Below are positions 1-64,000 of a stretch of 64,000 nucleotides of DNA, piece after piece. The translations under genes were made by a program, and so were the position numbers. Source of the stretch: Bacteroidetes bacterium 37-13. GTDB lineage: Bacteria > Bacteroidota > Bacteroidia > Chitinophagales > LD1. The notes under the pieces were generated by a model, which was not told the origin of the DNA, ran no database searches, and saw only the letters and a list, made by a program, of their open reading frames with translations. The stretch covers positions 1 to 64,000 of the forward strand of contig MKTC01000006.1 of NCBI GenBank assembly GCA_001897535.1, in the 5' to 3' direction. The stretch's first letter is position 1. Each line of letters opens with the position of its first letter.

Positions 1-3000
1 CTTCCGCCTCCCAAAACTACGCCCGATACGGTATAGGTCGTTGTTGCTCCTATACACTGCGGTGTTGTGCCTGCTGTTACTGTTCCTGCATTGGCTGTTG
101 GCGTTACTCTCACTCTCACACTTGGTGAACGGTATAAATTTCGCATTTCTGCCTCACTTAACCCTCTATTATACATTTTTACATCATCAATAATTCCCGG
201 AAAATACTCAGCAGTTTGATTATTCACCCTGCCACCGCCAATAGTTATTGGTGCGGTATTTTCTGAGCGGGTAGCAGTAATTCCTGAAATAGCAGATTGA
301 CCTCTTAATATTCCATCTACATATAAATTTAGGTTTGTGCCATCTGCTATTGCTATTACATGATGCCATTCATTGAGTGTTGGCTTATAGGTAACTGATA
401 TATAAGAACCTGCCGGGTTGCCTCCAACATTAGCACCCATTACCGCCACAAGTCCATTAGCTACAGACCAAATACCTGCTGTAGTGTTACTCCAACTGCC
501 TCCATTCGCTTTGGTTACTATTGAAGAATAATTTGTCCATGCAGTTGGATAAACCCATGCCGAAATGGTAAAGTTGTTTGAAGTGCCGAAAATAGCACTT
601 GATAAAGCTGCATTGTGCGGAACAGTTATTTTATTGGTGCCTGCCGTAAAATTGTAACCTTTTAGAATTTGTGCATTTGCCAGTGTTGCGCTTGTAACTG
701 TTCCATTTACTCCTCCAATTACATCATCTGCATCTTCGTCTAAAGGATACCAAGCTAAAAGACCATTGGTTGGAGCAGTCGCAGCCGAGCAACCATTTGC
801 TGTTCCTACTACATTGTAGGTAATATTGGCAGTAGGAGATGCTGTTGTAGCTGCAGTAGTAGTAGAACTTAGGCTGGTACCTGGCGACCATACATAGCTT
901 GTAGCCCCTGATGCTGTTAAGTTAATAGAAGTTCCTGTACAAATAGTAGGATCTACATTGCTTGACATGGCTAAAGCCGGAACTTCAGTTATATTTATTG
1001 TAATAATATTACTCCAATATACACAACTGCCTGTTGTAGTTCTTCTAACATAGGTGGTTGTTTGAGTTAAATTATTGGTTTCTGTAAAGCCAGTTGTGTT
1101 TGCTCCTCTATCTGTCCAACCCACTCCAGGCGAACTATTACCAGTAGTTGGTGTAGGGCAAGAGCCTCCTGCACAGCTAAACCAGTTATAGGTATAAGCT
1201 CCGGTACCTCCTGTAGAGGCCGTACCTGTGAAAGCCGCAGGTTTTGTATTGTAACAAACTGTACCATTAGAAGAAATTGTGCCTGCAACCGGTGTAGAGT
1301 ATGCAGAAATATTACCTCTGTGAATTGTTCCATTGCTTGCCGTTCCATTGCCTGCTGTTGCAGCATTTGCTTGTAAAGATGGAGTGCCTGTGTGCGAATG
1401 GCATGGGTTGGTAAAAATCTTTACTCTACCACCGCCACCTCTGCCTCCGGCACTACCGGCTGCTCCGGCATTTCCAGTTATATTAGATCCATCACAAAAT
1501 AGACTACTTCCATAACTCCCATAAATTGCAGATCCACCATTTCCACCACTTCCACCATTTCCGCCATTTGCCTGTATTGTTCCTGTTAGGTTAGAATTAC
1601 CATAAATCATTAACATCACTCCGCCTCCGGAACCACCACCTGCGCCACCTCCACCACCTGCTCCGGATACTGTTGTTGCCTCTTCTACATCTTTCTGATC
1701 ACACCCATCGCTACAGCAATTTGAAGCCGAACGACCTCCGTTCCCTCCATTGCCACCGTTGGCGCCATTTGCCCCATTAGCAAGAATAGTTCCTGATAGT
1801 GTAAATGTATAAGGTGCAGAAGGGTTATTTTTTGAAACTAAAGTGATTTTTCCACCTCCTCTCCCGCCTGTTCCACCTGTAGTGCCATTAGATGCAGCTC
1901 TACCTCCGCCACCTCCACCGGCACCGCCACTACCAAAATCAATTACTTCATCAGTTGCAACACCATAAGTAGTTCCTGCTGCTCCGCCAGAGGAACCTGC
2001 GCCTCCACCAAATGGTGTTCCACAATAACCATTATTTACTACCGCATTATGACTCCACGAACCAGCAGTGCCACCACTGCCTGCTGCACTCCCAGCACCG
2101 CCATAAGCACCACCACCACCACCACCTGCTCCACCCGCCCCTCGTACTGCTCCGGCATAATCATCACCACTTCCACAATCTTGTCCGCAGCCTACGCCAT
2201 TTGAACCATTAGAGCTTGCAGCTTTACCACCACCGGTACCCGACCCATTAGATGATGCTTTAACTCCTGCTGCTGTGTAAGCCTGACTGTTTACATCGCA
2301 ACCTAAGCTTCCATAACCGGTACCGCCTGCACCACCTGAAGAAGCGGCATTGCCTGTTCCTGTTGCATTTATTGTGCCTGCAATGTTAATATTGTTTGCC
2401 GATATATTAAGTTCACAACCTGTGGGTACTGTAACCGTAACGCCACTATTTATTGTAAAGTCTCCATTAAAATTATATGTTCCTGCTAAAATTCCATTAC
2501 TGGATATTACCACATTGCCTGTTGCATTTGCACGAGGTACAACATTTAAATTACTGCTGTAACTATAACAAGTACCCGCTGCTCTGCGTAAACGATATGC
2601 AGTGTATTGAGGACTCGTAGAACTTGTGATGGTGTAACTTGAACTTGTAGCGCCTGATACGTTGGTTCCATTACTTGCTTGCCATTGGTAAGCACCTTCT
2701 CCTCCTGATGAACCTAAAACTGTATTGGTGCAATTATAGGTTACATCTATTGTAGATATAGCAGGGTTTTCTCTTTTGTAATTTAAAGTTGCAGATGAAG
2801 TACTCCAAGTACCGGGACAACCACCTTGGTTTACAACAACATAATGCGTTGCTGCGGTTGCTGTAAAACTAAGACTTGTACAAGAAGCACAAGAAGCGGT
2901 TACCGTACCGCCAGAAACAGCGGTACGCACCGTAATATAGTTTCCATTGGTTATAGTTATGGTATATTTGCCGCCTACTTCTAAACCAGACAATTCTGCA

Positions 3001-3176
3001 TAACCTGTTCGCGGTACATTTACACTTGCAGTAGTTGCATTACAAGCAGGAAGCGTACTAATGGTATTGCCGTTGCCAGTTCCACCAGTAATTCCATTAC
3101 ATTGTGCATTAACATTTGTAAGCGAAAATAATGTTACAAACAAAAATGCTACTGTGATTTGTAAAACTTTCTTCAT
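1..3176 (-). CDS. Large secreted Gly-rich surface protein with LamG-like domain, 3' end outside window
   Basis: An open frame runs from an ATG at 3176 off the left edge (about 1058 codons). The N-terminus is a signal peptide (MKKVLQITVAFLFVTLFS, then a cut near NAQ). After a short beta-rich part there is a long tract, roughly residues 260-560, dominated by Gly, Ala, Ser and Asn with many GGAGG-type runs. About residues 805-1005 read as a concanavalin-like LamG jelly roll (AWYPLDEDADD, then IDDVKMYNRGLSEAEMRNLY), typical of Bacteroidota secreted proteins. Ig-like segments flank it. The C-terminus, where a T9SS sorting domain would be expected, lies outside the window, so that route is inference. 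Likely a cell-surface or extracellular adhesin or matrix protein; the ligand is unknown. Confidence 0.8.
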   Translation of the reverse strand, partial: MKKVLQITVAFLFVTLFSLTNVNAQCNGITGGTGNGNTISTLPACNATTASVNVPRTGYAELSGLEVGGKYTITITNGNYITVRTAVSGGTVTASCASCTSLSFTATAATHYVVVNQGGCPGTWSTSSATLNYKRENPAISTIDVTYNCTNTVLGSSGGEGAYQWQASNGTNVSGATSSSYTITSSTSPQYTAYRLRRAAGTCYSYSSNLNVVPRANATGNVVISSNGILAGTYNFNGDFTINSGVTVTVPTGCELNISANNINIAGTINATGTGNAASSGGAGGTGYGSLGCDVNSQAYTAAGVKASSNGSGTGGGKAASSNGSNGVGCGQDCGSGDDYAGAVRGAGGAGGGGGGAYGGAGSAAGSGGTAGSWSHNAVVNNGYCGTPFGGGAGSSGGAAGTTYGVATDEVIDFGSGGAGGGGGGRAASNGTTGGTGGRGGGKITLVSKNNPSAPYTFTLSGTILANGANGANGGNGGNGGRSASNCCSDGCDQKDVEEATTVSGAGGGGGAGGGSGGGVMLMIYGNSNLTGTIQANGGNGGSGGNGGSAIYGSYGSSLFCDGSNITGNAGAAGSAGGRGGGGRVKIFTNPCHSHTGTPSLQANAATAGNGTASNGTIHRGNISAYSTPVAGTISSNGTVCYNTKPAAFTGTASTGGTGAYTYNWFSCAGGSCPTPTTGNSSPGVGWTDRGANTTGFTETNNLTQTTTYVRRTTTGSCVYWSNIITINITEVPALAMSSNVDPTICTGTSINLTASGATSYVWSPGTSLSSTTTAATTASPTANITYNVVGTANGCSAATAPTNGLLAWYPLDEDADDVIGGVNGTVTSATLANAQILKGYNFTAGTNKITVPHNAALSSAIFGTSNNFTISAWVYPTAWTNYSSIVTKANGGSWSNTTAGIWSVANGLVAVMGANVGGNPAGSYISVTYKPTLNEWHHVIAIADGTNLNLYVDGILRGQSAISGITATRSENTAPITIGGGRVNNQTAEYFPGIIDDVKMYNRGLSEAEMRNLYRSPSVRVRVTPTANAGTVTAGTTPQCIGATTTYTVSGVVLGGG

Positions 3177-3571
3177 GGTTTTTACGATTTAGTATGATAA
3201 ATATATACCAATTACTGTGCCAAATCAAGGGCTATTTTTAATAAAAAATGAACAAAAAAAATCACACATCATAATATATTTGTTTATCACTACTTATACA
3301 TTAAAACAAAACAATATTTCTAAAATGTATTTCTCGTAAAGGATTTTAGACTCTACAGATTTGATGGATTTTCTGGACATGAGATGTTTATTTTTCGCTA
3401 CATTTCAAATACGGTTTTAAAGAATAAAGGTTTCAAATAAGAGTCAAAAAGCAAGATATTAGAACCAAGAAAATACAAATTATGAGCCGATATTTATCGA
3501 CTTTGCGCGAATACAAATTTTCACCTAAAATTGTCTATTGGTACATTTGCATATTGCCCAATTCCCTTATT
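3177..3571. other. 395-bp intergenic stretch with no recognisable gene
   Basis: AT-rich spacer between the start of the Gly-rich surface protein and the end of rnhA, both on the minus strand. It should hold the promoter of the surface protein. I see no RNA gene, no long inverted repeat and no coding frame worth calling. A TACATTTGC box near 3542 points rightward but has no plus-strand gene after it. Confidence 0.5.
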
Positions 3572-4033
3572 TTACTCTTCCTCTCGGTGTTGCTCAAAAT
3601 AGGAGTCTATCAATAAATCTTTGCTTTGTGCGGCAGTAGTAGCAAGCACATCACAGCGTTCGTTGTATGGATGTAAATTATGTCCTTTTATCCAGTGGAA
3701 CTTCACTTTGTGCTTTCTGTATAGTTTTAAAAACATCTGCCATAAATCCGGGTTTTTCTTCTTGGCAAAACCTTTTTTTTCCCAGCCAAATACCCAACCT
3801 TTTTCAACTGAATCCACCACATATTTAGAATCGGAAGTGATGTGCACGGTTAAGCCTTCAACCTTTAATGCTTTTAGTGCTTCAATTACAGCTAAGAGTT
3901 CCATTCGGTTATTAGTTGTGAGGCGAAAACCTTGCGAGAGTTCCTTTTCATGTTTCCCATATTTTAGAATTGCACCATAGCCACCGGGTCCGGGGTTTCC
4001 GCGAGATGAGCCATCTGTATATATTTCAACCAT
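3572..4033 (-). CDS. rnhA: Ribonuclease HI
   Basis: A 153-residue protein of normal RNase HI length. It hydrolyses the RNA strand of RNA-DNA hybrids (R-loops, primers) with two metal ions. The four catalytic carboxylates are in place: D7 in YTDGSSRGNPGPGG, E45 in NNRMEL, D68 in ITSDSKYVVDS and D128 in ERCDVLA. The basic handle segment (KKGFAKKKNPDLWQ) that grips the hybrid is also present. It lies 65 bp downstream of gyrA on the same strand, but a strong terminator hairpin fills that gap and ends about 14 bases before the ATG. Its own promoter must therefore overlap the terminator, or it is expressed by read-through. Confidence 0.96.
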   Translation of the reverse strand: MVEIYTDGSSRGNPGPGGYGAILKYGKHEKELSQGFRLTTNNRMELLAVIEALKALKVEGLTVHITSDSKYVVDSVEKGWVFGWEKKGFAKKKNPDLWQMFLKLYRKHKVKFHWIKGHNLHPYNERCDVLATTAAQSKDLLIDSYFEQHREEE

Positions 4034-4047
4034 GTTTTATCATAAAA

Positions 4048-4076
4048 AAACCGATGAGCTTTTCACCCATCGGTTT
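4048..4076 (-). terminator. Intrinsic terminator of gyrA
   Basis: Perfect 9-bp stem (AAACCGATG at 4048-4056 against CATCGGTTT at 4068-4076). On the minus strand it is followed by a run of seven T, just after the gyrA stop codon. It sits immediately upstream of the rnhA start. Confidence 0.85.
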
Positions 4077-4098
4077 CTGAATTTAATTAAATACAATA

Positions 4099-6687
4099 CT
4101 ATTCCGCATTGTTTTCGTTGTTGGTTTCACCATTAGCATTTTCACTGCCTTCATCATTAGCATTGTTGTTTGCTTCTTCTTCTAAACGGTCGCGCTCTTC
4201 CTGTTCCTGAGCTAAAATTTTACCATTGGTAATTTTTGCAATTGCGGCAATTTCATCATTATCACCAAGTTTAATAATTCTAACACCTTGAGTTGCTCTG
4301 CCCATTACGCGCAGCTGCTCCACTTCGGTGCGAATAGCGATTCCACTTCTATTGATAATCATAATGTGGTCGTTATCCGTAACATTTAATATCGAAACTA
4401 ACTTTCCGGTCTTTTCTGTGATATTGAGTGTTTTCACTCCTTTTCCACCACGGTTTGTAATACGATATTCCGGTTCGCCAGTTTCTGGATCATCTAAGTA
4501 TGAACGCTTACCATAGCCTTTTTCAGAAAGCACTAAAACCGTTTCATTTTTATCTTCTTTATGCACGGTAATCATACCAATTACTTGGTCGTTATCATCT
4601 GCCATATCTACACCGCGAACGCCCGCAGCAGTTCGGCCCATTGCACGAACTTTTGATTCGTGGAAACGAATAGCTCTTCCGTTTCGTGTAGCAATTACCA
4701 CTTCTGAATCTCCGGTTGTCATGGCTACTTGAACCAATTCATCACCTTCGCGAATATCAATGGCATTTACTCCTCCATTGCGCACATTTGAATAGGCTTT
4801 TAAAGTGGTTTTTTTAATCGTTCCATTTTTAGTGCAGAAGGTAAGATAATTGCCTTCTAAATATTCTTCATCAGTAAGGTTTTTAACTGGAAGAATTGCC
4901 ATTATTTTATCTTCTTTCGGAATGCTCATTAAGTTTTGAATGGCTCTTCCCATCGAAGTTTTTTCGCCCTCAGGAATTTCGTAAACTTTTAACCAATAGC
5001 ATCTGCCGCTTTGCGTAAAAAATAGCAAATAGTTATGGTTTGTTGCTGAGAATAAATGCTCAATAAAATCAGCATCGCGGGTGGAACCGCCTTTGCTGCC
5101 ACGTCCACCGCGGTTTTGAGAGCGGTAGTTTGCCAAAAGTGTACGCTTAATATAACCTAAGTGCGAAATGGTAACCATCACTTCTTCATCGGCAATGAGG
5201 TCTTCCATATTAAAATCACCCGCAGCGTATTCGATACCTGTTCTACGGTCATCACCATATTTTTCTTTCACTTCAAGCATTTCTGCTTTAATGATTTCGT
5301 ATCGCAAAGGTTCTTCGTTCAAAATTCGGTTTAAATATTCAATTTGCTTCATTAAAGCATCGTATTCATCGCGGATTTTGTCGCGCTCTAAGCCTGTGAG
5401 TTTTTGCAAACGCAACTCCAAAATTGCTTTTGCTTGAATTTCAGACAAGGCGAAATTGTTCATTAAACCTTCTTGCGCAGCTTGAACAGTGGTAGATTCT
5501 CTAATTAACTTAATTACCGCATCTAAATTATCTAATGCGATAAGTAACCCTTGTAAAATATGTGCGCGTTTTTCAGCTTCTGCCAATTCATATTTGGTTC
5601 TGCGCACCAATACTTCGTGGCGAAATTCCACAAAGTATTTAATCATATCTTTTAGGTTCAGCAACATTGGACGACCATTCACCAATGCCACATTATTCAC
5701 GCCAAAAGAGGTTTGCAATTCAGTGTGTTGGTAAAGTTGATTCAATACCACATTTGCAATGGCATCTTTCTTCAATTCAATCACCAATCGAATACCGTTT
5801 CTATCGCTCTCATCTCTGGTTTCCGAAATACCTTCAATTTTTTTCTCTTGAGCAAGTTCTTCAATTTTGGTATGAAGGTTTGACTTTACAACTTGATATG
5901 GGATTTCAGTAATGATAATTTGCTCACGACCGTTTGAAAGTGTTTCAATTTCAGCCTTTCCGCGCAAAACCACTCTTCCTCTTCCTGTAAAGAAAGCTTG
6001 GCGCACACCTTCGTAACCATAAATTGTGCCTCCGGTTGGGAAATCAGGAGCCTTAATTACTTGAATTAACTCATCAATTGTAATTTCCTTATTATCAATG
6101 TATTTTACAATTCCATCAATTACTTCAGAAAGATTATGCGGCAGCATATTGGTAGCCATACCAACAGCGATACCGGAAGCGCCATTCACTAACAAGGTTG
6201 GAATTCTTGAAGGCAAAACCGTAGGTTCTTGTAAGCTATCGTCAAAGTTTAACCTGGTATCAACCGTATCTTTTTCAATATCTTGAAGAATTTCTTGGGT
6301 AATTTTGCGCATACGCACTTCGGTGTAACGCATTGCCGCAGGAGGGTCGTTATCTATGGAACCGAAGTTACCTTGTCCATCAACCAAAGGATAGCGCAAA
6401 CTCCAATCTTGCGCCATACGCACCATTGCATCATAAACAGCACCATCGCCATGCGGGTGATATTTACCGAGAACTTCTCCAACCAAACGCGCACTCTTTT
6501 TGTATGGTTTGCCGGCATTTAAGCCGAGTTCGTTCATGGCAAATAATATTCTTCGGTGAACGGGTTTTAATCCATCGCGCACATCAGGAATGGCGCGGCT
6601 CACAATTACCGACATTGAATAATCAATGTAAGCGGTTTTCATTTCATCCTCAATATTTATTGGGATTATTCTTGAGTTTTCTTCCAT
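4099..6687 (-). CDS. gyrA: DNA gyrase subunit A
   Basis: An 862-residue protein, the usual GyrA length. It is the breakage-reunion subunit of gyrase, which introduces negative supercoils using ATP hydrolysed by GyrB. The winged-helix/tower core carries the catalytic Tyr121 in [10 protein letters not shown]. The C-terminal beta-pinwheel has a GyrA box (QNRGGRG, near residue 538), which separates it from ParC. The tail is acidic and Asn/Glu-rich. The quinolone-pocket motif reads [15 protein letters not shown], so the position equivalent to E. coli Ser83 is Gly82 while the Asp87 equivalent (D86) is kept. A TAACTTCGC box at 6702-6710 (minus), 15 bases upstream of the ATG, may be its -7 element. 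Confidence 0.98.
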
Positions 6688-6701
6688 AAAAATCTTAACG
6701 T

Positions 6702-6710
6702 GCGAAGTTA
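6702..6710 (-). promoter_or_regulatory. Possible -7 box of gyrA
   Basis: TAACTTCGC on the minus strand, 15 bases from the gyrA ATG. It resembles the Bacteroidota -7 consensus TAnnTTTG and other boxes in this window. The -33 element is not clear. Confidence 0.35.
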
Positions 6711-6820
6711 AGAAATTAGCCCTGCTTTTATGTTAATTTATACACAAATGTGAAGAACAAGTTTTTGCTAACTAAACGTTAAGTTTTATTGAATTACAAA
6801 GCCAAACTGAAAGATTTTTT

Positions 6821-6828
6821 TAGCTTTG
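6821..6828 (+). promoter_or_regulatory. Bacteroidota -7 box before the metal-uptake cluster
   Basis: TAGCTTTG is a full match to TAnnTTTG. It ends six bases before the ATG at 6835, so the transcript would have almost no leader. Confidence 0.45.
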
Positions 6829-6834
6829 CTTGAA

Positions 6835-7161
6835 ATGAAAAATTTATTAGCTAAAGTTTCCGCCATACTACTGCTCTTTGTATTTGGCTATGCTTCGCTA
6901 ATAAAAGATGTGCACTTTTTGTTTGTACATCACGATATTGAACATAGTGAACACTGCTCTAATCACTTCCACATTGGCGATGAACACGATTTTTGCAGTT
7001 TTTGCGCCATAGCACTTCCCTACTCTACCGAATCACCCACGCAAAATTTTGAAATTTTTGTTCCTATAACTTTTATTTCTTTTAAAACTGAATTTTCTAA
7101 GAGTGTAATTCTACAGCTTGTTTCAGTTTATTTATTGCGCGGGCCGCCATCGCTGTCATAA
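6835..7161 (+). CDS. Small His/Cys-rich membrane-associated protein
   Basis: A 108-residue protein. I chose ATG 6835 rather than a TTG nine bases earlier. An N-terminal hydrophobic segment (residues 5-22) is followed by a cluster of possible metal ligands: His27, 32, 33, 37, 40, 44, 46 and 51 with Cys41, Cys54 and Cys57 (FCSFC). A second hydrophobic part leads to the C-terminal LLRGPPSL. Small proteins of this kind, with an RGPP/RAPP tail, often precede TonB receptors for metals in Bacteroidota; that statement is from memory of the family. Here the next gene is such a receptor. The likely role is binding or sensing Zn, Cu or Fe in the periplasm, which is inference. No enzymatic motif is seen. 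Confidence 0.7.
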   Translation: MKNLLAKVSAILLLFVFGYASLIKDVHFLFVHHDIEHSEHCSNHFHIGDEHDFCSFCAIALPYSTESPTQNFEIFVPITFISFKTEFSKSVILQLVSVYLLRGPPSLS

Positions 7162-7253
7162 ACTTTTTCCGAACCATTTCGGTTCTCTACTAAACTTAAT
7201 TATTGTTAGAAGTGTGCGTTTGCGCGCCTCTTCGTGTATTTTATATTATTCAA

Positions 7254-9575
7254 ATGCGGTTATTCGTCTTCATATTTATTTTAAACACTTTGCTATTTAG
7301 CTATGCAAGAGCGCAAGAAAAACCTTGCAATATTCAGCTTAACGGAACGGTTATTGATTTTCACAATGGTAAAAAGTTAGACTTTGCAAGTATCTATTTG
7401 GTTGAAAAAACAGCAAACAAACTAAGCAGTGAACATGGCAAATTCAATTTTGAAAACCTGTGTGGCGGCACTTATACACTTCATGTTTCGCACATTGGTT
7501 GCGAGCCTAAAACTTTTACGATAAACTTAAATAAAGATACTTCAATTGTTCTTTTGATGGAACATTCAGAAACGGAGCTTACAGAAATTGTAGTTCAAGA
7601 ACAGAAAGAAAAGCAAAGCACCACTTCTGACATTGTTCAGTTGCCAACCAAAGCATTAGAAAAACTAAGAGGTTTAACTTTAGGAGAAACGCTAAAAACT
7701 ATTAGCGGAGTTTCAACCTTAAATACCGGCACCAATATTTCTAAGCCAATAATTCACGGCTTGCAAGGCGTGCGCATATTGATTTTGAATAATAGCATAC
7801 GGCAAGAATCGCAGCAATGGGGAAATGAACACGCACCGGAAATAGATCCATTTTTAGCACAAAAAATAAGTATTGTAAAAGGTGCAGAAGCTGTTCGCTA
7901 CGGTAGTGATGCCATTGGCGGTGTAATTTTGGTTGAACCCAATCTATTGCCTAATACTTCTGGTATTAGCGGAGAATTAAATTACGTGTTGCACAGCAAT
8001 AATGCAGAGCAAAGCGTTAGTGGATTGCTACAAGGAAATCACAGAAAAATTCCGGCACTCGCTTGGCGCGTTCAAGGAACTTACAGAAGAGGCGGCAATG
8101 CAAGAACCGCAAACTATTGGTTGAAAAATACCGGAGTGGAAGAAGGTAATTTCTCTGCCACTTTGGGTTGGAATAAATCCAATTACGGGATTGAAATTTT
8201 CTATTCTCGATTTCAAACAGATCTTGGCATTCTTTCAGCTTCTCACTTTGGAAATATTGCTGATTTAGAAAATGCAATTACGAGAGGTAAACCAAATGAC
8301 AATGCTACTTTTTCATTTAACATTGGAATTCCAAGACAGGCAATTACACACAACTTACTAAAAACTTCTGCGCGGTTAAACACTAAAAACATTGGTGAAT
8401 TGAAATTACAATTTGCGTTTCAACATAACTTGCGCAGAGAATACGATAAACAGCGCGCTTACAACAACAGCAATACACTAAATGCTATACCAGGCGCGGA
8501 ATTTGCCATTCAAACAATTACAACGGATTTAGTTTGGTCGCACAAAACTATAAAGCGATTTTCAGGAAAAGTTGGCGCAAGTTTTATGACACAAACCAAC
8601 AACCAAAAATACAGTACTATTATTCCACCGTTTTGGAATTTTAATGGTAGTTTGTTTGCTATTGAACAATGGCAATATAAAAAGCTCAAATTAGAAGCAG
8701 GTTTTCGTTTAGACTATCGCTGGCAGCAAGCGTATTTACAAAAAGAAAAGCCGAGCTTCAATTACTTTATTCCTTCAGGAAATATTGGACTGCAATACAG
8801 TTTTTCGCCCCAAGTAAAATGGAATGTAAATATTGGAAGTGCGTGGAGAGCGCCAAATATGGTTGAGATGTTCGCTGATGGCGTTCATCACGGAGCAGCA
8901 TCTTACGATAAAGGTAATCGCAATTTGAAACCCGAAATTGCTTTTAACCTTTCTACTTCTTTGGAAGCCAATTGGCGCTGGTTTCAAGTTCATTTCCACT
9001 TCTACCAAAATTTCATCAATCACTTTATTTATTCAAAACCTTCATTGCAAAACATAGAAACTATTCGCGGTACTTTCCCAATTTTTGAGTACACACAAGC
9101 CAATGCTTCACTCACCGGAAGCGATATTGATATCATCATAAAACCTTTTATGGGCTTGGAGTTTCCTAATAAAATTTCCCTACTTAGAGCATGGAATAGC
9201 ACTGCGAATGAAGGCTTAATACTTATGCCGCCTCAGCGTTTTGAACATGGCATTCGCTACACATTTTCACCTTCAACAAAAATTACAAATCTCTATTTCG
9301 GGTTAAATGTTTTGTATGAAATGAGACAATATTTAGCGCCACCAAACCAAGATATAACTCCGCCTCCACCAGCATATTGGTTATTAAATGCCGAAGCAGG
9401 TTTTGAAATAGAAACCAAAATGCCTCAGCCGATAAGCATAAATCTTTCAGGAAAAAACTTGCTTAACAAAGCTTATCGAAATTATTTAAACCGATTTCGC
9501 TACTTTTGTGAGGAACAAGGTGCTGATGTAACTTTAAGATTAAAAGTTCCATTTTATTTTTCACCTAAAAAGTAA
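7254..9575 (+). CDS. TonB-dependent outer-membrane receptor, probable metal uptake
   Basis: A 773-residue protein. The frame opens at TTG 7203, but ATG 7254 gives a clean signal peptide (MRLFVFIFILNTLLFSYARA). The mature N-terminus is a carboxypeptidase-regulatory-like beta domain (about residues 22-105), then a plug (KISIVKGAEAVRYGSDAIGG) and a 22-strand-type barrel. The plug sequence PIIHGLQGVRILILNN and the near-terminal NRFRYFCEEQGADVTLRLKVP resemble ZnuD-like receptors, hence the metal guess. The last residues are FYFSPKK, so the usual terminal aromatic is followed by three extra residues. It is followed three bases later by a lipoprotein gene and preceded by a His/Cys-rich protein, which together suggest one transcript. 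The substrate is not proven. Confidence 0.9.
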   Translation: MRLFVFIFILNTLLFSYARAQEKPCNIQLNGTVIDFHNGKKLDFASIYLVEKTANKLSSEHGKFNFENLCGGTYTLHVSHIGCEPKTFTINLNKDTSIVLLMEHSETELTEIVVQEQKEKQSTTSDIVQLPTKALEKLRGLTLGETLKTISGVSTLNTGTNISKPIIHGLQGVRILILNNSIRQESQQWGNEHAPEIDPFLAQKISIVKGAEAVRYGSDAIGGVILVEPNLLPNTSGISGELNYVLHSNNAEQSVSGLLQGNHRKIPALAWRVQGTYRRGGNARTANYWLKNTGVEEGNFSATLGWNKSNYGIEIFYSRFQTDLGILSASHFGNIADLENAITRGKPNDNATFSFNIGIPRQAITHNLLKTSARLNTKNIGELKLQFAFQHNLRREYDKQRAYNNSNTLNAIPGAEFAIQTITTDLVWSHKTIKRFSGKVGASFMTQTNNQKYSTIIPPFWNFNGSLFAIEQWQYKKLKLEAGFRLDYRWQQAYLQKEKPSFNYFIPSGNIGLQYSFSPQVKWNVNIGSAWRAPNMVEMFADGVHHGAASYDKGNRNLKPEIAFNLSTSLEANWRWFQVHFHFYQNFINHFIYSKPSLQNIETIRGTFPIFEYTQANASLTGSDIDIIIKPFMGLEFPNKISLLRAWNSTANEGLILMPPQRFEHGIRYTFSPSTKITNLYFGLNVLYEMRQYLAPPNQDITPPPPAYWLLNAEAGFEIETKMPQPISINLSGKNLLNKAYRNYLNRFRYFCEEQGADVTLRLKVPFYFSPKK

Positions 9576-9578
9576 AAC

Positions 9579-10118
9579 ATGATGACATTTTTTAAACAAA
9601 CCACTTTCATAATTGCTGCATTAGTTGCTTTCTTCTTTTTCACCACTTTGAGTAGCTGCAAACCAAAGAACAACGAAGGTCAAGAGAACATCACAACCAT
9701 TAAAGTTACGCTCTCTTCGCTTTCGCATGGCGACCAAACTTTCAGCTATAAGAACTTGAAAGGAACAGTTACTAAAGATAGTATTAAACTGATTTTAAAT
9801 GAAGTTTACACCTGCAATTTAGAATTGGTTGATGAATCGCAAACGCCCGATAAAGACATCACAACCGAAGTGCAAGAAAATGCAACTGAGCATCAATTTT
9901 TCTTTATTGTTTCACCAAACGGATTTTTAGAAATAAACAATTTAGATAAAGACAAAAACGGAAAAGATTTTGGTTTAAGTTCTCGATTTACACCACTTGC
10001 CAAACAAAACGGAACACTAAGAATTGTATTAAAACATTTAGGCGATGAACCTAAAACAAACAATATTGATGATGGTGAAACTGACTTAGATATTACGTTT
10101 GACGTTATAGTAAATTAA
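9579..10118 (+). CDS. Lipoprotein partnered with TonB receptor
   Basis: A 179-residue protein with a signal peptide and lipobox (LSSC, Cys near residue 27), so probably anchored in a membrane. The segment TTEVQENATEHQFFFIVSPNG matches small lipoproteins that Bacteroidota annotation often names type 1 periplasmic-binding-fold protein and that repeatedly follow ZnuD-like receptors. This is recognition from memory, not a search. It starts three bases after the receptor stop, so it is very likely co-translated with it. A role in delivering or sensing the same substrate is inferred. No catalytic residues are visible. Confidence 0.75.
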   Translation: MMTFFKQTTFIIAALVAFFFFTTLSSCKPKNNEGQENITTIKVTLSSLSHGDQTFSYKNLKGTVTKDSIKLILNEVYTCNLELVDESQTPDKDITTEVQENATEHQFFFIVSPNGFLEINNLDKDKNGKDFGLSSRFTPLAKQNGTLRIVLKHLGDEPKTNNIDDGETDLDITFDVIVN

Positions 10119-10127
10119 GTTGAGTTA

Positions 10128-10952
10128 CTACAATCCAATCTCCTTATTTAAAAGAGAAACTAATTCAATCGCAATATTATTTTCCAATTTTTTATTATTA
10201 AATTTTACTACAGATTGAATTCCTTTTGTGGCATTGGTTAAAAATATTTCTGCCGCATTTTCAAGTTCAGAAACTGTAAAATTTTGCTCATAAATTTGAT
10301 AGCTGTTTTGCTGAAGCAACTGCAAAACTTTTTGACGCATCACACCGGCCACACAACCTGAATTTAAAGGCGGAGTAAGTAATAAACCATCACTCTTTCT
10401 AATAAAAACATTTGAACTCGTAGCTTCGCAAATAGCTTTATTTTCATTAAGCAGAATGGCATCATTCCAAGTATTTTTATTTGCTTCTTTTGCCGCCAAC
10501 ACAAACAATAAAGCACTACTCGATTTTATATTTCCAAGAGAATGAGAAGCCTTAAAATATTGCTTACTTAAACTAATAGTTTCAATAGTGTGTAAATGAA
10601 ATGCTTGCACATTATCATCTTCAGCTTCAACTAAAAAATCACATTGATTTGTTTCTGGCAAATAGCGCCCATTTCCTACTCTAAAAAAGTGTATGCGAAC
10701 GCGCGCATTCTTCAACTTATTAGCAATTAGAACTTTTGAAACTTCTTCCTCTAAATTAAATTTTTCCAACTCTAAAAACAAAACTTCGCAACTTGCTTTA
10801 ATTCTGTTTTCATGCAATGTTTCAAAAGTGATTTTATCATTAAAAACTCTAAAACTTTCAATAAAACCATCACCAAAAGCGAATCGATTTTGAGATGTGA
10901 AAATCGCATCTGTTTTGAAGTGTAAAGAGCCGTTGAAGTTTATGTAAATCAT
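10128..10952 (-). CDS. Class IV aminotransferase (aminodeoxychorismate lyase / BCAT fold)
   Basis: 274 residues when started at ATG 10952, which abuts the stop of the upstream gene. A longer frame to 11015 would add a non-homologous tail overlapping that gene. The fold is that of PLP-dependent class IV enzymes (BCAT, D-amino-acid aminotransferase, PabC): FNGSLHFKTDAIFTSQNRFAFGDGFIES at the start (given here in two parts, NGSL and RFAFGDGFIES), NKAICEATSSNVFIRK, and TPPLNSGCVAGVMRQKVL near the C-terminus. The likely choice is 4-amino-4-deoxychorismate lyase (PabC) for folate, but no pabA/B is nearby, so the substrate remains open. Confidence 0.82.
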   Translation of the reverse strand: MIYINFNGSLHFKTDAIFTSQNRFAFGDGFIESFRVFNDKITFETLHENRIKASCEVLFLELEKFNLEEEVSKVLIANKLKNARVRIHFFRVGNGRYLPETNQCDFLVEAEDDNVQAFHLHTIETISLSKQYFKASHSLGNIKSSSALLFVLAAKEANKNTWNDAILLNENKAICEATSSNVFIRKSDGLLLTPPLNSGCVAGVMRQKVLQLLQQNSYQIYEQNFTVSELENAAEIFLTNATKGIQSVVKFNNKKLENNIAIELVSLLNKEIGL

Positions 10953-10954
10953 AA

Positions 10955-11254
10955 CTACAAAAACAATCCTGTGAAGCCGTAAATTACTAAATTTACAAGT
11001 GGAGCCGCCATGCAAATAAAGCTTGCTTTTATTTTATTTTCTTGATAGTAAAGCCATGAAACAAAAATACCCGCAAGCGCTACCGCAGGAAAACTCATAA
11101 TAGAAAGAAAATTTACCCATTCTAAAATTGTGCCTCGAATTTCTCCTTTTAAAATAAACGGACTGTAAAGCGCCCAAAACGAAGTAGGCACCATAAATGC
11201 AGAATAGCCAATACTTGAAAGCAACAAAATATAGAATGCCTTATCTTTTGTCAT
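10955..11254 (-). CDS. Small three-helix membrane protein, unknown function
   Basis: A 99-residue protein with three hydrophobic segments, about residues 8-30, 46-68 and 77-98. The connecting loops are short, with few charges, and there is no signal-peptide cleavage site. I do not recognise the family. It lies four bases downstream of the ABC-F gene and its stop abuts the start of the aminotransferase gene, so all three are probably one minus-strand transcript. The gene is supported by position and clean frame rather than by homology. Confidence 0.65.
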   Translation of the reverse strand: MTKDKAFYILLLSSIGYSAFMVPTSFWALYSPFILKGEIRGTILEWVNFLSIMSFPAVALAGIFVSWLYYQENKIKASFICMAAPLVNLVIYGFTGLFL

Positions 11255-11258
11255 GCTG

Positions 11259-13184
11259 TTATGCTTCTATTTTAGCCACTGTGTTTTCCCACTTTTCCAT
11301 TTGTGCGGCAAGTTCAACTTTTAAACTATCGTATTGTTTAAAAAACTCTTGGGTGCTTTGCAATTTCTGAAACTCAACAGGATCTTGAAGTTTGGTTTCC
11401 GCATCTGCAATTTTAGCTTCTAACTCTGCAATTTTAGTTTCAGTTTTTTGTAGTTCTGCTTTTAGCTTTTTATCATTTTGAACATTTACTTCCGCAGGTT
11501 TGGCAACTACTGTTTGCTTAGGTTGTTGCTGCTTTGCTTTCTCTTCTTTTTCAGCTTCCCAAGCGCGCATATTTTCAGCAGCTTTTTTATCTAAAAACTC
11601 ATTTATAGAGCCTAAATGTTCTTTGATTCCTTGTGGTGTAAATTCGAAAATTTTATCTGTTAGATTATCTAAGAAATCTCGGTCGTGGCTAATCACAAGC
11701 ACTGTGCCTTCGTAGTTCTTCAAAGCATTTTTTAAAATCTCTTTCGAAAGCATATCCAAGTGGTTCGTTGGCTCGTCTAACACTAGGAAATTTCGTGGCT
11801 CTAAAATTAGGCGGCAAAGTGCTAACCTTCCCTTTTCGCCTCCGCTAAGCACCTTCACTTTTTTGTAAACATCATCGCCTTTAAAAAGGAAAGCACCAAG
11901 TAAATCACGCAGTTTGGTTCGTATATCGCCAACAGCAACTCTATCAACAGTTTCTAAAACTGTATCATTGGGATCCATGCTATCGGCTGCGTGTTGTGCA
12001 TAGTAGCCAATTGTTACATTATGACCCAAAGTTACTGTTCCGCTATTTTTCTCTAAATCGTTTACTAAAATTCTGGAGAAGGTAGTTTTTCCCATTCCGT
12101 TTTTCCCAAGAAAAGCAATTTTTTCACCGCGATTTATTTCTAAACTTTGGTTATCAATCACTGTTCTATCGCCATATTTTTTAGTAATCTTTTCAGCGGT
12201 AAGCACTACTTTTCCTGATGCTTGAGCCGGAGGGAAACGCAAATTGATAGCGGCAACATTTTCATCTTCCACCTCAATTTTATCCATTTTGTCTAACTTC
12301 TTAATAAGCGACTGCGCGAAAGTTGCTTTAGATGCTTTAGCTCTAAAGCGTTCGATATTCCGCTCTATTTGGGCAATTTCGCGCTGCTGATTTTTAGCTG
12401 CATTTACCACTTGCGCTCTGCGTTCAACGCGCAAAGTTGTGTATTGCGTATAAGGTACGGGATAATCTTCAATATCGCCATTTACCACTTCTACTGTGCG
12501 GTTGGTAATATTATCTAAAAATGCTCTATCGTGGCTCACCATCATTATTGCACCTGGATAATCCTTCAAAAATTTTTCAAGCCAAATTACCGATTCAATA
12601 TCTAAGTGGTTGGTCGGTTCATCTAATAAAACCAAATCCGGACGTTGCAATAAAATTTTGGCTAATTCAATACGCATTTGCCAACCTCCGCTTAACTCGC
12701 TTACCTTCTTTTCAAAATCTCTTTGTTCAAATCCTAACCCTTTTAAAACACGCTCCGTTTGCTCGTCCATGCTGTATGCATCGTGAATTTCTAACTGATG
12801 CTCTACTTCCTGCATTTCGTTAATTAAATCCATGTACGAGTCACTTTCGTAATCGGTTCTGGTTTCAAGTTCGTGAACAATCTTGTCTTTTCGCTCCACC
12901 ATTGCCATCGTGTCTTCAAAAGCACGTTTGGTTTCATCAATAACTGTAAGTTTCGATTGTGAATTGATTTCTTGTGGCAAGTAGCCAATAATTGTTCCTT
13001 TCGGATACATAATATCGCCACCATCAATTTGTTGAATGCCTTTCAACACTTTTAATAGTGTAGATTTTCCGGCACCGTTTCTTCCAACCAAACCAATTTT
13101 ATCGTTTTTGTTGATTAAGAAACTTATTTCATCAAACATTGTTCTGCCGCCAAAAGCAAGAAATACATTAGAAATCGCTATCAT
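11259..13184 (-). CDS. ABC-F family ATPase
   Basis: A 641-residue soluble protein with two ABC domains and no membrane segment. Walker A motifs are GRNGAGKST (residues 36-44) and GKNGMGKTT. Signature motifs are LSGGWQMR and LSGGEKGRLALCR. Both Walker B regions read DEPTNHLD. A charged linker lies between the domains, and the C-terminus (about 550-641) is Lys/Glu-rich and predicted coiled coil, as in Uup-type members. ABC-F proteins bind the ribosomal E site and act in translation or ribosome rescue; some protect against antibiotics. Nothing in the sequence selects a resistance role. A TACTTTCGC box lies nine bases upstream of the ATG. Confidence 0.93.
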   Translation of the reverse strand: MIAISNVFLAFGGRTMFDEISFLINKNDKIGLVGRNGAGKSTLLKVLKGIQQIDGGDIMYPKGTIIGYLPQEINSQSKLTVIDETKRAFEDTMAMVERKDKIVHELETRTDYESDSYMDLINEMQEVEHQLEIHDAYSMDEQTERVLKGLGFEQRDFEKKVSELSGGWQMRIELAKILLQRPDLVLLDEPTNHLDIESVIWLEKFLKDYPGAIMMVSHDRAFLDNITNRTVEVVNGDIEDYPVPYTQYTTLRVERRAQVVNAAKNQQREIAQIERNIERFRAKASKATFAQSLIKKLDKMDKIEVEDENVAAINLRFPPAQASGKVVLTAEKITKKYGDRTVIDNQSLEINRGEKIAFLGKNGMGKTTFSRILVNDLEKNSGTVTLGHNVTIGYYAQHAADSMDPNDTVLETVDRVAVGDIRTKLRDLLGAFLFKGDDVYKKVKVLSGGEKGRLALCRLILEPRNFLVLDEPTNHLDMLSKEILKNALKNYEGTVLVISHDRDFLDNLTDKIFEFTPQGIKEHLGSINEFLDKKAAENMRAWEAEKEEKAKQQQPKQTVVAKPAEVNVQNDKKLKAELQKTETKIAELEAKIADAETKLQDPVEFQKLQSTQEFFKQYDSLKVELAAQMEKWENTVAKIEA

Positions 13185-13192
13185 AAGAGGGC

Positions 13193-13201
13193 GCGAAAGT
13201 A
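13193..13201 (-). promoter_or_regulatory. Possible -7 box of the ABC-F gene
   Basis: TACTTTCGC on the minus strand, close to ATG 13184. The same nine bases recur upstream of the EamA transporter at 22190-22198. Confidence 0.4.
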
Positions 13202-13428
13202 CAAGGTATTTCGGTATTTTTTCGATTGCATTTGCATTTATATAGTTAAAACATAATCAAAAAATGAATAAACGCTTGCTATTACTTGTTCTTAGATATA
13301 AAATCTGTTTTCTCTCTATTTTTTAAACATTACAAAAAGTAGTTAAAAGCAGCTAATCCACTCCTAATATTAAAAGGCTTTATGGCGAAATTCGTCATTT
13401 TACTTTCAACAAAAAATAAGGAGTAAAT

Positions 13429-14307
13429 ATGAAAAACAGAAGTGTGGAATTAGTTGCAAATGCAGGTGCTATTCACAGTGTTGGCGATGGGTTTAGAGTT
13501 CATACTTTTTTTCCGAGCAGCTACCGATTAGATATGTACAGAATGAGTCCATTTATTTTATTGGACTATAATCCCAAAATACATTTTGCGCCTTCGCAAA
13601 CTCCGCGTGGCGTGGGCGTTCATCCGCATCGCGGTTTTGAAACTGTAACCATTGCTTACAAAGGGAAAGTGCAGCATCACGACAGCAGCGGTGGCGGAGG
13701 TGTAATTGAAGAAGGTGATGTGCAATGGATGACTGCTGCCAGCGGTGTTTTACACAAAGAATATCATGAAGAAGAATGGAGCAAAAAGGGTGGCGATTTC
13801 CAAATGGTTCAGCTTTGGGTAAATCTTCCGGCTAAAGATAAAATGAGCGCCCCTAAGTATCAAGCACTAAAAAGCGCGGAAATAAACAAGTATAAAATTG
13901 ATGATGCGGGTAGTGAGATTGGCGTAATTGCAGGCGATTTCAACGGGGTAAAAGGTTCAGCAGTTACTTTTTCTCCGGTAAATTTATTGAATATTAAACT
14001 AAAATCAGGAACCGAATTACCTCTTTCATTTCCTGAGAAATTTAATACTGCATTATTGGTAATTGAAGGTGAAGTTTTGGTAAATGGTACAGAAAAAGTA
14101 CTTGCTGATAGTTTGGCTTTAATGGCAAACGATGGCGAAGGATTTAAAATTAAAGCAGTAAATGATTCGGTTGTTTTAGTTTTAAGTGGAGAGCCCATAA
14201 ACGAGCCATTAGTTGCTCACGGTCCGTTTGTAATGAACACCAAACAGGAGATTATTCAAGCATTTCAAGATTTTGAAAACGGAAAATTTGGATATTTAGA
14301 AGATTAA
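13429..14307 (+). CDS. Pirin family protein
   Basis: A 292-residue bicupin protein. The N-terminal pirin cupin has the metal-ligand motif HPHRGFETVTIAYKG, then HHDSSGGGGVIEEGDVQWM and ASGVLHKE, giving the usual three His plus Glu iron site. The second cupin (pirin_C) spans about residues 175-285. Bacterial pirins include quercetin-2,3-dioxygenase-like enzymes and redox regulators; the role here cannot be decided. An unusual feature for this window is a purine-rich AAGGAG about seven bases before the ATG, which could be a real ribosome-binding site. A TACTTTCA box lies at 13401-13408. Confidence 0.93.
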   Translation: MKNRSVELVANAGAIHSVGDGFRVHTFFPSSYRLDMYRMSPFILLDYNPKIHFAPSQTPRGVGVHPHRGFETVTIAYKGKVQHHDSSGGGGVIEEGDVQWMTAASGVLHKEYHEEEWSKKGGDFQMVQLWVNLPAKDKMSAPKYQALKSAEINKYKIDDAGSEIGVIAGDFNGVKGSAVTFSPVNLLNIKLKSGTELPLSFPEKFNTALLVIEGEVLVNGTEKVLADSLALMANDGEGFKIKAVNDSVVLVLSGEPINEPLVAHGPFVMNTKQEIIQAFQDFENGKFGYLED

Positions 14308-14412
14308 AACCTCAACTGTAAATTTCACAAACTAAAGTAGGAATTTGACAATTATTTTAAAGCTTCGATTTGCATCTTTGCATTATTAAAAAAAACAGAA
14401 CGATTAAACTTT

Positions 14413-14637
14413 ATGGAAAACAGCAATCAAAATTTTCAATTTAAAACAAACATCAATTGCAGCGGATGTGTAGCTAATGTGAAACCATTTTTAGACAATG
14501 CTGTCGGCAATCAAAATTGGTCAGTTGATACAACAAACAAAGACAAAATATTAACTATACAATCTGCCGAAATTTCTAAAGAAGAAGTAATTGCTACCAT
14601 TCAAAAAGCAGGATATAAAATTGAATCTTTAAACTAA
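14413..14637 (+). CDS. Heavy-metal-associated (HMA) domain protein
   Basis: A 74-residue single-domain protein of the CopZ/Atx1 ferredoxin-like fold. The metal-binding CxxC is Cys16-Ser-Gly-Cys19 in TNINCSGCVANVKPFLD, and the fold ends with EVIATIQKAGYKIESL. Such proteins shuttle Cu(I) or similar soft metals in the cytoplasm. The next gene, 11 bases downstream, encodes an exported DUF3347 protein, a domain also found with copper efflux components, so the pair probably handles copper. No P-type ATPase is in the window. Confidence 0.88.
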   Translation: MENSNQNFQFKTNINCSGCVANVKPFLDNAVGNQNWSVDTTNKDKILTIQSAEISKEEVIATIQKAGYKIESLN

Positions 14638-14648
14638 AATAAATCAAA

Positions 14649-15092
14649 ATGAAAAACTTACTATTAGTATTTGCATTCGTTACGTTCGGAATATTTTCGT
14701 TTGCACAAAATTCTGGCAATCCGTTAAACAGCTACTACAACGTGAAAGACGCATTAGTAAAAAGCGATGGCAAAGGTGCATCTGTTGCAATTCAGTCTTT
14801 TCAAAAAGATGTGAGCAACGATGCCACTCTTTCTAAAAACACAGCTTTAGTTAATGCAATTGCAAAATTTGCAGCAGCTAAAAACGTTGAAAAACAACGT
14901 GCCGTTTTCAATGAGCTTTCTACTAACTTTTGGGATGCAGTAAAAGCTCAAAAAGGCAAGCAAACCGTTTACTACCAATATTGCCCAATGAAAAAGGGAT
15001 ACTGGCTAAGTCAAAATAGTGAAATATTAAATCCGTACTACGGCAGTTCGATGCTCAACTGCGGCAAAGTGGTAGAAACACTAAACAAATAA
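14649..15092 (+). CDS. Exported DUF3347 protein, probable copper-related
   Basis: A 147-residue protein with a signal peptide (MKNLLLVFAFVTFGIFSFAQ). The mature part is a small helical DUF3347 domain. Its hallmark C-terminal stretch contains YYQYCPMKKGYWLS and then NPYYGSSMLNCGKV, with Cys and Met residues suited to soft-metal binding. DUF3347 occurs at the end of some CusB-like adaptors and as free periplasmic proteins. It follows the HMA gene by 11 bases, so the two are probably co-expressed. Confidence 0.85.
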   Translation: MKNLLLVFAFVTFGIFSFAQNSGNPLNSYYNVKDALVKSDGKGASVAIQSFQKDVSNDATLSKNTALVNAIAKFAAAKNVEKQRAVFNELSTNFWDAVKAQKGKQTVYYQYCPMKKGYWLSQNSEILNPYYGSSMLNCGKVVETLNK

Positions 15093-15155
15093 AATACTAA
15101 AGCGTAGCTTTGTTTGTGCTTTAATTCAAAATTTCTTAAAAAGTAATTTGTACAG

Positions 15156-15183
15156 TTTAATGCCCTTACTTTAGGGCATTAAA
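15156..15183. promoter_or_regulatory. Perfect 11-bp inverted repeat upstream of AhpD-like gene
   Basis: TTTAATGCCCT at 15156-15166 and its exact complement AGGGCATTAAA at 15173-15183, with the six-base loop TACTTT. The right arm ends 11 bases before ATG 15195 and is followed by a short T-run. It can be read as the terminator of the DUF3347 gene or as an operator over the promoter of the next gene. Confidence 0.6.
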
Positions 15184-15194
15184 TTTTTATAGCC

Positions 15195-15641
15195 ATGAAA
15201 CAAAGAATAAACGTGAGTGAATTAGTGCCACAGGCTTTTAATGTAATGATTGAGATGGAGAAATATCTTCATTCATGCAATTTAGACCATTTACTTAGAG
15301 AACTTATAAAAATAAGAGTTTCGCAAATAAACAAATGCGCTTACTGCTTAGAAATGCATACCGAAGATGCACGAAAATCGGGGGAAACAGAGCAGCGAAT
15401 TTATGCACTTTCGGCCTGGGAAGAAAGTCCGCTTTTTACCGATGCGGAACGTGCTGTTTTAGCCTTTGTTGAAGAAGTTACCAATATATCGCAACATGGG
15501 GTAAGTGATAAAACTTTTGCTAATCTTCAGCAACATTTTAGCGATAATCTTATTGCACAAATTATTATTACAACCAACCAAATTAATTCTTGGAATAGAA
15601 TTGCAGTTGCCACAAAACAATTTCACCCTATCAAAAAGTAG
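15195..15641 (+). CDS. Carboxymuconolactone decarboxylase / AhpD-like protein
   Basis: A 148-residue all-helical protein of the AhpD/CMD fold. The redox motif is complete: Cys48-Ala-Tyr-Cys51 with His55 in INKCAYCLEMHTEDA. It belongs to the alkylhydroperoxidase-like subgroup that reduces peroxides through the CxxC disulfide. The second half has TDAERAVLAFVEEVT and the typical ITTNQINSWNRIAV. It is transcribed singly. A strong inverted repeat sits just before the start codon and may be its operator. The downstream priA gene converges, with only two bases between stop codons. Confidence 0.9.
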   Translation: MKQRINVSELVPQAFNVMIEMEKYLHSCNLDHLLRELIKIRVSQINKCAYCLEMHTEDARKSGETEQRIYALSAWEESPLFTDAERAVLAFVEEVTNISQHGVSDKTFANLQQHFSDNLIAQIIITTNQINSWNRIAVATKQFHPIKK

Positions 15642-15643
15642 GC

Positions 15644-18094
15644 TCACAAATCTACATCAATAGAAATGCGAATTGCTTTAAAATCTTTGATTTGATGAAG
15701 GTCAATTGCAACGTCTCGAATTGCATTTTTCATTACTGCCAATGAACCGGTTTCCATTGTTGGTTTAATAAGAATTTCACGTAAGAAATTGTTATTTATT
15801 TTACTCACAAAAGGTATAGACGGACCAAGCACCTGCACCTTTATTTTTTTCTTTAAAGAATTAGCCAGCCAAAGCGCTGCCTGCTCAACTGTTTGAACGT
15901 TTTTACCGCTAACTGTTATTTGCAAAAGTTTAGTAAATGGCGGATATAGAAATTGCTGTCTTGTGATAATTTCGCTTTCGTAAAGTGCCTTAAAATCATT
16001 ATGAATAATGAGCTGAAAAATCTGGTGTGAAGGATTTGAGGTTTGAATAATTACCCTGCCTGAACTATCCTTTCTTCCTGCTCTGCCACTCACTTGCGTA
16101 ATAAGCTGAAATGCACGCTCAGCACTTCGATATCCAGGGTGATAAATCATTCTATCTGCATCAATAATTCCAACCAAACCAACACGGTCAAAATCCAAAC
16201 CTTTACTCACCATTTGTGTGCCTACCAAAATATCAATTTCATTATTTTCAAAAGCGGCAATTACATTGGCAAAACCTGTTTTTGTTTTCAACGAATCTAA
16301 ATCTAATCGCGCCACACGAACTGCCGGAAAATACTCTTGAATTTCTTCCTCAATTTGTTCAGTTCCCTTACCGCTAATTTCAAGTGTTGGCGAACTGCAA
16401 TTCTTGCATTTTGTTTCCAACTTTTCTTGATAGCCGCAATAATGGCAAACCAATTTGTGCAAGTATTTATGATAGGTTAAACTCACATCGCAGTTCTTGC
16501 ACATGTACACATAATCACAGGTAGTACATTTTTGATATTCAGCATAACCACGTCTATTCAAAAACAAAATAGTTTGCTTCTTCTCGTTTAGTTGATGTTG
16601 AATATTATCTAAAAGTTCTTGCGAAAAATTACCTTTTACTTCTTTCTGCTTCCGCGCAATTTTCATATTTACCAACTCAATAGATGGCAAAGAGGCATTG
16701 CCAAACCGGCTGTTCATTTCAACCAAACCATACTTGCTGCGCTTAGCATTAAACATACTTTCTACCGAAGGCGTGGCGCTGCCTAAAACCACTTTTGCTC
16801 CGTGCATTTGTGCAAGCATTATTGCTGTATCGCGAGCTTGGTAGCGCGGAGGCGGATCAGTTTGTTTGTAGGAATTATCGTGCTCTTCGTCCACCACAAT
16901 TAAGCCTAAATTTTTATAAGGAAGAAAGAGAGCAGAGCGTGCGCCTAATAGAACTTTGTATTCTCCATTTAGCACTTTGTGCCAAATTTCCACACGCTCG
17001 TTCAGGTTGAATTTTGAATGATAAATTCCTATTTCATTTCCAAAAAATTTTCGTAAGCGATTGATGAGTTGTGCAGTTAATGCAATTTCCGGAAGTAAGA
17101 ACAGTGCTTGCTTTCCTTCGCTTACTACTTGTTGAATTAACTCTGTGTAAACAATGGTTTTTCCGCTTCCTGTAACACCATGAAGAAGTACAGTTTGTTT
17201 ATCTTCAAAATGTGATTGGATTGATTGTAAACTTTCAAGTTGTAAACTGCTGAGTGTATGATTCTCAACCACTTCGTTTTGCAAAATCCCCAACCTTGAG
17301 ACTTCAGATTTTACTTCAATAAAAACTTGTTTTTCAACTAAGCGCTTTAGTACAGACGCATCAGTGTTACTCAATTTCAGCAGTTCTGCTTTTTTAATAA
17401 AAGCGTTCTGTTTTCCTATTTGCATATAAGCCAAAAGCAATTCTACTTGCTTTGGCGCACGCTGCATTTCTTCGAACAGCTTTTCTAATTCATCTTCATT
17501 TCTATACTTTTCATTTAGGCGAATAAAAGTTTCAAAACGAGGTTTATATTTTAGTGTTAATTCTTCTTTACTTAATGCGATTCCTTCATTAAAAAGTTTT
17601 TGAAGAATATTGTAAACACTGCGCTTTTGTAATAGATTTTGCACATCGGGCAAGCCCATTTCCTTTTTATTCCGCAAGGCTTGAACCACCGAAAATTCTT
17701 CATCACTTAATGAATTAAAATCACCTTCAAAATATTCATTAAAGTAAATTCTTGTTTCGCTATTTAGCTTTAATCCACTTGGCAAAGCCGCGTTCATTAC
17801 TTCACCAATGGTACACAAATAATAATCTGCTATCCACTGCCAATGCTTCAACTGGATTGGCGTTACCAAAGGTTCTTCATCTGCTATTGTTTCAATAAGT
17901 CGGGGTTTCACAGCAGGTGTTTCGTTGTGAATTTTAGAAACAATACCTGTGTAAAGTTTATCAGTTTTAAAAGGAACAATTACGCGATGCCCAACTTGCA
18001 CCACACCAACTAACTCAATGGGAATGGCGTAAGTAAACGCTCTTGGAAGCGCTAAAGGCAAAATAATATCAGCATAAGTTATGAAACCGCTCAC
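15644..18094 (-). CDS. priA: Primosomal protein N' (PriA helicase)
   Basis: An 816-residue protein with GTG start. It restarts collapsed replication forks by binding D-loops and loading DnaB. In order: an N-terminal 3'-DNA-binding domain, a winged helix, a helicase core with Walker A GVTGSGKT (about 306-313) and DEEHD, a zinc-binding insert with eight cysteines (CTTCDYVYMCKNC, CHYCG, CKNCSS; about 520-565), then the SQVSGRAGR-type motif VI (QVSGRAGRKDSSGR). A TACGTTTG box stands five bases before the GTG, yet recJ ends only 34 bp upstream, so both an internal promoter and co-transcription are possible. Confidence 0.96.
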   Translation of the reverse strand: MSGFITYADIILPLALPRAFTYAIPIELVGVVQVGHRVIVPFKTDKLYTGIVSKIHNETPAVKPRLIETIADEEPLVTPIQLKHWQWIADYYLCTIGEVMNAALPSGLKLNSETRIYFNEYFEGDFNSLSDEEFSVVQALRNKKEMGLPDVQNLLQKRSVYNILQKLFNEGIALSKEELTLKYKPRFETFIRLNEKYRNEDELEKLFEEMQRAPKQVELLLAYMQIGKQNAFIKKAELLKLSNTDASVLKRLVEKQVFIEVKSEVSRLGILQNEVVENHTLSSLQLESLQSIQSHFEDKQTVLLHGVTGSGKTIVYTELIQQVVSEGKQALFLLPEIALTAQLINRLRKFFGNEIGIYHSKFNLNERVEIWHKVLNGEYKVLLGARSALFLPYKNLGLIVVDEEHDNSYKQTDPPPRYQARDTAIMLAQMHGAKVVLGSATPSVESMFNAKRSKYGLVEMNSRFGNASLPSIELVNMKIARKQKEVKGNFSQELLDNIQHQLNEKKQTILFLNRRGYAEYQKCTTCDYVYMCKNCDVSLTYHKYLHKLVCHYCGYQEKLETKCKNCSSPTLEISGKGTEQIEEEIQEYFPAVRVARLDLDSLKTKTGFANVIAAFENNEIDILVGTQMVSKGLDFDRVGLVGIIDADRMIYHPGYRSAERAFQLITQVSGRAGRKDSSGRVIIQTSNPSHQIFQLIIHNDFKALYESEIITRQQFLYPPFTKLLQITVSGKNVQTVEQAALWLANSLKKKIKVQVLGPSIPFVSKINNNFLREILIKPTMETGSLAVMKNAIRDVAIDLHQIKDFKAIRISIDVDL

Positions 18095-18098
18095 CGTT

Positions 18099-18106
18099 CA
18101 AACGTA
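18099..18106 (-). promoter_or_regulatory. Possible -7 box of priA
   Basis: TACGTTTG on the minus strand is an exact match to TAnnTTTG, in the 34-bp gap between recJ and priA. Confidence 0.4.
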
Positions 18107-18128
18107 GTGAATTTGAATATCTTTTTAA

Positions 18129-19832
18129 TTAAGAATTGCTCTCTCTAATTTCCTTTATCATAAGTTGTAGAGAAGCATTTCCATTCCATTCGTTTTCTTC
18201 AATATTGAAAGCAATATCAAAAGCACCATTTTTTACTAAACTAAATTTATCTGCCATGTTGAATGCAATTCCATTGATAAAAGAATCGCCATTTTTTAAT
18301 ACTAATTTAATATGCTCATCTTTTAAAAGTCTGCTGTAGCCTGAATCTTGAAGGTTTTTAATTACGAAAACAGGCTTCATATTTCCCGGTCCAAATGGAG
18401 CAAGTTGTTCAACAATAGAATAGAATTTATTATTGATATCGTTCAAAGAAATGATTGCATCAATTTCAATTTCAGGAATTAAATTTTCGGGTAAAATGGT
18501 TGATGCTACTTGTGCTTCAAATGCTTTAGAAAAATGTTCCAAATTTTCTTTTTGCATAGTTAAACCTGCTGCAAATTGGTGTCCTCCAAACTGAATTAAA
18601 TATTCGCGACAAGCATAAATAGCTTCGTATAAATTAAACTGTTTTACACTGCGTGCGCTGCCTGTAATTTTGCCATCGCTTTCGGTTAAAACTATCGTTG
18701 GGCGATAGTAACTTTCAGTTAATCTTGAGGCAACAATTCCAATAACTCCTTTGTGCCAATCTGAATTAAAAACCACTGTTGTTTTTCGTGCTTTTAAAAC
18801 TTCATCAGCTTCAATAATTGCAAGTGCTTCTTCTGTAATTTGACGGTCTAAATTTTTGCGTTCTGAATTTAAGATGTGCAATTTTTCAGCGTGTTCAAAT
18901 GTGGCATCTTCAACCTCTCCGGTAAGTAATTTCACTGCGTGTTTTGCATCGTCCATTCTTCCGGCTGCGTTTATTCTTGGAGCTAAACCGAACACCACAT
19001 CGGTAATTGTCATTTCTGTTTTCAGCACAGCTAAAGTTTTTAGCGATTTTAAACCGGGCAAAATATTTTCACTATTTATTTTCTTTAGACCATAAAAAGC
19101 AAGAATTCGATTTTCGCCTGTAATTGGAACAATATCTGCCGCAATACTCACACAAACTAAGTCCAACAAATTAAAACAACGGTCGAGCGAATAGCCGTGT
19201 TCTATACTAAAAGCCTGTACTAATTTAAACCCAACACCACAACCAGAAAGCTCTTTGTAAGGATAATTACAATCGCTTTGTTTTGGATCTAAAACAGCAA
19301 CTGCATTAGGAATCTCACTATCTGGCAGGTGATGATCACAAATAATAAAATCAACACCTTTTGAATTTGCATACTCAATTTTATCAATAGATTTTATGCC
19401 GCAATCTAAAGCAATTACAAGCGAAAAATTGTTCTCCGCTGCGTAGTCAATTCCTTGTGTTGAAATACCATAACCTTCGCGATAGCGATGCGGAATGTAA
19501 TACTCTATATTTTCATAAATTGGTTTTAGAAATAGATAAACTAACGAAACCGCAGTAGTGCCATCAACATCATAATCACCAAAAATTAAAATCTTTTCAT
19601 TCTGTTTGACAGCTTTTGAAATCCTGGCGACAGCACGGTGCATATCCTTCATTAAAAAAGGATTGTGCAATTGTTCTAAATCAGGCCTAAAAAAACTTTT
19701 AGCCTCATCGAAAGTTTCAACACCACGCTGAATCAATATTTTTAATATTGCAGGGTGAATGCGTAACTCTTGTTGAAGTTCTGCAACTTTTTTATTATCT
19801 GTTTCTAAAAAATTCCAGCGTTTGATTAGCAT
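18129..19832 (-). CDS. recJ: Single-stranded-DNA exonuclease RecJ
   Basis: A 567-residue protein of normal length. RecJ degrades single-stranded DNA 5' to 3' in recombination and repair. The DHH phosphoesterase motifs are visible: FGDYDVDGTTAVSL (about 78-91), CDHHLPDSEIPNAVAVLDP (about 165) and GCGVGFKL. The DHHA1 domain has GSARSVKQFNLYEAI and GGHQFAAGLTM. It is upstream of priA on the same strand. The start is ATG 19832; the divergent glycosyltransferase frame begins only a few bases away. Confidence 0.96.
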   Translation of the reverse strand: MLIKRWNFLETDNKKVAELQQELRIHPAILKILIQRGVETFDEAKSFFRPDLEQLHNPFLMKDMHRAVARISKAVKQNEKILIFGDYDVDGTTAVSLVYLFLKPIYENIEYYIPHRYREGYGISTQGIDYAAENNFSLVIALDCGIKSIDKIEYANSKGVDFIICDHHLPDSEIPNAVAVLDPKQSDCNYPYKELSGCGVGFKLVQAFSIEHGYSLDRCFNLLDLVCVSIAADIVPITGENRILAFYGLKKINSENILPGLKSLKTLAVLKTEMTITDVVFGLAPRINAAGRMDDAKHAVKLLTGEVEDATFEHAEKLHILNSERKNLDRQITEEALAIIEADEVLKARKTTVVFNSDWHKGVIGIVASRLTESYYRPTIVLTESDGKITGSARSVKQFNLYEAIYACREYLIQFGGHQFAAGLTMQKENLEHFSKAFEAQVASTILPENLIPEIEIDAIISLNDINNKFYSIVEQLAPFGPGNMKPVFVIKNLQDSGYSRLLKDEHIKLVLKNGDSFINGIAFNMADKFSLVKNGAFDIAFNIEENEWNGNASLQLMIKEIRESNS

Positions 19833-19945
19833 AAAAGGAGGTGATTACACAAGAGTACAAATTTAAGTCTATACTTTTTAGCACTAATAGGAAATGCAAT
19901 AAAAAACACTTGAGTTTTTATATTTACAAATCTTTAAAAAAACAA

Positions 19946-20833
19946 GTGAATCATTTTTGCACCATTACTTCATTCAGCCATCTGTACAAAGTTTATGCTT
20001 TGCATCAATCACTTGTGAATACTTGCGAAGAAAATTTTCAACTTCATGTTTTACTTTTAGATGGTGAATTTTCTGAAACACAAAAAGAGAGTTTACAGTT
20101 TTACAAAACAGCACACTTACAAAGCGAATACCTCACTCCTGTTTTGAATAAATACAATGGCGATAAACTGAGGTGGAGTTTAAAGCCGGTTTTTCTCTGT
20201 TCACTTTTAAACAAAATTGAAAAAGTTGTATATATAGATAACGATATTGCGTTTTTTGATAGTGTCGATTTTTTATTTCAAGAGTTAGAAACGCACGCTG
20301 TTTTACTTACACCACATCGCTATTCGTTTTCGCCTAACAAAGAGCAATATTGGTTAGAAAATAATTTAAAATTTGGCTTGTATAATGCCGGGTTTGTAGC
20401 TGTAAATCAAAATGCTAAAAGTGTTTTAGAATGGTGGGCAGCAGCTTGCCTTTATCGTTGTGAAAAAAACTTTTGGCATGGTTTGTATGATGACCAAAAG
20501 TATTTAGACCTTTTTCCTATTATTGAACCAAGCGCCAAAATACTTGAACACAAAGGCTGCAATGTTGCAGGTTGGAATATAGAAAATTGCCCTCGAAGCA
20601 TAATAGAAAAACAAACTCTTGCAGGAGGTTTTCCTATTGTGTTTATACACTTCAATCACTTCACTATTCGCTTAATTTTAGAAGGGAATGATGAGTTATT
20701 AAAACCTTTTTGGCAACAATATTTTAATTGTTTGAAAGGATATAAAAATTCAATAAAAGAAAGCGATTTTTACCAACCACTTTCTTTTACAGATAAATTG
20801 AGAATTAAATTTTGGAACTTAATAAACCGCTAA
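19946..20833 (+). CDS. Glycosyltransferase, GT-A fold (GT8-like)
   Basis: 295 residues from GTG 19946, which begins right at the first beta strand (MNHFCTITSFSHLYKVYALH). The frame is open back to a GTG at 19841, but the added 35 residues are basic and AT-rich and look untranslated. The nucleotide-sugar site contains KVVYIDNDIAFFD (DxD-type), preceded by LRWSLKPVFL, and later LYNAGFVAVN and HKGCNVAGWN, which fit metal-dependent GT-A retaining enzymes such as GT8. The sugar and acceptor are unknown. It is divergent from recJ and converges with gcvH, with two bases between them. Confidence 0.75.
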   Translation: MNHFCTITSFSHLYKVYALHQSLVNTCEENFQLHVLLLDGEFSETQKESLQFYKTAHLQSEYLTPVLNKYNGDKLRWSLKPVFLCSLLNKIEKVVYIDNDIAFFDSVDFLFQELETHAVLLTPHRYSFSPNKEQYWLENNLKFGLYNAGFVAVNQNAKSVLEWWAAACLYRCEKNFWHGLYDDQKYLDLFPIIEPSAKILEHKGCNVAGWNIENCPRSIIEKQTLAGGFPIVFIHFNHFTIRLILEGNDELLKPFWQQYFNCLKGYKNSIKESDFYQPLSFTDKLRIKFWNLINR

Positions 20834-20835
20834 AA

Positions 20836-21216
20836 TTAAACACCAATATGTGTTTGGTAAGTTGCTGAGTCCATCAAAGAATTTAAGTCTTCAAGATTAC
20901 TCATTTCAACTTTCACCATCCAGCCGTTTCCGTAAGGGTCAGTATTTACCAACTCCGGTTGAGCGTCTAACATTGGATTTTTTTCTAGCACTTTTCCTGA
21001 AATTGGGATAAATAAATCCGATACTGTTTTTACAGCCTCAACAGTGCCGAAAACCGCATCTTTGCTAAGTGATTTCCCCATAGCTTCAATATCTACATAC
21101 ACAATATCGCCTAACTCTTTTTGAGCAAAATCAGAAATGCCGATTGTAGCTACATTGCCATCAACCTTAACCCATTCGTGTTCTTTAGAATACTTTAGTT
21201 CCGTAGGAAAATTCAT
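20836..21216 (-). CDS. gcvH: Glycine cleavage system H protein
   Basis: A 126-residue lipoyl carrier of the glycine cleavage complex. It shuttles the aminomethyl group between GcvP, GcvT and dihydrolipoamide dehydrogenase. The lipoylated lysine is Lys63 in [24 protein letters not shown] at the start and [20 protein letters not shown] near the end are typical. The other gcv genes are not in the window, as is usual in Bacteroidota. Confidence 0.97.
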
Positions 21217-21270
21217 ATTTAATTGTTTAATTAGTGCGGCTAAATTAGAAGGCTATCTTGAAGTTCCAAA

Positions 21271-22176
21271 CTAAATCTTTACAACTGCTTTAAATACTTT
21301 TACAGGAGAAAAAGAAACCAGCGAAACGCCTAAAAAAATACTGCATGCTGCTATAATTTTTTCAGTAGTAAGTGAATCTTGATTTAAAAATATTGCAATA
21401 ACACTTGCCAAAACCGGCTGTAAATAAATATATACACCAACTACCGAAGCATTCACTTCGCGTAAAGCAAACATGTTTAGCAAGTAAGCCAAAAAGGTTG
21501 TACCAATCACAATAAAAGCAATTCCACTCCAGGTTAAAGCTGTATAATTTTGCCATTGTATCACAGCAAACTGTTTATGCCCCATAATTGCTACCGGAAT
21601 TATTCCAATCAAAAAAACGTAAGTGATAACTGTGAGCGGATGATATTGTTTCATGAGCGGGCGCACAATAACTAAAAAAACTGCATAAGAAGCTGCATTT
21701 ATCAAGATAAATAAATCCCCTAAAAAAGTATCAGATGAAAAACTAAAACCCTTTCCACTCAAAATTAAAAATGCCCCGCCTCCGCCAAAAACCAAGCCCA
21801 TAATTTTTTGCCATGTTGCTTGCTCATATTTCAAAATAAAAGAAATTAGAAACACCAAAATTGGCGTGGTAATCATAATGAGTGCTGCATTGATTGGAGT
21901 AGTGCGTTCTAAGCCGAGAAAAAACATTTCTTGGTTTATTATCACGCCAAATAAAGATGAAAACAAAAGCAATGGAATATCTTTTTTGCGGATGTTTTCT
22001 TTAATAAAAATACGCTGAAGAATAAAGAAAAGCGAACCTGTAATTCCAACGCGAATGAGTATAAAAGCAAATGGCTTAATATAAGTAGGCATCAGCCATT
22101 TTGAAACTGAAAAACCAGCGCCATAAAACAAATTCACCACAAATAGAAAGAGATGCGCTCTTAATCTTTTATCCAT
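21271..22176 (-). CDS. EamA/DMT family transporter
   Basis: A 301-residue membrane protein with about ten hydrophobic segments arranged as two EamA repeats of five helices. It opens with FLFVVNLFYGAGFSVSKWL, and the second repeat contains NAASYAVFLVIVRPLM. Such carriers export metabolites or amino acids across the inner membrane; the substrate cannot be read from sequence. A TTACTTTCGC box lies 14 bases upstream of the ATG. The upstream gene diverges. Confidence 0.88.
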   Translation of the reverse strand: MDKRLRAHLFLFVVNLFYGAGFSVSKWLMPTYIKPFAFILIRVGITGSLFFILQRIFIKENIRKKDIPLLLFSSLFGVIINQEMFFLGLERTTPINAALIMITTPILVFLISFILKYEQATWQKIMGLVFGGGGAFLILSGKGFSFSSDTFLGDLFILINAASYAVFLVIVRPLMKQYHPLTVITYVFLIGIIPVAIMGHKQFAVIQWQNYTALTWSGIAFIVIGTTFLAYLLNMFALREVNASVVGVYIYLQPVLASVIAIFLNQDSLTTEKIIAACSIFLGVSLVSFSPVKVFKAVVKI

Positions 22177-22189
22177 TTTAAAAACGAGC

Positions 22190-22199
22190 GCGAAAGTAA
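22190..22199 (-). promoter_or_regulatory. Possible -7 box of the EamA transporter
   Basis: TTACTTTCGC on the minus strand, 14 bases from ATG 22176. It shares TACTTTCGC with the ABC-F promoter region. Confidence 0.4.
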
Positions 22200-22231
22200 T
22201 TTAATTTCAAACTAAAATATTTGTTTTGATA

Positions 22232-22240
22232 TAAATTTGC
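22232..22240 (+). promoter_or_regulatory. Possible -7 box of the acyltransferase gene
   Basis: TAAATTTGC matches TAnnTTTG plus C. It stands 43 bases before the TTG start at 22284 in the divergent intergenic region. Confidence 0.4.
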
Positions 22241-22283
22241 TATTGCTGCTTAGTAAAAAAGCAACACAAAAACCTCTTTAAAA

Positions 22284-23039
22284 TTGAAACTTGCCGAGAA
22301 ACTTTTTATTTACTTATGGACATTTTGGGCAGGGATTGTATTCTTTACTTTGCTCACACTTTGCTTGCCCATAATTGCTATTCCCGTTTGGCTACGCAAC
22401 GAAAAACTAAAAGTGAGTGCATGGCAAGTTGTTCGATATGCCGGAAAGTTAATTCTCTTTTTATGGGGAATAAAATTAGAAATTAGGAATAAGCATTTGA
22501 TGGATGCAAATGGACAATATATTTATACTCCTAACCATAGAAGTTATTTAGATGCTGTTGTAGTTGGCTCTTCTATACCTAACCAAATAAAATATTTAGG
22601 CAAGGCCGAAATTCTTAACTGGCCGGTTCTAGGATTTATTGTAAAGCATTACCACATTCCTGTGCAGCGTAACAATGCTGGTAGCCGCCACCTAAGTTTG
22701 GGACAAATGAACGAGCTTGTTAAATCTGGTGCCTCACTTGGAATTTTTCCCGAAGGAACTTGCAATACCACTAAAAATTTATTGAAAGAATTTCACGAAG
22801 GTGCTTTTAAAATTGCTGTGCCTAACAAAATTCCAATAGTGCCAATTACAGTAGTTGGAACCGGTGAATTGATGCCACGAAACAGCATACTTTTAAAACC
22901 GGGAAAAGTAATTTTATATTGGCACAAATCTATTGAAACTTCAACCTTAAACGAAAGCGATATTCCTCAACTTTCAACGCAAGTTCAGAAAATTCTTATT
23001 GCAGACTTAAAACAGCATTATCCAAACGGATATGCGTAA
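22284..23039 (+). CDS. 1-acyl-sn-glycerol-3-phosphate acyltransferase (PlsC family)
   Basis: A 251-residue protein. The start appears to be TTG 22284, since no ATG precedes the first hydrophobic helix. One or two membrane helices (about 7-32) are followed by the PLSAT domain. The HX4D catalytic motif is NHRSYLDAVV, and the substrate-binding FPEGTCNTTKN is present, with VPITVVGTGELMP later. It transfers an acyl group to lysophosphatidate or a related lysolipid in phospholipid synthesis. It stands alone and divergent from the transporter. Confidence 0.9.
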   Translation: MKLAEKLFIYLWTFWAGIVFFTLLTLCLPIIAIPVWLRNEKLKVSAWQVVRYAGKLILFLWGIKLEIRNKHLMDANGQYIYTPNHRSYLDAVVVGSSIPNQIKYLGKAEILNWPVLGFIVKHYHIPVQRNNAGSRHLSLGQMNELVKSGASLGIFPEGTCNTTKNLLKEFHEGAFKIAVPNKIPIVPITVVGTGELMPRNSILLKPGKVILYWHKSIETSTLNESDIPQLSTQVQKILIADLKQHYPNGYA

Positions 23040-23190
23040 ATAAATCAAACTATCATTACCCATTTCTTCTAAAACTTAATACAATTTCAGTATTTGAATT
23101 ATTATGTACCTATTCTAAAAAAATATTGAAATAGGTGCAACCTTTTAAAAGTTATAGCGTATAGTATTATATAAACTAAAACATTTTACA

Positions 23191-23337
23191 ATGACCAATA
23201 TTCTACCTATACCTTCAAAGATTTCAAAAATACAGAAAGTAATGCTTGATGCAGATGTAAAACTATGTGAGTTGATTAAAATGAAAACAGCCACTCTAAA
23301 AAGTTTAGTTGGCTGCATTGAAGGAAAAAAAGTATAA
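23191..23337 (+). CDS. Possible 48-residue small protein
   Basis: An ATG-to-TAA frame of 48 codons (MTNILPIPSKISKIQKVMLD at the start, VGCIEGKKV at the end). It has a basic, leucine-rich and largely helical composition, with two Cys. It ends three bases before the stop of the convergent CHU_C gene, which fits tight gene packing. There is no homologue I recognise and no ribosome-binding site. An overlapping antisense frame exists, so coding is uncertain. Confidence 0.3.
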   Translation: MTNILPIPSKISKIQKVMLDADVKLCELIKMKTATLKSLVGCIEGKKV

Positions 23338-23340
23338 AGA

Positions 23341-23913
23341 CTAGCGAGATAAAGCGAAAGTAGAATTTTTAGAAACCCGTGAATCATCTTCTAAAAAGCC
23401 ACTAACAGAATAAATATAAGTTCCCACAGGAGCAAGACTCCCCGAAATTGTTCCATCCCAACCTTCTGATTGTTGTGTAGTATTAAAAACTATTTGCCCA
23501 TTCATATTATATACAGAAAATCGAAAATTACTCAACGAGGCTCCATTTACATATAGAATATCATTATTTCCATCACCATTAGGCGTTAATAAAGTTGGTA
23601 TTAAAATATCATGATATGCAGTTCTTCCTGGAGCATTAACCGAAGCATCATTTTGCTCATCTTTCTTTAAAAATGCTGTTCTTTCATCAGTATCTTCCTC
23701 ATCACTCATAATAGAAGTTAGAGCTTTGGCTGCCGTTACTTCATTTATTTTTGCGTCTTTTTCAATCAATTTATTTTCAAAAGTTTTAAACGCTCCGTTG
23801 TTAGTTGCCAGTTTTTCGTTTCCTAAAATTTGAGCACTCCCTGCATTGGTAAAAAACAATGTTAAAACACTTGTTGCTACAACAAAAGAGTTAGAAAGAA
23901 TAGTTGATTTCAT
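23341..23913 (-). CDS. Small secreted protein with CHU_C (T9SS type B) domain
   Basis: A 190-residue protein with a signal peptide (cut near GSAQ at about residue 28). A polar, low-complexity middle (about 29-100) leads into a CHU_C gliding-associated C-terminal domain of about 85 residues: ILIPTLLTPNGDGNNDILYV, SVYNMNGQIVF, EGWDGTISGS and GTYIYSVSG. CHU_C directs proteins through the type IX system to the cell surface. The gene is divergent from the SprB-repeat giant, sharing 167 bp of upstream DNA with it, and may be a partner or a minimal version of that protein. Confidence 0.85.
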   Translation of the reverse strand: MKSTILSNSFVVATSVLTLFFTNAGSAQILGNEKLATNNGAFKTFENKLIEKDAKINEVTAAKALTSIMSDEEDTDERTAFLKKDEQNDASVNAPGRTAYHDILIPTLLTPNGDGNNDILYVNGASLSNFRFSVYNMNGQIVFNTTQQSEGWDGTISGSLAPVGTYIYSVSGFLEDDSRVSKNSTFALSR

Positions 23914-24080
23914 AAGCTATATTTTTTTTCAGACTTGATAGCAATATAGTATTGAAAAGAAAAAAAGTCAAGTAAATTTTACTTCTTACCACAACTTTTT
24001 GCAGAAAAAGGAAATTTATAGTTTGATAAAATTTGTATATTTTATCTTTTTTTTAATTTCGGCACTTAATTCATAAAACA

Positions 24081-27000
24081 ATGCTGAATATGGCAAAAAA
24101 ATTACAATCATTACGAATTGTTAGTTTCCTTCTTTTTTTATCCATTTTTGTTTGGAATAATGCAACAGCACAATGTGGTGTTAATAGCTTCAACGAAGGT
24201 GGCACACTTAGCCCAACAGGAAGTTGGCAATCTGTAAATGTAGGTAGCGGAACTTATGCAGCCGTACCGGTTACCATGAATAACTTCTATTATTTCCGAT
24301 ACTCAAATGCAAATCAGAAATATAGTAATGGCAACAATATAGACATGACATTAAGTGTTACTTCAGGTATATTGCCTTACAATGATAATACTACACCAAC
24401 TTTAAATCCTTGGACCGGAGGAATTTGCCCTCCAAGTGGAAACAACAGACCAACGTCATCAGATTGGTTTGCTTCATTCACTGGCATAATAAATGTAAGC
24501 ACAAATACACATACCACAGGAAATGTATGTGCAGGCTGGGTTTCAGGACAAAACTCAGCAACATTGCAATACAAGACCTGTCCAGGTCAGCCGGATCCTG
24601 GTGTAGGAAATAACCAATGGAATATTGAAGCTTTTGCAACGGCAAATGCAGATGTGCCAAACCCTGCAGCGCGTTATGGGTATTACACTACAACAACAAC
24701 TTCTTTAAATACAACTGCAGATTGGTCTTCAATAACAAGTCCATCTTCTGCATCAACTTGGAATGGTTGTGAAGTTCCAACAGATAAATTCTCAGTTCGC
24801 GCAAGAAGAAAAGGTTTTACTTGTCAGCCCTATACGCTCACTTTGGTAAATGCCGATGATGATGTAAGAGTTTTACTTAATGGAAATCTGCTCTACACTG
24901 CTTCTTGCTGTGCAAGCAACGTTGCTTTAGGTACTTTTGTTTTATCCGCTAATGATGTATTAGAAGTTAGATTTAACGGACTTTGTGGCGGAGACAATGT
25001 AAACTTATCATTAACTCCTGTTGCTGTACCAACTGTAAATGGAGGAGCAATAGGTGGAGTTACTAACGGAACAAATGTTTGTTCAAATGCATTCACATCA
25101 CTAAATTTTACAAATACAACTGCTGCTTCAAGTGGAGTAACTGGCTTTAATAATGGAGGCACATTTACATACACATGGGAAAGTTCAAATGATAATATTA
25201 CCTTTTTACCAATTTCAGGAGCAAGCGGATTAAACTACACTCCAACTGCAAACTTGCCTGTTGGTACGTACTATGTTAGAAGAAGAGCAACAGATGCTTG
25301 TGGCAACTCCAACGTATCAAATGTAATTTCAATAAATGTTGTTCCGCTTCCAGTTGGGACAATATCACCTTCAAACCAAGCCGTTTGTTCAGGTTCCGAA
25401 GCGGTATTTACTTTCAACTCTAGTGTTGGAATAGCACCATTTATTCTTCAATTTACAGATGGTGTAAATACTTATGTTAGAAATGGTAAAAATAGTGGCG
25501 ACACCGTAAAAATACCTATTTCAATAAGTCCAACTACGGTTACATTAAATGGATTGCAAGATGCAAACGGTTGTGGTTCAAATCCAAACAGCAGCGGGTT
25601 TGTTACTATTTCTCCGGTAATAAATGTTTCAGGAGTTACATCAACTAATATTTCATGTTTTGGTGGAAACGATGGAACTATTACAGTTACAGCAAGTGGC
25701 GGAACTCCACCTTTCCAATATTCAGCAGATAATGGATTAACATATCAATCAAGCAATGTAATCACCAGCTTAGCAGTTGGCAGCTACAATGTGGTAGTAA
25801 AAGATGCTTTAGGCTGTACTCAATCTTATGGTGGAAATCCAGTTGTGCTAACACAACCAACGCAACTTACTATTTCTTCTGTATCGCAAGATGCAAGTTG
25901 TAGCGGAGTTTATGATGGAGAAATTACCGTAACTGCCGGTGGTGGCACACTGAATTATTCATATTCATTAAATGGTGGTCCACTCTTTAGCAACCCTGTT
26001 ATTTCAGGTTTAGGAGCAGGAGTTTATACAGTAATGGTAACTGATGCCAAAGGTTGCACAGCTTCTCTACAAGATACCATTGGCAACTCATATACAGTTA
26101 CAGCCTCTGTAAACAATCAAGTTGATGTTTCTTGTTTTGGAGGAAATGATGGAACATTTACGCTTTCAATGAATGGCGGTATTCCTGCATACCAATACTC
26201 TATAAATGGAGGATTAACATATCAAAATAGCCCTACATTTTCAAGCTTAACAGCAGGAAACTATTTGGTTAAAATTATTGATTCAAAAGGATGTCCAGTT
26301 ATACAAAATGTGGCTATTACTCAACCTGCAAAAATCTTAACTACTATTGATTCTGTTACAAATGCTACTTGCTATGGAAGTTCAACCGCTTCTATTTATG
26401 TAACCACACAAGGCGGAACTCCGAGCTATACTTTTATATGGAACAATGGCACATCAACTGAAGATAACTTAAACGTTTCTGCCGGAAATTATCGCTTAAC
26501 AGTAGTAGATAGCAAAGGTTGCAGCGATTCAGTTACCGCAGTAGTGGGACAGCCTACAAAACTTTTCGTAACCTTAGCTTCAGCTACAAATGTTAGCTGC
26601 AATGGAGGTATTGACGGTACAGTTGATATTACTGTAGGCGGAGGCACTTTACCATATTCTTTCGCATGGAGCAATGGACAGACAGGCGAAGATTTAGTTG
26701 GCATTGTTGGCGGAACTTATACTGTAACAGTAACAGATGCAAACGGTTGCTTTGAAGTACTTACTCAAACAATTACAGAACCTCAACCGCTTGGATTAAC
26801 ACTTACCAGCAACAATATTATTTGTAATGGCGCTAAAAATGGTAACATCAATACTCAGGTTACAGGAGGCACTACTCCTTACAGATATTTTTGGAATACA
26901 GGCGATACAACTGCTAACCTATCAGGTGTAGGCGGTGGACTTTACACTGTAATTGTTACAGATGCGAATGACTGCTCTACAAGCGGTACAGTTACTTTAA

Positions 27001-29831
27001 CTGAACCTCCTGTTTACAGTTTAACTCTCCAAGTTACCAATGTATTATGCAATGGAGATAGCACTGGAAGTATAACTGCAAATGCAGGTGGCGGCACACC
27101 TCCTTACACTTATGTTTGGAGCAATGGCGGCTCTACTCAAACAGTTTCTAGCTTAAAAGCTGGAATTTATACCGTAACGGTAAGTGATGTTAATGGCTGC
27201 TCTTCTTCTGCAAGTGCAGTGGTAAACGAACCTGCTGCTTTAGTATTAAACTCAGCAATTACAGATGTAACTTGTGCTGGATTTAGCAATGGCAGTGTAG
27301 ATATTTCTGTTGGTGGCGGTATATTCCCTTACACTTATCTTTGGAGCAATAGTGCCACAACTCAAGACTTAAATAATGCTATGGGCGGTAATTACAGTCT
27401 TACTGTAACAGATGCAAATGGTTGTACAACTACTCAATCTTTTACTGTTAGCGAACCACAACCAATAGCTATAACATTTACCAAAACTGATTTGTTATGC
27501 TTTGGAGCACAGAGTGGCTCGGCTACAGCTTCAGTAGCAGGTGGAACTGCACCTTACAATTATTTGTGGAGTAATTTTAATGGAACCAACACAATTAGCA
27601 ATGTTGCAGGCGGAACATACTCTTTAATCGTAACAGATTCTAAAGGTTGCCAATCTCGTGATAGCGTTACTATTAACGAGCCAGCTGCAATTGCAATTAC
27701 TGCAAACGTTCAACAAATAACTTGCTACAATGCAAATGATGGTGTGATTGACTTAACCGTAAACGGTGGAACACCTGGCTTTACTTATGCATGGAGCAAT
27801 AGTGCTACTACTCAAGATTTAACTAGCTTAGGCGATGGAACTTATGTTGTAGTTATTACAGATGCAAACAACTGTACTGCAACAGCACAATACACTATTG
27901 TAAATCCTTCACCAATTATTGTTACTAAATTTATTACCACTCCAAAATGTTCTGGCGATAGCGATGGTAAAATTGATTTAATTCCTTCAGGTGGAGTGCC
28001 ACCATACACTTTTGCTTGGAGCAATACTGCAACTACCGAAGATATATTTAATGTAGCAACAGGAACTTATGTTGTAACAGTTACAGATTCAAGAGGTTGC
28101 TCATTAGTAGATACATCAGTTGTTGGCGAACCAAAACCATTGTTCACAACAGGTTTTGTGAAAGATGTAACTTGTAATGGTTATGCTGATGGCTTCTTAG
28201 ATATTACAGCTTACGGAGGAACTTTGCCGTACTATTTCTTGTGGAGCAAAGATTCTATCATTACTGAAGATATTGGTTCATTACAAGGTGGAACATATTT
28301 TGTAACAGTTACTGATGGAAACGGATGCACAGTTTCAGGAACATATTTTGTGTATGAACCAACACCATTAACACTCACATTTACAAGCACCAATGTTACT
28401 TGTCCGGGTTCTGCAAACGGAACAATTACACCTACCGTTGCAGGTGGAAATTACCCGTACAATTACACTTGGAGCAATTTTAGTGGCGATTCATTACAAA
28501 CAGGACTTACTGCCGGAACTTATATTTTAGCTGTTGAAGACTTTAAAGGTTGTAAAACCCGCGATTCTGTTCGTATTACTCAACCGCTTCCATTTAATGT
28601 AGCAGCTACAATTGTAAATGCGTCATGTAGTGGAAAGAGCGATGGATCAATTAAAGTTGTTGTTACAGGAGCAAACGGAAATTATACTTATGCTTGGAGT
28701 AATTCTGCAACTTCTGATAGCATTGGAGGTTTAGCAGCAGGAACTTATACACTTACTGTAACAGATGCACAAGGTTGTACTTTTGTTCAATCATTCAACA
28801 TTGTAGAATCTAAACAATTAATTGCAGATGTTGGAGTTGTAAACCCAGCATGTAATGGAGCTACAACAGGTATTATTTCAATTGATGTAACAGGAGGTGA
28901 TGCTCCATACACATACTTGTGGAGCACAACACCTGCACAAACAAACAACACGGCTTCTAACTTAGCTGATGGAAGCTACACTGTAACAATTACCGATAGC
29001 AAAGGCTGTTCAATTACTGAAACAAGAACCATTGCAACACCTTCACCACTTTCTGTATCAGTAAATGTTACAGGTTCAAGATGTGCAAATATTGGAACAG
29101 GCGTAGTGCAAGCAGTAGTGCAAGGCGGAGCTGCACCATTTGTTTATATTTTAAATGGAACAATCCAAGCTAACGATTCATTCGTAGGTTTGCTACCAGG
29201 CAACTATGTATTATTAGTTAGAGATGCAAACGGCTGTGAAGGTGTTCACGCCTTCAACATTCCAATGCCTTCTCCTTTAGAAGTCGATTTAACTTCTGAT
29301 AAAGAAGTAATACTTAGCGGAATGGAAGTTCAACTTACTGCAAATGTTACTAGCGACACTACTGTTATTGCATACAGATGGCAACCATTAGGAACTTTCA
29401 GCTATTCAAATTGCAACGACACATTAAACTGTGCAAACCCAACAGCTATGCCTTTGATAACAACAACTTTCGCAGTTACTGTTGAAAATGCTTTTGGATG
29501 TAAGGCTTCTGATACTTTAAGAATTACAGTTAAGAATCAACCATCTGTATTTTTACCTACTGCATTTACACCAAACGGAGACGGACTAAATGATAGATTT
29601 GAATTTGATATCTTAGGCGTAAAAACTGCAGACGTAAAAATCTACGATCGTTGGGGCAACTTAATATTTGAAAAAGCAAATCAACAAAACGGCTTAAATA
29701 AAAACGAAGGTTGGGATGGTACATTTAAAGGTACGCAAGTTCAATTCGATACTTATGTTTACACTTTAGTTACCAAATATTTTGATGGTACTGAAAAGAC
29801 AATTAACGGAACCGTAGCTATTATGAAATAG
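24081..29831 (+). CDS. Giant SprB-repeat surface protein with CHU_C C-terminus
   Basis: A 1916-residue protein with signal peptide (cut near TAQC; ATG 24090 is an alternative start). The N-terminal part, about 30-320, has Cys-rich beta segments with a PA14-like look (VNADDDVRVLLNGNLLYTA). An Ig/PKD-like part follows. From about 517 to 1733 come 16 tandem SprB-type repeats of about 70-75 residues, each with C-x-G-x3-G, a GG-x-PY/F motif, WSN, and VTVTDANGC. The C-terminal 100 residues are CHU_C (FLPTAFTPNGDGLNDRFEFD, YDRWGNLIFEK, EGWDGTFKG). SprB is the mobile adhesin of gliding Flavobacterium; this is a shorter relative, so surface adhesion or motility is a family-based inference. Confidence 0.93.
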   Translation: MLNMAKKLQSLRIVSFLLFLSIFVWNNATAQCGVNSFNEGGTLSPTGSWQSVNVGSGTYAAVPVTMNNFYYFRYSNANQKYSNGNNIDMTLSVTSGILPYNDNTTPTLNPWTGGICPPSGNNRPTSSDWFASFTGIINVSTNTHTTGNVCAGWVSGQNSATLQYKTCPGQPDPGVGNNQWNIEAFATANADVPNPAARYGYYTTTTTSLNTTADWSSITSPSSASTWNGCEVPTDKFSVRARRKGFTCQPYTLTLVNADDDVRVLLNGNLLYTASCCASNVALGTFVLSANDVLEVRFNGLCGGDNVNLSLTPVAVPTVNGGAIGGVTNGTNVCSNAFTSLNFTNTTAASSGVTGFNNGGTFTYTWESSNDNITFLPISGASGLNYTPTANLPVGTYYVRRRATDACGNSNVSNVISINVVPLPVGTISPSNQAVCSGSEAVFTFNSSVGIAPFILQFTDGVNTYVRNGKNSGDTVKIPISISPTTVTLNGLQDANGCGSNPNSSGFVTISPVINVSGVTSTNISCFGGNDGTITVTASGGTPPFQYSADNGLTYQSSNVITSLAVGSYNVVVKDALGCTQSYGGNPVVLTQPTQLTISSVSQDASCSGVYDGEITVTAGGGTLNYSYSLNGGPLFSNPVISGLGAGVYTVMVTDAKGCTASLQDTIGNSYTVTASVNNQVDVSCFGGNDGTFTLSMNGGIPAYQYSINGGLTYQNSPTFSSLTAGNYLVKIIDSKGCPVIQNVAITQPAKILTTIDSVTNATCYGSSTASIYVTTQGGTPSYTFIWNNGTSTEDNLNVSAGNYRLTVVDSKGCSDSVTAVVGQPTKLFVTLASATNVSCNGGIDGTVDITVGGGTLPYSFAWSNGQTGEDLVGIVGGTYTVTVTDANGCFEVLTQTITEPQPLGLTLTSNNIICNGAKNGNINTQVTGGTTPYRYFWNTGDTTANLSGVGGGLYTVIVTDANDCSTSGTVTLTEPPVYSLTLQVTNVLCNGDSTGSITANAGGGTPPYTYVWSNGGSTQTVSSLKAGIYTVTVSDVNGCSSSASAVVNEPAALVLNSAITDVTCAGFSNGSVDISVGGGIFPYTYLWSNSATTQDLNNAMGGNYSLTVTDANGCTTTQSFTVSEPQPIAITFTKTDLLCFGAQSGSATASVAGGTAPYNYLWSNFNGTNTISNVAGGTYSLIVTDSKGCQSRDSVTINEPAAIAITANVQQITCYNANDGVIDLTVNGGTPGFTYAWSNSATTQDLTSLGDGTYVVVITDANNCTATAQYTIVNPSPIIVTKFITTPKCSGDSDGKIDLIPSGGVPPYTFAWSNTATTEDIFNVATGTYVVTVTDSRGCSLVDTSVVGEPKPLFTTGFVKDVTCNGYADGFLDITAYGGTLPYYFLWSKDSIITEDIGSLQGGTYFVTVTDGNGCTVSGTYFVYEPTPLTLTFTSTNVTCPGSANGTITPTVAGGNYPYNYTWSNFSGDSLQTGLTAGTYILAVEDFKGCKTRDSVRITQPLPFNVAATIVNASCSGKSDGSIKVVVTGANGNYTYAWSNSATSDSIGGLAAGTYTLTVTDAQGCTFVQSFNIVESKQLIADVGVVNPACNGATTGIISIDVTGGDAPYTYLWSTTPAQTNNTASNLADGSYTVTITDSKGCSITETRTIATPSPLSVSVNVTGSRCANIGTGVVQAVVQGGAAPFVYILNGTIQANDSFVGLLPGNYVLLVRDANGCEGVHAFNIPMPSPLEVDLTSDKEVILSGMEVQLTANVTSDTTVIAYRWQPLGTFSYSNCNDTLNCANPTAMPLITTTFAVTVENAFGCKASDTLRITVKNQPSVFLPTAFTPNGDGLNDRFEFDILGVKTADVKIYDRWGNLIFEKANQQNGLNKNEGWDGTFKGTQVQFDTYVYTLVTKYFDGTEKTINGTVAIMK

Positions 29832-29845
29832 CTACGGAATTTTTC
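29812..29845 (+). terminator. Terminator overlapping the stop codon of the SprB-repeat gene
   Basis: An 11-bp perfect stem, CCGTAGCTATT (29812-29822) against AATAGCTACGG (29827-29837), with a four-base loop, followed by AATTTTTC. The TAG stop is inside the 3' arm. Confidence 0.75.
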
Positions 29846-29879
29846 TATAATTGCCATTCACAAAAATAGTACCGCATTT

Positions 29880-31106
29880 ATGACAACAGAACAAACCGAT
29901 GTTTTGGTGATAGGGGCAGGTCCATCAGGCTGCGTATCATCTGCGTATTTAAACAAACACAACCTAAAAGTAAAGGTTGTAGAAAGAGCAAAATTTCCAA
30001 GATTTGAAATAGGTGAAAGCCTAATTCCGCGAGTGATGGATAACCTTGACGAGGTTGGTTTTTTGCCTGCAATTGAAAAAGCAGGATACGAAAAAAAATT
30101 ATGTTCTCGTTTCCTACGAAATGGTATAAACTGTACTTTTTATTTTGACCAAAAATTTGGCGATGGTTGGGATTGGACATGGCAAGTACCACGCGCACAT
30201 TTTGATAATCTATTAGCTGAAGAAGCTCAAAAACAAGGTGTTGAAATTGAGTTTGAAACTGAAGTTGTTGGCATAGAATTTAATGGAAGTAACTCTACTA
30301 CTACAGTTAAAGATAAAGCAGGAAATTTAAAGCAAATTCAAGCTAAGTATGTTATTGACTCAAGTGGTTATGGAAGAGTTTTACCTCGCTTATTAAATAT
30401 TGATGCCCCATCAAACCTAACTGGAAACTCATCTATTTTTACACATACAAAAGATGTAAATAGACCAGCTGGAGTAGAAGGAACACAAATTACGTTTGAA
30501 GTAATTGAGCAGAAACTTTGGCTTTGGGTAATTCCTTTTTCCGATGGTGTAACAAGCCTTGGCGTAGCCGGAGATACCGGATTGATTGAAGCACTTTCTG
30601 AAACAGGCGATGGAGATGAAGCACTTAGAAAAATAATCAATCGCTCCGATCATTTTAGAGATAGATTCATCAATAATGAATTTATTTTTAAACCACTAAT
30701 AAAGAAAAATTACGCTTGCACAGTAAGCAAGCAATATGGCGATGGATTTGTTTTAACCGGAAATAGTTCAGGCTTTTTAGATCCTGTATTTTCTTCAGGA
30801 GTATCTTTAGCTACAACTTCAGGACTACTTGCAGCAAAATTAGTTACGAGAGAACTGAATGGTGAAAAAGTTGATTGGCAAACAGAATATGCTGATTACA
30901 TGGACAAAGGTTACGAAGTATTTTCAACCTATGTAAAAGAATGGTATAACGGTAATTTACAGAAATTATTTTTCCATCCGAATGGAAATCCTGATGTGAA
31001 ATTGAAAATTTGTGATGTGTTAGCAGGTTACGTGTGGAACGAAAACAATCCTTTTGTAACTCGTCATGAAAGAATAGTTACCAATCTGGCGCTAACTTTG
31101 GATTAA
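29880..31106 (+). CDS. Flavin-dependent halogenase-like FAD oxidoreductase
   Basis: A 408-residue soluble FAD protein. The Rossmann motif GAGPSG is at 12-17, followed by ERAKFPRFEIGESLIP. Two motifs used to recognise flavin-dependent halogenases are both exact: WxWxIP (WLWVIP, 214-219) and FxxPxxSxG (FLDPVFSSG, 299-307). A lysine at 72/73 (AGYEKKLC) sits where phenol-type halogenases keep the active-site Lys. Relatives without proven halogenation, such as geranylgeranyl-reductase-like enzymes, share the fold. No flavin reductase or pathway genes are adjacent. Call: halogenase family by motif; substrate and activity unproven. Confidence 0.75.
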   Translation: MTTEQTDVLVIGAGPSGCVSSAYLNKHNLKVKVVERAKFPRFEIGESLIPRVMDNLDEVGFLPAIEKAGYEKKLCSRFLRNGINCTFYFDQKFGDGWDWTWQVPRAHFDNLLAEEAQKQGVEIEFETEVVGIEFNGSNSTTTVKDKAGNLKQIQAKYVIDSSGYGRVLPRLLNIDAPSNLTGNSSIFTHTKDVNRPAGVEGTQITFEVIEQKLWLWVIPFSDGVTSLGVAGDTGLIEALSETGDGDEALRKIINRSDHFRDRFINNEFIFKPLIKKNYACTVSKQYGDGFVLTGNSSGFLDPVFSSGVSLATTSGLLAAKLVTRELNGEKVDWQTEYADYMDKGYEVFSTYVKEWYNGNLQKLFFHPNGNPDVKLKICDVLAGYVWNENNPFVTRHERIVTNLALTLD

Positions 31107-31115
31107 GAAACTAAA

Positions 31116-31841
31116 CTAAAAGGCGTACCCAAAATGTACTGCCAAATAATATTTCACATGCTTTAAAAACGGTAAGGGCGCTATGGCTAAGTCATAGCGC
31201 TCTGTTCTTCCGGAAATACCATCTTTAAATATACCAAAGTTATTTCTGTAGCCTAAGCCAGTAAAGCCGTCAAAATACCAATTGTTTTTCATGTGAAGCT
31301 GATAGCCAACTAAAAAACCAGCATTGATATAGTGATAATCTGTATAGCTTTTATTTCCTCTCGTATTTGAAATTCTTGCATAATTGTAAGAAGCAATTGG
31401 CCCAACCCACAAACCTTGTGGCGCATCAATAGACTTTAAAACATAGTAGCGATAACCAATTTGCCCTCTCCCGCCCCACAACTGTAATTTAATACCCGAT
31501 GTATCAACAATGGCTTCCATAATTTTGTATGGAATACTTATGTAGTTAAATGAACCACCGATTGTAATAGAATTATTGTAAGTAATGAAGCGTTCATATA
31601 CCACTCTCAGTTCACCAGCAACCGGTATTTGCCCAACAAAGGGTGCAACAGGACTAAACTTGATTACATTATTGTGTTTTGCTGAACGGTAAGACTCTTT
31701 AAAGGTTTTCAGTTTCTTTGGTTGAACCAATATTGAATCTGTTTCTTGTGCAGAAACAACACTAACAATACCTACTGAAACAAGTAGCCAAAGCAAAAAC
31801 TTTCTATAAATGCCAAGAGCAAAAATTGAACGTTTCTGCAT
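31116..31841 (-). CDS. Outer-membrane beta-barrel-like protein (DUF3575-like)
   Basis: A 241-residue protein with a long N-terminal signal (hydrophobic about 14-30, cut near SAQ). The remainder shows alternating polar and aromatic strands typical of an eight-stranded barrel: GELRVVYERFITYNNSITIG, GRGQIGYRYYVL, GFLVGYQLHMKNNWYFDGF (in part), ending in HFGYAF. The terminal Phe is the usual assembly signal. It resembles DUF3575 proteins. It is the last gene of a minus-strand pair, eight bases after a TlpA-like lipoprotein gene. The function is unknown; passive structural or adhesive roles are possible. Confidence 0.7.
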   Translation of the reverse strand: MQKRSIFALGIYRKFLLWLLVSVGIVSVVSAQETDSILVQPKKLKTFKESYRSAKHNNVIKFSPVAPFVGQIPVAGELRVVYERFITYNNSITIGGSFNYISIPYKIMEAIVDTSGIKLQLWGGRGQIGYRYYVLKSIDAPQGLWVGPIASYNYARISNTRGNKSYTDYHYINAGFLVGYQLHMKNNWYFDGFTGLGYRNNFGIFKDGISGRTERYDLAIAPLPFLKHVKYYLAVHFGYAF

Positions 31842-31849
31842 AACAGTTT

Positions 31850-33004
31850 CTATTTAAGAACTTCAGCTAACTTTGCAGTTAAGGCATCGCCTCTCAAATT
31901 TTGGGCAATAATAATTCCGTCTTTATCTAATAAAAATTGAGCTGGAATTCCTTGAACATTATATATTTTGGCAGCGATACTATTCCAAAATTTCAAATCG
32001 CTCACGTGATTTTCCCAAACTAAACCATCTGCTTTAATGGCATTTACCCATGCAGTTTTGTCTTTATCTAACGAAACACTATAAACAGTAAATCCTTTAT
32101 CTTTAAACTTATTGTATGCCGCAACTACTGAAGGATTTTCGCGTCTGCAAGGTCCACACCAGCTTGCCCAAAAATCTAACAATACATATTTACCTTTTAA
32201 TGAACTCAACTTAATTGATTTTCCATCAGGAGTGGGCAAATCAATATCCGGTGCTGGTTTTCCAATACCCACAGTTTCAGCAGAGCGTTGCTGAGCTTCC
32301 ATTGCCTGTTGTTGCTCCTTAATTTGTTGTGCAATTCCTTGCAATTCTTTAGTATATGTTGAATTTGGCAATTCTTTTTCAAAACGTTCCGTAACTTGCA
32401 TAAATTCCTTTGAGAATTTATTTACATCACTCATTACCGCAACAAAAGCTACAAAAGGAGATTTTGAACTTGTAGCTGTTTTTGAAATATACTTATCTAA
32501 CAAATCTCCGGTTGTTTGTGCCGTAGCAATAATTTTAGATAACGTATCTTGAGGTACACCTTCTTGCATTGCTTTACCATAAGCAACATTTAGCTGCTGC
32601 ATTTCCATTTGGTATGTTTGCATTTGGTTCAGTGCCCCTTGAAATTCATCTTGATCAGCTGTTCCTTTTATACTGTATTTTAATGGTGAAGTAGCATCTA
32701 ACTTTGCATTGTAATTTCCTTTGTTATCCAAAACCATCATCCAAAACAAATTTGGATTTGATTTTAAACGAACACGGTAAAGTCCTTTTTCTTTCACGGC
32801 TCCACTTAGTGTAAATTCACCTTTGTCATCTACCACACCGGAGTCAATCACTTCAAGGTTTTGAAGATTTAGTTTCTCTAAAACAATTGTTTCTTGTTTG
32901 GGAGAATTTGCCAAAGTTCCTTCAATTTTATATCCGCTGCCACCAGCGCTGTTACAAGAGTTTGCAGCGTAAATAAACGCAAATGCCAAAAGTATTTTCT
33001 TCAT
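31850..33004 (-). CDS. TlpA-like thioredoxin lipoprotein with DUF4369 domain
   Basis: 384 residues from ATG 33004, which puts the lipobox Cys (YAANSC) at residue 17; an upstream ATG at 33031 would spoil the signal. The N-terminal part (about 20-115) matches the DUF4369 beta domain (GTLANSPKQETIVLEKL). The middle is a helical spacer rich in Gln. The C-terminal thioredoxin fold (about 240-384) has WASWCGPCRREN with the CxxC, and later the cis-Pro region GIPAQFLLDKDG. It is a periplasm- or surface-facing thiol-disulfide reductase, typical of Bacteroidota. A perfect TATCTTTG box lies nine bases before the start. Confidence 0.92.
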   Translation of the reverse strand: MKKILLAFAFIYAANSCNSAGGSGYKIEGTLANSPKQETIVLEKLNLQNLEVIDSGVVDDKGEFTLSGAVKEKGLYRVRLKSNPNLFWMMVLDNKGNYNAKLDATSPLKYSIKGTADQDEFQGALNQMQTYQMEMQQLNVAYGKAMQEGVPQDTLSKIIATAQTTGDLLDKYISKTATSSKSPFVAFVAVMSDVNKFSKEFMQVTERFEKELPNSTYTKELQGIAQQIKEQQQAMEAQQRSAETVGIGKPAPDIDLPTPDGKSIKLSSLKGKYVLLDFWASWCGPCRRENPSVVAAYNKFKDKGFTVYSVSLDKDKTAWVNAIKADGLVWENHVSDLKFWNSIAAKIYNVQGIPAQFLLDKDGIIIAQNLRGDALTAKLAEVLK

Positions 33005-33012
33005 ATTGAAAT

Positions 33013-33020
33013 CAAAGATA
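33013..33020 (-). promoter_or_regulatory. -7 box of the TlpA-like gene
   Basis: TATCTTTG on the minus strand, an exact TAnnTTTG match just upstream of ATG 33004. It also supports the shorter start. Confidence 0.45.
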
Positions 33021-33157
33021 TGTTTATTCATTCAAAAGAAAATGGTTTCACTATTATTCTGAATAATATAATTTTCAACACAAAAAAATAGTACAAAATT
33101 CTAATATTCAATCAAAATTAAAGTTGCTTTTAAATACTTAATTTATTTTTTTGCAGC

Positions 33158-34054
33158 ATGATAAAGCAAGTAAGCATAATTGGTGCCGGAACAATGGGAA
33201 ACGGCATTGCACACGTTTTTGCCATGAATGGTTTTAAAACTACGGTAGTTGATGTTTCTGAAAAAGCCTTAGAAAAAGCTCAACAAACAATTGCCAAGAA
33301 CATGGATCGCTTAATTGCCAAAGGAACTACAACCGAAGAAAAAAAAACAGCAACTTTAGCCAATTTATCTTTTGAAACTTCACTTGAAAATGGTGTAAAG
33401 AACAGTGATTTAGTAGTGGAAGCCGCTACCGAAAACACCGAACTAAAATTAAAGATTTTTACTCAATTAGACACATTTTGCAAGCCGGAAACAATACTTG
33501 CAAGCAATACATCTTCTATCTCAATTACCAAAATTGCAGCTGCCACCAAGCGTGCAGAAAAAGTAATAGGAATGCACTTTATGAATCCTGTTCCGGTAAT
33601 GAAATTGGTTGAAATAATTAGAGGTTACGCAACTGATAACACAACTACCGAAACCATTATGGCGCTTTCAAAACAACTTTCGAAAGTTCCGGTTGAAGTG
33701 AATGACTATCCCGGCTTTGTAGCAAATAGAATTTTAATGCCCATGATAAATGAATCTATTTACACTTTGTTTGAGGGCGTTGCAGGAGTTGAAGAAATAG
33801 ACACCGTGATGAAATTGGGAATGGCACATCCGATGGGGCCACTCCAACTTGCAGATTTTATTGGCTTAGATGTTTGCTTGGCCATTTTAAGAGTGCTTCA
33901 CGAAGGTTTAGGCAATCCAAAATACGCACCTTGTCCGCTATTAGTAAACATGGTAACTGCCGGATATTTAGGAGCGAAATCCGGTGAAGGTTTTTATACC
34001 TACACAGCAGGCAGCAAAGATTTAGTTGTGAGTAAACGTTGGAGAAACAATTAG
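33158..34054 (+). CDS. 3-hydroxybutyryl-CoA dehydrogenase
   Basis: A 298-residue single-function 3-hydroxyacyl-CoA dehydrogenase (Hbd/PaaH type). It interconverts 3-hydroxyacyl-CoA and 3-oxoacyl-CoA with NAD(P). The NAD-binding GAGTMGNGIAHVFAMNGF is at the start. The catalytic Ser/His region is ASNTSSISITKIA and GMHFMNPVPVMKLVEI, and the dimer domain has NDYPGFVANRILMPMINE. It stands alone, so it may serve fatty-acid oxidation, butyrate metabolism or aromatic degradation. TTTTTGC directly precedes the ATG by three bases. Confidence 0.94.
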   Translation: MIKQVSIIGAGTMGNGIAHVFAMNGFKTTVVDVSEKALEKAQQTIAKNMDRLIAKGTTTEEKKTATLANLSFETSLENGVKNSDLVVEAATENTELKLKIFTQLDTFCKPETILASNTSSISITKIAAATKRAEKVIGMHFMNPVPVMKLVEIIRGYATDNTTTETIMALSKQLSKVPVEVNDYPGFVANRILMPMINESIYTLFEGVAGVEEIDTVMKLGMAHPMGPLQLADFIGLDVCLAILRVLHEGLGNPKYAPCPLLVNMVTAGYLGAKSGEGFYTYTAGSKDLVVSKRWRNN

Positions 34055-34130
34055 AATTTAGCCTGCCAACAAATTAAAATAGAATAGCCATACTTTCAAT
34101 AACAGTTGGAAGAGAGACTGTTCCATTTTT

Positions 34131-34823
34131 TTAAAAAATTTTATTCAGCACAATATCAATTAAGATATTGATAGAGTTAAGGCTGCTTTGCCCTTTTAGT
34201 TTACTGTAATTAGTATATTCAATATGCACCGGCACTTCTACCACTTTAAGTTTAGCACTTTTAATTAAAGAGAGAATTTCGGTGGCGTGCGCCATGCGAT
34301 TTTCTGTAATTTTAATTTTAGATGCAGCTTGCTTTGTAAATGCTCTAAAACCATTGTGCGCATCGCTCAACCACAAGCCAGTGGTGAAACCGTTCACCAT
34401 TATAGCAACGCGCAAAACAAATTTTCGCAAAGCAGGAATGGCAGCAATATCTTCTTCGCGCTTAAACCTTGAACCTAAAGCCACATCAGCATTTCCATCT
34501 TTTAAAAATTGAAGCATCAACAGAATTTCTTTGTAATTATGTTGCCCGTCTGCATCAAAATGTACTATATATTGCGCATTATTTGCAACACAAAACTCCA
34601 TACCTGTTTGCAGTGCGGCACCTTGCCCAAGGTTAATTGGATGCGTTAAATAAACAATAGGTAAATCACTTACCGTGCTTTCTGTATTATCGGTGGAGCA
34701 ATCATCAACCACTACAACAGTATAACCCAAATCAACCAATGGCAGTATGGTTTTGCGCAATTGCTTAGCTTCATTAAACGAAGGGATTACAATAAATATT
34801 TTTGAATTTCCTACTGTCTCCAC
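34131..34823 (-). CDS. Glycosyltransferase family 2 (polyprenyl-phosphate sugar transferase-like)
   Basis: A 230-residue GT-A enzyme without C-terminal membrane helices. The donor-binding parts are IVIPSFNEAKQLRKTI, VVVVDDCSTDN and HFDADGQHN (DxD), with GSRFKREED and LSDAHNGFRAFTK further on, as in DPM1/GtrB-like enzymes that load sugars on undecaprenyl phosphate. It begins two bases after the ceramidase stop, so the two genes probably form one transcript. The sugar is unknown. Confidence 0.87.
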   Translation of the reverse strand: METVGNSKIFIVIPSFNEAKQLRKTILPLVDLGYTVVVVDDCSTDNTESTVSDLPIVYLTHPINLGQGAALQTGMEFCVANNAQYIVHFDADGQHNYKEILLMLQFLKDGNADVALGSRFKREEDIAAIPALRKFVLRVAIMVNGFTTGLWLSDAHNGFRAFTKQAASKIKITENRMAHATEILSLIKSAKLKVVEVPVHIEYTNYSKLKGQSSLNSINILIDIVLNKIF

Positions 34824-34825
34824 TC

Positions 34826-36541
34826 CTATTTTTTATAGTATGCAAATTCATTCATTTCTTCCAACTTTGGAATTGGATGAACTGCTTGTTTCAAATTTCT
34901 TTCAGTTTTTGGTTTTAGTATTTCTGTTGCCAATTCATCAAATTTAGTTTGCAAAGCAGCCAGACTCCACTGCCCAAAAACGGTGTGTCCGGCTTCGTAC
35001 ATTTGCACTTGATACTCTTCGTAAGTGGTAATATAGCCTGAATAACCATTGGCATAAGGCGCTAAAATTACTTCTGTAATTCCTGCTACTGCTAATTTTT
35101 CTTTTAATGAATTAGCTAAGCGTTTGCCCGAAATAACTGTAATTTCAAACGGGAAAGCCGCAATAGCTACATTGCCGATAAACGTAAGTTGAATTGGTAA
35201 AACTCTTGGCGTGTAATCAACATGGCGCTTACTTCCAATTTCGCGATAGTATTTTTTTATTGCAGCAATACTGCCATCGGCAAAATCGGGAATAGGCAAT
35301 TGGCTGAAATTATTAAAACCCAAAAGTCGCTGCGAGTGTGTTTCCAACAAAATATCTTTTACACCATGAACACGATACTTTAACTGTGTTTTAGCATCTG
35401 TTCCTTTTAATTTTAACTCTTTCTTTTTTGCGCGTTTAATCATTGCTTTCGCAATAGGCATCAATACTGCCGGCATTCCGGGTCCATCCATTAGCGCTCC
35501 TCTAAAAAAAGCAATTCCCATGCAAGCTTCGGTGGTTCTTGCTTCGGTATTTCCGTTAGCAAATTTTGGATTGCATTTAATTTCAGTAAAGTCTATCCAC
35601 CAAATTTCACTATCTAATTTTTCGCTTACATTTTCACCTTGTTTGCCGAGTAATTCTGCTGCTTTTTCAAACTGCAATTTACCATTGTATTCAGCACTTT
35701 TGTAATCATCATCAAACTTGCCATACCAATAGCCGCGTTGCCATTTTGTAATATCCTTTTTGTAGCGAAAACGAGGTGAAACATCTCCGCAAATTCCTTG
35801 TGCAAACGCGCCTACATAATCGCTTCCTTTTTCACTAAAATGTGTTTCTAAAAATTTAGAAGCATAGCCTTTATTATCTGAACTTACTTGGTGTAAATTA
35901 TTTGAAATGCTTGTGGTGTGAACACCAAACCAATTGATACTTCCGAGTGGTTTATTGTTTTCATCTGTAAAACTTAAAAGCTGCATTTCGCGGTTTACGC
36001 CTTTGTGAAGCGTTTCTGGCGTTATCTTTTCAGGAATATCAGGGTTGGCATTGTAAGCATTCATAGAGCGTTGAAAAGCCACTTCTTTGTCTAATTCAAA
36101 ATTTCCTTTCTGAAATGAAACATTTCCGTGTTTTTTATTTGCTTCTGCCGCTACAATTGCTGCCACCATTGCTTCATAAACTTCGCGATAAATCTTTTCT
36201 AAAAAACCCGGAGTTGGCATATTATAAAGCGGATAATACGAAAAGCCGCCCGGAGCGCTATGCGTGTGTTGTGCCGTTAATATCAGATTAGTTTCGTTTA
36301 GCCCAAACTGAGGGTACTTAGTTTTTATTTCATTTAAAACTGCTTGCTGCAAAGCCAAAGTAATAAAACCCAATTCGGCATTTACAATACATATTTTACT
36401 TGTATTATTTTCAATCACAAATGCCCGAACATGAAGTGTACCAGACTTTTGCATGGTATGCGTGTATAAACCATAACCCAACATGGCAGCGTTTTTTAAA
36501 AACGGCTCATAAGTAATTTTTGAAGTTCCTATCGTAAACAT
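34826..36541 (-). CDS. Neutral/alkaline ceramidase-like protein
   Basis: A 571-residue protein with the neutral ceramidase N-terminal domain. The zinc-site segment TAQHTHSAPGGFSYYPL and the nucleophile segment QGICGDVSPRF (Ser in GDVSP) are both present, and the C-terminal part has APYANGYSGYITTYEEYQVQ. Family members hydrolyse the amide bond of ceramide. No signal peptide is visible (MFTIGTSKITYEPFL), which is unusual because studied bacterial neutral ceramidases are secreted. Bacteroidota make sphingolipids, so an intracellular turnover role is plausible. It is coupled to a GT2 gene two bases downstream. Confidence 0.85.
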   Translation of the reverse strand: MFTIGTSKITYEPFLKNAAMLGYGLYTHTMQKSGTLHVRAFVIENNTSKICIVNAELGFITLALQQAVLNEIKTKYPQFGLNETNLILTAQHTHSAPGGFSYYPLYNMPTPGFLEKIYREVYEAMVAAIVAAEANKKHGNVSFQKGNFELDKEVAFQRSMNAYNANPDIPEKITPETLHKGVNREMQLLSFTDENNKPLGSINWFGVHTTSISNNLHQVSSDNKGYASKFLETHFSEKGSDYVGAFAQGICGDVSPRFRYKKDITKWQRGYWYGKFDDDYKSAEYNGKLQFEKAAELLGKQGENVSEKLDSEIWWIDFTEIKCNPKFANGNTEARTTEACMGIAFFRGALMDGPGMPAVLMPIAKAMIKRAKKKELKLKGTDAKTQLKYRVHGVKDILLETHSQRLLGFNNFSQLPIPDFADGSIAAIKKYYREIGSKRHVDYTPRVLPIQLTFIGNVAIAAFPFEITVISGKRLANSLKEKLAVAGITEVILAPYANGYSGYITTYEEYQVQMYEAGHTVFGQWSLAALQTKFDELATEILKPKTERNLKQAVHPIPKLEEMNEFAYYKK

Positions 36542-36611
36542 AATGTAATATTAAACCTTAGAAGTTAGATTTTTGTATTGATTTTTTGCAAATAGCAACT
36601 AATTTAAAAAA

Positions 36612-37052
36612 ATGACAGAAGTAATTTTCGGAAGTTACAATTTTGATATAGAAGCTACGCCTGACGGCAATTTTATTTTCGATATTTTACGAAAAAAGAA
36701 TGTAGCGCTCACACCCGAAGAATGGGTGCGGCAAAACATTGTACACTATTTAATTTCCACCAAAAACTATTCGAAAAATTTACTTGCTGTTGAACGCGGA
36801 ATTGAAATAAATGGATTAACTAAACGCTTTGACATTGTGGCTTTTAACCGAAATGGCAAACCATTTTTAATGGTGGAGTGCAAGGCTGAAAATATTGAAC
36901 TAAGTCCAAAGGTTTTGAATCAAATTTTAGTATATAATCAATCGCTTTCAGTTCGCTATTTATGGATTACCAACGGTGGTCAAAATTTTTGCTACGATAC
37001 TCAAAACGGCTTAAAACTTTTAGCAGAAATCCCCAACCCTGAAATTGATTAA
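36612..37052 (+). CDS. Stand-alone HSDR_N nuclease-fold protein
   Basis: A 146-residue protein that matches only the N-terminal domain of type I restriction R subunits. The PD-(D/E)xK pattern is readable: Glu in VERGIEING, Asp in KRFDIVAFNR, and the ECK of LMVECKAENIEL. No helicase is attached and no hsdM/S is nearby. Short proteins of this sort are conserved in Bacteroidota genomes and are not restriction enzymes by themselves. Their function is unknown, and a DNA repair or binding role is a guess. A TTTTTTGC box lies about 13 bases upstream. Confidence 0.8.
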   Translation: MTEVIFGSYNFDIEATPDGNFIFDILRKKNVALTPEEWVRQNIVHYLISTKNYSKNLLAVERGIEINGLTKRFDIVAFNRNGKPFLMVECKAENIELSPKVLNQILVYNQSLSVRYLWITNGGQNFCYDTQNGLKLLAEIPNPEID

Positions 37053-37255
37053 ACCCAGATTACGCAATAGATTCTTTGCTATGACAAAATACTACTTTAT
37101 ATCTGCTTCAACTGCTCATAAACCATAATTCATTATGCTTTTATCGCAGTTTCGCAGCTGTTTTGTATTATTTTATCTCGCTTAAATCTCTATTGAATAA
37201 TCCGGGTTAAAAAAATTCACAGCAGAAACTCAAAAACTTTATCCACTTTAGATTT

Positions 37256-38131
37256 ATGATTGCTATTTACGGATTGAATTTTAAAACCATACACGCGCCA
37301 CACGCACAGCTACTTTTTAATTGCCTTAAAAAGCAAAACAAAAAATATTTTATGCAAAAAGATTTTGCTGAAATATTAAAAAATCAACTCAACATTGATT
37401 TTGATGCTGAATTATATCAAGACTTTGAAGAAATTAAAAATGAAACTGAATATGTATTTAGCATGGGCGGAGATGGTACAATTTTGAAGTGTGTTACTTT
37501 TATTAAAGAAAAAGAAACTCCTATTGTAGGTATTAACTTTGGCAGACTTGGTTTTTTGGCAAACATCGGCAAAGACCATATTGAGCAACTTATCGAAGCA
37601 ATAACTAGAGGAAATTACCTTATTGATAAACGTTCACTTTTAGCATTAGAATGCAACAAGCCAATATTCGGGAACGAAAAATTTGCATTGAATGAAATGA
37701 CCATTCAGCGGAAAGACAACTCTTCCATGATTACCGTACATACTTACTTAAATGGTGAATTGCTTAATTCTTATTGGGCTGATGGTTTAATCGTTTCTAC
37801 ACCAACCGGCTCCACAGGTTATTCGCTAAGCTGTGGTGGGCCAATTATTTATCCTTCATCAGAAAATTTTGTAATTACGCCTGTTGCGCCACACAACCTG
37901 AATGTGCGTCCGATGGTAGTGAGTGATAAAGTTGTTTTATCTTTTGAAGTTACCGGTCGCAGCAAAAGCTTTTTGTGTACACTCGATTCTCGGTTTGAAA
38001 GTATAGACAGCAGCTTTCAAATTGCCATTAGCAAAGCAGATTTTTCTGCCAACCTTGTTCGCTTAACCGATATGAATTTTTTAACTGCATTAAAACATAA
38101 ATTAAACTGGGGCGCAGACCAGAGAAATTAA
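37256..38131 (+). CDS. nadK: NAD kinase
   Basis: A 291-residue protein that phosphorylates NAD to NADP. Diagnostic motifs are the GGDGT loop in SMGGDGTILKC, the NE motif in FALNEMTIQRKD, and SGGPII-like glycine loop GSTGYSLSCGGPIIYPS. The length is normal. The gene is followed by a strong bidirectional terminator shared with the convergent T9SS protein. Confidence 0.96.
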   Translation: MIAIYGLNFKTIHAPHAQLLFNCLKKQNKKYFMQKDFAEILKNQLNIDFDAELYQDFEEIKNETEYVFSMGGDGTILKCVTFIKEKETPIVGINFGRLGFLANIGKDHIEQLIEAITRGNYLIDKRSLLALECNKPIFGNEKFALNEMTIQRKDNSSMITVHTYLNGELLNSYWADGLIVSTPTGSTGYSLSCGGPIIYPSSENFVITPVAPHNLNVRPMVVSDKVVLSFEVTGRSKSFLCTLDSRFESIDSSFQIAISKADFSANLVRLTDMNFLTALKHKLNWGADQRN

Positions 38132-38144
38132 AACGTTGAAATAA

Positions 38145-38178
38145 AAAGTCCTGTGATTTTTTTTAACCACAGGACTTT
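38145..38178. terminator. Bidirectional terminator between nadK and T9SS protein
   Basis: Perfect 11-bp stem, AAAGTCCTGTG (38145-38155) against CACAGGACTTT (38168-38178), with a T-rich 12-base loop. A-runs and T-runs on both sides serve both convergent genes. Confidence 0.85.
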
Positions 38179-38207
38179 GTTTTAATAATAAAGCTACGCT
38201 ATAATTC

Positions 38208-41036
38208 TTACTCTACACTAATTTTACCAGTTCCAATCAGCGTTTTTTCTTTAGAGCGGATTTCAAATATATACATTCCATTTTTGAGTTCACTTCGTGT
38301 AATTGAAAATTTATTACCGTTTACTAAATACACTTTCTTTACATTTTTCCCTTGTATATCAAATATATTCAGTTCCATTTGTTTGGAATAATTGCCTTCA
38401 ATTTCTATAGTTGCCTGCTGTGTAAATGGATTAGGATATGCTAATATTTTCACTTCAGATTTCTTTGCTGTTTTAATATCCGAAATAAGCACCTCTCCTA
38501 TTTTCACTGTTGCAGTATTGGTAATTATTGGTTCATTGTAATCAAAATATATTGCAGCATTATTATTAATTACTGTGCCAATATCATTATTCTGTTGTTG
38601 TTTTATTTTAAACTTTACATATCCTTTACTGCCCTCCTCATCACTTGCACTATCTGGCAGGTTGATGTTTGCAAAAATAAATTCAACTACATTCTTCGAT
38701 AGAAAATTCATTTCATATTGGTGGCTTGAAATTCCTGCCTTTATCGAAGCAAAGTTTAAATATGGTGCTAAGGTATCGATAATGCGAACGGAATAAGCTT
38801 TATAGTTTCCTGTGTTTTGAAAAGTAATCGTGTATTCTAATTCTGTTGAAGTATCAATGAGGTGTTCTGTTCCTGCGCCTTCTGGTAGCACATATTTTTT
38901 ATTGGGGTCGTAAGAAGCAACCACTTTTGAGCAGAGTGAATAATCATAAGCATAGAAACCATTTATAGGAAATTGATTAAAGAAACCTGTGCTAATTCCG
39001 CCCATACTGTTTGTCCCCGCTCCCTCAATAGCAGCAGTTGCAAACTTTGAATATGGATTAAACTGCGATTGTGAAATTGTACTGCGCCATGTTGAGCCAT
39101 TTGCAGGCACTTGTTGTTTAAAAATTTGATTTGGATTGAGCTGAATTGGAGTACGCAACAGTATCACATTATCTTCAATCACTGTTAAAAACTGTGGTGC
39201 TGCCATTGAACCGGCACCTTTATTTTCCAAAATAAATTCAACACTATCGCTTACTGCATTGTAGTTTACGTTTATCGCCAAATTTGAACTATCCCATAAA
39301 GGAGAAGCATTGTAAACATTATCGCTAAACGCATGTGCATTGATACAAAGCGTTCTATCAATTAAATCTAAATTATTTTTTGCATGATAGTAAATATTGA
39401 GTACGGCACTTTCCATAATATTCAGTTGCTGTGCAATAAATGTGTAGGTGTTTCCATTTTGAGTAACCCAAGCCACACTTGCAGAATCTACTACTAAATT
39501 AGTATCCACCTGCACTTCGATAAGTCCTGCAAATACGCTCGTGCCGATATTTTTATATTCCAAAGAGTAAGTAAGTTTTTTTGCAAACAGCGGAATAACA
39601 TTCTCGGTTGTTGCAGAATTCATAACAATATAAGGGCTAAATAATATTTCGTTATAGCCAAGCGCAATAGTTGTATCCGTATTCTGTTGAATATTTATGT
39701 TTGCAATATTGCAAGAAGACTCTGCCCAATAAGGGGAAATAGTTTCTAATGAAATATCATAGCTTCCATCATTTAAGCCTAAAGAAAGATATCCTGAATC
39801 AGAAGCAGCAACAATAAAGGTATCGGTAGCGCTTGTGAGTGTAATATTGGTAATCAGCGCTTCTTCTGCACTATCGCGCAAGCAATTATTATTTTTATCG
39901 TTAAACACATAAGCTGTGAGCGTATTGGGATATGCCCGTCCTGTACTATCGGTTTTTATTGCCCATGTATATTGACCGGGGTTGCCCCAGCCGGATAGAA
40001 AAAATCCTTGATCATTTGTCGGTATTAATTGGGTATAATATTTTCTGCCATCACCAAAATTTAGAAGAGGTAATGCTGTGGTTGATAAAATATTGCCGTT
40101 GGTATCAGCTTCGTGCAATAAAAGGTTTGTTGTTCTTGCGTTATTGGTAAGGAAAGAAGATAATATTTCTACATTGCCATTATCTCTTGCCAATAAGGCT
40201 AAAACCCTTGCAGAATCTTGTAATGTAGGATAATTCTTTGTCCACACTAAATTTCCGCTTTGATTAACTTTGGAGATATACGGATTCCCATTTTGCTTAC
40301 CATACACCAAAATATTTCCGTCTTGTGCAAGTGTTGCATTGCAATAAGTACTGTCGTTAATATCGTATTGCCATAAAAAATTACCCGAAGCATCTACTTT
40401 GTAAAGCCGTTTTGCTTGCTGGTTTGAAACCTTTTGCATCACAGCGAGAAAACCACCGTCTGCGGTGCTGTAAAGATTTGCAGGATAACTGCCAGCGCCT
40501 TGATAGTAATTTTTCCAAATAGTATTTCCCAAGCTATCTACGCGAACTAATGCAAGCGTATTGTTTTTCACGGCACACGCTACCACAAAACCATTGTCGT
40601 TTGTTGTATCTATTCCTTTATTGGCAATATTGGCTAAACTGTCAATGGCAATAAAACTATACCAAATTTTTTGTCCTGAGCTATCTATACGAAGTAAGGA
40701 AATATCTCCACTATCGGTTTTAAATCTGCTTACTAAGCCAAAATCACCGTTTGGAGTTTGAACGGAATATCCCCCCACACTAGAAATAGAATCATAAGAA
40801 ACCTTGGCAAGATTTTCTCCACTTGCTGAAATATGTAAAAATTGAGCGGCATCATTGCTGGTATTCAGCTCATTCCCCACTATCACAAAGCTATTATCAG
40901 CTCGCTGATGCGCAGAAAAGGGCAAAAAATAACCATTTCCTTGTGCAATTTTTTTCGCCCAGCCTTGTGCCGCAACATTTATGCTTAGCACTATAAAACC
41001 TAACATCACTAAGTATGTTTTCAATATCCTTTTCAT
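38208..41036 (-). CDS. Large T9SS type A cargo protein
   Basis: 942 residues from ATG 41036, which gives the signal peptide MKRILKTYLVMLGFIVLSIN ending near AAQ; 18 codons upstream are open but lack signal features. The N-terminal half, about 30-360, is a beta-propeller-like series with repeated LLRIDSSGQKIW-type strands (DSSG or DSTG turns). Middle beta domains are followed by a DUF11-like segment (ELEYTITFQNTGNYKAYSVR). The last 80 residues are a type A sorting domain (AYPNPFTQQATIEI, NIFDIQGKNV, LKNGMYIFEIRS). It is probably surface-attached or released; the ligand is unknown. Confidence 0.88.
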   Translation of the reverse strand: MKRILKTYLVMLGFIVLSINVAAQGWAKKIAQGNGYFLPFSAHQRADNSFVIVGNELNTSNDAAQFLHISASGENLAKVSYDSISSVGGYSVQTPNGDFGLVSRFKTDSGDISLLRIDSSGQKIWYSFIAIDSLANIANKGIDTTNDNGFVVACAVKNNTLALVRVDSLGNTIWKNYYQGAGSYPANLYSTADGGFLAVMQKVSNQQAKRLYKVDASGNFLWQYDINDSTYCNATLAQDGNILVYGKQNGNPYISKVNQSGNLVWTKNYPTLQDSARVLALLARDNGNVEILSSFLTNNARTTNLLLHEADTNGNILSTTALPLLNFGDGRKYYTQLIPTNDQGFFLSGWGNPGQYTWAIKTDSTGRAYPNTLTAYVFNDKNNNCLRDSAEEALITNITLTSATDTFIVAASDSGYLSLGLNDGSYDISLETISPYWAESSCNIANINIQQNTDTTIALGYNEILFSPYIVMNSATTENVIPLFAKKLTYSLEYKNIGTSVFAGLIEVQVDTNLVVDSASVAWVTQNGNTYTFIAQQLNIMESAVLNIYYHAKNNLDLIDRTLCINAHAFSDNVYNASPLWDSSNLAINVNYNAVSDSVEFILENKGAGSMAAPQFLTVIEDNVILLRTPIQLNPNQIFKQQVPANGSTWRSTISQSQFNPYSKFATAAIEGAGTNSMGGISTGFFNQFPINGFYAYDYSLCSKVVASYDPNKKYVLPEGAGTEHLIDTSTELEYTITFQNTGNYKAYSVRIIDTLAPYLNFASIKAGISSHQYEMNFLSKNVVEFIFANINLPDSASDEEGSKGYVKFKIKQQQNNDIGTVINNNAAIYFDYNEPIITNTATVKIGEVLISDIKTAKKSEVKILAYPNPFTQQATIEIEGNYSKQMELNIFDIQGKNVKKVYLVNGNKFSITRSELKNGMYIFEIRSKEKTLIGTGKISVE

Positions 41037-41200
41037 GTTTCTCTCCTTTTTATTATTTACAGAAATTTTGATGCTGCAAAAGAGTAGCAAACCATACGCA
41101 CAAAAAAGGTCTTTTTTTGCTATTTATCGAAAAAAAACAATAGATATAATATTCATTTATGCTTTATTTACCACACTATTACTATTTTTTTTATCGAAAA

Positions 41201-42607
41201 ATGAATATACAAAACAGCCAATTATACCAACTTTTCAATTCCCTATCCGATAAAGAAATAAAGGAAATGGGCAAAGTAATTATTTCTCCATTCTTTAATT
41301 ACAGAAATGAAGAAATTAGATTATTTGAGTATCTGAAGAAGCAGAGAAAAGCAGAACATCCGAATTTTTCAGTAGAAAAAGTAATACTATTTGTCTTTGG
41401 CAAAGAAGAAAGTTTACCCAATCTGCGCCATGTGATGACTTACTTAGCCCGCATCATCATTCGTTTTATTGCTATTAGCGAAATGGAAGCAAACCGCTCC
41501 CTGCAAAGTGTTTTGCTTATTTCTGCTTATCGCAAACGAGGATTAGAAAAGCAGTTTTTATCTACATATCAAGAAGCAGAAACGTTTTTTATTAGCGAGG
41601 CACCACTTCAAGCAGAGTTGTATTTTTATCGGTTGCAACTGCACTTGGAATTTTACAATCATTCCGTTTCAAACAGAAAAGCAGCAAATCAAGACTTAGT
41701 GAGGCTATCAGAAGATTTGGATACTTTTTATATTATACAAAAGCTAAAACAATCGTGCAATATTTTATCCTATCAAAACATCTTTAATTTTAATCATCAA
41801 CCCAAATTGATAAATGAAGTGTTAGAAATGGCACAGCAGAATATTCATAAAGAAAATCTTCTTTTAAAACTTTTATATTACAACTATTTATGCCTGTGCA
41901 AACCTGATAATAAATCCTATTTTTTTGAGCTGAAAAAAGTTTTGTTGAATAAATATACAACACGTATTCAGCAACAGGAACTCCGCGATAACTATACGCT
42001 TGCAATCAATTATTGTATCAAAAAACTCAACACGGGTGCTAAGGAATATTATCAAGAAGTATTTGAAATTTATCAATCCGGACTATTAAATCAAGTGTTT
42101 GAGGAAAACGGCATTTTATCGCCATTCACCTATAAAAACATTGTTTCTATTGCCATAGGGTTAAAAGAATACAAGTGGGTAAAAGCATTTATAGAATCCT
42201 ATAAACACAAATTAGACAATGAGGTGCAAACCGGCTTTTACACTTATTGTTTGGCAAGATATTATTTTGGAATTGAAGATTATGAGCGCGTGAGCGATTT
42301 ACTGCGCGAAGTAGAGATTAAAGAACAATTTACAGATTTAGATGCACGAGTTTTGCTGGCAAAAACTTATTTTGAATTAGATGAAATAAATCTACTCGAT
42401 TACTGCATCAACAACTTAAAACAGCAATTGAAAAGAAAGAAACTGCAAACGTACCATGCGGCAGTTTATGGCAACTTTGTAAAAATGCTTAGCAAAATTG
42501 TGCACTTGCGCCCCTACGATAAAAAAGCCCGGCAAGCACTTCGGGAAAAAATTTTAGATACTAAAGTAATAGCTGAAAAAGATTGGCTGCTTTTGAAGTT
42601 TCTATAA
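41201..42607 (+). CDS. Helical protein of unknown function
   Basis: 468 residues from ATG 41201 (MNIQNSQLYQLFNSLSDKEI); an ATG at 41159 is in frame but precedes an aromatic, unlikely leader. The sequence is almost entirely alpha-helical with Leu, Tyr and Lys periodicity. It looks like TPR or similar helical hairpins in its second half (ARYYFGIEDYERVSDLLREV and VLLAKTYFELDEINLLDYCI). There is no signal peptide and no catalytic motif. Such proteins recur in Bacteroidota but I cannot name the family. It is divergent from the T9SS protein. Confidence 0.7.
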   Translation: MNIQNSQLYQLFNSLSDKEIKEMGKVIISPFFNYRNEEIRLFEYLKKQRKAEHPNFSVEKVILFVFGKEESLPNLRHVMTYLARIIIRFIAISEMEANRSLQSVLLISAYRKRGLEKQFLSTYQEAETFFISEAPLQAELYFYRLQLHLEFYNHSVSNRKAANQDLVRLSEDLDTFYIIQKLKQSCNILSYQNIFNFNHQPKLINEVLEMAQQNIHKENLLLKLLYYNYLCLCKPDNKSYFFELKKVLLNKYTTRIQQQELRDNYTLAINYCIKKLNTGAKEYYQEVFEIYQSGLLNQVFEENGILSPFTYKNIVSIAIGLKEYKWVKAFIESYKHKLDNEVQTGFYTYCLARYYFGIEDYERVSDLLREVEIKEQFTDLDARVLLAKTYFELDEINLLDYCINNLKQQLKRKKLQTYHAAVYGNFVKMLSKIVHLRPYDKKARQALREKILDTKVIAEKDWLLLKFL

Positions 42608-42620
42608 ATTACCAATCAAT

Positions 42621-43166
42621 TTAGGCACAAACCATCTTAGCAAAATCCTGTAAGCTATTTACTGTAACATCAGCCCACGGATGTTCGTTTTCAGAGTGCG
42701 AAATAAATACAGTTTTCATTCCCGCATTTCTACCAAATTCCAAATCGGAAACTGAATCGCCAACCATAATGCTTTTAGAGAAACTTAGTCCTTCAAAATC
42801 TCTACGCGCCTGCAAAGCCATGCCAATATTAGGTTTGCGCATCTTGCTATTTTCGGAAACTAAATTTGTAGCAGCATAAACTGAATGAATTACTCCACCA
42901 TTTTTTTTCACCGCCATGCGCATTTCTTCGTGAATATGTTGCAAGTCAGCATCGGTCATTAAACCTTTGCCAACTCCTTGTTGATTGGTAACAACAATTA
43001 TTCTCTTGAATATTTTTGATAGTTCAGTAATGGCATCTAATGCACCTTCCAGAAAAATAAATTCATTCCAGCTTTTTACATAATCGTTTGGATAATGCAA
43101 ATTGATTACGCCATCTCTATCCAAGAAAAGCGTCCATGTTTTATCTATTTCAAAAGGCAATTTCAT
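42621..43166 (-). CDS. gmhB: D-glycero-D-manno-heptose 1,7-bisphosphate phosphatase (GmhB-like)
   Basis: A 181-residue HAD-IIIA phosphatase. The nucleophile motif is LFLDRDGVINLHYPNDYVKS, motif II is VVTNQQGVGKGLM, and motif IV is MVGDSVSDLEFGRNAG. The usual zinc-loop cysteines of E. coli GmhB are not evident. It overlaps the nucleotidyltransferase gene by four bases, so it is translationally coupled. It removes the 7-phosphate in heptose nucleotide synthesis. Histidinol-phosphatase-type relatives are an alternative, but the gmhA neighbour favours heptose. Confidence 0.88.
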   Translation of the reverse strand: MKLPFEIDKTWTLFLDRDGVINLHYPNDYVKSWNEFIFLEGALDAITELSKIFKRIIVVTNQQGVGKGLMTDADLQHIHEEMRMAVKKNGGVIHSVYAATNLVSENSKMRKPNIGMALQARRDFEGLSFSKSIMVGDSVSDLEFGRNAGMKTVFISHSENEHPWADVTVNSLQDFAKMVCA

Positions 43167-43897
43167 GGTTGTGAAAACAGTTGCGGCAATTCATTTTGTG
43201 CGCGAGCATAATCATCAGGAATTCCAATATCAATAAAATACTTTTCTTGCTTAAATGCTTTTAAGTGCAAGCTTGTAGTAAATGCTTCAAACACTTCCTT
43301 TTCCAACGAAAATTTTGTAGGCAGTTTAGTGTTTAATGTGGTTTCAATTTTAGAAAACAGGTTTTTATTTATCCAATAAACACCGCCATTTATCCAACCT
43401 TCTTGCACAAACTTTTTCTCTTGAAATTCAGAAATTAAATTCTCTTCATTAAAACGAACTGTGCCATATCTATCAAAATTTTGTTGGAGCGAAAGAGCCA
43501 ATACCACATCAGTTTTGGCAGCCTCAAACGAGCTTTCCATTGCCGATAAATCTACATCAAAAAATGTATCCCCGTTTAATAGAAAACAATTTTCGTTTAG
43601 CTGCTTCATGGCTTGCAAAATAGCGCCACCCGTTCCTAACGGTTCGTGTTCAATGCTATACTCAACTTCAATTCCTTCGTAGTTGTTTTTAAAATAGCTT
43701 TCAATAATTTCATGCTTAAAACCTACGAGCAACACCACTTTCTTTATACCGCATTTTTTAAGGTATAAAAAAAGATAATACAAAAATGGCTTCCCCGAAA
43801 TTTCAGCCATTGGCTTTGGAACATCTTTTACTACACTTTGCAATCGAGTTCCAAAGCCGCCTGCCAAAACCAAAGCCGTAGTAGTTGAAAGTGCCAT
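43163..43897 (-). CDS. Heptose-1-phosphate nucleotidyltransferase-like (HddC-like)
   Basis: A 244-residue sugar-phosphate nucleotidyltransferase. The loop LVLAGGFGTRLQSVVKDVPKPMAEI is here in two recognisable parts (LAGGFGTRLQ and VPKPMAEI); FLLNGDTFFDVDL carries the metal-binding Asp and EHEPLGTGGAIL the substrate loop. Between gmhA and gmhB it is best read as the enzyme making NDP-heptose (GDP in HddC, ADP in the HldE type). It lies four bases downstream of gmhA and overlaps gmhB. The kinase HddA is not in the window. Confidence 0.87.
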   Translation of the reverse strand: MALSTTTALVLAGGFGTRLQSVVKDVPKPMAEISGKPFLYYLFLYLKKCGIKKVVLLVGFKHEIIESYFKNNYEGIEVEYSIEHEPLGTGGAILQAMKQLNENCFLLNGDTFFDVDLSAMESSFEAAKTDVVLALSLQQNFDRYGTVRFNEENLISEFQEKKFVQEGWINGGVYWINKNLFSKIETTLNTKLPTKFSLEKEVFEAFTTSLHLKAFKQEKYFIDIGIPDDYARAQNELPQLFSQP

Positions 43898-43901
43898 TGG
43901 C

Positions 43902-44489
43902 TTAAATAAATTTTCGAGCCACGAGCAATTCCTCTACCAACTGGCAAATGGTGTGTCCAATTAAAATATGAACCTCTTGAATGCGAGGCGTATCGGTACT
44001 TGGCACATTAAACAAAAAGTCGCAGTGGTCTTTCATTTTCCCACCGGTAGCACCCGTAAAAGCAATCACTTTCATGTTGCGTTTTTGCGCTTCTTGCATT
44101 GCCAGTAAACAGTTTTTAGAATTTCCGCTTGTAGAAATTGCAAATAACACATCGCCCGATTTGCCATGTGCTTTCACTGCGCGTTCATAAATTTCATCGT
44201 AGCTGTAATCGTTTGCCACAGCCGTAACAAATGAAGTGTTTACGTGCAATGCTTCCGCAGGAAGTGGGTTTCTATCGCTATAAAATCTTCCTGTAAATTC
44301 TGCCGCCAAATGCTGTGCATCGGCAGCGCTGCCTCCGTTTCCACAAAACAATACTTTGTTGCCATGTTCAAATGAATTGGCAATAAGTGTAGAAACTGTT
44401 TCTATTTGTTGAAGCAATGCCTCGTTTGCCAAAACCGCTTCTTTCACTTTTATAGAAGCTGAAATTGCCTCTTTTATTTTCTGTTGCAT
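43902..44489 (-). CDS. gmhA: Sedoheptulose 7-phosphate isomerase (GmhA-like)
   Basis: A 195-residue SIS-domain protein of GmhA length. It converts sedoheptulose 7-phosphate to D-glycero-D-manno-heptose 7-phosphate, the first step of heptose synthesis. The phosphate-binding site is visible in FCGNGGSAADAQHLAAEFTG and ISTSGNSKNCLLAM, with IQEVHILIGHTICQLVE near the end carrying the His/Glu zinc ligands. It is the first of three tightly spaced heptose genes and follows the deoxyhypusine-synthase-like gene by 18 bases. Confidence 0.92.
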   Translation of the reverse strand: MQQKIKEAISASIKVKEAVLANEALLQQIETVSTLIANSFEHGNKVLFCGNGGSAADAQHLAAEFTGRFYSDRNPLPAEALHVNTSFVTAVANDYSYDEIYERAVKAHGKSGDVLFAISTSGNSKNCLLAMQEAQKRNMKVIAFTGATGGKMKDHCDFLFNVPSTDTPRIQEVHILIGHTICQLVEELLVARKFI

Positions 44490-44507
44490 AATAGACTATT
44501 TAAGAAT

Positions 44508-45479
44508 TTACCAGCCCAGAATCCAAGCAAAAACTAATGGTGCCACAATTGTTGCATCACTTTCAATCACAAACTTTGGCGTATCAATATCTAATTTTCC
44601 CCAAGTAATTTTTTCGTTTGGAACGGCACCGGAATAAGAACCGTAAGAAGTAGTAGAATCAGAAATTTGGCAGAAATAGCTCCAGAAAGGAACATCGTGC
44701 CATTCTAAATCTTGATACATCATCGGCACAACACAAATTGGAAAATCTCCAGCAATACCACCACCAATTTGGAAAAAGCCAACGCCTTTTCCTCCGCTAT
44801 TTTGGCGATACCACTCGGTGAGCGAAATCATATACTCAATTCCACCGCGAACGGTTGTTGGTTTAAATTCACCTTTAATGCAGTATGAAGCAAAAATATT
44901 TCCCATCGTGCTGTCTTCCCAACCCGGAACCACAATTGGAATATTTTTTTCTGCGGCAGCTAACATCCAACTGTTTTTTGGATCAATTTCGTAGTATTGT
45001 TCTAACACACCGCTCAAAAGTAGTTTGTACATAAATTCATGCGGAAAATAGCGCTCACCTTTATCGTTAGCTTCTTTCCATAAAGTATAAATGTGTTTTT
45101 GTAACCTACGAAAAGCTTCTTCTTCAGGAATACAAGTATCTGTAACGCGGTTGTAGTGGTTTTCTAATAAATCCCATTCTTCTTTTGGGCTTAAATCGCG
45201 GTAATTCGGCACTCTTTTATAGTGCGAATGTGCAACAAGGTTCATTAAATCTTCTTCAAGGTTAGCTCCGGTACAAGAAATAATATCAATTTTTCCTTGT
45301 CTAATCATTTCAGCAAGCGAAATGCCAAGCTCTGCCGTGCTCATGGCTCCGGCAAGTGTTACCATCATTTTTCCGCCTTCGGCAATGTGTGTTTCGTATC
45401 CTTTGGCAGCGTCCATCATTGCAGCTGCGTTAAAATGCAGATAGTGTTTCTGCATAAAATCCCTAATGGGTGTACTCAT
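44508..45479 (-). CDS. Deoxyhypusine synthase-like protein lacking the catalytic lysine
   Basis: A 323-residue homologue of deoxyhypusine synthase. Family segments include VTLAGAMSTAELGISLAEMI, CTGANLEEDLM, VPGWEDSTMGNI and WGKLDIDTPKFVIESDATIV (in part). In eukaryotic and archaeal enzymes a Lys in GGGVVKHH forms the covalent spermidine imine. Here the loop is GGGIAGDF (239-246), so that Lys is Gly244. Bacteria lack eIF5A, and bacterial relatives have unknown or polyamine-related roles. The NAD site seems kept. It is first in line upstream of the heptose genes, 18 bases from gmhA. Confidence 0.85.
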   Translation of the reverse strand: MSTPIRDFMQKHYLHFNAAAMMDAAKGYETHIAEGGKMMVTLAGAMSTAELGISLAEMIRQGKIDIISCTGANLEEDLMNLVAHSHYKRVPNYRDLSPKEEWDLLENHYNRVTDTCIPEEEAFRRLQKHIYTLWKEANDKGERYFPHEFMYKLLLSGVLEQYYEIDPKNSWMLAAAEKNIPIVVPGWEDSTMGNIFASYCIKGEFKPTTVRGGIEYMISLTEWYRQNSGGKGVGFFQIGGGIAGDFPICVVPMMYQDLEWHDVPFWSYFCQISDSTTSYGSYSGAVPNEKITWGKLDIDTPKFVIESDATIVAPLVFAWILGW

Positions 45480-45790
45480 GGCAAATTCCTTCTTTTATTA
45501 TTTTTGAAATAAGCCACGAAAATAAAAATAAGTTAGTGTTCTTTTGAAATAGTATTTTCTTTAGCAAAAACACATTACAAAAACACTTCACTTAAATAGA
45601 AATCTATCCGATTTGTTAAAATTTTATCCCCCTTTTCAGGATTAAAATGTGGAAAACGAGAAATCCTTGAACTATCAGAAAACACTTATTATTTAATACG
45701 AAAACCTACTTTTCTGAAACGTTTGTTTTTCAACAAAACAAACTCGAAAATTTTTAAAATGAGTTTAATGTTCAACTTTGCATTCACAAA
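45480..45790. other. 311-bp divergent intergenic region
   Basis: AT-rich DNA between the divergent deoxyhypusine-synthase-like gene and a T9SS protein. It should contain both promoters: a TATTTTCG box toward the left gene and CAACTTTGC (45773-45781) toward the right. I see no RNA gene or repeat. Confidence 0.5.
45773..45781 (+). promoter_or_regulatory. Possible -7 box of the T9SS protein at 45791
   Basis: CAACTTTGC, nine bases before ATG 45791. It is a variant of the TAnnTTTGC box seen elsewhere in the window. Confidence 0.35.
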
Positions 45791-48700
45791 ATGGAAAAAT
45801 ATATGGTAAAAAAAATTACGACCTTATTGTTATCGAGTTTTGCCTTTATAGCAGTAAACGCACAAACAACAATTACAAACGGCAATATGGAATTATGGGA
45901 TAATCCCGGCAATTCTAGTGCAGAACCCTCCAACTGGAATTCCGGTAAAACTGCCGGAGGATTTTGGGGTGGCTCCGTTCCACAAACCTGCTGGCGCGAT
46001 ACCAGTTCATTAAAAGGCGGCAGCTTTTGTGCTAAATTGGTTTCTGGTGAAGTAATGGGCAATGTAGCAAATGGTGCATTAACCACAGGAAGATTGATGG
46101 CAAAAACAACAACTAAAGCAGAAGGATATATAGAAACCGTAACTTCCGATCCTAATTTCAGAATGGATTTTGTAGGAAAACCTGATAGCTTTGTTTTTTG
46201 GTATCGTTTTTCTCCAAAAGGTTCTGATTACCCAAGAGTAGAAGCCAGATTACATATTAACACTTGCCAAGCACCGGAAATTCCGGTAGGTGGCAATCAC
46301 TCATTGGATACAAACAACATTGTGGCTCGTGCCCTTTGGACAGGAACAAACACCACCGTTTCGGGTTGGACACGTGTTTCTGTACCTTTTGTTTACAGAA
46401 ATTCAACTACACCACAATACATTTTAATTACTTCAACTTCGAGTGGCGATCCAACCGGTGGCACTAAGAATAGTACTGTTTGGTTAGATGAATATGAAGT
46501 AATATACAAACCTATCTTAGCACTTTCGGGCAATAAAAATTATGGTACATTTTATGTTTCAGCCAATAGCGGTGCAACTATAAATGTTCCGTTTACTGCA
46601 ACTGGAACTTTATATTCTACCAATACATTTACTGCGCAGTTAAGCAATGCAACAGGAAGTTTTGCAACGCCAACTACTTTAGGAACTTTAGCAGGCGCAA
46701 CAGCGGGAACAATAAACGGTACAATAGCTGCCGGAACTGCTGCCGGAAGCGGATATAAAGTTCGTGTTGTTTCTAACAACCTTGCTGCTATTTCTGATAC
46801 AGGAACAGCAACCGTTGTTTTGGTTAGCACATCAGTAGCGCCAAGTGCAGCACAAACCATTGCCGTGAACACCAATGGAACATCGCTTACAGTAACAGAA
46901 ACAGCAGGTAGTTCTTCGCGCGAATGGAAATTTGCAACCACTTCTGGTGGTTCTTATGCTTCTTTCTCAACTGTGCAAACAGGCACGAACTACACACCAA
47001 ATTTTGCCACAACAGGTACATATTATATAGTATGCGAAACAACTTATCCTGGAGGAACTGTGGTTCGCAGCAACGAAGTACAAGTAAATGTAGTTGGCAA
47101 TAGCATTGCTCCGGCTTCACCACAAAGTTTATTAGTAAATGCTAGCGGAACACAACTTACGGTTACAGAATCTACCGCTGCCACTTCTCGTGTTTGGAAA
47201 TACACCACCACTTCAGGAAGTAATTACCAAGCATTTGCGCCAAACCAAACCGATACAACTTACACGCCACAGTTTGCTAGTGCTGGTGTTTACTATGTGG
47301 TTTGCCAAAGCACCATTAGTGGTGTAACAGTTACCAGCAACGAAGTTCAAATTTCAGTAAACAGTGTAACACTTGCTATTACTAATGTTTCAGGTTTCCC
47401 TATTGAGTTTAGCCCGAATGCTCCCGACAAAAATGTAACAGTTACATTTACTGTGAGTGGCGGTACTTTTAGCTCAGGAAATGTGTTTACTGCACAGCTA
47501 AGCGATGCAAGCGGCTCTTTTGCCAACCCAACAAATATTGGGAATACAAATTCTACCACAGGTGGAACAATTAATGCCGTAGTAGCACACACTACTGCGG
47601 GCGGCACACAATACAGAGTGCGCGTAATAGGTAGCAATCCTGCAGTGTTTGGAAACGATAACGGAACAGATTTAGTAATTGACCAATTTTCAAATTCTGT
47701 AGCGCCAACAGCTAAGCAAACTATTGCTTATGCTACCAATGGGAACATACTAACTGTAACTGAATCGCAAAATGCTACTACTAGAAAATGGAAAGCCGGC
47801 ACTAGCGCTTCAGGTCCGTTCTTTGCCTTCACTCCTTTGCAAAGCAATGCAACCTTTACACCAAACTTTGGGCAGCCGGGCACTTATTTTATAGTGTGTA
47901 CTTCATTTAACCAATATGGAGATTCTACAACAACTAATGCTGTAGAAGTTGAAGTTACAAACGGTTCAACACTTACAACAACCAATGTTTCAGGAAGTCC
48001 GTTCTACATTTCGTCTAAAGCAAATGCAGGCGGCACAGCTACATTCACCTCTAATATTCTTTTTGATCCGAGCAACGTGTTTAATGCAGAACTTTCTGAT
48101 GCCAGTGGAAACTTTACCAATCCAACAGTTATTGGAACTTTAAGTGGAACTACTGTTTCCCCAATCAGCATCACAATTCCTAATTCATTAGCTACAGGAA
48201 CAGGATACAAAGTTCGCGTAACTTCTTCTTCTCCGGCTGTAACCGGAACAGAAAGCAGTGCATTTTCAATTTTCACATTTGAAGTAACTGTTGCACCAAA
48301 CGATACTCAAAATGCCATTGTGAATGTTGCAGCAAACACACTTACTGCAAGTGAAACACATCCAAATGCTACACGCCAATGGTTAGTTTCTTTTGTGAGC
48401 GGAAGTTTCTACAATGCTTTTAATCCGGCAGAAACAGGAACGACCATCAATCCGGTCTTTTTGGGCGCAGGTACAGCTTATGTTATTTGCCAATCGGTGA
48501 ATGCAAGCAACGATACCGCACAATCTGCTGAAGTGGTTTACCTTATTACAGAAGGAACAGGGATTAAAGATGCAGACAAGGTGAACATGAAAGCATGGTT
48601 TACAGAAAGCAGTTTGAATATTGATTGGAATGGAAAAGTAAACGCTACTTTGCATTTATACAATACTGCCGGCATAGAAGTAATTGAACCAAGTGTGTTG

Positions 48701-48805
48701 AATATTGGCAAAAACACTATTGGTACAGCTAATTTACCAAGTGGAATTTATCTATTGCAAGTTGAATCTAACGGTATAACTAAGCAAGCGAAATTGCGCA
48801 AGTAA
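45791..48805 (+). CDS. Large T9SS type A cargo protein with Ig-like repeats
   Basis: A 1004-residue protein with signal peptide (MEKYMVKKITTLLLSSFAFI, cut near NAQ). Residues about 25-230 look like a carbohydrate-binding or PCMD-type jelly roll (NGNMELWDNPGNSSAEPSNW). Then two alternating beta modules repeat several times: one with PFTATGT or VSGGTFSSGNVFTAQLSDAS strands, the other with SVAPSAAQTIAV-like beginnings and TGTYYIVCETTYPGG-type ends. The C-terminal 75 residues are a type A sorting domain (MKAWFTESSLNIDWNGKV, LPSGIYLLQVESNGI). Surface or secreted; the ligand is not known. Confidence 0.87.
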   Translation: MEKYMVKKITTLLLSSFAFIAVNAQTTITNGNMELWDNPGNSSAEPSNWNSGKTAGGFWGGSVPQTCWRDTSSLKGGSFCAKLVSGEVMGNVANGALTTGRLMAKTTTKAEGYIETVTSDPNFRMDFVGKPDSFVFWYRFSPKGSDYPRVEARLHINTCQAPEIPVGGNHSLDTNNIVARALWTGTNTTVSGWTRVSVPFVYRNSTTPQYILITSTSSGDPTGGTKNSTVWLDEYEVIYKPILALSGNKNYGTFYVSANSGATINVPFTATGTLYSTNTFTAQLSNATGSFATPTTLGTLAGATAGTINGTIAAGTAAGSGYKVRVVSNNLAAISDTGTATVVLVSTSVAPSAAQTIAVNTNGTSLTVTETAGSSSREWKFATTSGGSYASFSTVQTGTNYTPNFATTGTYYIVCETTYPGGTVVRSNEVQVNVVGNSIAPASPQSLLVNASGTQLTVTESTAATSRVWKYTTTSGSNYQAFAPNQTDTTYTPQFASAGVYYVVCQSTISGVTVTSNEVQISVNSVTLAITNVSGFPIEFSPNAPDKNVTVTFTVSGGTFSSGNVFTAQLSDASGSFANPTNIGNTNSTTGGTINAVVAHTTAGGTQYRVRVIGSNPAVFGNDNGTDLVIDQFSNSVAPTAKQTIAYATNGNILTVTESQNATTRKWKAGTSASGPFFAFTPLQSNATFTPNFGQPGTYFIVCTSFNQYGDSTTTNAVEVEVTNGSTLTTTNVSGSPFYISSKANAGGTATFTSNILFDPSNVFNAELSDASGNFTNPTVIGTLSGTTVSPISITIPNSLATGTGYKVRVTSSSPAVTGTESSAFSIFTFEVTVAPNDTQNAIVNVAANTLTASETHPNATRQWLVSFVSGSFYNAFNPAETGTTINPVFLGAGTAYVICQSVNASNDTAQSAEVVYLITEGTGIKDADKVNMKAWFTESSLNIDWNGKVNATLHLYNTAGIEVIEPSVLNIGKNTIGTANLPSGIYLLQVESNGITKQAKLRK

Positions 48806-48822
48806 ATAGTAAATTAACCTCT

Positions 48823-48861
48823 AAAAAAGGCAGAGCAATATCTATTGTTTCTGCCTTTTTT
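48823..48861 (+). terminator. Terminator after the T9SS protein
   Basis: AAAAAAGGCAGA (48823-48834) pairs with TCTGCCTTTTTT (48850-48861). An inner GCAATA/TATTGT pair extends the stem. A T-run completes a classical intrinsic terminator, separating this gene from the restriction locus. Confidence 0.85.
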
Positions 48862-48949
48862 ATTATATGTGTTTTTAGTAAGAAAAAGATTACTTTGCCT
48901 ACGCACCGACAATAATTCGTATTTTGCAATAATGTATTTGAATGAATAA

Positions 48950-51361
48950 ATGATAGATAAAAAGACACTTTCTGAACGTGATATATGCACCAAGTTTATT
49001 ACTCCTGCGGTTGAAAAATCGGGTTGGAATACGCTGACACAACTATTGGAGGAAGTATCGTTCACGGACGGAAAAATATATGTTAGAGGTAAACTGACAG
49101 CGAGAGGAAATCAAAAACGTGCTGACTATATTCTATATTACAAACCGAATATTCCAATTGCAATTATTGAAGCTAAAGACAACAAACATTCAGTAAGAGC
49201 AGGAATTCAACAGGCTTTGGATTATGCTCAAATTCTTGACATTCCTTGTGTTTTCAGTAGCAACGGTGACGGCTTTTTATTTCACGACCGTACCGCAACA
49301 GACGGAAATATAGAAACTGAAATTGGCTTAGACGACTTCCCTACTCCGCAACAACTTTGGGAGAAATACAAAAAGTATAAAGGCATCACGACTGAATCGG
49401 CTGAAAAAATTGCTTCGCAAGACTATTATTTTGACGGTACAAACCGCAAACCAAGATACTACCAACAAATTGCCGTAAACAGAACTGTTGAAGCTATTGC
49501 CAACGGACAAGACAGAATACTGCTTGTAATGGCAACTGGAACTGGTAAGACATACACTGCTTTTCAAATTATTCACAGACTTTGGAAAAGCGGAGCAAAA
49601 AAACGGATTCTGTTTTTAGCCGACCGAAACGCTTTAATTGACCAAACTCGCAGAGGCGATTTCAAACATTTTAAAGATAAAATGACGGTGGTAAAACACC
49701 GACAAATTGATAAGAGCTATGAAATTTATTTGGCTTTGTATCAAGGTTTATCAGGTTCTGACGAAGATACGAATGTGTACAAACAGTTTTCACCTGACTT
49801 CTTTGATTTGATTGTAATTGACGAGTGCCACAGAGGAAGTGCCAAAGAAGACAGCAGTTGGAGAGAAATTTTATCCTATTTTAAAAATGCTACGCATATT
49901 GGTTTAACAGCCACTCCAAAAGAAACTAAAGAAACAAGCAACACCGAATATTTTGGTGACCCAGTTTATACCTATTCATTGAAACAAGGTATTGACGATG
50001 GTTTTCTTGCTCCTTATCGTGTGGTGAGAATTGGTTTGAACGTAGATGCCGAAGGCTGGCGACCAGAACAAGGCAAAACCGACAAAGACGGCAATCCTGT
50101 TGAAGATAGAATATACAACCGCAAAGACTTTGATCGCAATTTGGTAATTGAGGAACGGACAGAATTGGTTGCCAAAAAATTGACAGAGTTTTTAAAAGGT
50201 TACGACCGCTTCGCCAAAACGATTGTTTTTTGTGTGGACATTGACCACGCTGAACGAATGAGAACGGCATTAGCCAAACAAAATGCTGATTTAGTTGCCG
50301 AGAATTACAAATACGTAATGCAAATAACTGGCGATAATGACGAAGGCAAACGTGAATTAGACAACTTCATTAATCCCGAAGAAAAATATCCAGTCATTGC
50401 CACTACTTCTGAATTGATGACTACTGGTGTAGATGCACAAACTTGTAAAGTAATTGTATTGGATGCCAATATCAATTCAATGACCAAGTTCAAACAAATT
50501 ATTGGACGTGGAACCCGAATCAATGAGGAATACGGCAAAATGTATTTCACCATTCTTGATTTTAGAAACGCAACTGATTTGTTTGCTGATAAAGATTTTG
50601 ACGGTGACCCAATTCGTGTAAAACCAGTTTCGCAAGACGAAGATTTGTCATTGGTTGTAATAGAGGAAGAAGAAAACACCGTAAGCGTTTTAGATGAAAT
50701 CACAGGAGAAGAAATCAAATTTGAAAAGGCAACTATCCGCTATCCTGATGGTTCAAAATTGGGTGACAATTGGGTAGCCAAAGAGCCAAACCAACAAAGA
50801 GAAAAGGTTTATGTAAACGGTGTAGACGTTTCTGTTTTGGTGAGCCGTGAAATGTATTTTGACCAGCACGGAAAACCAATCACCACCAGTTTAAAAGACC
50901 ACACCAAAGAAATTATCCAAGAGCAATTTGCTTCCTTAGATGATTTTCTAAACAAGTGGAAAGGTTCTGACCGCAAAGAAGCCATCATTGCAGAATTGAT
51001 TGAACAGGGTGTAATGGTGGAAGCATTGTATGAAGCAGTTGACAAGCAAGTGGATTTGTTTGATTTAATTTGCCACGTTGCTTATGACCAATCACCAATG
51101 ACACGAAAAGAACGGGCAAACAACGTGAAGAAACGCAACTACTTTACCAAGTATGGCGAGCAAGCCCGAAAAGTATTGGAAGCCTTGTTAGACAAATATG
51201 CTGATGAAGGCATTACCAATATTGAAAGCATTGAAGTATTGAGAGTAAATCCCTTTGATGAATTTGGTTCACCACTTGAAATCATCAACGAGTTTGGCAG
51301 TAAAGAAAAATATTTGCAAGCCGTAAAAGAATTAGAAATTGAATTATACAAAACAGCATAA
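48950..51361 (+). CDS. hsdR: Type I restriction enzyme R subunit
   Basis: An 803-residue protein, the motor and nuclease of a type I restriction complex. The HSDR_N nuclease motif has Asp59 (KRADYILYYK), Glu74 and Lys76 (AIIEAKDNKH). The SF2 motor follows with Walker A MATGTGKT (about 196-203), DECHRG (about 290), GLTATPKET and IIGRGTRINEEYG. The C-terminal part is like EcoEI_R_C. Size and layout point to the EcoEI-like family (type IB) rather than EcoKI. The TAA stop shares its last A with the ATG of a transposase gene (TAATG). TATTTTGC lies upstream of the start. Confidence 0.95.
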   Translation: MIDKKTLSERDICTKFITPAVEKSGWNTLTQLLEEVSFTDGKIYVRGKLTARGNQKRADYILYYKPNIPIAIIEAKDNKHSVRAGIQQALDYAQILDIPCVFSSNGDGFLFHDRTATDGNIETEIGLDDFPTPQQLWEKYKKYKGITTESAEKIASQDYYFDGTNRKPRYYQQIAVNRTVEAIANGQDRILLVMATGTGKTYTAFQIIHRLWKSGAKKRILFLADRNALIDQTRRGDFKHFKDKMTVVKHRQIDKSYEIYLALYQGLSGSDEDTNVYKQFSPDFFDLIVIDECHRGSAKEDSSWREILSYFKNATHIGLTATPKETKETSNTEYFGDPVYTYSLKQGIDDGFLAPYRVVRIGLNVDAEGWRPEQGKTDKDGNPVEDRIYNRKDFDRNLVIEERTELVAKKLTEFLKGYDRFAKTIVFCVDIDHAERMRTALAKQNADLVAENYKYVMQITGDNDEGKRELDNFINPEEKYPVIATTSELMTTGVDAQTCKVIVLDANINSMTKFKQIIGRGTRINEEYGKMYFTILDFRNATDLFADKDFDGDPIRVKPVSQDEDLSLVVIEEEENTVSVLDEITGEEIKFEKATIRYPDGSKLGDNWVAKEPNQQREKVYVNGVDVSVLVSREMYFDQHGKPITTSLKDHTKEIIQEQFASLDDFLNKWKGSDRKEAIIAELIEQGVMVEALYEAVDKQVDLFDLICHVAYDQSPMTRKERANNVKKRNYFTKYGEQARKVLEALLDKYADEGITNIESIEVLRVNPFDEFGSPLEIINEFGSKEKYLQAVKELEIELYKTA

Positions 51362-51822
51362 TGGCAGGAACTTTTTCTCAAATCTATATTCAGGTAGTGT
51401 TTGCTGTTAAAAACAGAGATTGTCTAATTTTATCAAGCTGGGAAGAAGAATTGTATAAATATATTTCAGGTATAATTAGAAATAAGGAACAGAAACTTTT
51501 GGCAATAAACGGAATGCCAGATCATATTCATTTTTTAATTGGAATGAAACCCAGTTGTTGTCTTTCAGACTTAGTTAGGGAAATTAAGAAATCATCAAAT
51601 GAGTTTATCAATGAAAAGAAGTTCTCCAAATTCAAATTTCAATGGCAGGAAGGGTATGGTGCTTTTTCATATAGTCATTCTGCTTTAAACAATGTTATTC
51701 TATATATCAACAATCAAAAGCAACACCATAAAAAGCAAACTTTTAGAGAAGAATACAAGGATTTTTTAACCAAATTTCAAATTGAACATAAAGATGAATA
51801 TTTATTTGAATGGATTGAATAG
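51361..51822 (+). CDS. Y1/HUH transposase, RAYT-like (copy 1)
   Basis: A 153-residue IS200-like (Y1_Tnp) protein. The HUH motif is His55-Ile-His57 (GMPDHIHFLI), and the nucleophile is Tyr115 in NVILYINNQKQHHKKQTF. The length and the QHHKKQTFREEY end fit RAYTs, which act on REP hairpins, rather than mobile IS200. The start ATG overlaps the hsdR stop by one base, so translation is likely coupled. Three short hairpins follow within 120 bases. No transposon ends are seen, so this looks like a resident operon gene. Confidence 0.9.
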   Translation: MAGTFSQIYIQVVFAVKNRDCLILSSWEEELYKYISGIIRNKEQKLLAINGMPDHIHFLIGMKPSCCLSDLVREIKKSSNEFINEKKFSKFKFQWQEGYGAFSYSHSALNNVILYINNQKQHHKKQTFREEYKDFLTKFQIEHKDEYLFEWIE

Positions 51823-51825
51823 CCC

Positions 51826-51840
51826 GACCCTAAAAGGGTC
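51826..51840. repeat. REP-like hairpin 1a
   Basis: GACCCT (51826-51831) pairs with AGGGTC (51835-51840), loop AAA. It begins four bases after the RAYT stop and shares the GACCC/GGGTC core with hairpin 1b. Confidence 0.6.
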
Positions 51841-51875
51841 AAATATTTATAGCGAAAACGATTGCATATACCGTA

Positions 51876-51892
51876 CGACCCCTTCGGGGTCG
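51876..51892. repeat. REP-like hairpin 1b
   Basis: CGACCCC (51876-51882) pairs perfectly with GGGGTCG (51886-51892) around a TTC loop; the strongest of the three hairpins between copy 1 and hsdM. Confidence 0.7.
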
Positions 51893-51924
51893 CACCAATT
51901 AAATAAACAAATTCTATAAACATC

Positions 51925-51941
51925 CAATCCCTTCAGGATTG
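51925..51941. repeat. REP-like hairpin 1c
   Basis: CAATCC (51925-51930) pairs with GGATTG (51936-51941), loop CTTCA, about 30 bases before the hsdM start. Confidence 0.5.
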
Positions 51942-51970
51942 AAATGTGAAATTAGAATAAACACAAACAA

Positions 51971-53407
51971 ATGAGCAACTTATCAGGCATAGTAAAAAGT
52001 ATTCAGAATATAATGTGGCAAGACACAGGTCTTAATGGCGATGCACAACGCATTGAACAATTGGGCTGGATGCTTTTTCTAAAAATATTTTCGGATAAAG
52101 ACAAGGAATTAGAATTACTGGACGAAAACTACACTTCGCCCATTCCCGACAAATTCCATTGGGTAAAAGAAAAAGGCAATTGGGCAGGTGATGATGAAGG
52201 AATGACGGGTGATGAATTACTGAATTTTGTTGACCGTGAATTGTTTCCTGCACTTCGCAATTTAGATTTAAGCACAGGCAACCAACGTGCAGTAATTGTC
52301 CGTGAAGTGTTTGAGGGTAACAACAACTATATGAAAAGTGGCATCAACATTCGCAAGGTGTTGAACAAGCTAAACGAAATTGATTTTAATATTGCCAAAG
52401 ACCGCCACGCTTTTGGGGAACTGTACGAAACCATTTTAAAGGAATTGCAAAGTGCTGGCAAAAGCGGTGAGTTTTATACGCCCAGAGCCATTACGCAATT
52501 TATTACGGAAATGATAAATCCTCAATTGGGTGAAAAAGTGCTTGACCCTGCTTGCGGAACAGGTGGTTATTTAACTTGTGCCATTGAACATTTAAAGAAA
52601 CAAGCCAAAAATGTAAAAGACAGAAAAAGCATTGAAGAAAACATTGCAGGTTGGGAATACAAACCGTTGCCGTATTTATTGGCAACAACCAATTTGATTT
52701 TGCACGACATTGAAATACCGAACATCAAATTTGGTGATGCCTTAGACCAACCTTTGAGCAACTTTACAGAAAAACACCGTGTAAATGTAATATTGGCAAA
52801 CCCACCATTTGGTGGCATTGTAGCCAATAACAACGAAACAAATTTTCCGCAAACCTACCGTACAAAAGAAAGTGCCGACTTGTTTTTAATCCTGATGATT
52901 CATTTGCTAAAGCAAGACGGACGAGCAGGCATTGTTTTGCCAGATGGCAGTTTAACAGGCGATGGCGTAAAACAACGCATACGCCAAAAATTGTTGGAAG
53001 ATTGCAACTTGCACACCATTATTCGTTTGCCTAATTCCGTTTTTCAGCCTTATGCCACGGTGGCTACCAACTTATTGTTTTTTGACAAAGGCAAACCCAC
53101 CAAAGACATTTGGTATTACGAACACCGTATGCCCGCAGATTACAAGGCATACAGCAAAACAAGACCGATACAGTTAAAAGAATTTGACCCGATTAAAAAA
53201 TGGTGGAACAAACGCAAGGAAAGTGAAGTAGCCTGGAAAGTAAACATCAAAACCATTATTGAACGTGGTTATGATTTAGATATAAAAAACCCAACTAAGC
53301 CCGAAGAAGAAAAAGAATACAATAGTGCAGAACTGATGGAAATGCTAAACGCTTCTTTTGAGAAAAGTCACAAATTGTTGAGCCAACTAAAACAGGCTGT
53401 GAAATAA
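51971..53407 (+). CDS. hsdM: Type I restriction enzyme M subunit (N6-adenine methyltransferase)
   Basis: A 478-residue protein. With HsdS it methylates adenine at the recognition site and forms the core of the restriction complex. The AdoMet motif I is LDPACGTGGYLTCA (about 191-204) and the catalytic motif IV is ILANPPFGG (about 274-282). The HsdM N-terminal helical domain (TGLNGDAQRIEQLGWMLFLK) precedes, with the gate segment FGELYETILKELQSAGKSGE (in part) before motif I. Its TAA stop overlaps the ATG of the second transposase gene by one base. Confidence 0.95.
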   Translation: MSNLSGIVKSIQNIMWQDTGLNGDAQRIEQLGWMLFLKIFSDKDKELELLDENYTSPIPDKFHWVKEKGNWAGDDEGMTGDELLNFVDRELFPALRNLDLSTGNQRAVIVREVFEGNNNYMKSGINIRKVLNKLNEIDFNIAKDRHAFGELYETILKELQSAGKSGEFYTPRAITQFITEMINPQLGEKVLDPACGTGGYLTCAIEHLKKQAKNVKDRKSIEENIAGWEYKPLPYLLATTNLILHDIEIPNIKFGDALDQPLSNFTEKHRVNVILANPPFGGIVANNNETNFPQTYRTKESADLFLILMIHLLKQDGRAGIVLPDGSLTGDGVKQRIRQKLLEDCNLHTIIRLPNSVFQPYATVATNLLFFDKGKPTKDIWYYEHRMPADYKAYSKTRPIQLKEFDPIKKWWNKRKESEVAWKVNIKTIIERGYDLDIKNPTKPEEEKEYNSAELMEMLNASFEKSHKLLSQLKQAVK

Positions 53408-53844
53408 TGCCCTTTATAAAAGTATATATTCATTTTGTTTGGAGTACCAAGAGTAGGTATCCTTATCTTGATTCAAAAAAATTGAGAACACAAGTTTGGA
53501 ATCATATAAGAGATAATGCAAAAGAGAAAGGAATTTTCATTGATTTTATCAATGGATATAATGACCATTGCCACTGTTTGGTTTCATTGGGTGTTGACCA
53601 AACCATTCAGAAAGTAATGCAGTTAATAAAAGGAGAATCTTCTTTTTGGATAAATAAAAATAATCTAACAAAAGAAAAATTTGAATGGCAAGATGAATAT
53701 TTTGCGGTTTCAGTTTCTGAATCAATGATTGATAAAGTGCGAGAATATATTAAGAATCAAGAGGAGCATCATGGAAAAAAAACATTTCAAGAGGAATATG
53801 ATGAATTTATTAGCAGATATGGATTTGAAAAATATCAAGATTGA
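53407..53844 (+). CDS. Y1/HUH transposase, RAYT-like (copy 2)
   Basis: A 145-residue IS200-like protein, clearly diverged from copy 1. The HUH motif is His54-Cys-His56 (YNDHCHCLVS), and Tyr114 in VREYIKNQEEHHGKKTFQEE is the nucleophile. It starts on the last base of the hsdM stop (TAATG), the same coupling as copy 1 with hsdR. It is followed by a hairpin set with a GGC/GCC core and a tandem array. As in copy 1, no transposon ends are found. The low identity between copies by eye argues for two independent acquisitions rather than duplication. Confidence 0.9.
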   Translation: MPFIKVYIHFVWSTKSRYPYLDSKKLRTQVWNHIRDNAKEKGIFIDFINGYNDHCHCLVSLGVDQTIQKVMQLIKGESSFWINKNNLTKEKFEWQDEYFAVSVSESMIDKVREYIKNQEEHHGKKTFQEEYDEFISRYGFEKYQD

Positions 53845-53847
53845 GAA

Positions 53848-53863
53848 TTTGGCTAAAGCCAAA
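53848..53863. repeat. REP-like hairpin 2a (GGC-TAAA-GCC)
   Basis: TTTGGCT (53848-53854) and AGCCAAA (53857-53863), four bases after the RAYT copy 2 stop. The core recurs inverted in loop sequence at 54106 and 54149. Confidence 0.6.
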
Positions 53864-53883
53864 AATGATTTTGAATTTTGTTG

Positions 53884-53905
53884 GCCTCCATCTGAAGATG
53901 GAGGC
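53884..53905. repeat. 10-bp-stem hairpin seeding the tandem array
   Basis: GCCTCCATCT (53884-53893) pairs perfectly with AGATGGAGGC (53896-53905), loop GA. The right arm is the first part of the 15-bp unit that is then repeated. Confidence 0.7.
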
Positions 53906-54076
53906 AATTCAGATGGAGGCAATTCAGATGGAGGCAATTCAGATGGAGGCAATTCAGATGGAGGCAATTCAGATGGAGGCGATTCAGATGGAGGCAATTC
54001 AGATGGAGGCAATTCAAATGGAGGCAATTCAGATGAAGGCAATTCAAATGGAGGCAATTCAGATGAAGGCAATTCA
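53897..54076. repeat. 12 x 15-bp tandem repeat between hsdM-RAYT and hsdS
   Basis: Twelve head-to-tail units of GATGGAGGCAATTCA. Units 1-5, 7 and 8 are identical; unit 6 has one change, and units 9-12 carry one change each (AATGG or GATGA). There are no spacers. Because 15 is a multiple of three and the unit has no stop, all frames stay open, giving spurious frames on both strands (for example Asp-Gly-Gly-Asn-Ser repeats). I treat it as a non-coding minisatellite in the operon. Confidence 0.9.
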
Positions 54077-54097
54077 AAAGCAGGAGAACTTTTGAAT
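54072..54097. repeat. Hairpin at the end of the array
   Basis: ATTCAAAAG (54072-54080) pairs with CTTTTGAAT (54089-54097), loop of eight. Confidence 0.5.
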
Positions 54098-54098
54098 A

Positions 54099-54121
54099 GG
54101 AATGCGGCTTTAGCCCATTCC
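54099..54121. repeat. REP-like hairpin 2b
   Basis: GGAATG...CATTCC enclosing GGC-TTTA-GCC, with one bulged C at 54105. Same GGC/GCC core as hairpin 2a. Confidence 0.6.
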
Positions 54122-54146
54122 ATTAGAAAAAAATAAAAACAATAAA

Positions 54147-54160
54147 TTGGCTTTAGCCAA
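54147..54160. repeat. REP-like hairpin 2c
   Basis: TTGGCT and AGCCAA around TT, 15 bases before the hsdS ATG; the complement-loop version of hairpin 2a. Confidence 0.6.
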
Positions 54161-54175
54161 ATAAATTAAATATAA

Positions 54176-55516
54176 ATGAGTTGGAAGAAAGTAAAATTGG
54201 GGGAATTGTGTTTAATTGAAAAAGGAAATACAGGAATTCAAAAGGCAATAATAGGAGATTTCCCGTTGGTTGTTACAAGTGAAGAAAGAAAATCACACAA
54301 TGAATTTCAATTTGATGATGAAGCAGTTATCATTCCTTTGGTTTCTTCAACTGGACATGGACACAAAAGCCTAAAGAGAATTCACTTTCAAACTGGCAAG
54401 TTTGCAGTTGGCTCAATACTATGTGCTGTTATTCCAAAAGACAAAACTATTCTCAATGCAGAATATCTTTATCGTTATCTTGATTTAAATAGAGAAGACG
54501 AATTAGTTTCAAGAATGAAAGGCATGGCAAATGTTTCATTGCCAATTAAAGAAATTGCAAAAATTGAAATTCCTTTACCTCCGATTGAAGAACAAAGAAA
54601 ATTTGTTGAAGCTTATGCAGAATTAGAATGCAATAATGAAGACCTTTCCACCGAACTAACCCACCAACTCACTTTAGTAAAAAAACTCCGTCAGCAATTA
54701 TTGCAAGATGCGGTGCAAGGCAAATTGGTGGAGCAAAACCCAAAAGACGAACCAGCCAGTGAATTGCTCAAAAAAATAAAAGCAGAAAAGGAAAAACTGA
54801 TTGCTGAAAACCTGCCTGCCGGCAAGGCAGGGAAACTCAAAAAAGAAAAAGAACTTCCACCCATCAAACCCGAAGAAATTCCTTTTGAAATTCCTGAAAA
54901 TTGGGTGTGGTGTAGATTGGGGGAGATTATTCAATACACAGAAAATTTAGATATTCAAAAGCACCTTTCACCAGAAACAATTATTAACTACATTGATATT
55001 GATGCGATAGACAACAAAAATCAAGTTATTAGAGAAGTAAAACAAAAAACGGTTGGTGAATTATCAACCAGAGCAAGAAGAGTTTTAAAGAAAGGTTACA
55101 TAATGTATTCTACGGTAAGACCTTATTTAAAAAATATTGCAACAATTGATATTGAATTAGAAAATTTTATTGGGTCCACTGGATTCAATGTCTTTAAAAC
55201 AATTTTGGTTGATTCAAATTATGTTTTTAATTTTTTACTTACACCAAAATTGAATGATTATTTCAAAGAAATGATGGTTGGTTTTAATTCACCAAGTATT
55301 ACAAATGAGCAATTTGAACAAACATTATTTCCACTTCCACCATTAGAAGAACAAAATCGCATCGTTCAAAAATTAGACGAACTAATGCAGTATTGCAATG
55401 AGTTGGAAGCAAGCATCAAACAAAGTGAATCACAAAATGAAAAACTACTGCAACAGGTTTTGAGAGAGGCGTTGAGCCAGCCTCTCCCTATGGAATCCAA
55501 CGCTTATCAAAGTTAG
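54176..55516 (+). CDS. hsdS: Type I restriction enzyme specificity subunit
   Basis: A 446-residue protein with two target-recognition domains (about 1-150 and 235-395), each followed by a conserved helical spacer: LPPIEEQRKFVEAYAEL and LPPLEEQNRIVQKLDELMQY. It determines the DNA sequence methylated and cut by the HsdMR complex. Between the domains the linker contains LPAGKAG (213-219), encoded by a 21-base palindrome, a likely REP-type insertion. The last nine or so codons (to ESNAYQS) lie antisense within the end of menB, so its native tail was probably replaced on integration. Confidence 0.93.
   Translation: MSWKKVKLGELCLIEKGNTGIQKAIIGDFPLVVTSEERKSHNEFQFDDEAVIIPLVSSTGHGHKSLKRIHFQTGKFAVGSILCAVIPKDKTILNAEYLYRYLDLNREDELVSRMKGMANVSLPIKEIAKIEIPLPPIEEQRKFVEAYAELECNNEDLSTELTHQLTLVKKLRQQLLQDAVQGKLVEQNPKDEPASELLKKIKAEKEKLIAENLPAGKAGKLKKEKELPPIKPEEIPFEIPENWVWCRLGEIIQYTENLDIQKHLSPETIINYIDIDAIDNKNQVIREVKQKTVGELSTRARRVLKKGYIMYSTVRPYLKNIATIDIELENFIGSTGFNVFKTILVDSNYVFNFLLTPKLNDYFKEMMVGFNSPSITNEQFEQTLFPLPPLEEQNRIVQKLDELMQYCNELEASIKQSESQNEKLLQQVLREALSQPLPMESNAYQS
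54811..54831. repeat. Palindrome inserted in frame in hsdS linker
   Basis: CCTGCCT (54811-54817) and AGGCAGG (54825-54831) flank GCCGGCA. It is GC-rich in an AT-rich gene. Very similar CCTGCC...GGCAGG palindromes are scattered in many Bacteroidota genomes (memory, not searched). Confidence 0.65.
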
Positions 55517-56327
55517 GTTTTCTTTTCTCCAAAAAAGCATCGCGTCCTTCTTTGGCTTCATCGGTCATGTAAGCGAGCCGTGTAACTTCGCCCGCAAACA
55601 CTTGCTGCCCCACCATTCCATCATCGGTTAAGTTCATGGCAAATTTCAGCATTTTAATAGAAGTAGGCGATTTGGCTAAAATTTCTTGCGCCCATTCGTA
55701 AGCAGTATTTTCTAATTCCTCGTGTGGAATTACCGCGTTTACCATTCCCATTTCAAATGCTTCTTGTGCAGAATAATTTCTACCTAAAAAGAAAATTTCA
55801 CGCGCTTTTTTCTGCCCAACCATTTTGGCTAAATAAGCAGAACCATAACCGGCATCAAAGCTGGTAACATCTGCATCGGTTTGTTTAAAAATAGCATGTT
55901 CTTTACTTGCCAGAGTTAAATCGCAAACCACATGCAGCGAATGGCCGCCACCAACTGCCCAACCGTTTACCACACAAATTACAGCCTTAGGCATAAAGCG
56001 GATTAGGCGCTGCACTTCCAAAATATTTAAACGGTGGTAGCCGTCTTCGCCAACATAACCTTGCTTGCCTCTCGACCTTTGGTCGCCACCGCTGCAAAAA
56101 GCCCAAACGCCATCTTTGGGCGATGGACCTTCTGAAGAAAGCAGCACCACACCAATGGAAGTATCTTCGTGCGCATCTTTAAATGCATCTAAAAGTTCGG
56201 CAGTAGTTTTGGGGCGAAAAGCATTGCGCACTTCGGGACGATTGAAAGCAATTCGCGCTACGCCATTGCATTTTTTATAGGTAATATCAGAATACTCTTT
56301 TGCTGTTTTCCAGTTTATTGTGTTCAT
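55488..56327 (-). CDS. menB: 1,4-dihydroxy-2-naphthoyl-CoA synthase
   Basis: A 279-residue crotonase-fold enzyme of menaquinone synthesis that closes the second ring of O-succinylbenzoyl-CoA. Typical MenB segments are RPEVRNAFRPKTTAELLDA, FCSGGDQRSRGKQGY, VVNGWAVGGGHSLHVVCDLT and TDADVTSFDAGYGSAYLAKM. The C-terminus KRKPNFDKRWIP is normal, so the 29-bp overlap with hsdS is explained by hsdS running into it. An IS5-family element lies about 115 bp upstream of the ATG. Confidence 0.96.
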   Translation of the reverse strand: MNTINWKTAKEYSDITYKKCNGVARIAFNRPEVRNAFRPKTTAELLDAFKDAHEDTSIGVVLLSSEGPSPKDGVWAFCSGGDQRSRGKQGYVGEDGYHRLNILEVQRLIRFMPKAVICVVNGWAVGGGHSLHVVCDLTLASKEHAIFKQTDADVTSFDAGYGSAYLAKMVGQKKAREIFFLGRNYSAQEAFEMGMVNAVIPHEELENTAYEWAQEILAKSPTSIKMLKFAMNLTDDGMVGQQVFAGEVTRLAYMTDEAKEGRDAFLEKRKPNFDKRWIP

Positions 56328-56443
56328 TATTTAATTGTTTTAAAGAATAGAAATAAGCTACGCGGCAAATATCTTTAAAGTTTTAATTACAGCAATTTTG
56401 AATTAAAGATTTAATACTAATATTATTAAAGTAATCTTATCTA

Positions 56444-56462
56444 TGAAGTTGTTTAAACTTTT
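56444..56462 (+). repeat. Left terminal inverted repeat of IS
   Basis: 19 bases that match the right end exactly in inverse orientation; contains GTTTAAAC. Confidence 0.9.
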
Positions 56463-56495
56463 ATACTCCTAACAATTAGAGTCTTTAAAAAGCGG

Positions 56496-56520
56496 GATAG
56501 GATAGGATAGGATAGGATAG
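56496..56520 (+). repeat. 5 x GATAG pentanucleotide repeat in IS leader
   Basis: Five perfect units, no spacer. Possible slippage site; the region can fold with 56540-56545. Confidence 0.85.
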
Positions 56521-56596
56521 AAAAAAATAAGCTACCTACCCCGCTAAAAATGATAATACTAATCGAACTTAAAGTAAAAAAGAGATTATTCCGAAT

Positions 56597-57365
56597 TTGC
56601 CCAAAGCAAAGCGAGGATACAGCAGTAAAGTTCCGATGCATTGCATCATAACTGCGATTCTATATAAGCTAAAGACTGGAATACAGTGGCGATTATTACC
56701 TATAAAAGAATTTTTTTCTGCCCATGAATACAGCTGGAATAGCGTGTATCATCATTATCAAAAATGGAGCAAAGCAGGAGTATGGGAGCAAATTTGAACA
56801 AAATTGTTAGACCCCCACCGTGCAGATATTGATATGTCTTCTGTGCAGTTAGACCGTAGTCATACACCCGTCAAAAGAGGTGGAATGCAAGTAGGTTATC
56901 AAGGGCAAAAAAAGACCAAAACAAGTAATTTGCTATTCCTTACAGATAATCGGGGCTTACCACTTGCATGTAGCAATGTAATAGCAGAACAACACAATGA
57001 TGCCTATAAACTGGAAGCATACATGATACAAATTTTATCACAACTCAAAAACGCAAATCTTAATCACAGGGGCTTATTTTTTAAATGCAGATGCAGGCTT
57101 TGATACTGAATCTTTCAAAACTTATTGTAGAGAGCAAGAAATAATACCCAATATTTATGGCAATCCGAGAAATGGAAATATAGAGCCCCAAAATCATGAA
57201 TCTATTTTTGATAGGCTTCTCTACAAGTGCAGATATGTAATTGAAAGAACCAATGCTTGGTTAGATGCTTTTAAAACTCTTTTAGTGAGATTTGAAACCA
57301 ATGATAAACATTGGAGGTCTTGGCATTTTATTGCCTTTATCATAATTTTGTTGAGAAAAGTTTAA
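56597..57365 (+). pseudogene. IS5-family transposase, broken by a nonsense codon and a frameshift
   Basis: The product reads PKAKRGYSSKVPMHC and LKTGIQWRLLPIKEF (DUF4096-type N-terminal part), then TGA at 56795-56797 stands where IS5 relatives usually have Trp (WEQI-stop-TKLLDPHRADID). The DDE half follows in the same frame (VQLDRSHTPVKRGG) up to 57103. Homology continues one frame over from about 57066 (TGAYFLNADAGFDTE, then YVIERTNAWLDAFKTLL) to TAA 57363-57365, inside the right terminal repeat. The first codons upstream are also out of frame. Some IS5 members use programmed frameshifting, but an internal stop plus loss of the start makes a dead copy more likely. Confidence 0.85.
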
Positions 57366-57374
57366 ACAACTTCA
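57356..57374 (-). repeat. Right terminal inverted repeat of IS
   Basis: Exact inverse of 56444-56462; overlaps the transposase stop codon. Confidence 0.9.
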
Positions 57375-57414
57375 ATAATTATACCTACTTATTGCCTTTA
57401 AGAATTAAATACAC

Positions 57415-58551
57415 ATGAAAAAACTATTCATTACAATAACATGCTTATTGTTCCTGTTTCCAGCTATGCTCTTTGCAGGCTTTGAAACCAAATCTTTTAA
57501 TTTTGACGGAAACAACAGAGAGTATCGGGTTTTTATTCCAAACAGTTTTTCTCCTTCCAATTCTTATTCATTAGTTATAGGCATACACGGCTTGGGAGAT
57601 AATATGACCGCCTTTTCCAACGCTTTCGGAGAGTTTCATGATATTGCCGATACTGCAAATATCATTTTTGCTTATCCGCAGGGAATGTCTAACCCAATAG
57701 GAAATGGATGGAATGCAGGAGCCGGCACGTTGGGCATATATCCGAGCGTTGGTATAAATGATGTAGGATTTATCAATGCGCTTGTTGATACCATGCAGGC
57801 TAATTACCCGATAGTTGTTGCTCAAACTTATCTGTTCGGTTTTTCAAACGGAGGGTTTATGGTGCAGCGCATTGCTTGCGAAGATAACGGCAGGTTTGCG
57901 GCAATCGCTTCACTTGCCGGAACTTTAGGCAATCAGATAACTACTTGTAATCCTGCAAGAAAATTACCGATATTACATTTTCACGGTACTGCCGATGTGA
58001 ATGTTGGTTACAACAGCACTCCGTTTGGTATCAATGTTGATTCGTTGATACACCTTTGGGCAATAAACAATTCGTGCGATGCCGTGCCGAATATGACTCC
58101 CGTGCCCGACACAAAGGCAGATGGATTTACCGTAGAGCATTATCAATATACAGGCTGCACCAACCGTCTCGAACTTTTTAAAATTTACGATGCTGCACAT
58201 ATTCTGTTGCGCAAAAGTGCTAATGATATTGGGTATTCAGAAGAAATGTGGAAGTTCTTTCGTCCGCATACAATTTCTACAGGAGTAAATGAAATAACCT
58301 CAAATTCTAAGGTTGAAACATATCCAATTCCCGCAAAAGATATTGTAAATATCCAATTGCAGAGCATCCCAAATTATCAGAAACTACAAGTAAGTGTTTT
58401 TGATTTTATGGGAAAACAAATTGCACAACTTTTCGGCAATAATTCAGGCTCATATAGTTTAGATTGCAGCAATTTATCGAATGGTGTTTATCTGATAAAA
58501 GCAACCAACGGAAGTAATTCATACAGTTCAAAATTTACGGTAAAACGGTAG
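57415..58551 (+). CDS. Secreted esterase (PHB-depolymerase/LpqC-like) with T9SS type A domain
   Basis: A 378-residue protein with a signal peptide cut near FAG (residue 21). The alpha/beta-hydrolase domain (about 22-290) has oxyanion-region GIHGLGDN, nucleophile Ser144 in FGFSNGGFMV, Asp194 in HFHGTADVNV and His262 in YDAAHILLR. This fits the esterase/feruloyl-esterase/poly-hydroxybutyrate depolymerase group. The last 75 residues are a type A sorting domain (TYPIPAKDIVNIQ, FDFMGKQIAQL, LSNGVYLIKAT). The expected role is extracellular ester cleavage. It starts just after the IS right end. Confidence 0.9.
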   Translation: MKKLFITITCLLFLFPAMLFAGFETKSFNFDGNNREYRVFIPNSFSPSNSYSLVIGIHGLGDNMTAFSNAFGEFHDIADTANIIFAYPQGMSNPIGNGWNAGAGTLGIYPSVGINDVGFINALVDTMQANYPIVVAQTYLFGFSNGGFMVQRIACEDNGRFAAIASLAGTLGNQITTCNPARKLPILHFHGTADVNVGYNSTPFGINVDSLIHLWAINNSCDAVPNMTPVPDTKADGFTVEHYQYTGCTNRLELFKIYDAAHILLRKSANDIGYSEEMWKFFRPHTISTGVNEITSNSKVETYPIPAKDIVNIQLQSIPNYQKLQVSVFDFMGKQIAQLFGNNSGSYSLDCSNLSNGVYLIKATNGSNSYSSKFTVKR

Positions 58552-58571
58552 CTTTTTTTTACATTTATCGT

Positions 58572-59420
58572 ATGGAAACATTCAAACATCAAGACTTAGA
58601 CATCAAGTATATCAGGGAAGGAAAAGGTGAACCGATTATCTTTCTGCACAACGGTGGCACTTCGCATGTTATTTGGAAAGATGTGGCGGCACAGCTTTCG
58701 GGCTCGTATGAAATTTTTGCACTCGATTTGCTTGGATATGGAGCATCTTCAAAGCCAGGTAACGAATATCCGCTTGATAAACATCTTGATATTCTTTCCG
58801 CTTTTATCAAACATCATCAACTTGAAAATATCATATTAGTTGGCAACTGCATGGGCAGCGCCATGTCGCTTGCTTACGCCATGCGACAGCCTGCGGGCAT
58901 CCGCGCATTGGTGTTGGTAAATCTGCTTACGTTCAACACGTTCACAGCCGGACAGTTGGGCTGGTCGCTTAGGTTAAGAAAATCTGCACCCGGTGTTTCA
59001 CAAACCATAAATAATTGGTTGGGCGGTTTTCGTTTAAATCGTTTTATCAGCGAGCAGTCGTTGCGCATGCAATTCGGTTCCATCGGGCAGAAAAAGAATT
59101 TGGAAAAAACAGAAGATTTGTGCGCCTGTTTTACCGCAAACGGACAAATGAAATCGTTGCTGCTTACGCTTGATGATTTGGTAAACTATGATGTATTTGA
59201 CCGCTTCACTCCTCCGGCAGATTTTCCTCCTATATGCACTATTTGGGGGCTTGAAAATAAAATCCTTTCGGCAAAAGCGGGGCGCAAGCTGAACGCCACA
59301 TTGCACCCTCAGCGCGAAGAATGGATTGAAGGAGGCGGTCATTTGGTGATGCTTGAAACGCCCGAAAAAATCGCAACGGTTATCCGCGAATTTATTGGCG
59401 CAAAAGAAGTGGCAGCATGA
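58572..59420 (+). CDS. Alpha/beta hydrolase with Cys at the nucleophile position
   Basis: A 282-residue cytoplasmic alpha/beta-fold protein. The oxyanion strand is IIFLHNGGTSHVIW. The nucleophile elbow reads VGNCMGSAMS, so Cys93 replaces the usual Ser (DNA codon TGC). The catalytic His is in GGGHLVMLETPE (about 257), and an acidic residue (Glu in IWGLENKIL) precedes it. The stop overlaps the start of the OleC-like ligase gene by four bases. The arrangement resembles OleB-OleC of long-chain olefin synthesis, but OleB uses Asp. Function is inferred to be coupled to the ligase, perhaps opening a beta-lactone or thioester. Confidence 0.82.
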   Translation: METFKHQDLDIKYIREGKGEPIIFLHNGGTSHVIWKDVAAQLSGSYEIFALDLLGYGASSKPGNEYPLDKHLDILSAFIKHHQLENIILVGNCMGSAMSLAYAMRQPAGIRALVLVNLLTFNTFTAGQLGWSLRLRKSAPGVSQTINNWLGGFRLNRFISEQSLRMQFGSIGQKKNLEKTEDLCACFTANGQMKSLLLTLDDLVNYDVFDRFTPPADFPPICTIWGLENKILSAKAGRKLNATLHPQREEWIEGGGHLVMLETPEKIATVIREFIGAKEVAA

Positions 59421-61093
59421 AGTTTTTAAAAGAAGATATTTTTAATCTTGCAGAAACGGTTCGTGAGGTTGCAGCAAAATATCCTGAACGTATAGCGGTG
59501 ATTGAGCCGGATGGTTTTGCTACCAACAGCAAAAGAAAATACAAACATTTTACTTACGCGCAACTTACAAAAGATGCCGAATCGCTTGCGCCCGGATTGC
59601 GCGAATTGGGCATTAACGAAGGCACACGAATAGTTTGTATGACCCCGCCAAGCTACGAGGCTTGCGTAGTAGGTTTGGGGTTGCAGCGTGTAGGCGCATT
59701 TACTTTATGGATTGACCCTTCGGTGGGCTATCTGAATGTTGCCGAGCGGTTGAGCCGCATTAAACCCGAAGCCTTTGTGGGTATTCCTGCTGCTTTTTTG
59801 GGGCGCACGATTTTTGGATGGGGTGCACGATTTTCTAAAAAATCCATCGTTATCAATGGTTTTTTTCCAGGCGCAAAAACACTTGCCTCGCTTTATCGCA
59901 ATGCCCCTGACAAGCCTGAAAAACCTAATGTTTCACCTGATGCCCCATGCACAGTGCTTTACACCACAGGAAGTACTGGCCCCGCAAAGCCCGCGCTTTA
60001 TCTGCATCGCAATTATGTGAATGTGTATCGCATTTCGCATAAAAGCTGGCGGTTCGACCCTGAAAATAATCCTCCAGTAGACATGGCGATTTTCCCCGCA
60101 TTCTTTTTTATTGCCATTAGTGCAGGTGGAACGATGGTGGTGCCGCCAATAAAATTTCCGAGAGAAACTCCTGCTAAGACAAAGTCCAAAGCATTACTAG
60201 AAGTGATTAACGATTGCGCTGTGCAATCGTGCTTTGCTTCGCCTGTTTTGCTCGAAAACATGGCTCGTTATGCTGTGAAAAACGGCATTAAAACGCCAAC
60301 ACTTACACGAGTTATTGGTGGTGGCGCACCAATTTTTGCAAGCGTAAAACATGCGTTGTTGGAGATGATGGGCAAAGACGGACAAGTATTTGCCAACTAC
60401 GGAGCTACCGAGGCTTTGCCTTCTACAGAAATGGGAGCGCAAGAAGCACTGGAAGAAACATTTCCGCTTACCGATAAAGGTGCAGGAATTTGCGTGGGTC
60501 GTCCATTTGAAGGTGTGGAAGTGCGCATTGTGCGTATTGTAGATGGCATCATTAATTCGATTGAAGAAACGAAACAACTTGCAGATGGAGAAATAGGTGA
60601 AATAATAGTGCGGGGCAAACATATAAGCCCGATGTATTATCTCGATGATGAAAGTACGCGCAAAAACAAAGTGCCCGATACAAACGGACAGTGGCATCGG
60701 CTTGGCGATAGCGGTTACATAGATGATAAAGGAAGAATTTGGACTTGCGGTCGTGTAGGGCAACGAGTAAAATCGAAAGATGGAGATGTGTTTCCTTTAC
60801 TTGTAGAACCCATTTTCGATGCACATCCGCAAGTTCACCGAAGTGGTTTGGTAGGCGTTACAATGAACGGTAACATAAAGCCTGTTATTTGTGTACAACT
60901 GAAACTGGGGCATAGCGGCTCACAAAAAGATATTCGTAAACAACTACTCGAATTGGCAGCACAACATTCCATAACAAGTATTGTGAAGCATATCCTTTTT
61001 ATAAAAAAACTACCCGTTGACCCTCGCCACAACTCAAAAATAGAACGACCTGCTTTGGAAAAATGGGCGACAAGAAAATTAGGAAGTGCATAA
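59417..61093 (+). CDS. OleC-like AMP-forming ligase / beta-lactone synthetase-like
   Basis: A 558-residue ANL-superfamily enzyme. The P-loop is LYTTGSTGPAKPALYLHR (about 175-192). A5-type motif is FANYGATEALPSTEMG, the hinge region YIDDKGRIWTCGRVGQRV, and the C-terminal Lys is in RHNSKIERPALEKW. GAGICVGRPFEGVEVRI and the short, HR-containing P-loop end resemble OleC, which makes beta-lactones from beta-hydroxy acids, and the related fatty-acid-CoA-ligase family. It overlaps the hydrolase by four bases. No oleA/oleD homologue is adjacent, so the pathway is open. By eye the DNA is richer in G and C than its neighbours. Confidence 0.83.
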   Translation: MKFLKEDIFNLAETVREVAAKYPERIAVIEPDGFATNSKRKYKHFTYAQLTKDAESLAPGLRELGINEGTRIVCMTPPSYEACVVGLGLQRVGAFTLWIDPSVGYLNVAERLSRIKPEAFVGIPAAFLGRTIFGWGARFSKKSIVINGFFPGAKTLASLYRNAPDKPEKPNVSPDAPCTVLYTTGSTGPAKPALYLHRNYVNVYRISHKSWRFDPENNPPVDMAIFPAFFFIAISAGGTMVVPPIKFPRETPAKTKSKALLEVINDCAVQSCFASPVLLENMARYAVKNGIKTPTLTRVIGGGAPIFASVKHALLEMMGKDGQVFANYGATEALPSTEMGAQEALEETFPLTDKGAGICVGRPFEGVEVRIVRIVDGIINSIEETKQLADGEIGEIIVRGKHISPMYYLDDESTRKNKVPDTNGQWHRLGDSGYIDDKGRIWTCGRVGQRVKSKDGDVFPLLVEPIFDAHPQVHRSGLVGVTMNGNIKPVICVQLKLGHSGSQKDIRKQLLELAAQHSITSIVKHILFIKKLPVDPRHNSKIERPALEKWATRKLGSA

Positions 61094-61322
61094 GGCTTTT
61101 CTAGTCGGATGAAAGAGCGAGGCTCGAAGGCGGAAAAGGGATATTCTCAGGTTGTAAAAAGGGGGTAAGTTATTGAAAACAATACACTGTTTGACGGGGC
61201 TGGCAAAATAGTTATTAAACTCAGCAGGTAAGTTGTTTCTTTACCGAAACAATTTTAAAGTTTACGCTTGATGAGTTTTCTTTTGGGATTGAAACTGCTT
61301 TATTTATTACTATTTTTAATGT
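61094..61322. other. 229-bp intergenic spacer
   Basis: Between the ligase and a small membrane protein. A weak TGTTTC/GAAACA hairpin occurs near 61227-61244. No terminator with T-run, gene or repeat is otherwise evident. Confidence 0.4.
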
Positions 61323-61832
61323 ATGTATTCAGAAACAACTTTCAAAGAACAGCAACAATTTCGCCAAGTATGGCTTTGGACTTTGCTCCTTGTCATTAAC
61401 GCACTATTTATTGTGGGAACAATAAGGCAAGTTTACTTAGGAAAGTCCTTTGGCAATAATCCCTCAAGCAACTTTGAGCTTGTTTCACTTACCATAATGG
61501 TATTAGGTATTTTACTGCTCTTTGTTTTTATGCGGCTTGAAACTGCTATTGATACAATTGGTGTTCATTATCGTTTTTATCCTTTTCACAGAAAAATGCG
61601 CACCATAGAGTGGAATAGAATTTCAAAAGCCTACACACGCAAATACAATCCAATTGGAGAATATGGCGGTTGGGGAATTAGGTCGGGCATTTTCGGGAGT
61701 GGAAAGGCTTTAAACATTTCAGGAAACAAAGGATTGCAACTTATTTACGACAACAACCAAAAACTTCTTTTGGGAACACAAAAGCTAAATGAATTAGAAA
61801 CCATTTTACAGCAACTTGGCAAAACCAATTAG
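61323..61832 (+). CDS. Two-helix membrane protein with PH-like domain
   Basis: A 169-residue protein with two membrane segments (about 18-38 and 52-71), then a soluble beta-rich part beginning ETAIDTIGVHYRFYPFHRKM, with IEWNRISKAY and IFGSGKALNISGNKGLQLI. The topology and strand pattern recall bacterial PH-like (bPH2 or DUF6141-like) proteins. There is no catalytic motif and no operon partner. Function unknown. Confidence 0.65.
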   Translation: MYSETTFKEQQQFRQVWLWTLLLVINALFIVGTIRQVYLGKSFGNNPSSNFELVSLTIMVLGILLLFVFMRLETAIDTIGVHYRFYPFHRKMRTIEWNRISKAYTRKYNPIGEYGGWGIRSGIFGSGKALNISGNKGLQLIYDNNQKLLLGTQKLNELETILQQLGKTN

Positions 61833-61964
61833 CTGTATTCCCACATCTATTGCTTTTAATTTCATAGCAATATTAAACCTAATTCAACATTCAAATTCAA
61901 TTAAAAAAATCGAGTTGGTTAGTTGAAAACAAAAGCTATTTTTATTTAAGAAAATTTAAAAATC

Positions 61965-63605
61965 ATGAACCGTAGGCAATTTTTAACCGGTTTCTTAACT
62001 GAAGAACAATCTCAAAATTCAACTGCTGCACCACGCGGAAGCAGTACCGATACTTCGCCTTACAACGGGCAATGGACAAAAAAGGAAATTGCGCACTTAC
62101 TGCGAAGAACCATGTATGGCGCAGCTTATAGCGACATTACTTACTTTGCAAACAAAACACTTGCGCAAACTGTTGATGAATTGCTCACCACAGGAACAGC
62201 GCCTTCTCCCCCACTCAATTATTACGGCACAGATTCCGGAGCCGCACTCGGGCAAACTTGGGTAAATGCCTCTTTAGATGTGAATGCCAATATAAACCGT
62301 GGACTTTCGCTATTGGCATGGGAGGCAGGAAATATGGTAAACCAAAGCAAAAGCCTTGAAGAAAAAATGGTGATATTTTGGCTCAACCATTTTGGAACTA
62401 ACATACAAGAATATGCTGATGCGCGATATGGCTATAAACACATTTCTACTATCAGGCAGCACTGCTTGGGCAACTTTAAAGATTTGGTACGTGCCATTAC
62501 CATTGACCCTGCAATGCTTCATTTCTTAAACGGCTACAAAAATACCAAAGCAAAGCCCGATGAAAATTACGGCAGAGAGCTAATGGAGCTTTTCACCGTG
62601 GGCAAAGATGGAGGACAAAAATATAGCGAAGATGACGTAAAAGAAGCTGCGCGTGTACTCACAGGATATAGAATTGTTACGAGCAACGCAACTTATGTTT
62701 TCGATTCGAGCAAACACGATACCGGTACTAAAACATTTTCAGCATTTTATAGCAACACCACGATTAGCGGCAAAAGCGGAGCAGCAGGAGAGCAAGAATT
62801 AGACGAATTGCTCAATATGATTTTTGCCACACAAGAAGTTGCACTTTTTATTTGCAGAAGACTATACCGCTATTTTGTGTATTACGAAATTGATTCTGCT
62901 GTTGAAACGAATGTGATTGCACCAATGGCAGCAGCTTTTAGAAGTTCAGGATACGATATAAAAGAACCATTGAGATTACTCTTTAATAGTGAACATTTTT
63001 TTGACAGCTACAATGTTGGCGCCATTATAAAACCTCCATTAGATTTAATTGTGGGTGTTACACGCGAAACAAAAGTGCTTTATCCTGATAATACAGATTT
63101 AGAAGCGCAATATTTTATGTGGCTTCAAATTGCATTGGTGAGCGGACAAGGTTTGCAGCAGCTAATTTTCGGACCGCCAAATGTGGCAGGTTGGGCTGCT
63201 TATCACCAAGAACCAAATTATCACGAGCTTTGGATAAGCACTGTTACACTTCCGCTTCGAAACCAAATTACAGATTTGCTTATTTATATTGGTTTAAAAA
63301 AGAATGGAAAAAAAGCTGTGATAGATACTGCCGATTGGCTCAGCCAATATCCTGATGCAGATAATGTAGATTTGGTAATTCAACAACTAAACGAACATTT
63401 ACTCACGCATCCACTTTCTGCAAATAACCAAGCTTTATTAAGAACTGTAATGCTTGGCGGCCAAACAACTTCATATTATTGGACACAAATTTGGCTCGAC
63501 TACAAAAACAATCCCACCGATACCGCCAAGAAAAAATTAGTAACCGATAAACTGCAATCTGTACTTAAATACATCACCAGTTTAGAAGAATTTCAACTCA
63601 GTTAA
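61965..63605 (+). CDS. DUF1800 family protein
   Basis: A 546-residue protein that starts MNRRQFLTGFL. Typical DUF1800 segments are HLLRRTMYGAAYSD, MVIFWLNHFGTNIQEY, YGRELMELFTVGKDGG, DDVKEAARVLTGYRI and FGPPNVAGWAAY. In Bacteroidota and many others this family is encoded next to a DUF1501 protein, as here (16 bases downstream). The pair is exported and of unknown function; links to surface polysaccharide or secreted hydrolase systems have been suggested for neighbours elsewhere. Confidence 0.92.
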   Translation: MNRRQFLTGFLTEEQSQNSTAAPRGSSTDTSPYNGQWTKKEIAHLLRRTMYGAAYSDITYFANKTLAQTVDELLTTGTAPSPPLNYYGTDSGAALGQTWVNASLDVNANINRGLSLLAWEAGNMVNQSKSLEEKMVIFWLNHFGTNIQEYADARYGYKHISTIRQHCLGNFKDLVRAITIDPAMLHFLNGYKNTKAKPDENYGRELMELFTVGKDGGQKYSEDDVKEAARVLTGYRIVTSNATYVFDSSKHDTGTKTFSAFYSNTTISGKSGAAGEQELDELLNMIFATQEVALFICRRLYRYFVYYEIDSAVETNVIAPMAAAFRSSGYDIKEPLRLLFNSEHFFDSYNVGAIIKPPLDLIVGVTRETKVLYPDNTDLEAQYFMWLQIALVSGQGLQQLIFGPPNVAGWAAYHQEPNYHELWISTVTLPLRNQITDLLIYIGLKKNGKKAVIDTADWLSQYPDADNVDLVIQQLNEHLLTHPLSANNQALLRTVMLGGQTTSYYWTQIWLDYKNNPTDTAKKKLVTDKLQSVLKYITSLEEFQLS

Positions 63606-63621
63606 TTTTTAAAATTAAGAC

Positions 63622-64000
63622 ATGAAAAGAAGAGAATTTATACGCAGAGCAGTTCCGGCAGTTACCGTGCCGATGATGCTAAACGGACTAAATATAAAAG
63701 CATTTGGAGAAAGCGCGCAATTGGAATCGCTCACCGGAGCAAGAGGAAACAACGACCATGTTTTAGTACTAATAGAACTGAGTGGCGGAAATGATGGATT
63801 AAATACAGTGATTCCGATTGACCAATACAGCGGCATTGCAGCGGTGCGTTCCAATGTAATGATTGACCAAAGCAAAGTACTTGCACTGAACGGAACTTCA
63901 AGTGTTGGTTTGCATCCTTCTATGAGTGGCGTACAACAAATGTATAACAATGGTAAAGTAAAAATTGTGCAATCGGTTGGCTACCCAAATCCAAATTTTT
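63622..64000 (+). CDS. DUF1501 family protein, 3' part outside window
   Basis: The first 126 codons are seen from ATG 63622. It starts MKRREFIRRAVPAVTVPMML, a Tat-like leader (RREFIRR), then DHVLVLIELSGGNDGLNTVI and LHPSMSGVQQMYNNGKVKIV, the hallmark of DUF1501 (a sulfatase/alkaline-phosphatase-like fold). It follows the DUF1800 gene by 16 bases in the same direction and so is its usual partner. It is cut by the right edge. Confidence 0.9.
   Translation, partial: MKRREFIRRAVPAVTVPMMLNGLNIKAFGESAQLESLTGARGNNDHVLVLIELSGGNDGLNTVIPIDQYSGIAAVRSNVMIDQSKVLALNGTSSVGLHPSMSGVQQMYNNGKVKIVQSVGYPNPNF

Follow-up and report, generated by a model that had tools for sequence, protein, structure and literature searches.

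The closest described relatives of the proteins considered here are the TnpA-Y1 proteins of subclass 1.2, which Quentin et al. (2018; PMC6006769) set apart as an HUH group of its own, without insertion sequence properties, which bear the signature Y-x3-Q-x2-HH, and which "generally" have no typical terminal IS200 secondary structures; the account of the subclass given there assigns it no role, its table enters "no" for REP-like sequences, and its main text does not contain the word "restriction". The proteins described below resemble this subclass in their HUH motif, their Y-x3-Q-x2-HH signature, their length of about 150 aa, their low copy number and their occurrence in Bacteroidota, but many of the Y1 genes considered here have hairpins behind them, and restriction operons host them repeatedly. 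Other systems are comparable in part. RAYT (TnpA-REP) proteins, as described in PMC8266576, likewise combine a single-tyrosine HUH protein with neighbouring palindromes, but their class-2 signature Y-x3-NP is absent here, and the two hairpin motifs of the present locus that were searched for genome-wide are confined to its operon. In the TgvAB locus of a Vibrio cholerae type I operon, as portrayed in PMC11411939, extra genes also lie between unbroken hsd genes, whereas the cargo here is a predicted HUH nuclease together with DNA hairpins and not a known restriction enzyme. The TnpA of IS608 (PDB 2a6m, 2vhg) is alike in sequence, 2a6m being matched at E 1e-4 by the first of the two proteins (Y1a) and at 9e-6 by the second (Y1b), but in contrast to IS200/IS605 transposases of this kind the coupled copies have no left-end hairpin and no repeated like copies.

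The locus lies in a window of 64,000 nucleotides, the whole stretch analysed, from Bacteroidetes bacterium 37-13; gene starts and neighbours throughout rest on plain ORF calling rather than on a gene finder. On the forward strand, hsdR (48950 to 51361) encodes an EcoAI-family type I restriction subunit (NF046051, 1177.7 bits against a cut-off of 550; PF08463 EcoEI_R_C matched to the profile end), and is followed by Y1a (51361 to 51822), which encodes a predicted HUH single-tyrosine nuclease of 153 aa that is subclass 1.2-like. Next come hsdM (51971 to 53407), for a predicted type I N6-adenine methyltransferase (PF02384, 248.5 bits; PF12161, 38.5 bits), Y1b (53407 to 53844), for a second predicted HUH single-tyrosine nuclease, of 145 aa, and hsdS (54176 to 55516), for a type I specificity subunit (PF01420, 93.7 bits, in two stretches). 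HsdR, HsdM and HsdS all being encoded in one operon, the system belongs to the EcoAI-family type I restriction-modification systems, with predicted restriction and methylation activity. The hsdR/Y1a junction at 51361 reads ...GCATAATGGCAGG... and the hsdM/Y1b junction at 53407 reads ...GAAATAATGCCC...; in both the Y1 start overlaps the hsd stop by 1 nt, one A, the final letter of the stop codon, being common to each stop/start pair, and the original prediction, which had each Y1 start share one A with the hsd stop before it, is exact to the base. Its description of the genes as fused is inaccurate, because they overlap the hsd genes as separate ORFs, while its statement that the two HUH proteins are clearly different holds, given their 33% identity over 139 aligned positions. 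An ORF with a TTG start at 53729-54136 was rejected as a gene; it runs through 15-nt repeats, has no Pfam match and overlaps Y1b out of frame.

Both proteins lie far above the cut-off of 23 for PF01797 (Y1_Tnp), at 90.7 bits for Y1a and 98.7 bits for Y1b. In Y1a, DHIH begins at residue 54 and Y-x3-Q-x2-HH at residue 115, Y1b carries DHCH plus Y-x3-Q-x2-HH, and by these motifs both appear to fit TnpA-Y1 subclass 1.2. The low copy number of that subclass is matched by a genome with two strong and two weak PF01797 matches; as to terminal structures, for which the published wording is "generally", the coupled copies lack an upstream hairpin and possess downstream hairpins. The RAYT identity originally proposed for the two proteins does not stand: both have Y-x3-Q and not the Y-x3-NP that defines class 2, both score below the cut-off of 80 of the NF047646 REP model (32.1 and 34.8 bits), and dispersed cognate REPs were not found, the two hairpin motifs that were searched for (one as an exact match, one with up to 2 mismatches) occurring genome-wide only in this operon. 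The NF033573 model of IS200/IS605 transposases (cut-off 55) is passed, at 65.2 and 66.9, but the subterminal hairpins at both ends and the several like copies of an active insertion sequence of this family were not found: the two copies of the window lack a left hairpin, and the genome has no like copies. Among the hsd-linked Y1 copies, 19 of 21 fit both motif patterns and all 21 fit the Y pattern, and purifying selection is evident in dN/dS values of 0.04 for Y1a (window against relative L079) and 0.13 for Y1b (window against relative L080).

Behind Y1a, hairpins occupy 51826 to 51943, with stems at 51826-51840, 51876-51892 and 51923-51943, and the motif at 51876-51892 has no other genomic site at up to 2 mismatches. 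The first two hairpins behind Y1b (53848 to 53905) lie at 53848-53863 and 53884-53905. The 14-nt core of the former has exact matches genome-wide only at 53849-53862 and at 54147-54160, the latter being a closing hairpin, inverted relative to 53849-53862, which stands immediately ahead of hsdS; one arm of the hairpin at 53884-53905 is repeated in a tandem array of 12 copies of 15 nt (53896 to 54076), of which L079 and L080 have a few copies only. No hairpin was found upstream of the coupled Y1 copies, which are therefore unlike complete IS200/IS605 elements. Across the loci compared, hairpin type goes with Y1 class in part: one hairpin motif occurs at 30 of 67 Y1b-class loci and at none of 92 Y1a-class loci, and neither motif pattern is present at 57 of the 92 and 32 of the 67, respectively. 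Stems of at least 7 within 100 nt are in modest excess, at 63 of 157 against 55 of 261 controls. A promoter scan of the region gave a result near chance (13 found, 10.9 expected); terminator-like sites numbered 5 against 2.0 expected, and since four of these five are the Y1 hairpins, the hairpins may act on transcription instead.

The original prediction proposed a search for Y1 genes coupled behind hsdR or hsdM, recurrence of which beyond that behind random genes would favour a functional link, and such coupling does recur in further strains as well as in divergent type I operons, and it is commoner there than behind other genes. In a class-wide search with Y1a, hsd operons contain at least 8 of the 149 matches listed, on 7 contigs; the number expected is 0.29, given 258 listed HsdM_N matches, a mean genome of 3.55 Mb (estimated from rounded genome sizes) and a margin of 4 kb to either side, or 0.59 if the HsdM density is doubled, which was done because some of the 8 were recognised by an HsdM profile broader than PF12161. 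The flanks examined were those of 66 among the first 68 of the 149 listed matches, and those of L369 and L370, which were found by intersecting the listed Y1a matches with the listed HsdM matches; L264 and L268, fetched owing to a nearby HsdM match, are left out of the counts. At Y1-centred loci, coupling to the upstream gene within 20 nt was found in 4 of 6 cases in hsd operons and in 3 of 146 elsewhere (Fisher p = 2.4e-5; nine uninformative contig-end loci left out), and in 80 loci around HsdM relatives, the span of the hsd operons (490 kb in all) contains 9 subclass 1.2-like Y1 genes and the remainder (726 kb) contains 1. No recognised hsd gene was found at 45 strong Y1 loci from the same family, and at none of the 43 of these that have a scorable Y1 frame does the Y1 gene abut its upstream gene, though some of the contigs are short. 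Coupled placement in the hsd operon is not due to chance. A Y1 gene also stands behind divergent HsdR proteins in three further cases (L317, L348, L352) and behind a ResIII helicase in L338; in L371, Y1a is kept with only about 200 bp of the helicase gene that stands whole before Y1a in L338, so that Y1a is independent of the partner gene. Searches with Y1b against plasmids (2 records, both at most 36% identical) and with Y1a against phages (no match) led no further.

The interval is at least 150 nt wide at 57 of 79 hsdR|hsdM junctions and 25 of 77 hsdM|hsdS junctions; 7 of these wide junctions had no forward-strand ORF of 90 aa. The first cargo gene starts within -4 to +6 nt in 47 of 63 cases of other cargo (48 of 66 if 3 first ORFs that are hsd gene fragments are included) and in 7 of 9 Y1 cases (5 of 7 without the window's two), with the Y1 genes of L087 and L147, which are of class 2, counted as other cargo. 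Tight coupling is thus a property of the slot, and both junctions are general cargo slots. What distinguishes Y1 cargo from other cargo is the hairpin-filled gap behind the gene: the last cargo gene and the hsd gene that follows it are a median of 169 nt apart for Y1 cargo and 3.5 nt apart for other cargo, and the Y1 gap contains hairpins in the cases inspected. The Y1 genes lie between intact hsd genes and are absent from close relatives, in which the hsd genes are uninterrupted at hsdR|hsdM (L080) or at both junctions (L083, L086, L089). Uninterrupted hsd genes in close relatives, with Y1 genes at random positions elsewhere, had been named as the observation that would count against a functional partnership; the former was found in these four relatives, but the Y1 positions within operons are not random. 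The proposal that the HUH enzymes are operon partners accordingly stands in part: recurrent tight coupling and purifying selection speak for it, but the slot property and the existence of close relatives without Y1 limit that reading.

On two trees the label that marks hsd-linked Y1 genes requires 15-16 changes of state, of which well-supported branches force only 7 and 5, and hsd-linked Y1 genes are more clustered than shuffled labels (0 of 500 shuffles as low). A single hsd-specific Y1 lineage travelling with the operon was rejected on account of these label changes, despite the clustering. That free Y1 genes reside mainly in defence islands was also not supported: among 136 neighbours, a random, size-limited part of those at 154 loci, any one Pfam family occurs in at most 4 and any one PADLOC model matches at most 2, and the 47 models that match at least one neighbour (E 1e-10), for which a baseline was not computed, leave room for a mild excess.

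We lean towards the reading that HUH-plus-hairpin cassettes repeatedly enter the cargo slots of restriction operons, where they are translated by coupling, as passengers and not as subunits of the restriction enzyme. It builds on the observed anatomy, recurrence and slot property, on the tie between hairpin type and Y1 class seen at part of the loci, and on the purifying selection; the label changes on the two trees, the empty junctions of L080 (hsdR|hsdM) and L083 (both), and the independence of Y1a from its partner gene in L371 count in its support. The type I operon seems to move between lineages, and each junction slot would hold a cassette composed of a subclass 1.2-like Y1/HUH gene and then class-associated hairpins. 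The nuclease would most likely be made by re-initiation of ribosomes finishing HsdR or HsdM, as the overlap of its start codon with the hsd stop codon suggests, and would most likely nick and rejoin its own hairpins as single strands; the array would thereby be renewed or amplified and the cassette would be better able to persist or move, and cassettes would enter restriction operons again and again, like other cargo families. Against this reading, outside restriction loci tight coupling is far less common, and this could reflect selection for joint function, and the tree clustering of hsd-linked Y1 genes, the partial hairpin link and the terminator-like character of the hairpins also count against it.

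A defence role for the Y1 cassettes is possible. On one reading, which we regard as rather unlikely, the Y1 proteins would serve the restriction system as accessory defence nucleases and would act on single-stranded DNA from HsdR translocation or phage replication, as other embedded cargo nucleases give a second layer of defence. The same slots hold known or candidate defence genes (DUF1016/YhcG, GmrSD, Schlafen AlbA, Fic), PADLOC finds candidates among the 76 cargo ORFs (PDC-S02 in 10 and HEC-05 in 7, for example), and the placement behind divergent HsdR proteins and the ResIII helicase, the purifying selection and the conserved motifs also speak for it; but Y1 genes are found after hsdM, after hsdS and after other cargo genes too, so that HsdR is not a constant partner, near relatives of the hsd-linked Y1 genes are often free-standing, Y1a and Y1b of the window match no PADLOC model, and the class hairpins behind many Y1 genes point to a substrate of their own.

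That the operon owes its variability to the HUH enzyme and its hairpins, as drivers of cargo or hsdS exchange at the junctions, is quite improbable: most wide junctions have no Y1 gene, which shows that exchange needs none, and ordinary homologous recombination acting within conserved hsd genes would suffice. Junction contents are nevertheless highly variable in the 80 relatives, the 3' tail of hsdM is present a second time directly before hsdS in 3 of the 25 wide hsdM|hsdS junctions, two of them with Y1 cargo, and dS between the window and L079 is 1.82 for Y1a against 0.57 for hsdR and 0.50 for hsdM. Ordinary IS200/IS605 insertions which landed by chance at gene ends are a very improbable explanation, even though both proteins pass the transposase model and 112 of 133 free Y1 genes lie downstream of a co-oriented gene: the genome has just two strong copies, 33% identical and both in this operon, no left-end hairpin precedes the coupled copies, the hsd genes are undisrupted, and placement is far from random.

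Beyond the passenger cassettes that we favour, a bolder proposition, which we hold to be unlikely, is that subclass 1.2 Y1/HUH genes and their hairpins constitute an unrecognised class of restriction-associated element, whose enzyme would in these operons be made where the restriction motor or methyltransferase is translated and would act on single-stranded DNA exposed by restriction or phage replication, linking restriction to single-strand cleavage or to renewal of the operon's cargo. A cassette of DNA hairpins is added to the known kinds of cargo between hsd genes, and the repeated association with restriction operons, which has statistical support, and the class-linked hairpins make the function of subclass 1.2 testable at the bench.

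The type I restriction operon of the window is read on the forward strand as hsdR (48950-51361), hsdM (51971-53407) and hsdS (54176-55516), and it carries two small ORFs for Y1/HUH single-tyrosine nucleases, Y1a (51361-51822) behind hsdR and Y1b (53407-53844) behind hsdM. A profile search assigns the HsdR to the EcoAI family, and a second HsdM is encoded on a different contig of the same genome. The original prediction that the Y1 genes overlap the preceding stops and encode clearly different proteins holds: both TAATG overlaps are exact in the sequence, and Y1a and Y1b, each matching PF01797 (Y1_Tnp), are 33% identical; they are the only strong PF01797 matches in the genome, with two weak ones elsewhere. 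Their assignment to the RAYTs, however, has to be replaced, because both proteins retain an HUH motif along with Y-x3-Q-x2-HH, which PMC6006769 gives as the signature of TnpA-Y1 subclass 1.2 and not of RAYTs. Next to the operon, a perfect 19-nt inverted repeat pair (56444-57374) flanks transposase-like ORF pieces (56597-56797 and 56804-57103); this is probably a decayed insertion sequence.

Recurrence was counted both from HsdM relatives and from Y1 genes. The relatives are 80 loci with HsdM 77-98% identical; their source genomes, all named, belong to several families of Bacteroidota and to a few further phyla, a spread which suggests that the operon moves between lineages. Inside the operon, these loci hold nine Y1 genes of the subclass 1.2-like type (two in L079 and one each in L080, L084, L106, L110, L111, L114 and L117), and one more is found outside the operon span, behind hsdS of L106. 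Two class-2 Y1 genes occupy the hsdM|hsdS junctions of L087 and L147. These genes (L087:10605-11276 and L147:4630-5100) are distant and have the Y-x3-NP motif, and the L147 copy overlaps hsdM by 4 nt.

The Y1-centred set contains 163 unique Y1 genes at 165 loci, 45 from the family and the others from searches at phylum and class level, and 7 of its 161 untargeted rows are hsd-adjacent (L275, with two, L317, L340, L348, L352 and L357). With 9 uninformative rows removed, the Y1 gene abuts its upstream neighbour (20 nt or less) in 4 of 6 hsd rows and in 3 of 146 others (p = 2.4e-5); tight coupling behind hsd-operon genes thus recurs and is commoner than elsewhere, the outcome that the original prediction had named as support for a functional link. 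The upstream partner in the four abutting hsd rows is hsdR three times and, in L340, a Bro-N cargo gene; outside hsd operons it is a ResIII helicase (L338), a gene resembling xanthine dehydrogenase (L360) or, in L350, a 96-aa ORF that matches nothing. L275, a divergent type I operon, has Y1a genes on either side of hsdM, like the window's arrangement, on a contig that starts before the first Y1a, with hsdR out of view and hsdM reading as two ORFs. When the 149 listed Y1a rows were crossed with HsdM_N rows, L369 and L370 were added, and among the matches listed at least 8 of the 149 (7 contigs) are in hsd operons; for these listed rows the expectation within 4 kb is 0.29, which puts the Poisson probability of at least 7 at about 3e-8; with the HsdM density doubled, the expectation is 0.59 and the probability about 3e-6. 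By a crude gene caller, 112 of 133 free Y1 genes, from 154 free loci, sit downstream of a co-oriented gene. The Y1 gene of L067 (G028:C32), from a same-genus genome, is split in two, with an internal stop in one part, and no recognised hsd gene lies beside it.

The hsdR|hsdM and hsdM|hsdS junctions are slots for cargo genes. With the window counted in, 57 of 79 hsdR|hsdM and 25 of 77 hsdM|hsdS junctions are at least 150 nt wide. They hold 98 ORFs, 76 of which were scanned, window-type Y1 genes and short or fragmentary ORFs being left out; the top Pfam families among the 76 are DUF1016, GmrSD and Schlafen AlbA_2 (10 each), and the PADLOC candidates PDC-S02 and HEC-05 have 10 and 7 matches. Genes embedded in type I operons are already known from PMC11411939, which also cites Payne and colleagues; among the open-licence PMC papers listed, no title or shown abstract describes Y1/HUH genes as hsd-operon cargo. 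The first cargo gene starts -4 to +6 nt from the upstream stop in 47 of 63 non-Y1 cases and in 7 of 9 Y1 cases (5 of 7 if the window is excluded). Tight coupling at the front is therefore a trait of the slot, whereas the wide gap at the back is a trait of the Y1 cassette: the median distance between the final cargo gene and the hsd gene after it is 169 nt for Y1 and 3.5 nt for other cargo. Directly before hsdS, 3 of the 25 wide hsdM|hsdS junctions (L079, L147 and L130) repeat the hsdM 3' tail (19-32 nt), possibly a mark of the route of cargo entry.

Of what the original prediction had set against a functional link, uninterrupted hsd genes in relatives with Y1 genes at random positions elsewhere, the first half is found: both junctions are empty in L083, and hsdR and hsdM are 6 nt apart in L080, where Y1b stands behind hsdM. 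Y1 positions within the operons, however, are not random. At the window's hsdM|hsdS site, HsdM and HsdS have the same ends as at the empty site. Between the window and L079, dS is 1.82 for Y1a (near saturation) against 0.57 for hsdR and 0.50 for hsdM, and Y1a was therefore either gained separately or exchanged. Selection retains the Y1 proteins, as shown by dN/dS values of 0.04 for Y1a (window against L079) and 0.13 for Y1b (window against L080). The hsd label was mapped on two trees, one of 172 proteins (21 hsd-linked rows) and one of 170 (23 rows), with L338 scored as free. It requires 15 changes on the first, a minimum of 7 of them forced by well-supported branches, and 16 on the second, with a minimum of 5 forced; shuffled labels require more, about 20-22, which shows that the label is clustered as well. 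A Y1 gene can outlast its upstream partner: of the helicase gene that abuts Y1a in L338 (L338:3938-7487), only a match to about the last 200 bp is left in front of the free Y1a of L371 (L371:6844-7538).

Three hairpins (51826-51943) lie 3' of Y1a. Y1b is followed by two hairpins, a 12-copy tandem array of a 15-nt unit (53896-54076) that repeats one hairpin arm, and finally, immediately upstream of hsdS, an inverted hairpin that closes the stretch; the array has only a few copies in L079 and L080, and its copy number is thus variable. Among hand-picked relatives, class-type hairpins trail most Y1 genes inside or outside hsd operons, with no clear example at L056 and Y1a of L106. Across all loci with enough flank, the Y1b hairpin core motif lies within 250 nt at 30 of 67 Y1b-class loci and at none of the 92 Y1a-class ones, a looser pattern of the Y1a type occurs at 35 of 92 Y1a-class and 7 of 67 Y1b-class loci, and neither is present at 57 of 92 Y1a-class and 32 of 67 Y1b-class loci. 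Stems of 7 or more occur within 100 nt of 63 of 157 Y1 loci, compared to 55 of 261 control gene ends. Two motifs from the window's hairpins were searched across this genome, one as an exact match and one with up to 2 mismatches, and neither was found outside this operon; a table in PMC6006769 enters 'no' for REP-like sequences in subclass 1.2. Because four of the five terminator-like sites found (2.0 expected) are these hairpins, they may act on transcription.

In Y1a and Y1b the HUH and tyrosine motifs are intact; their genes overlap the preceding stop codons, have hairpins beside them and are under selection, and Y1 genes have arrived in the slots repeatedly. The main rival reading would give the Y1 proteins a role in defence, and the coupling of Y1 to divergent HsdR genes keeps it plausible. 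Established work on TnpA-REP (PMC8266576) has such enzymes processing the single-stranded form of their cognate palindromes, with which they co-evolve. The preferred reading is that Y1a and Y1b are made by re-initiation after translation of HsdR and HsdM, and that the two enzymes act on their own hairpins; on these two premises, they would be passengers that exploit the operon for their expression and spread.
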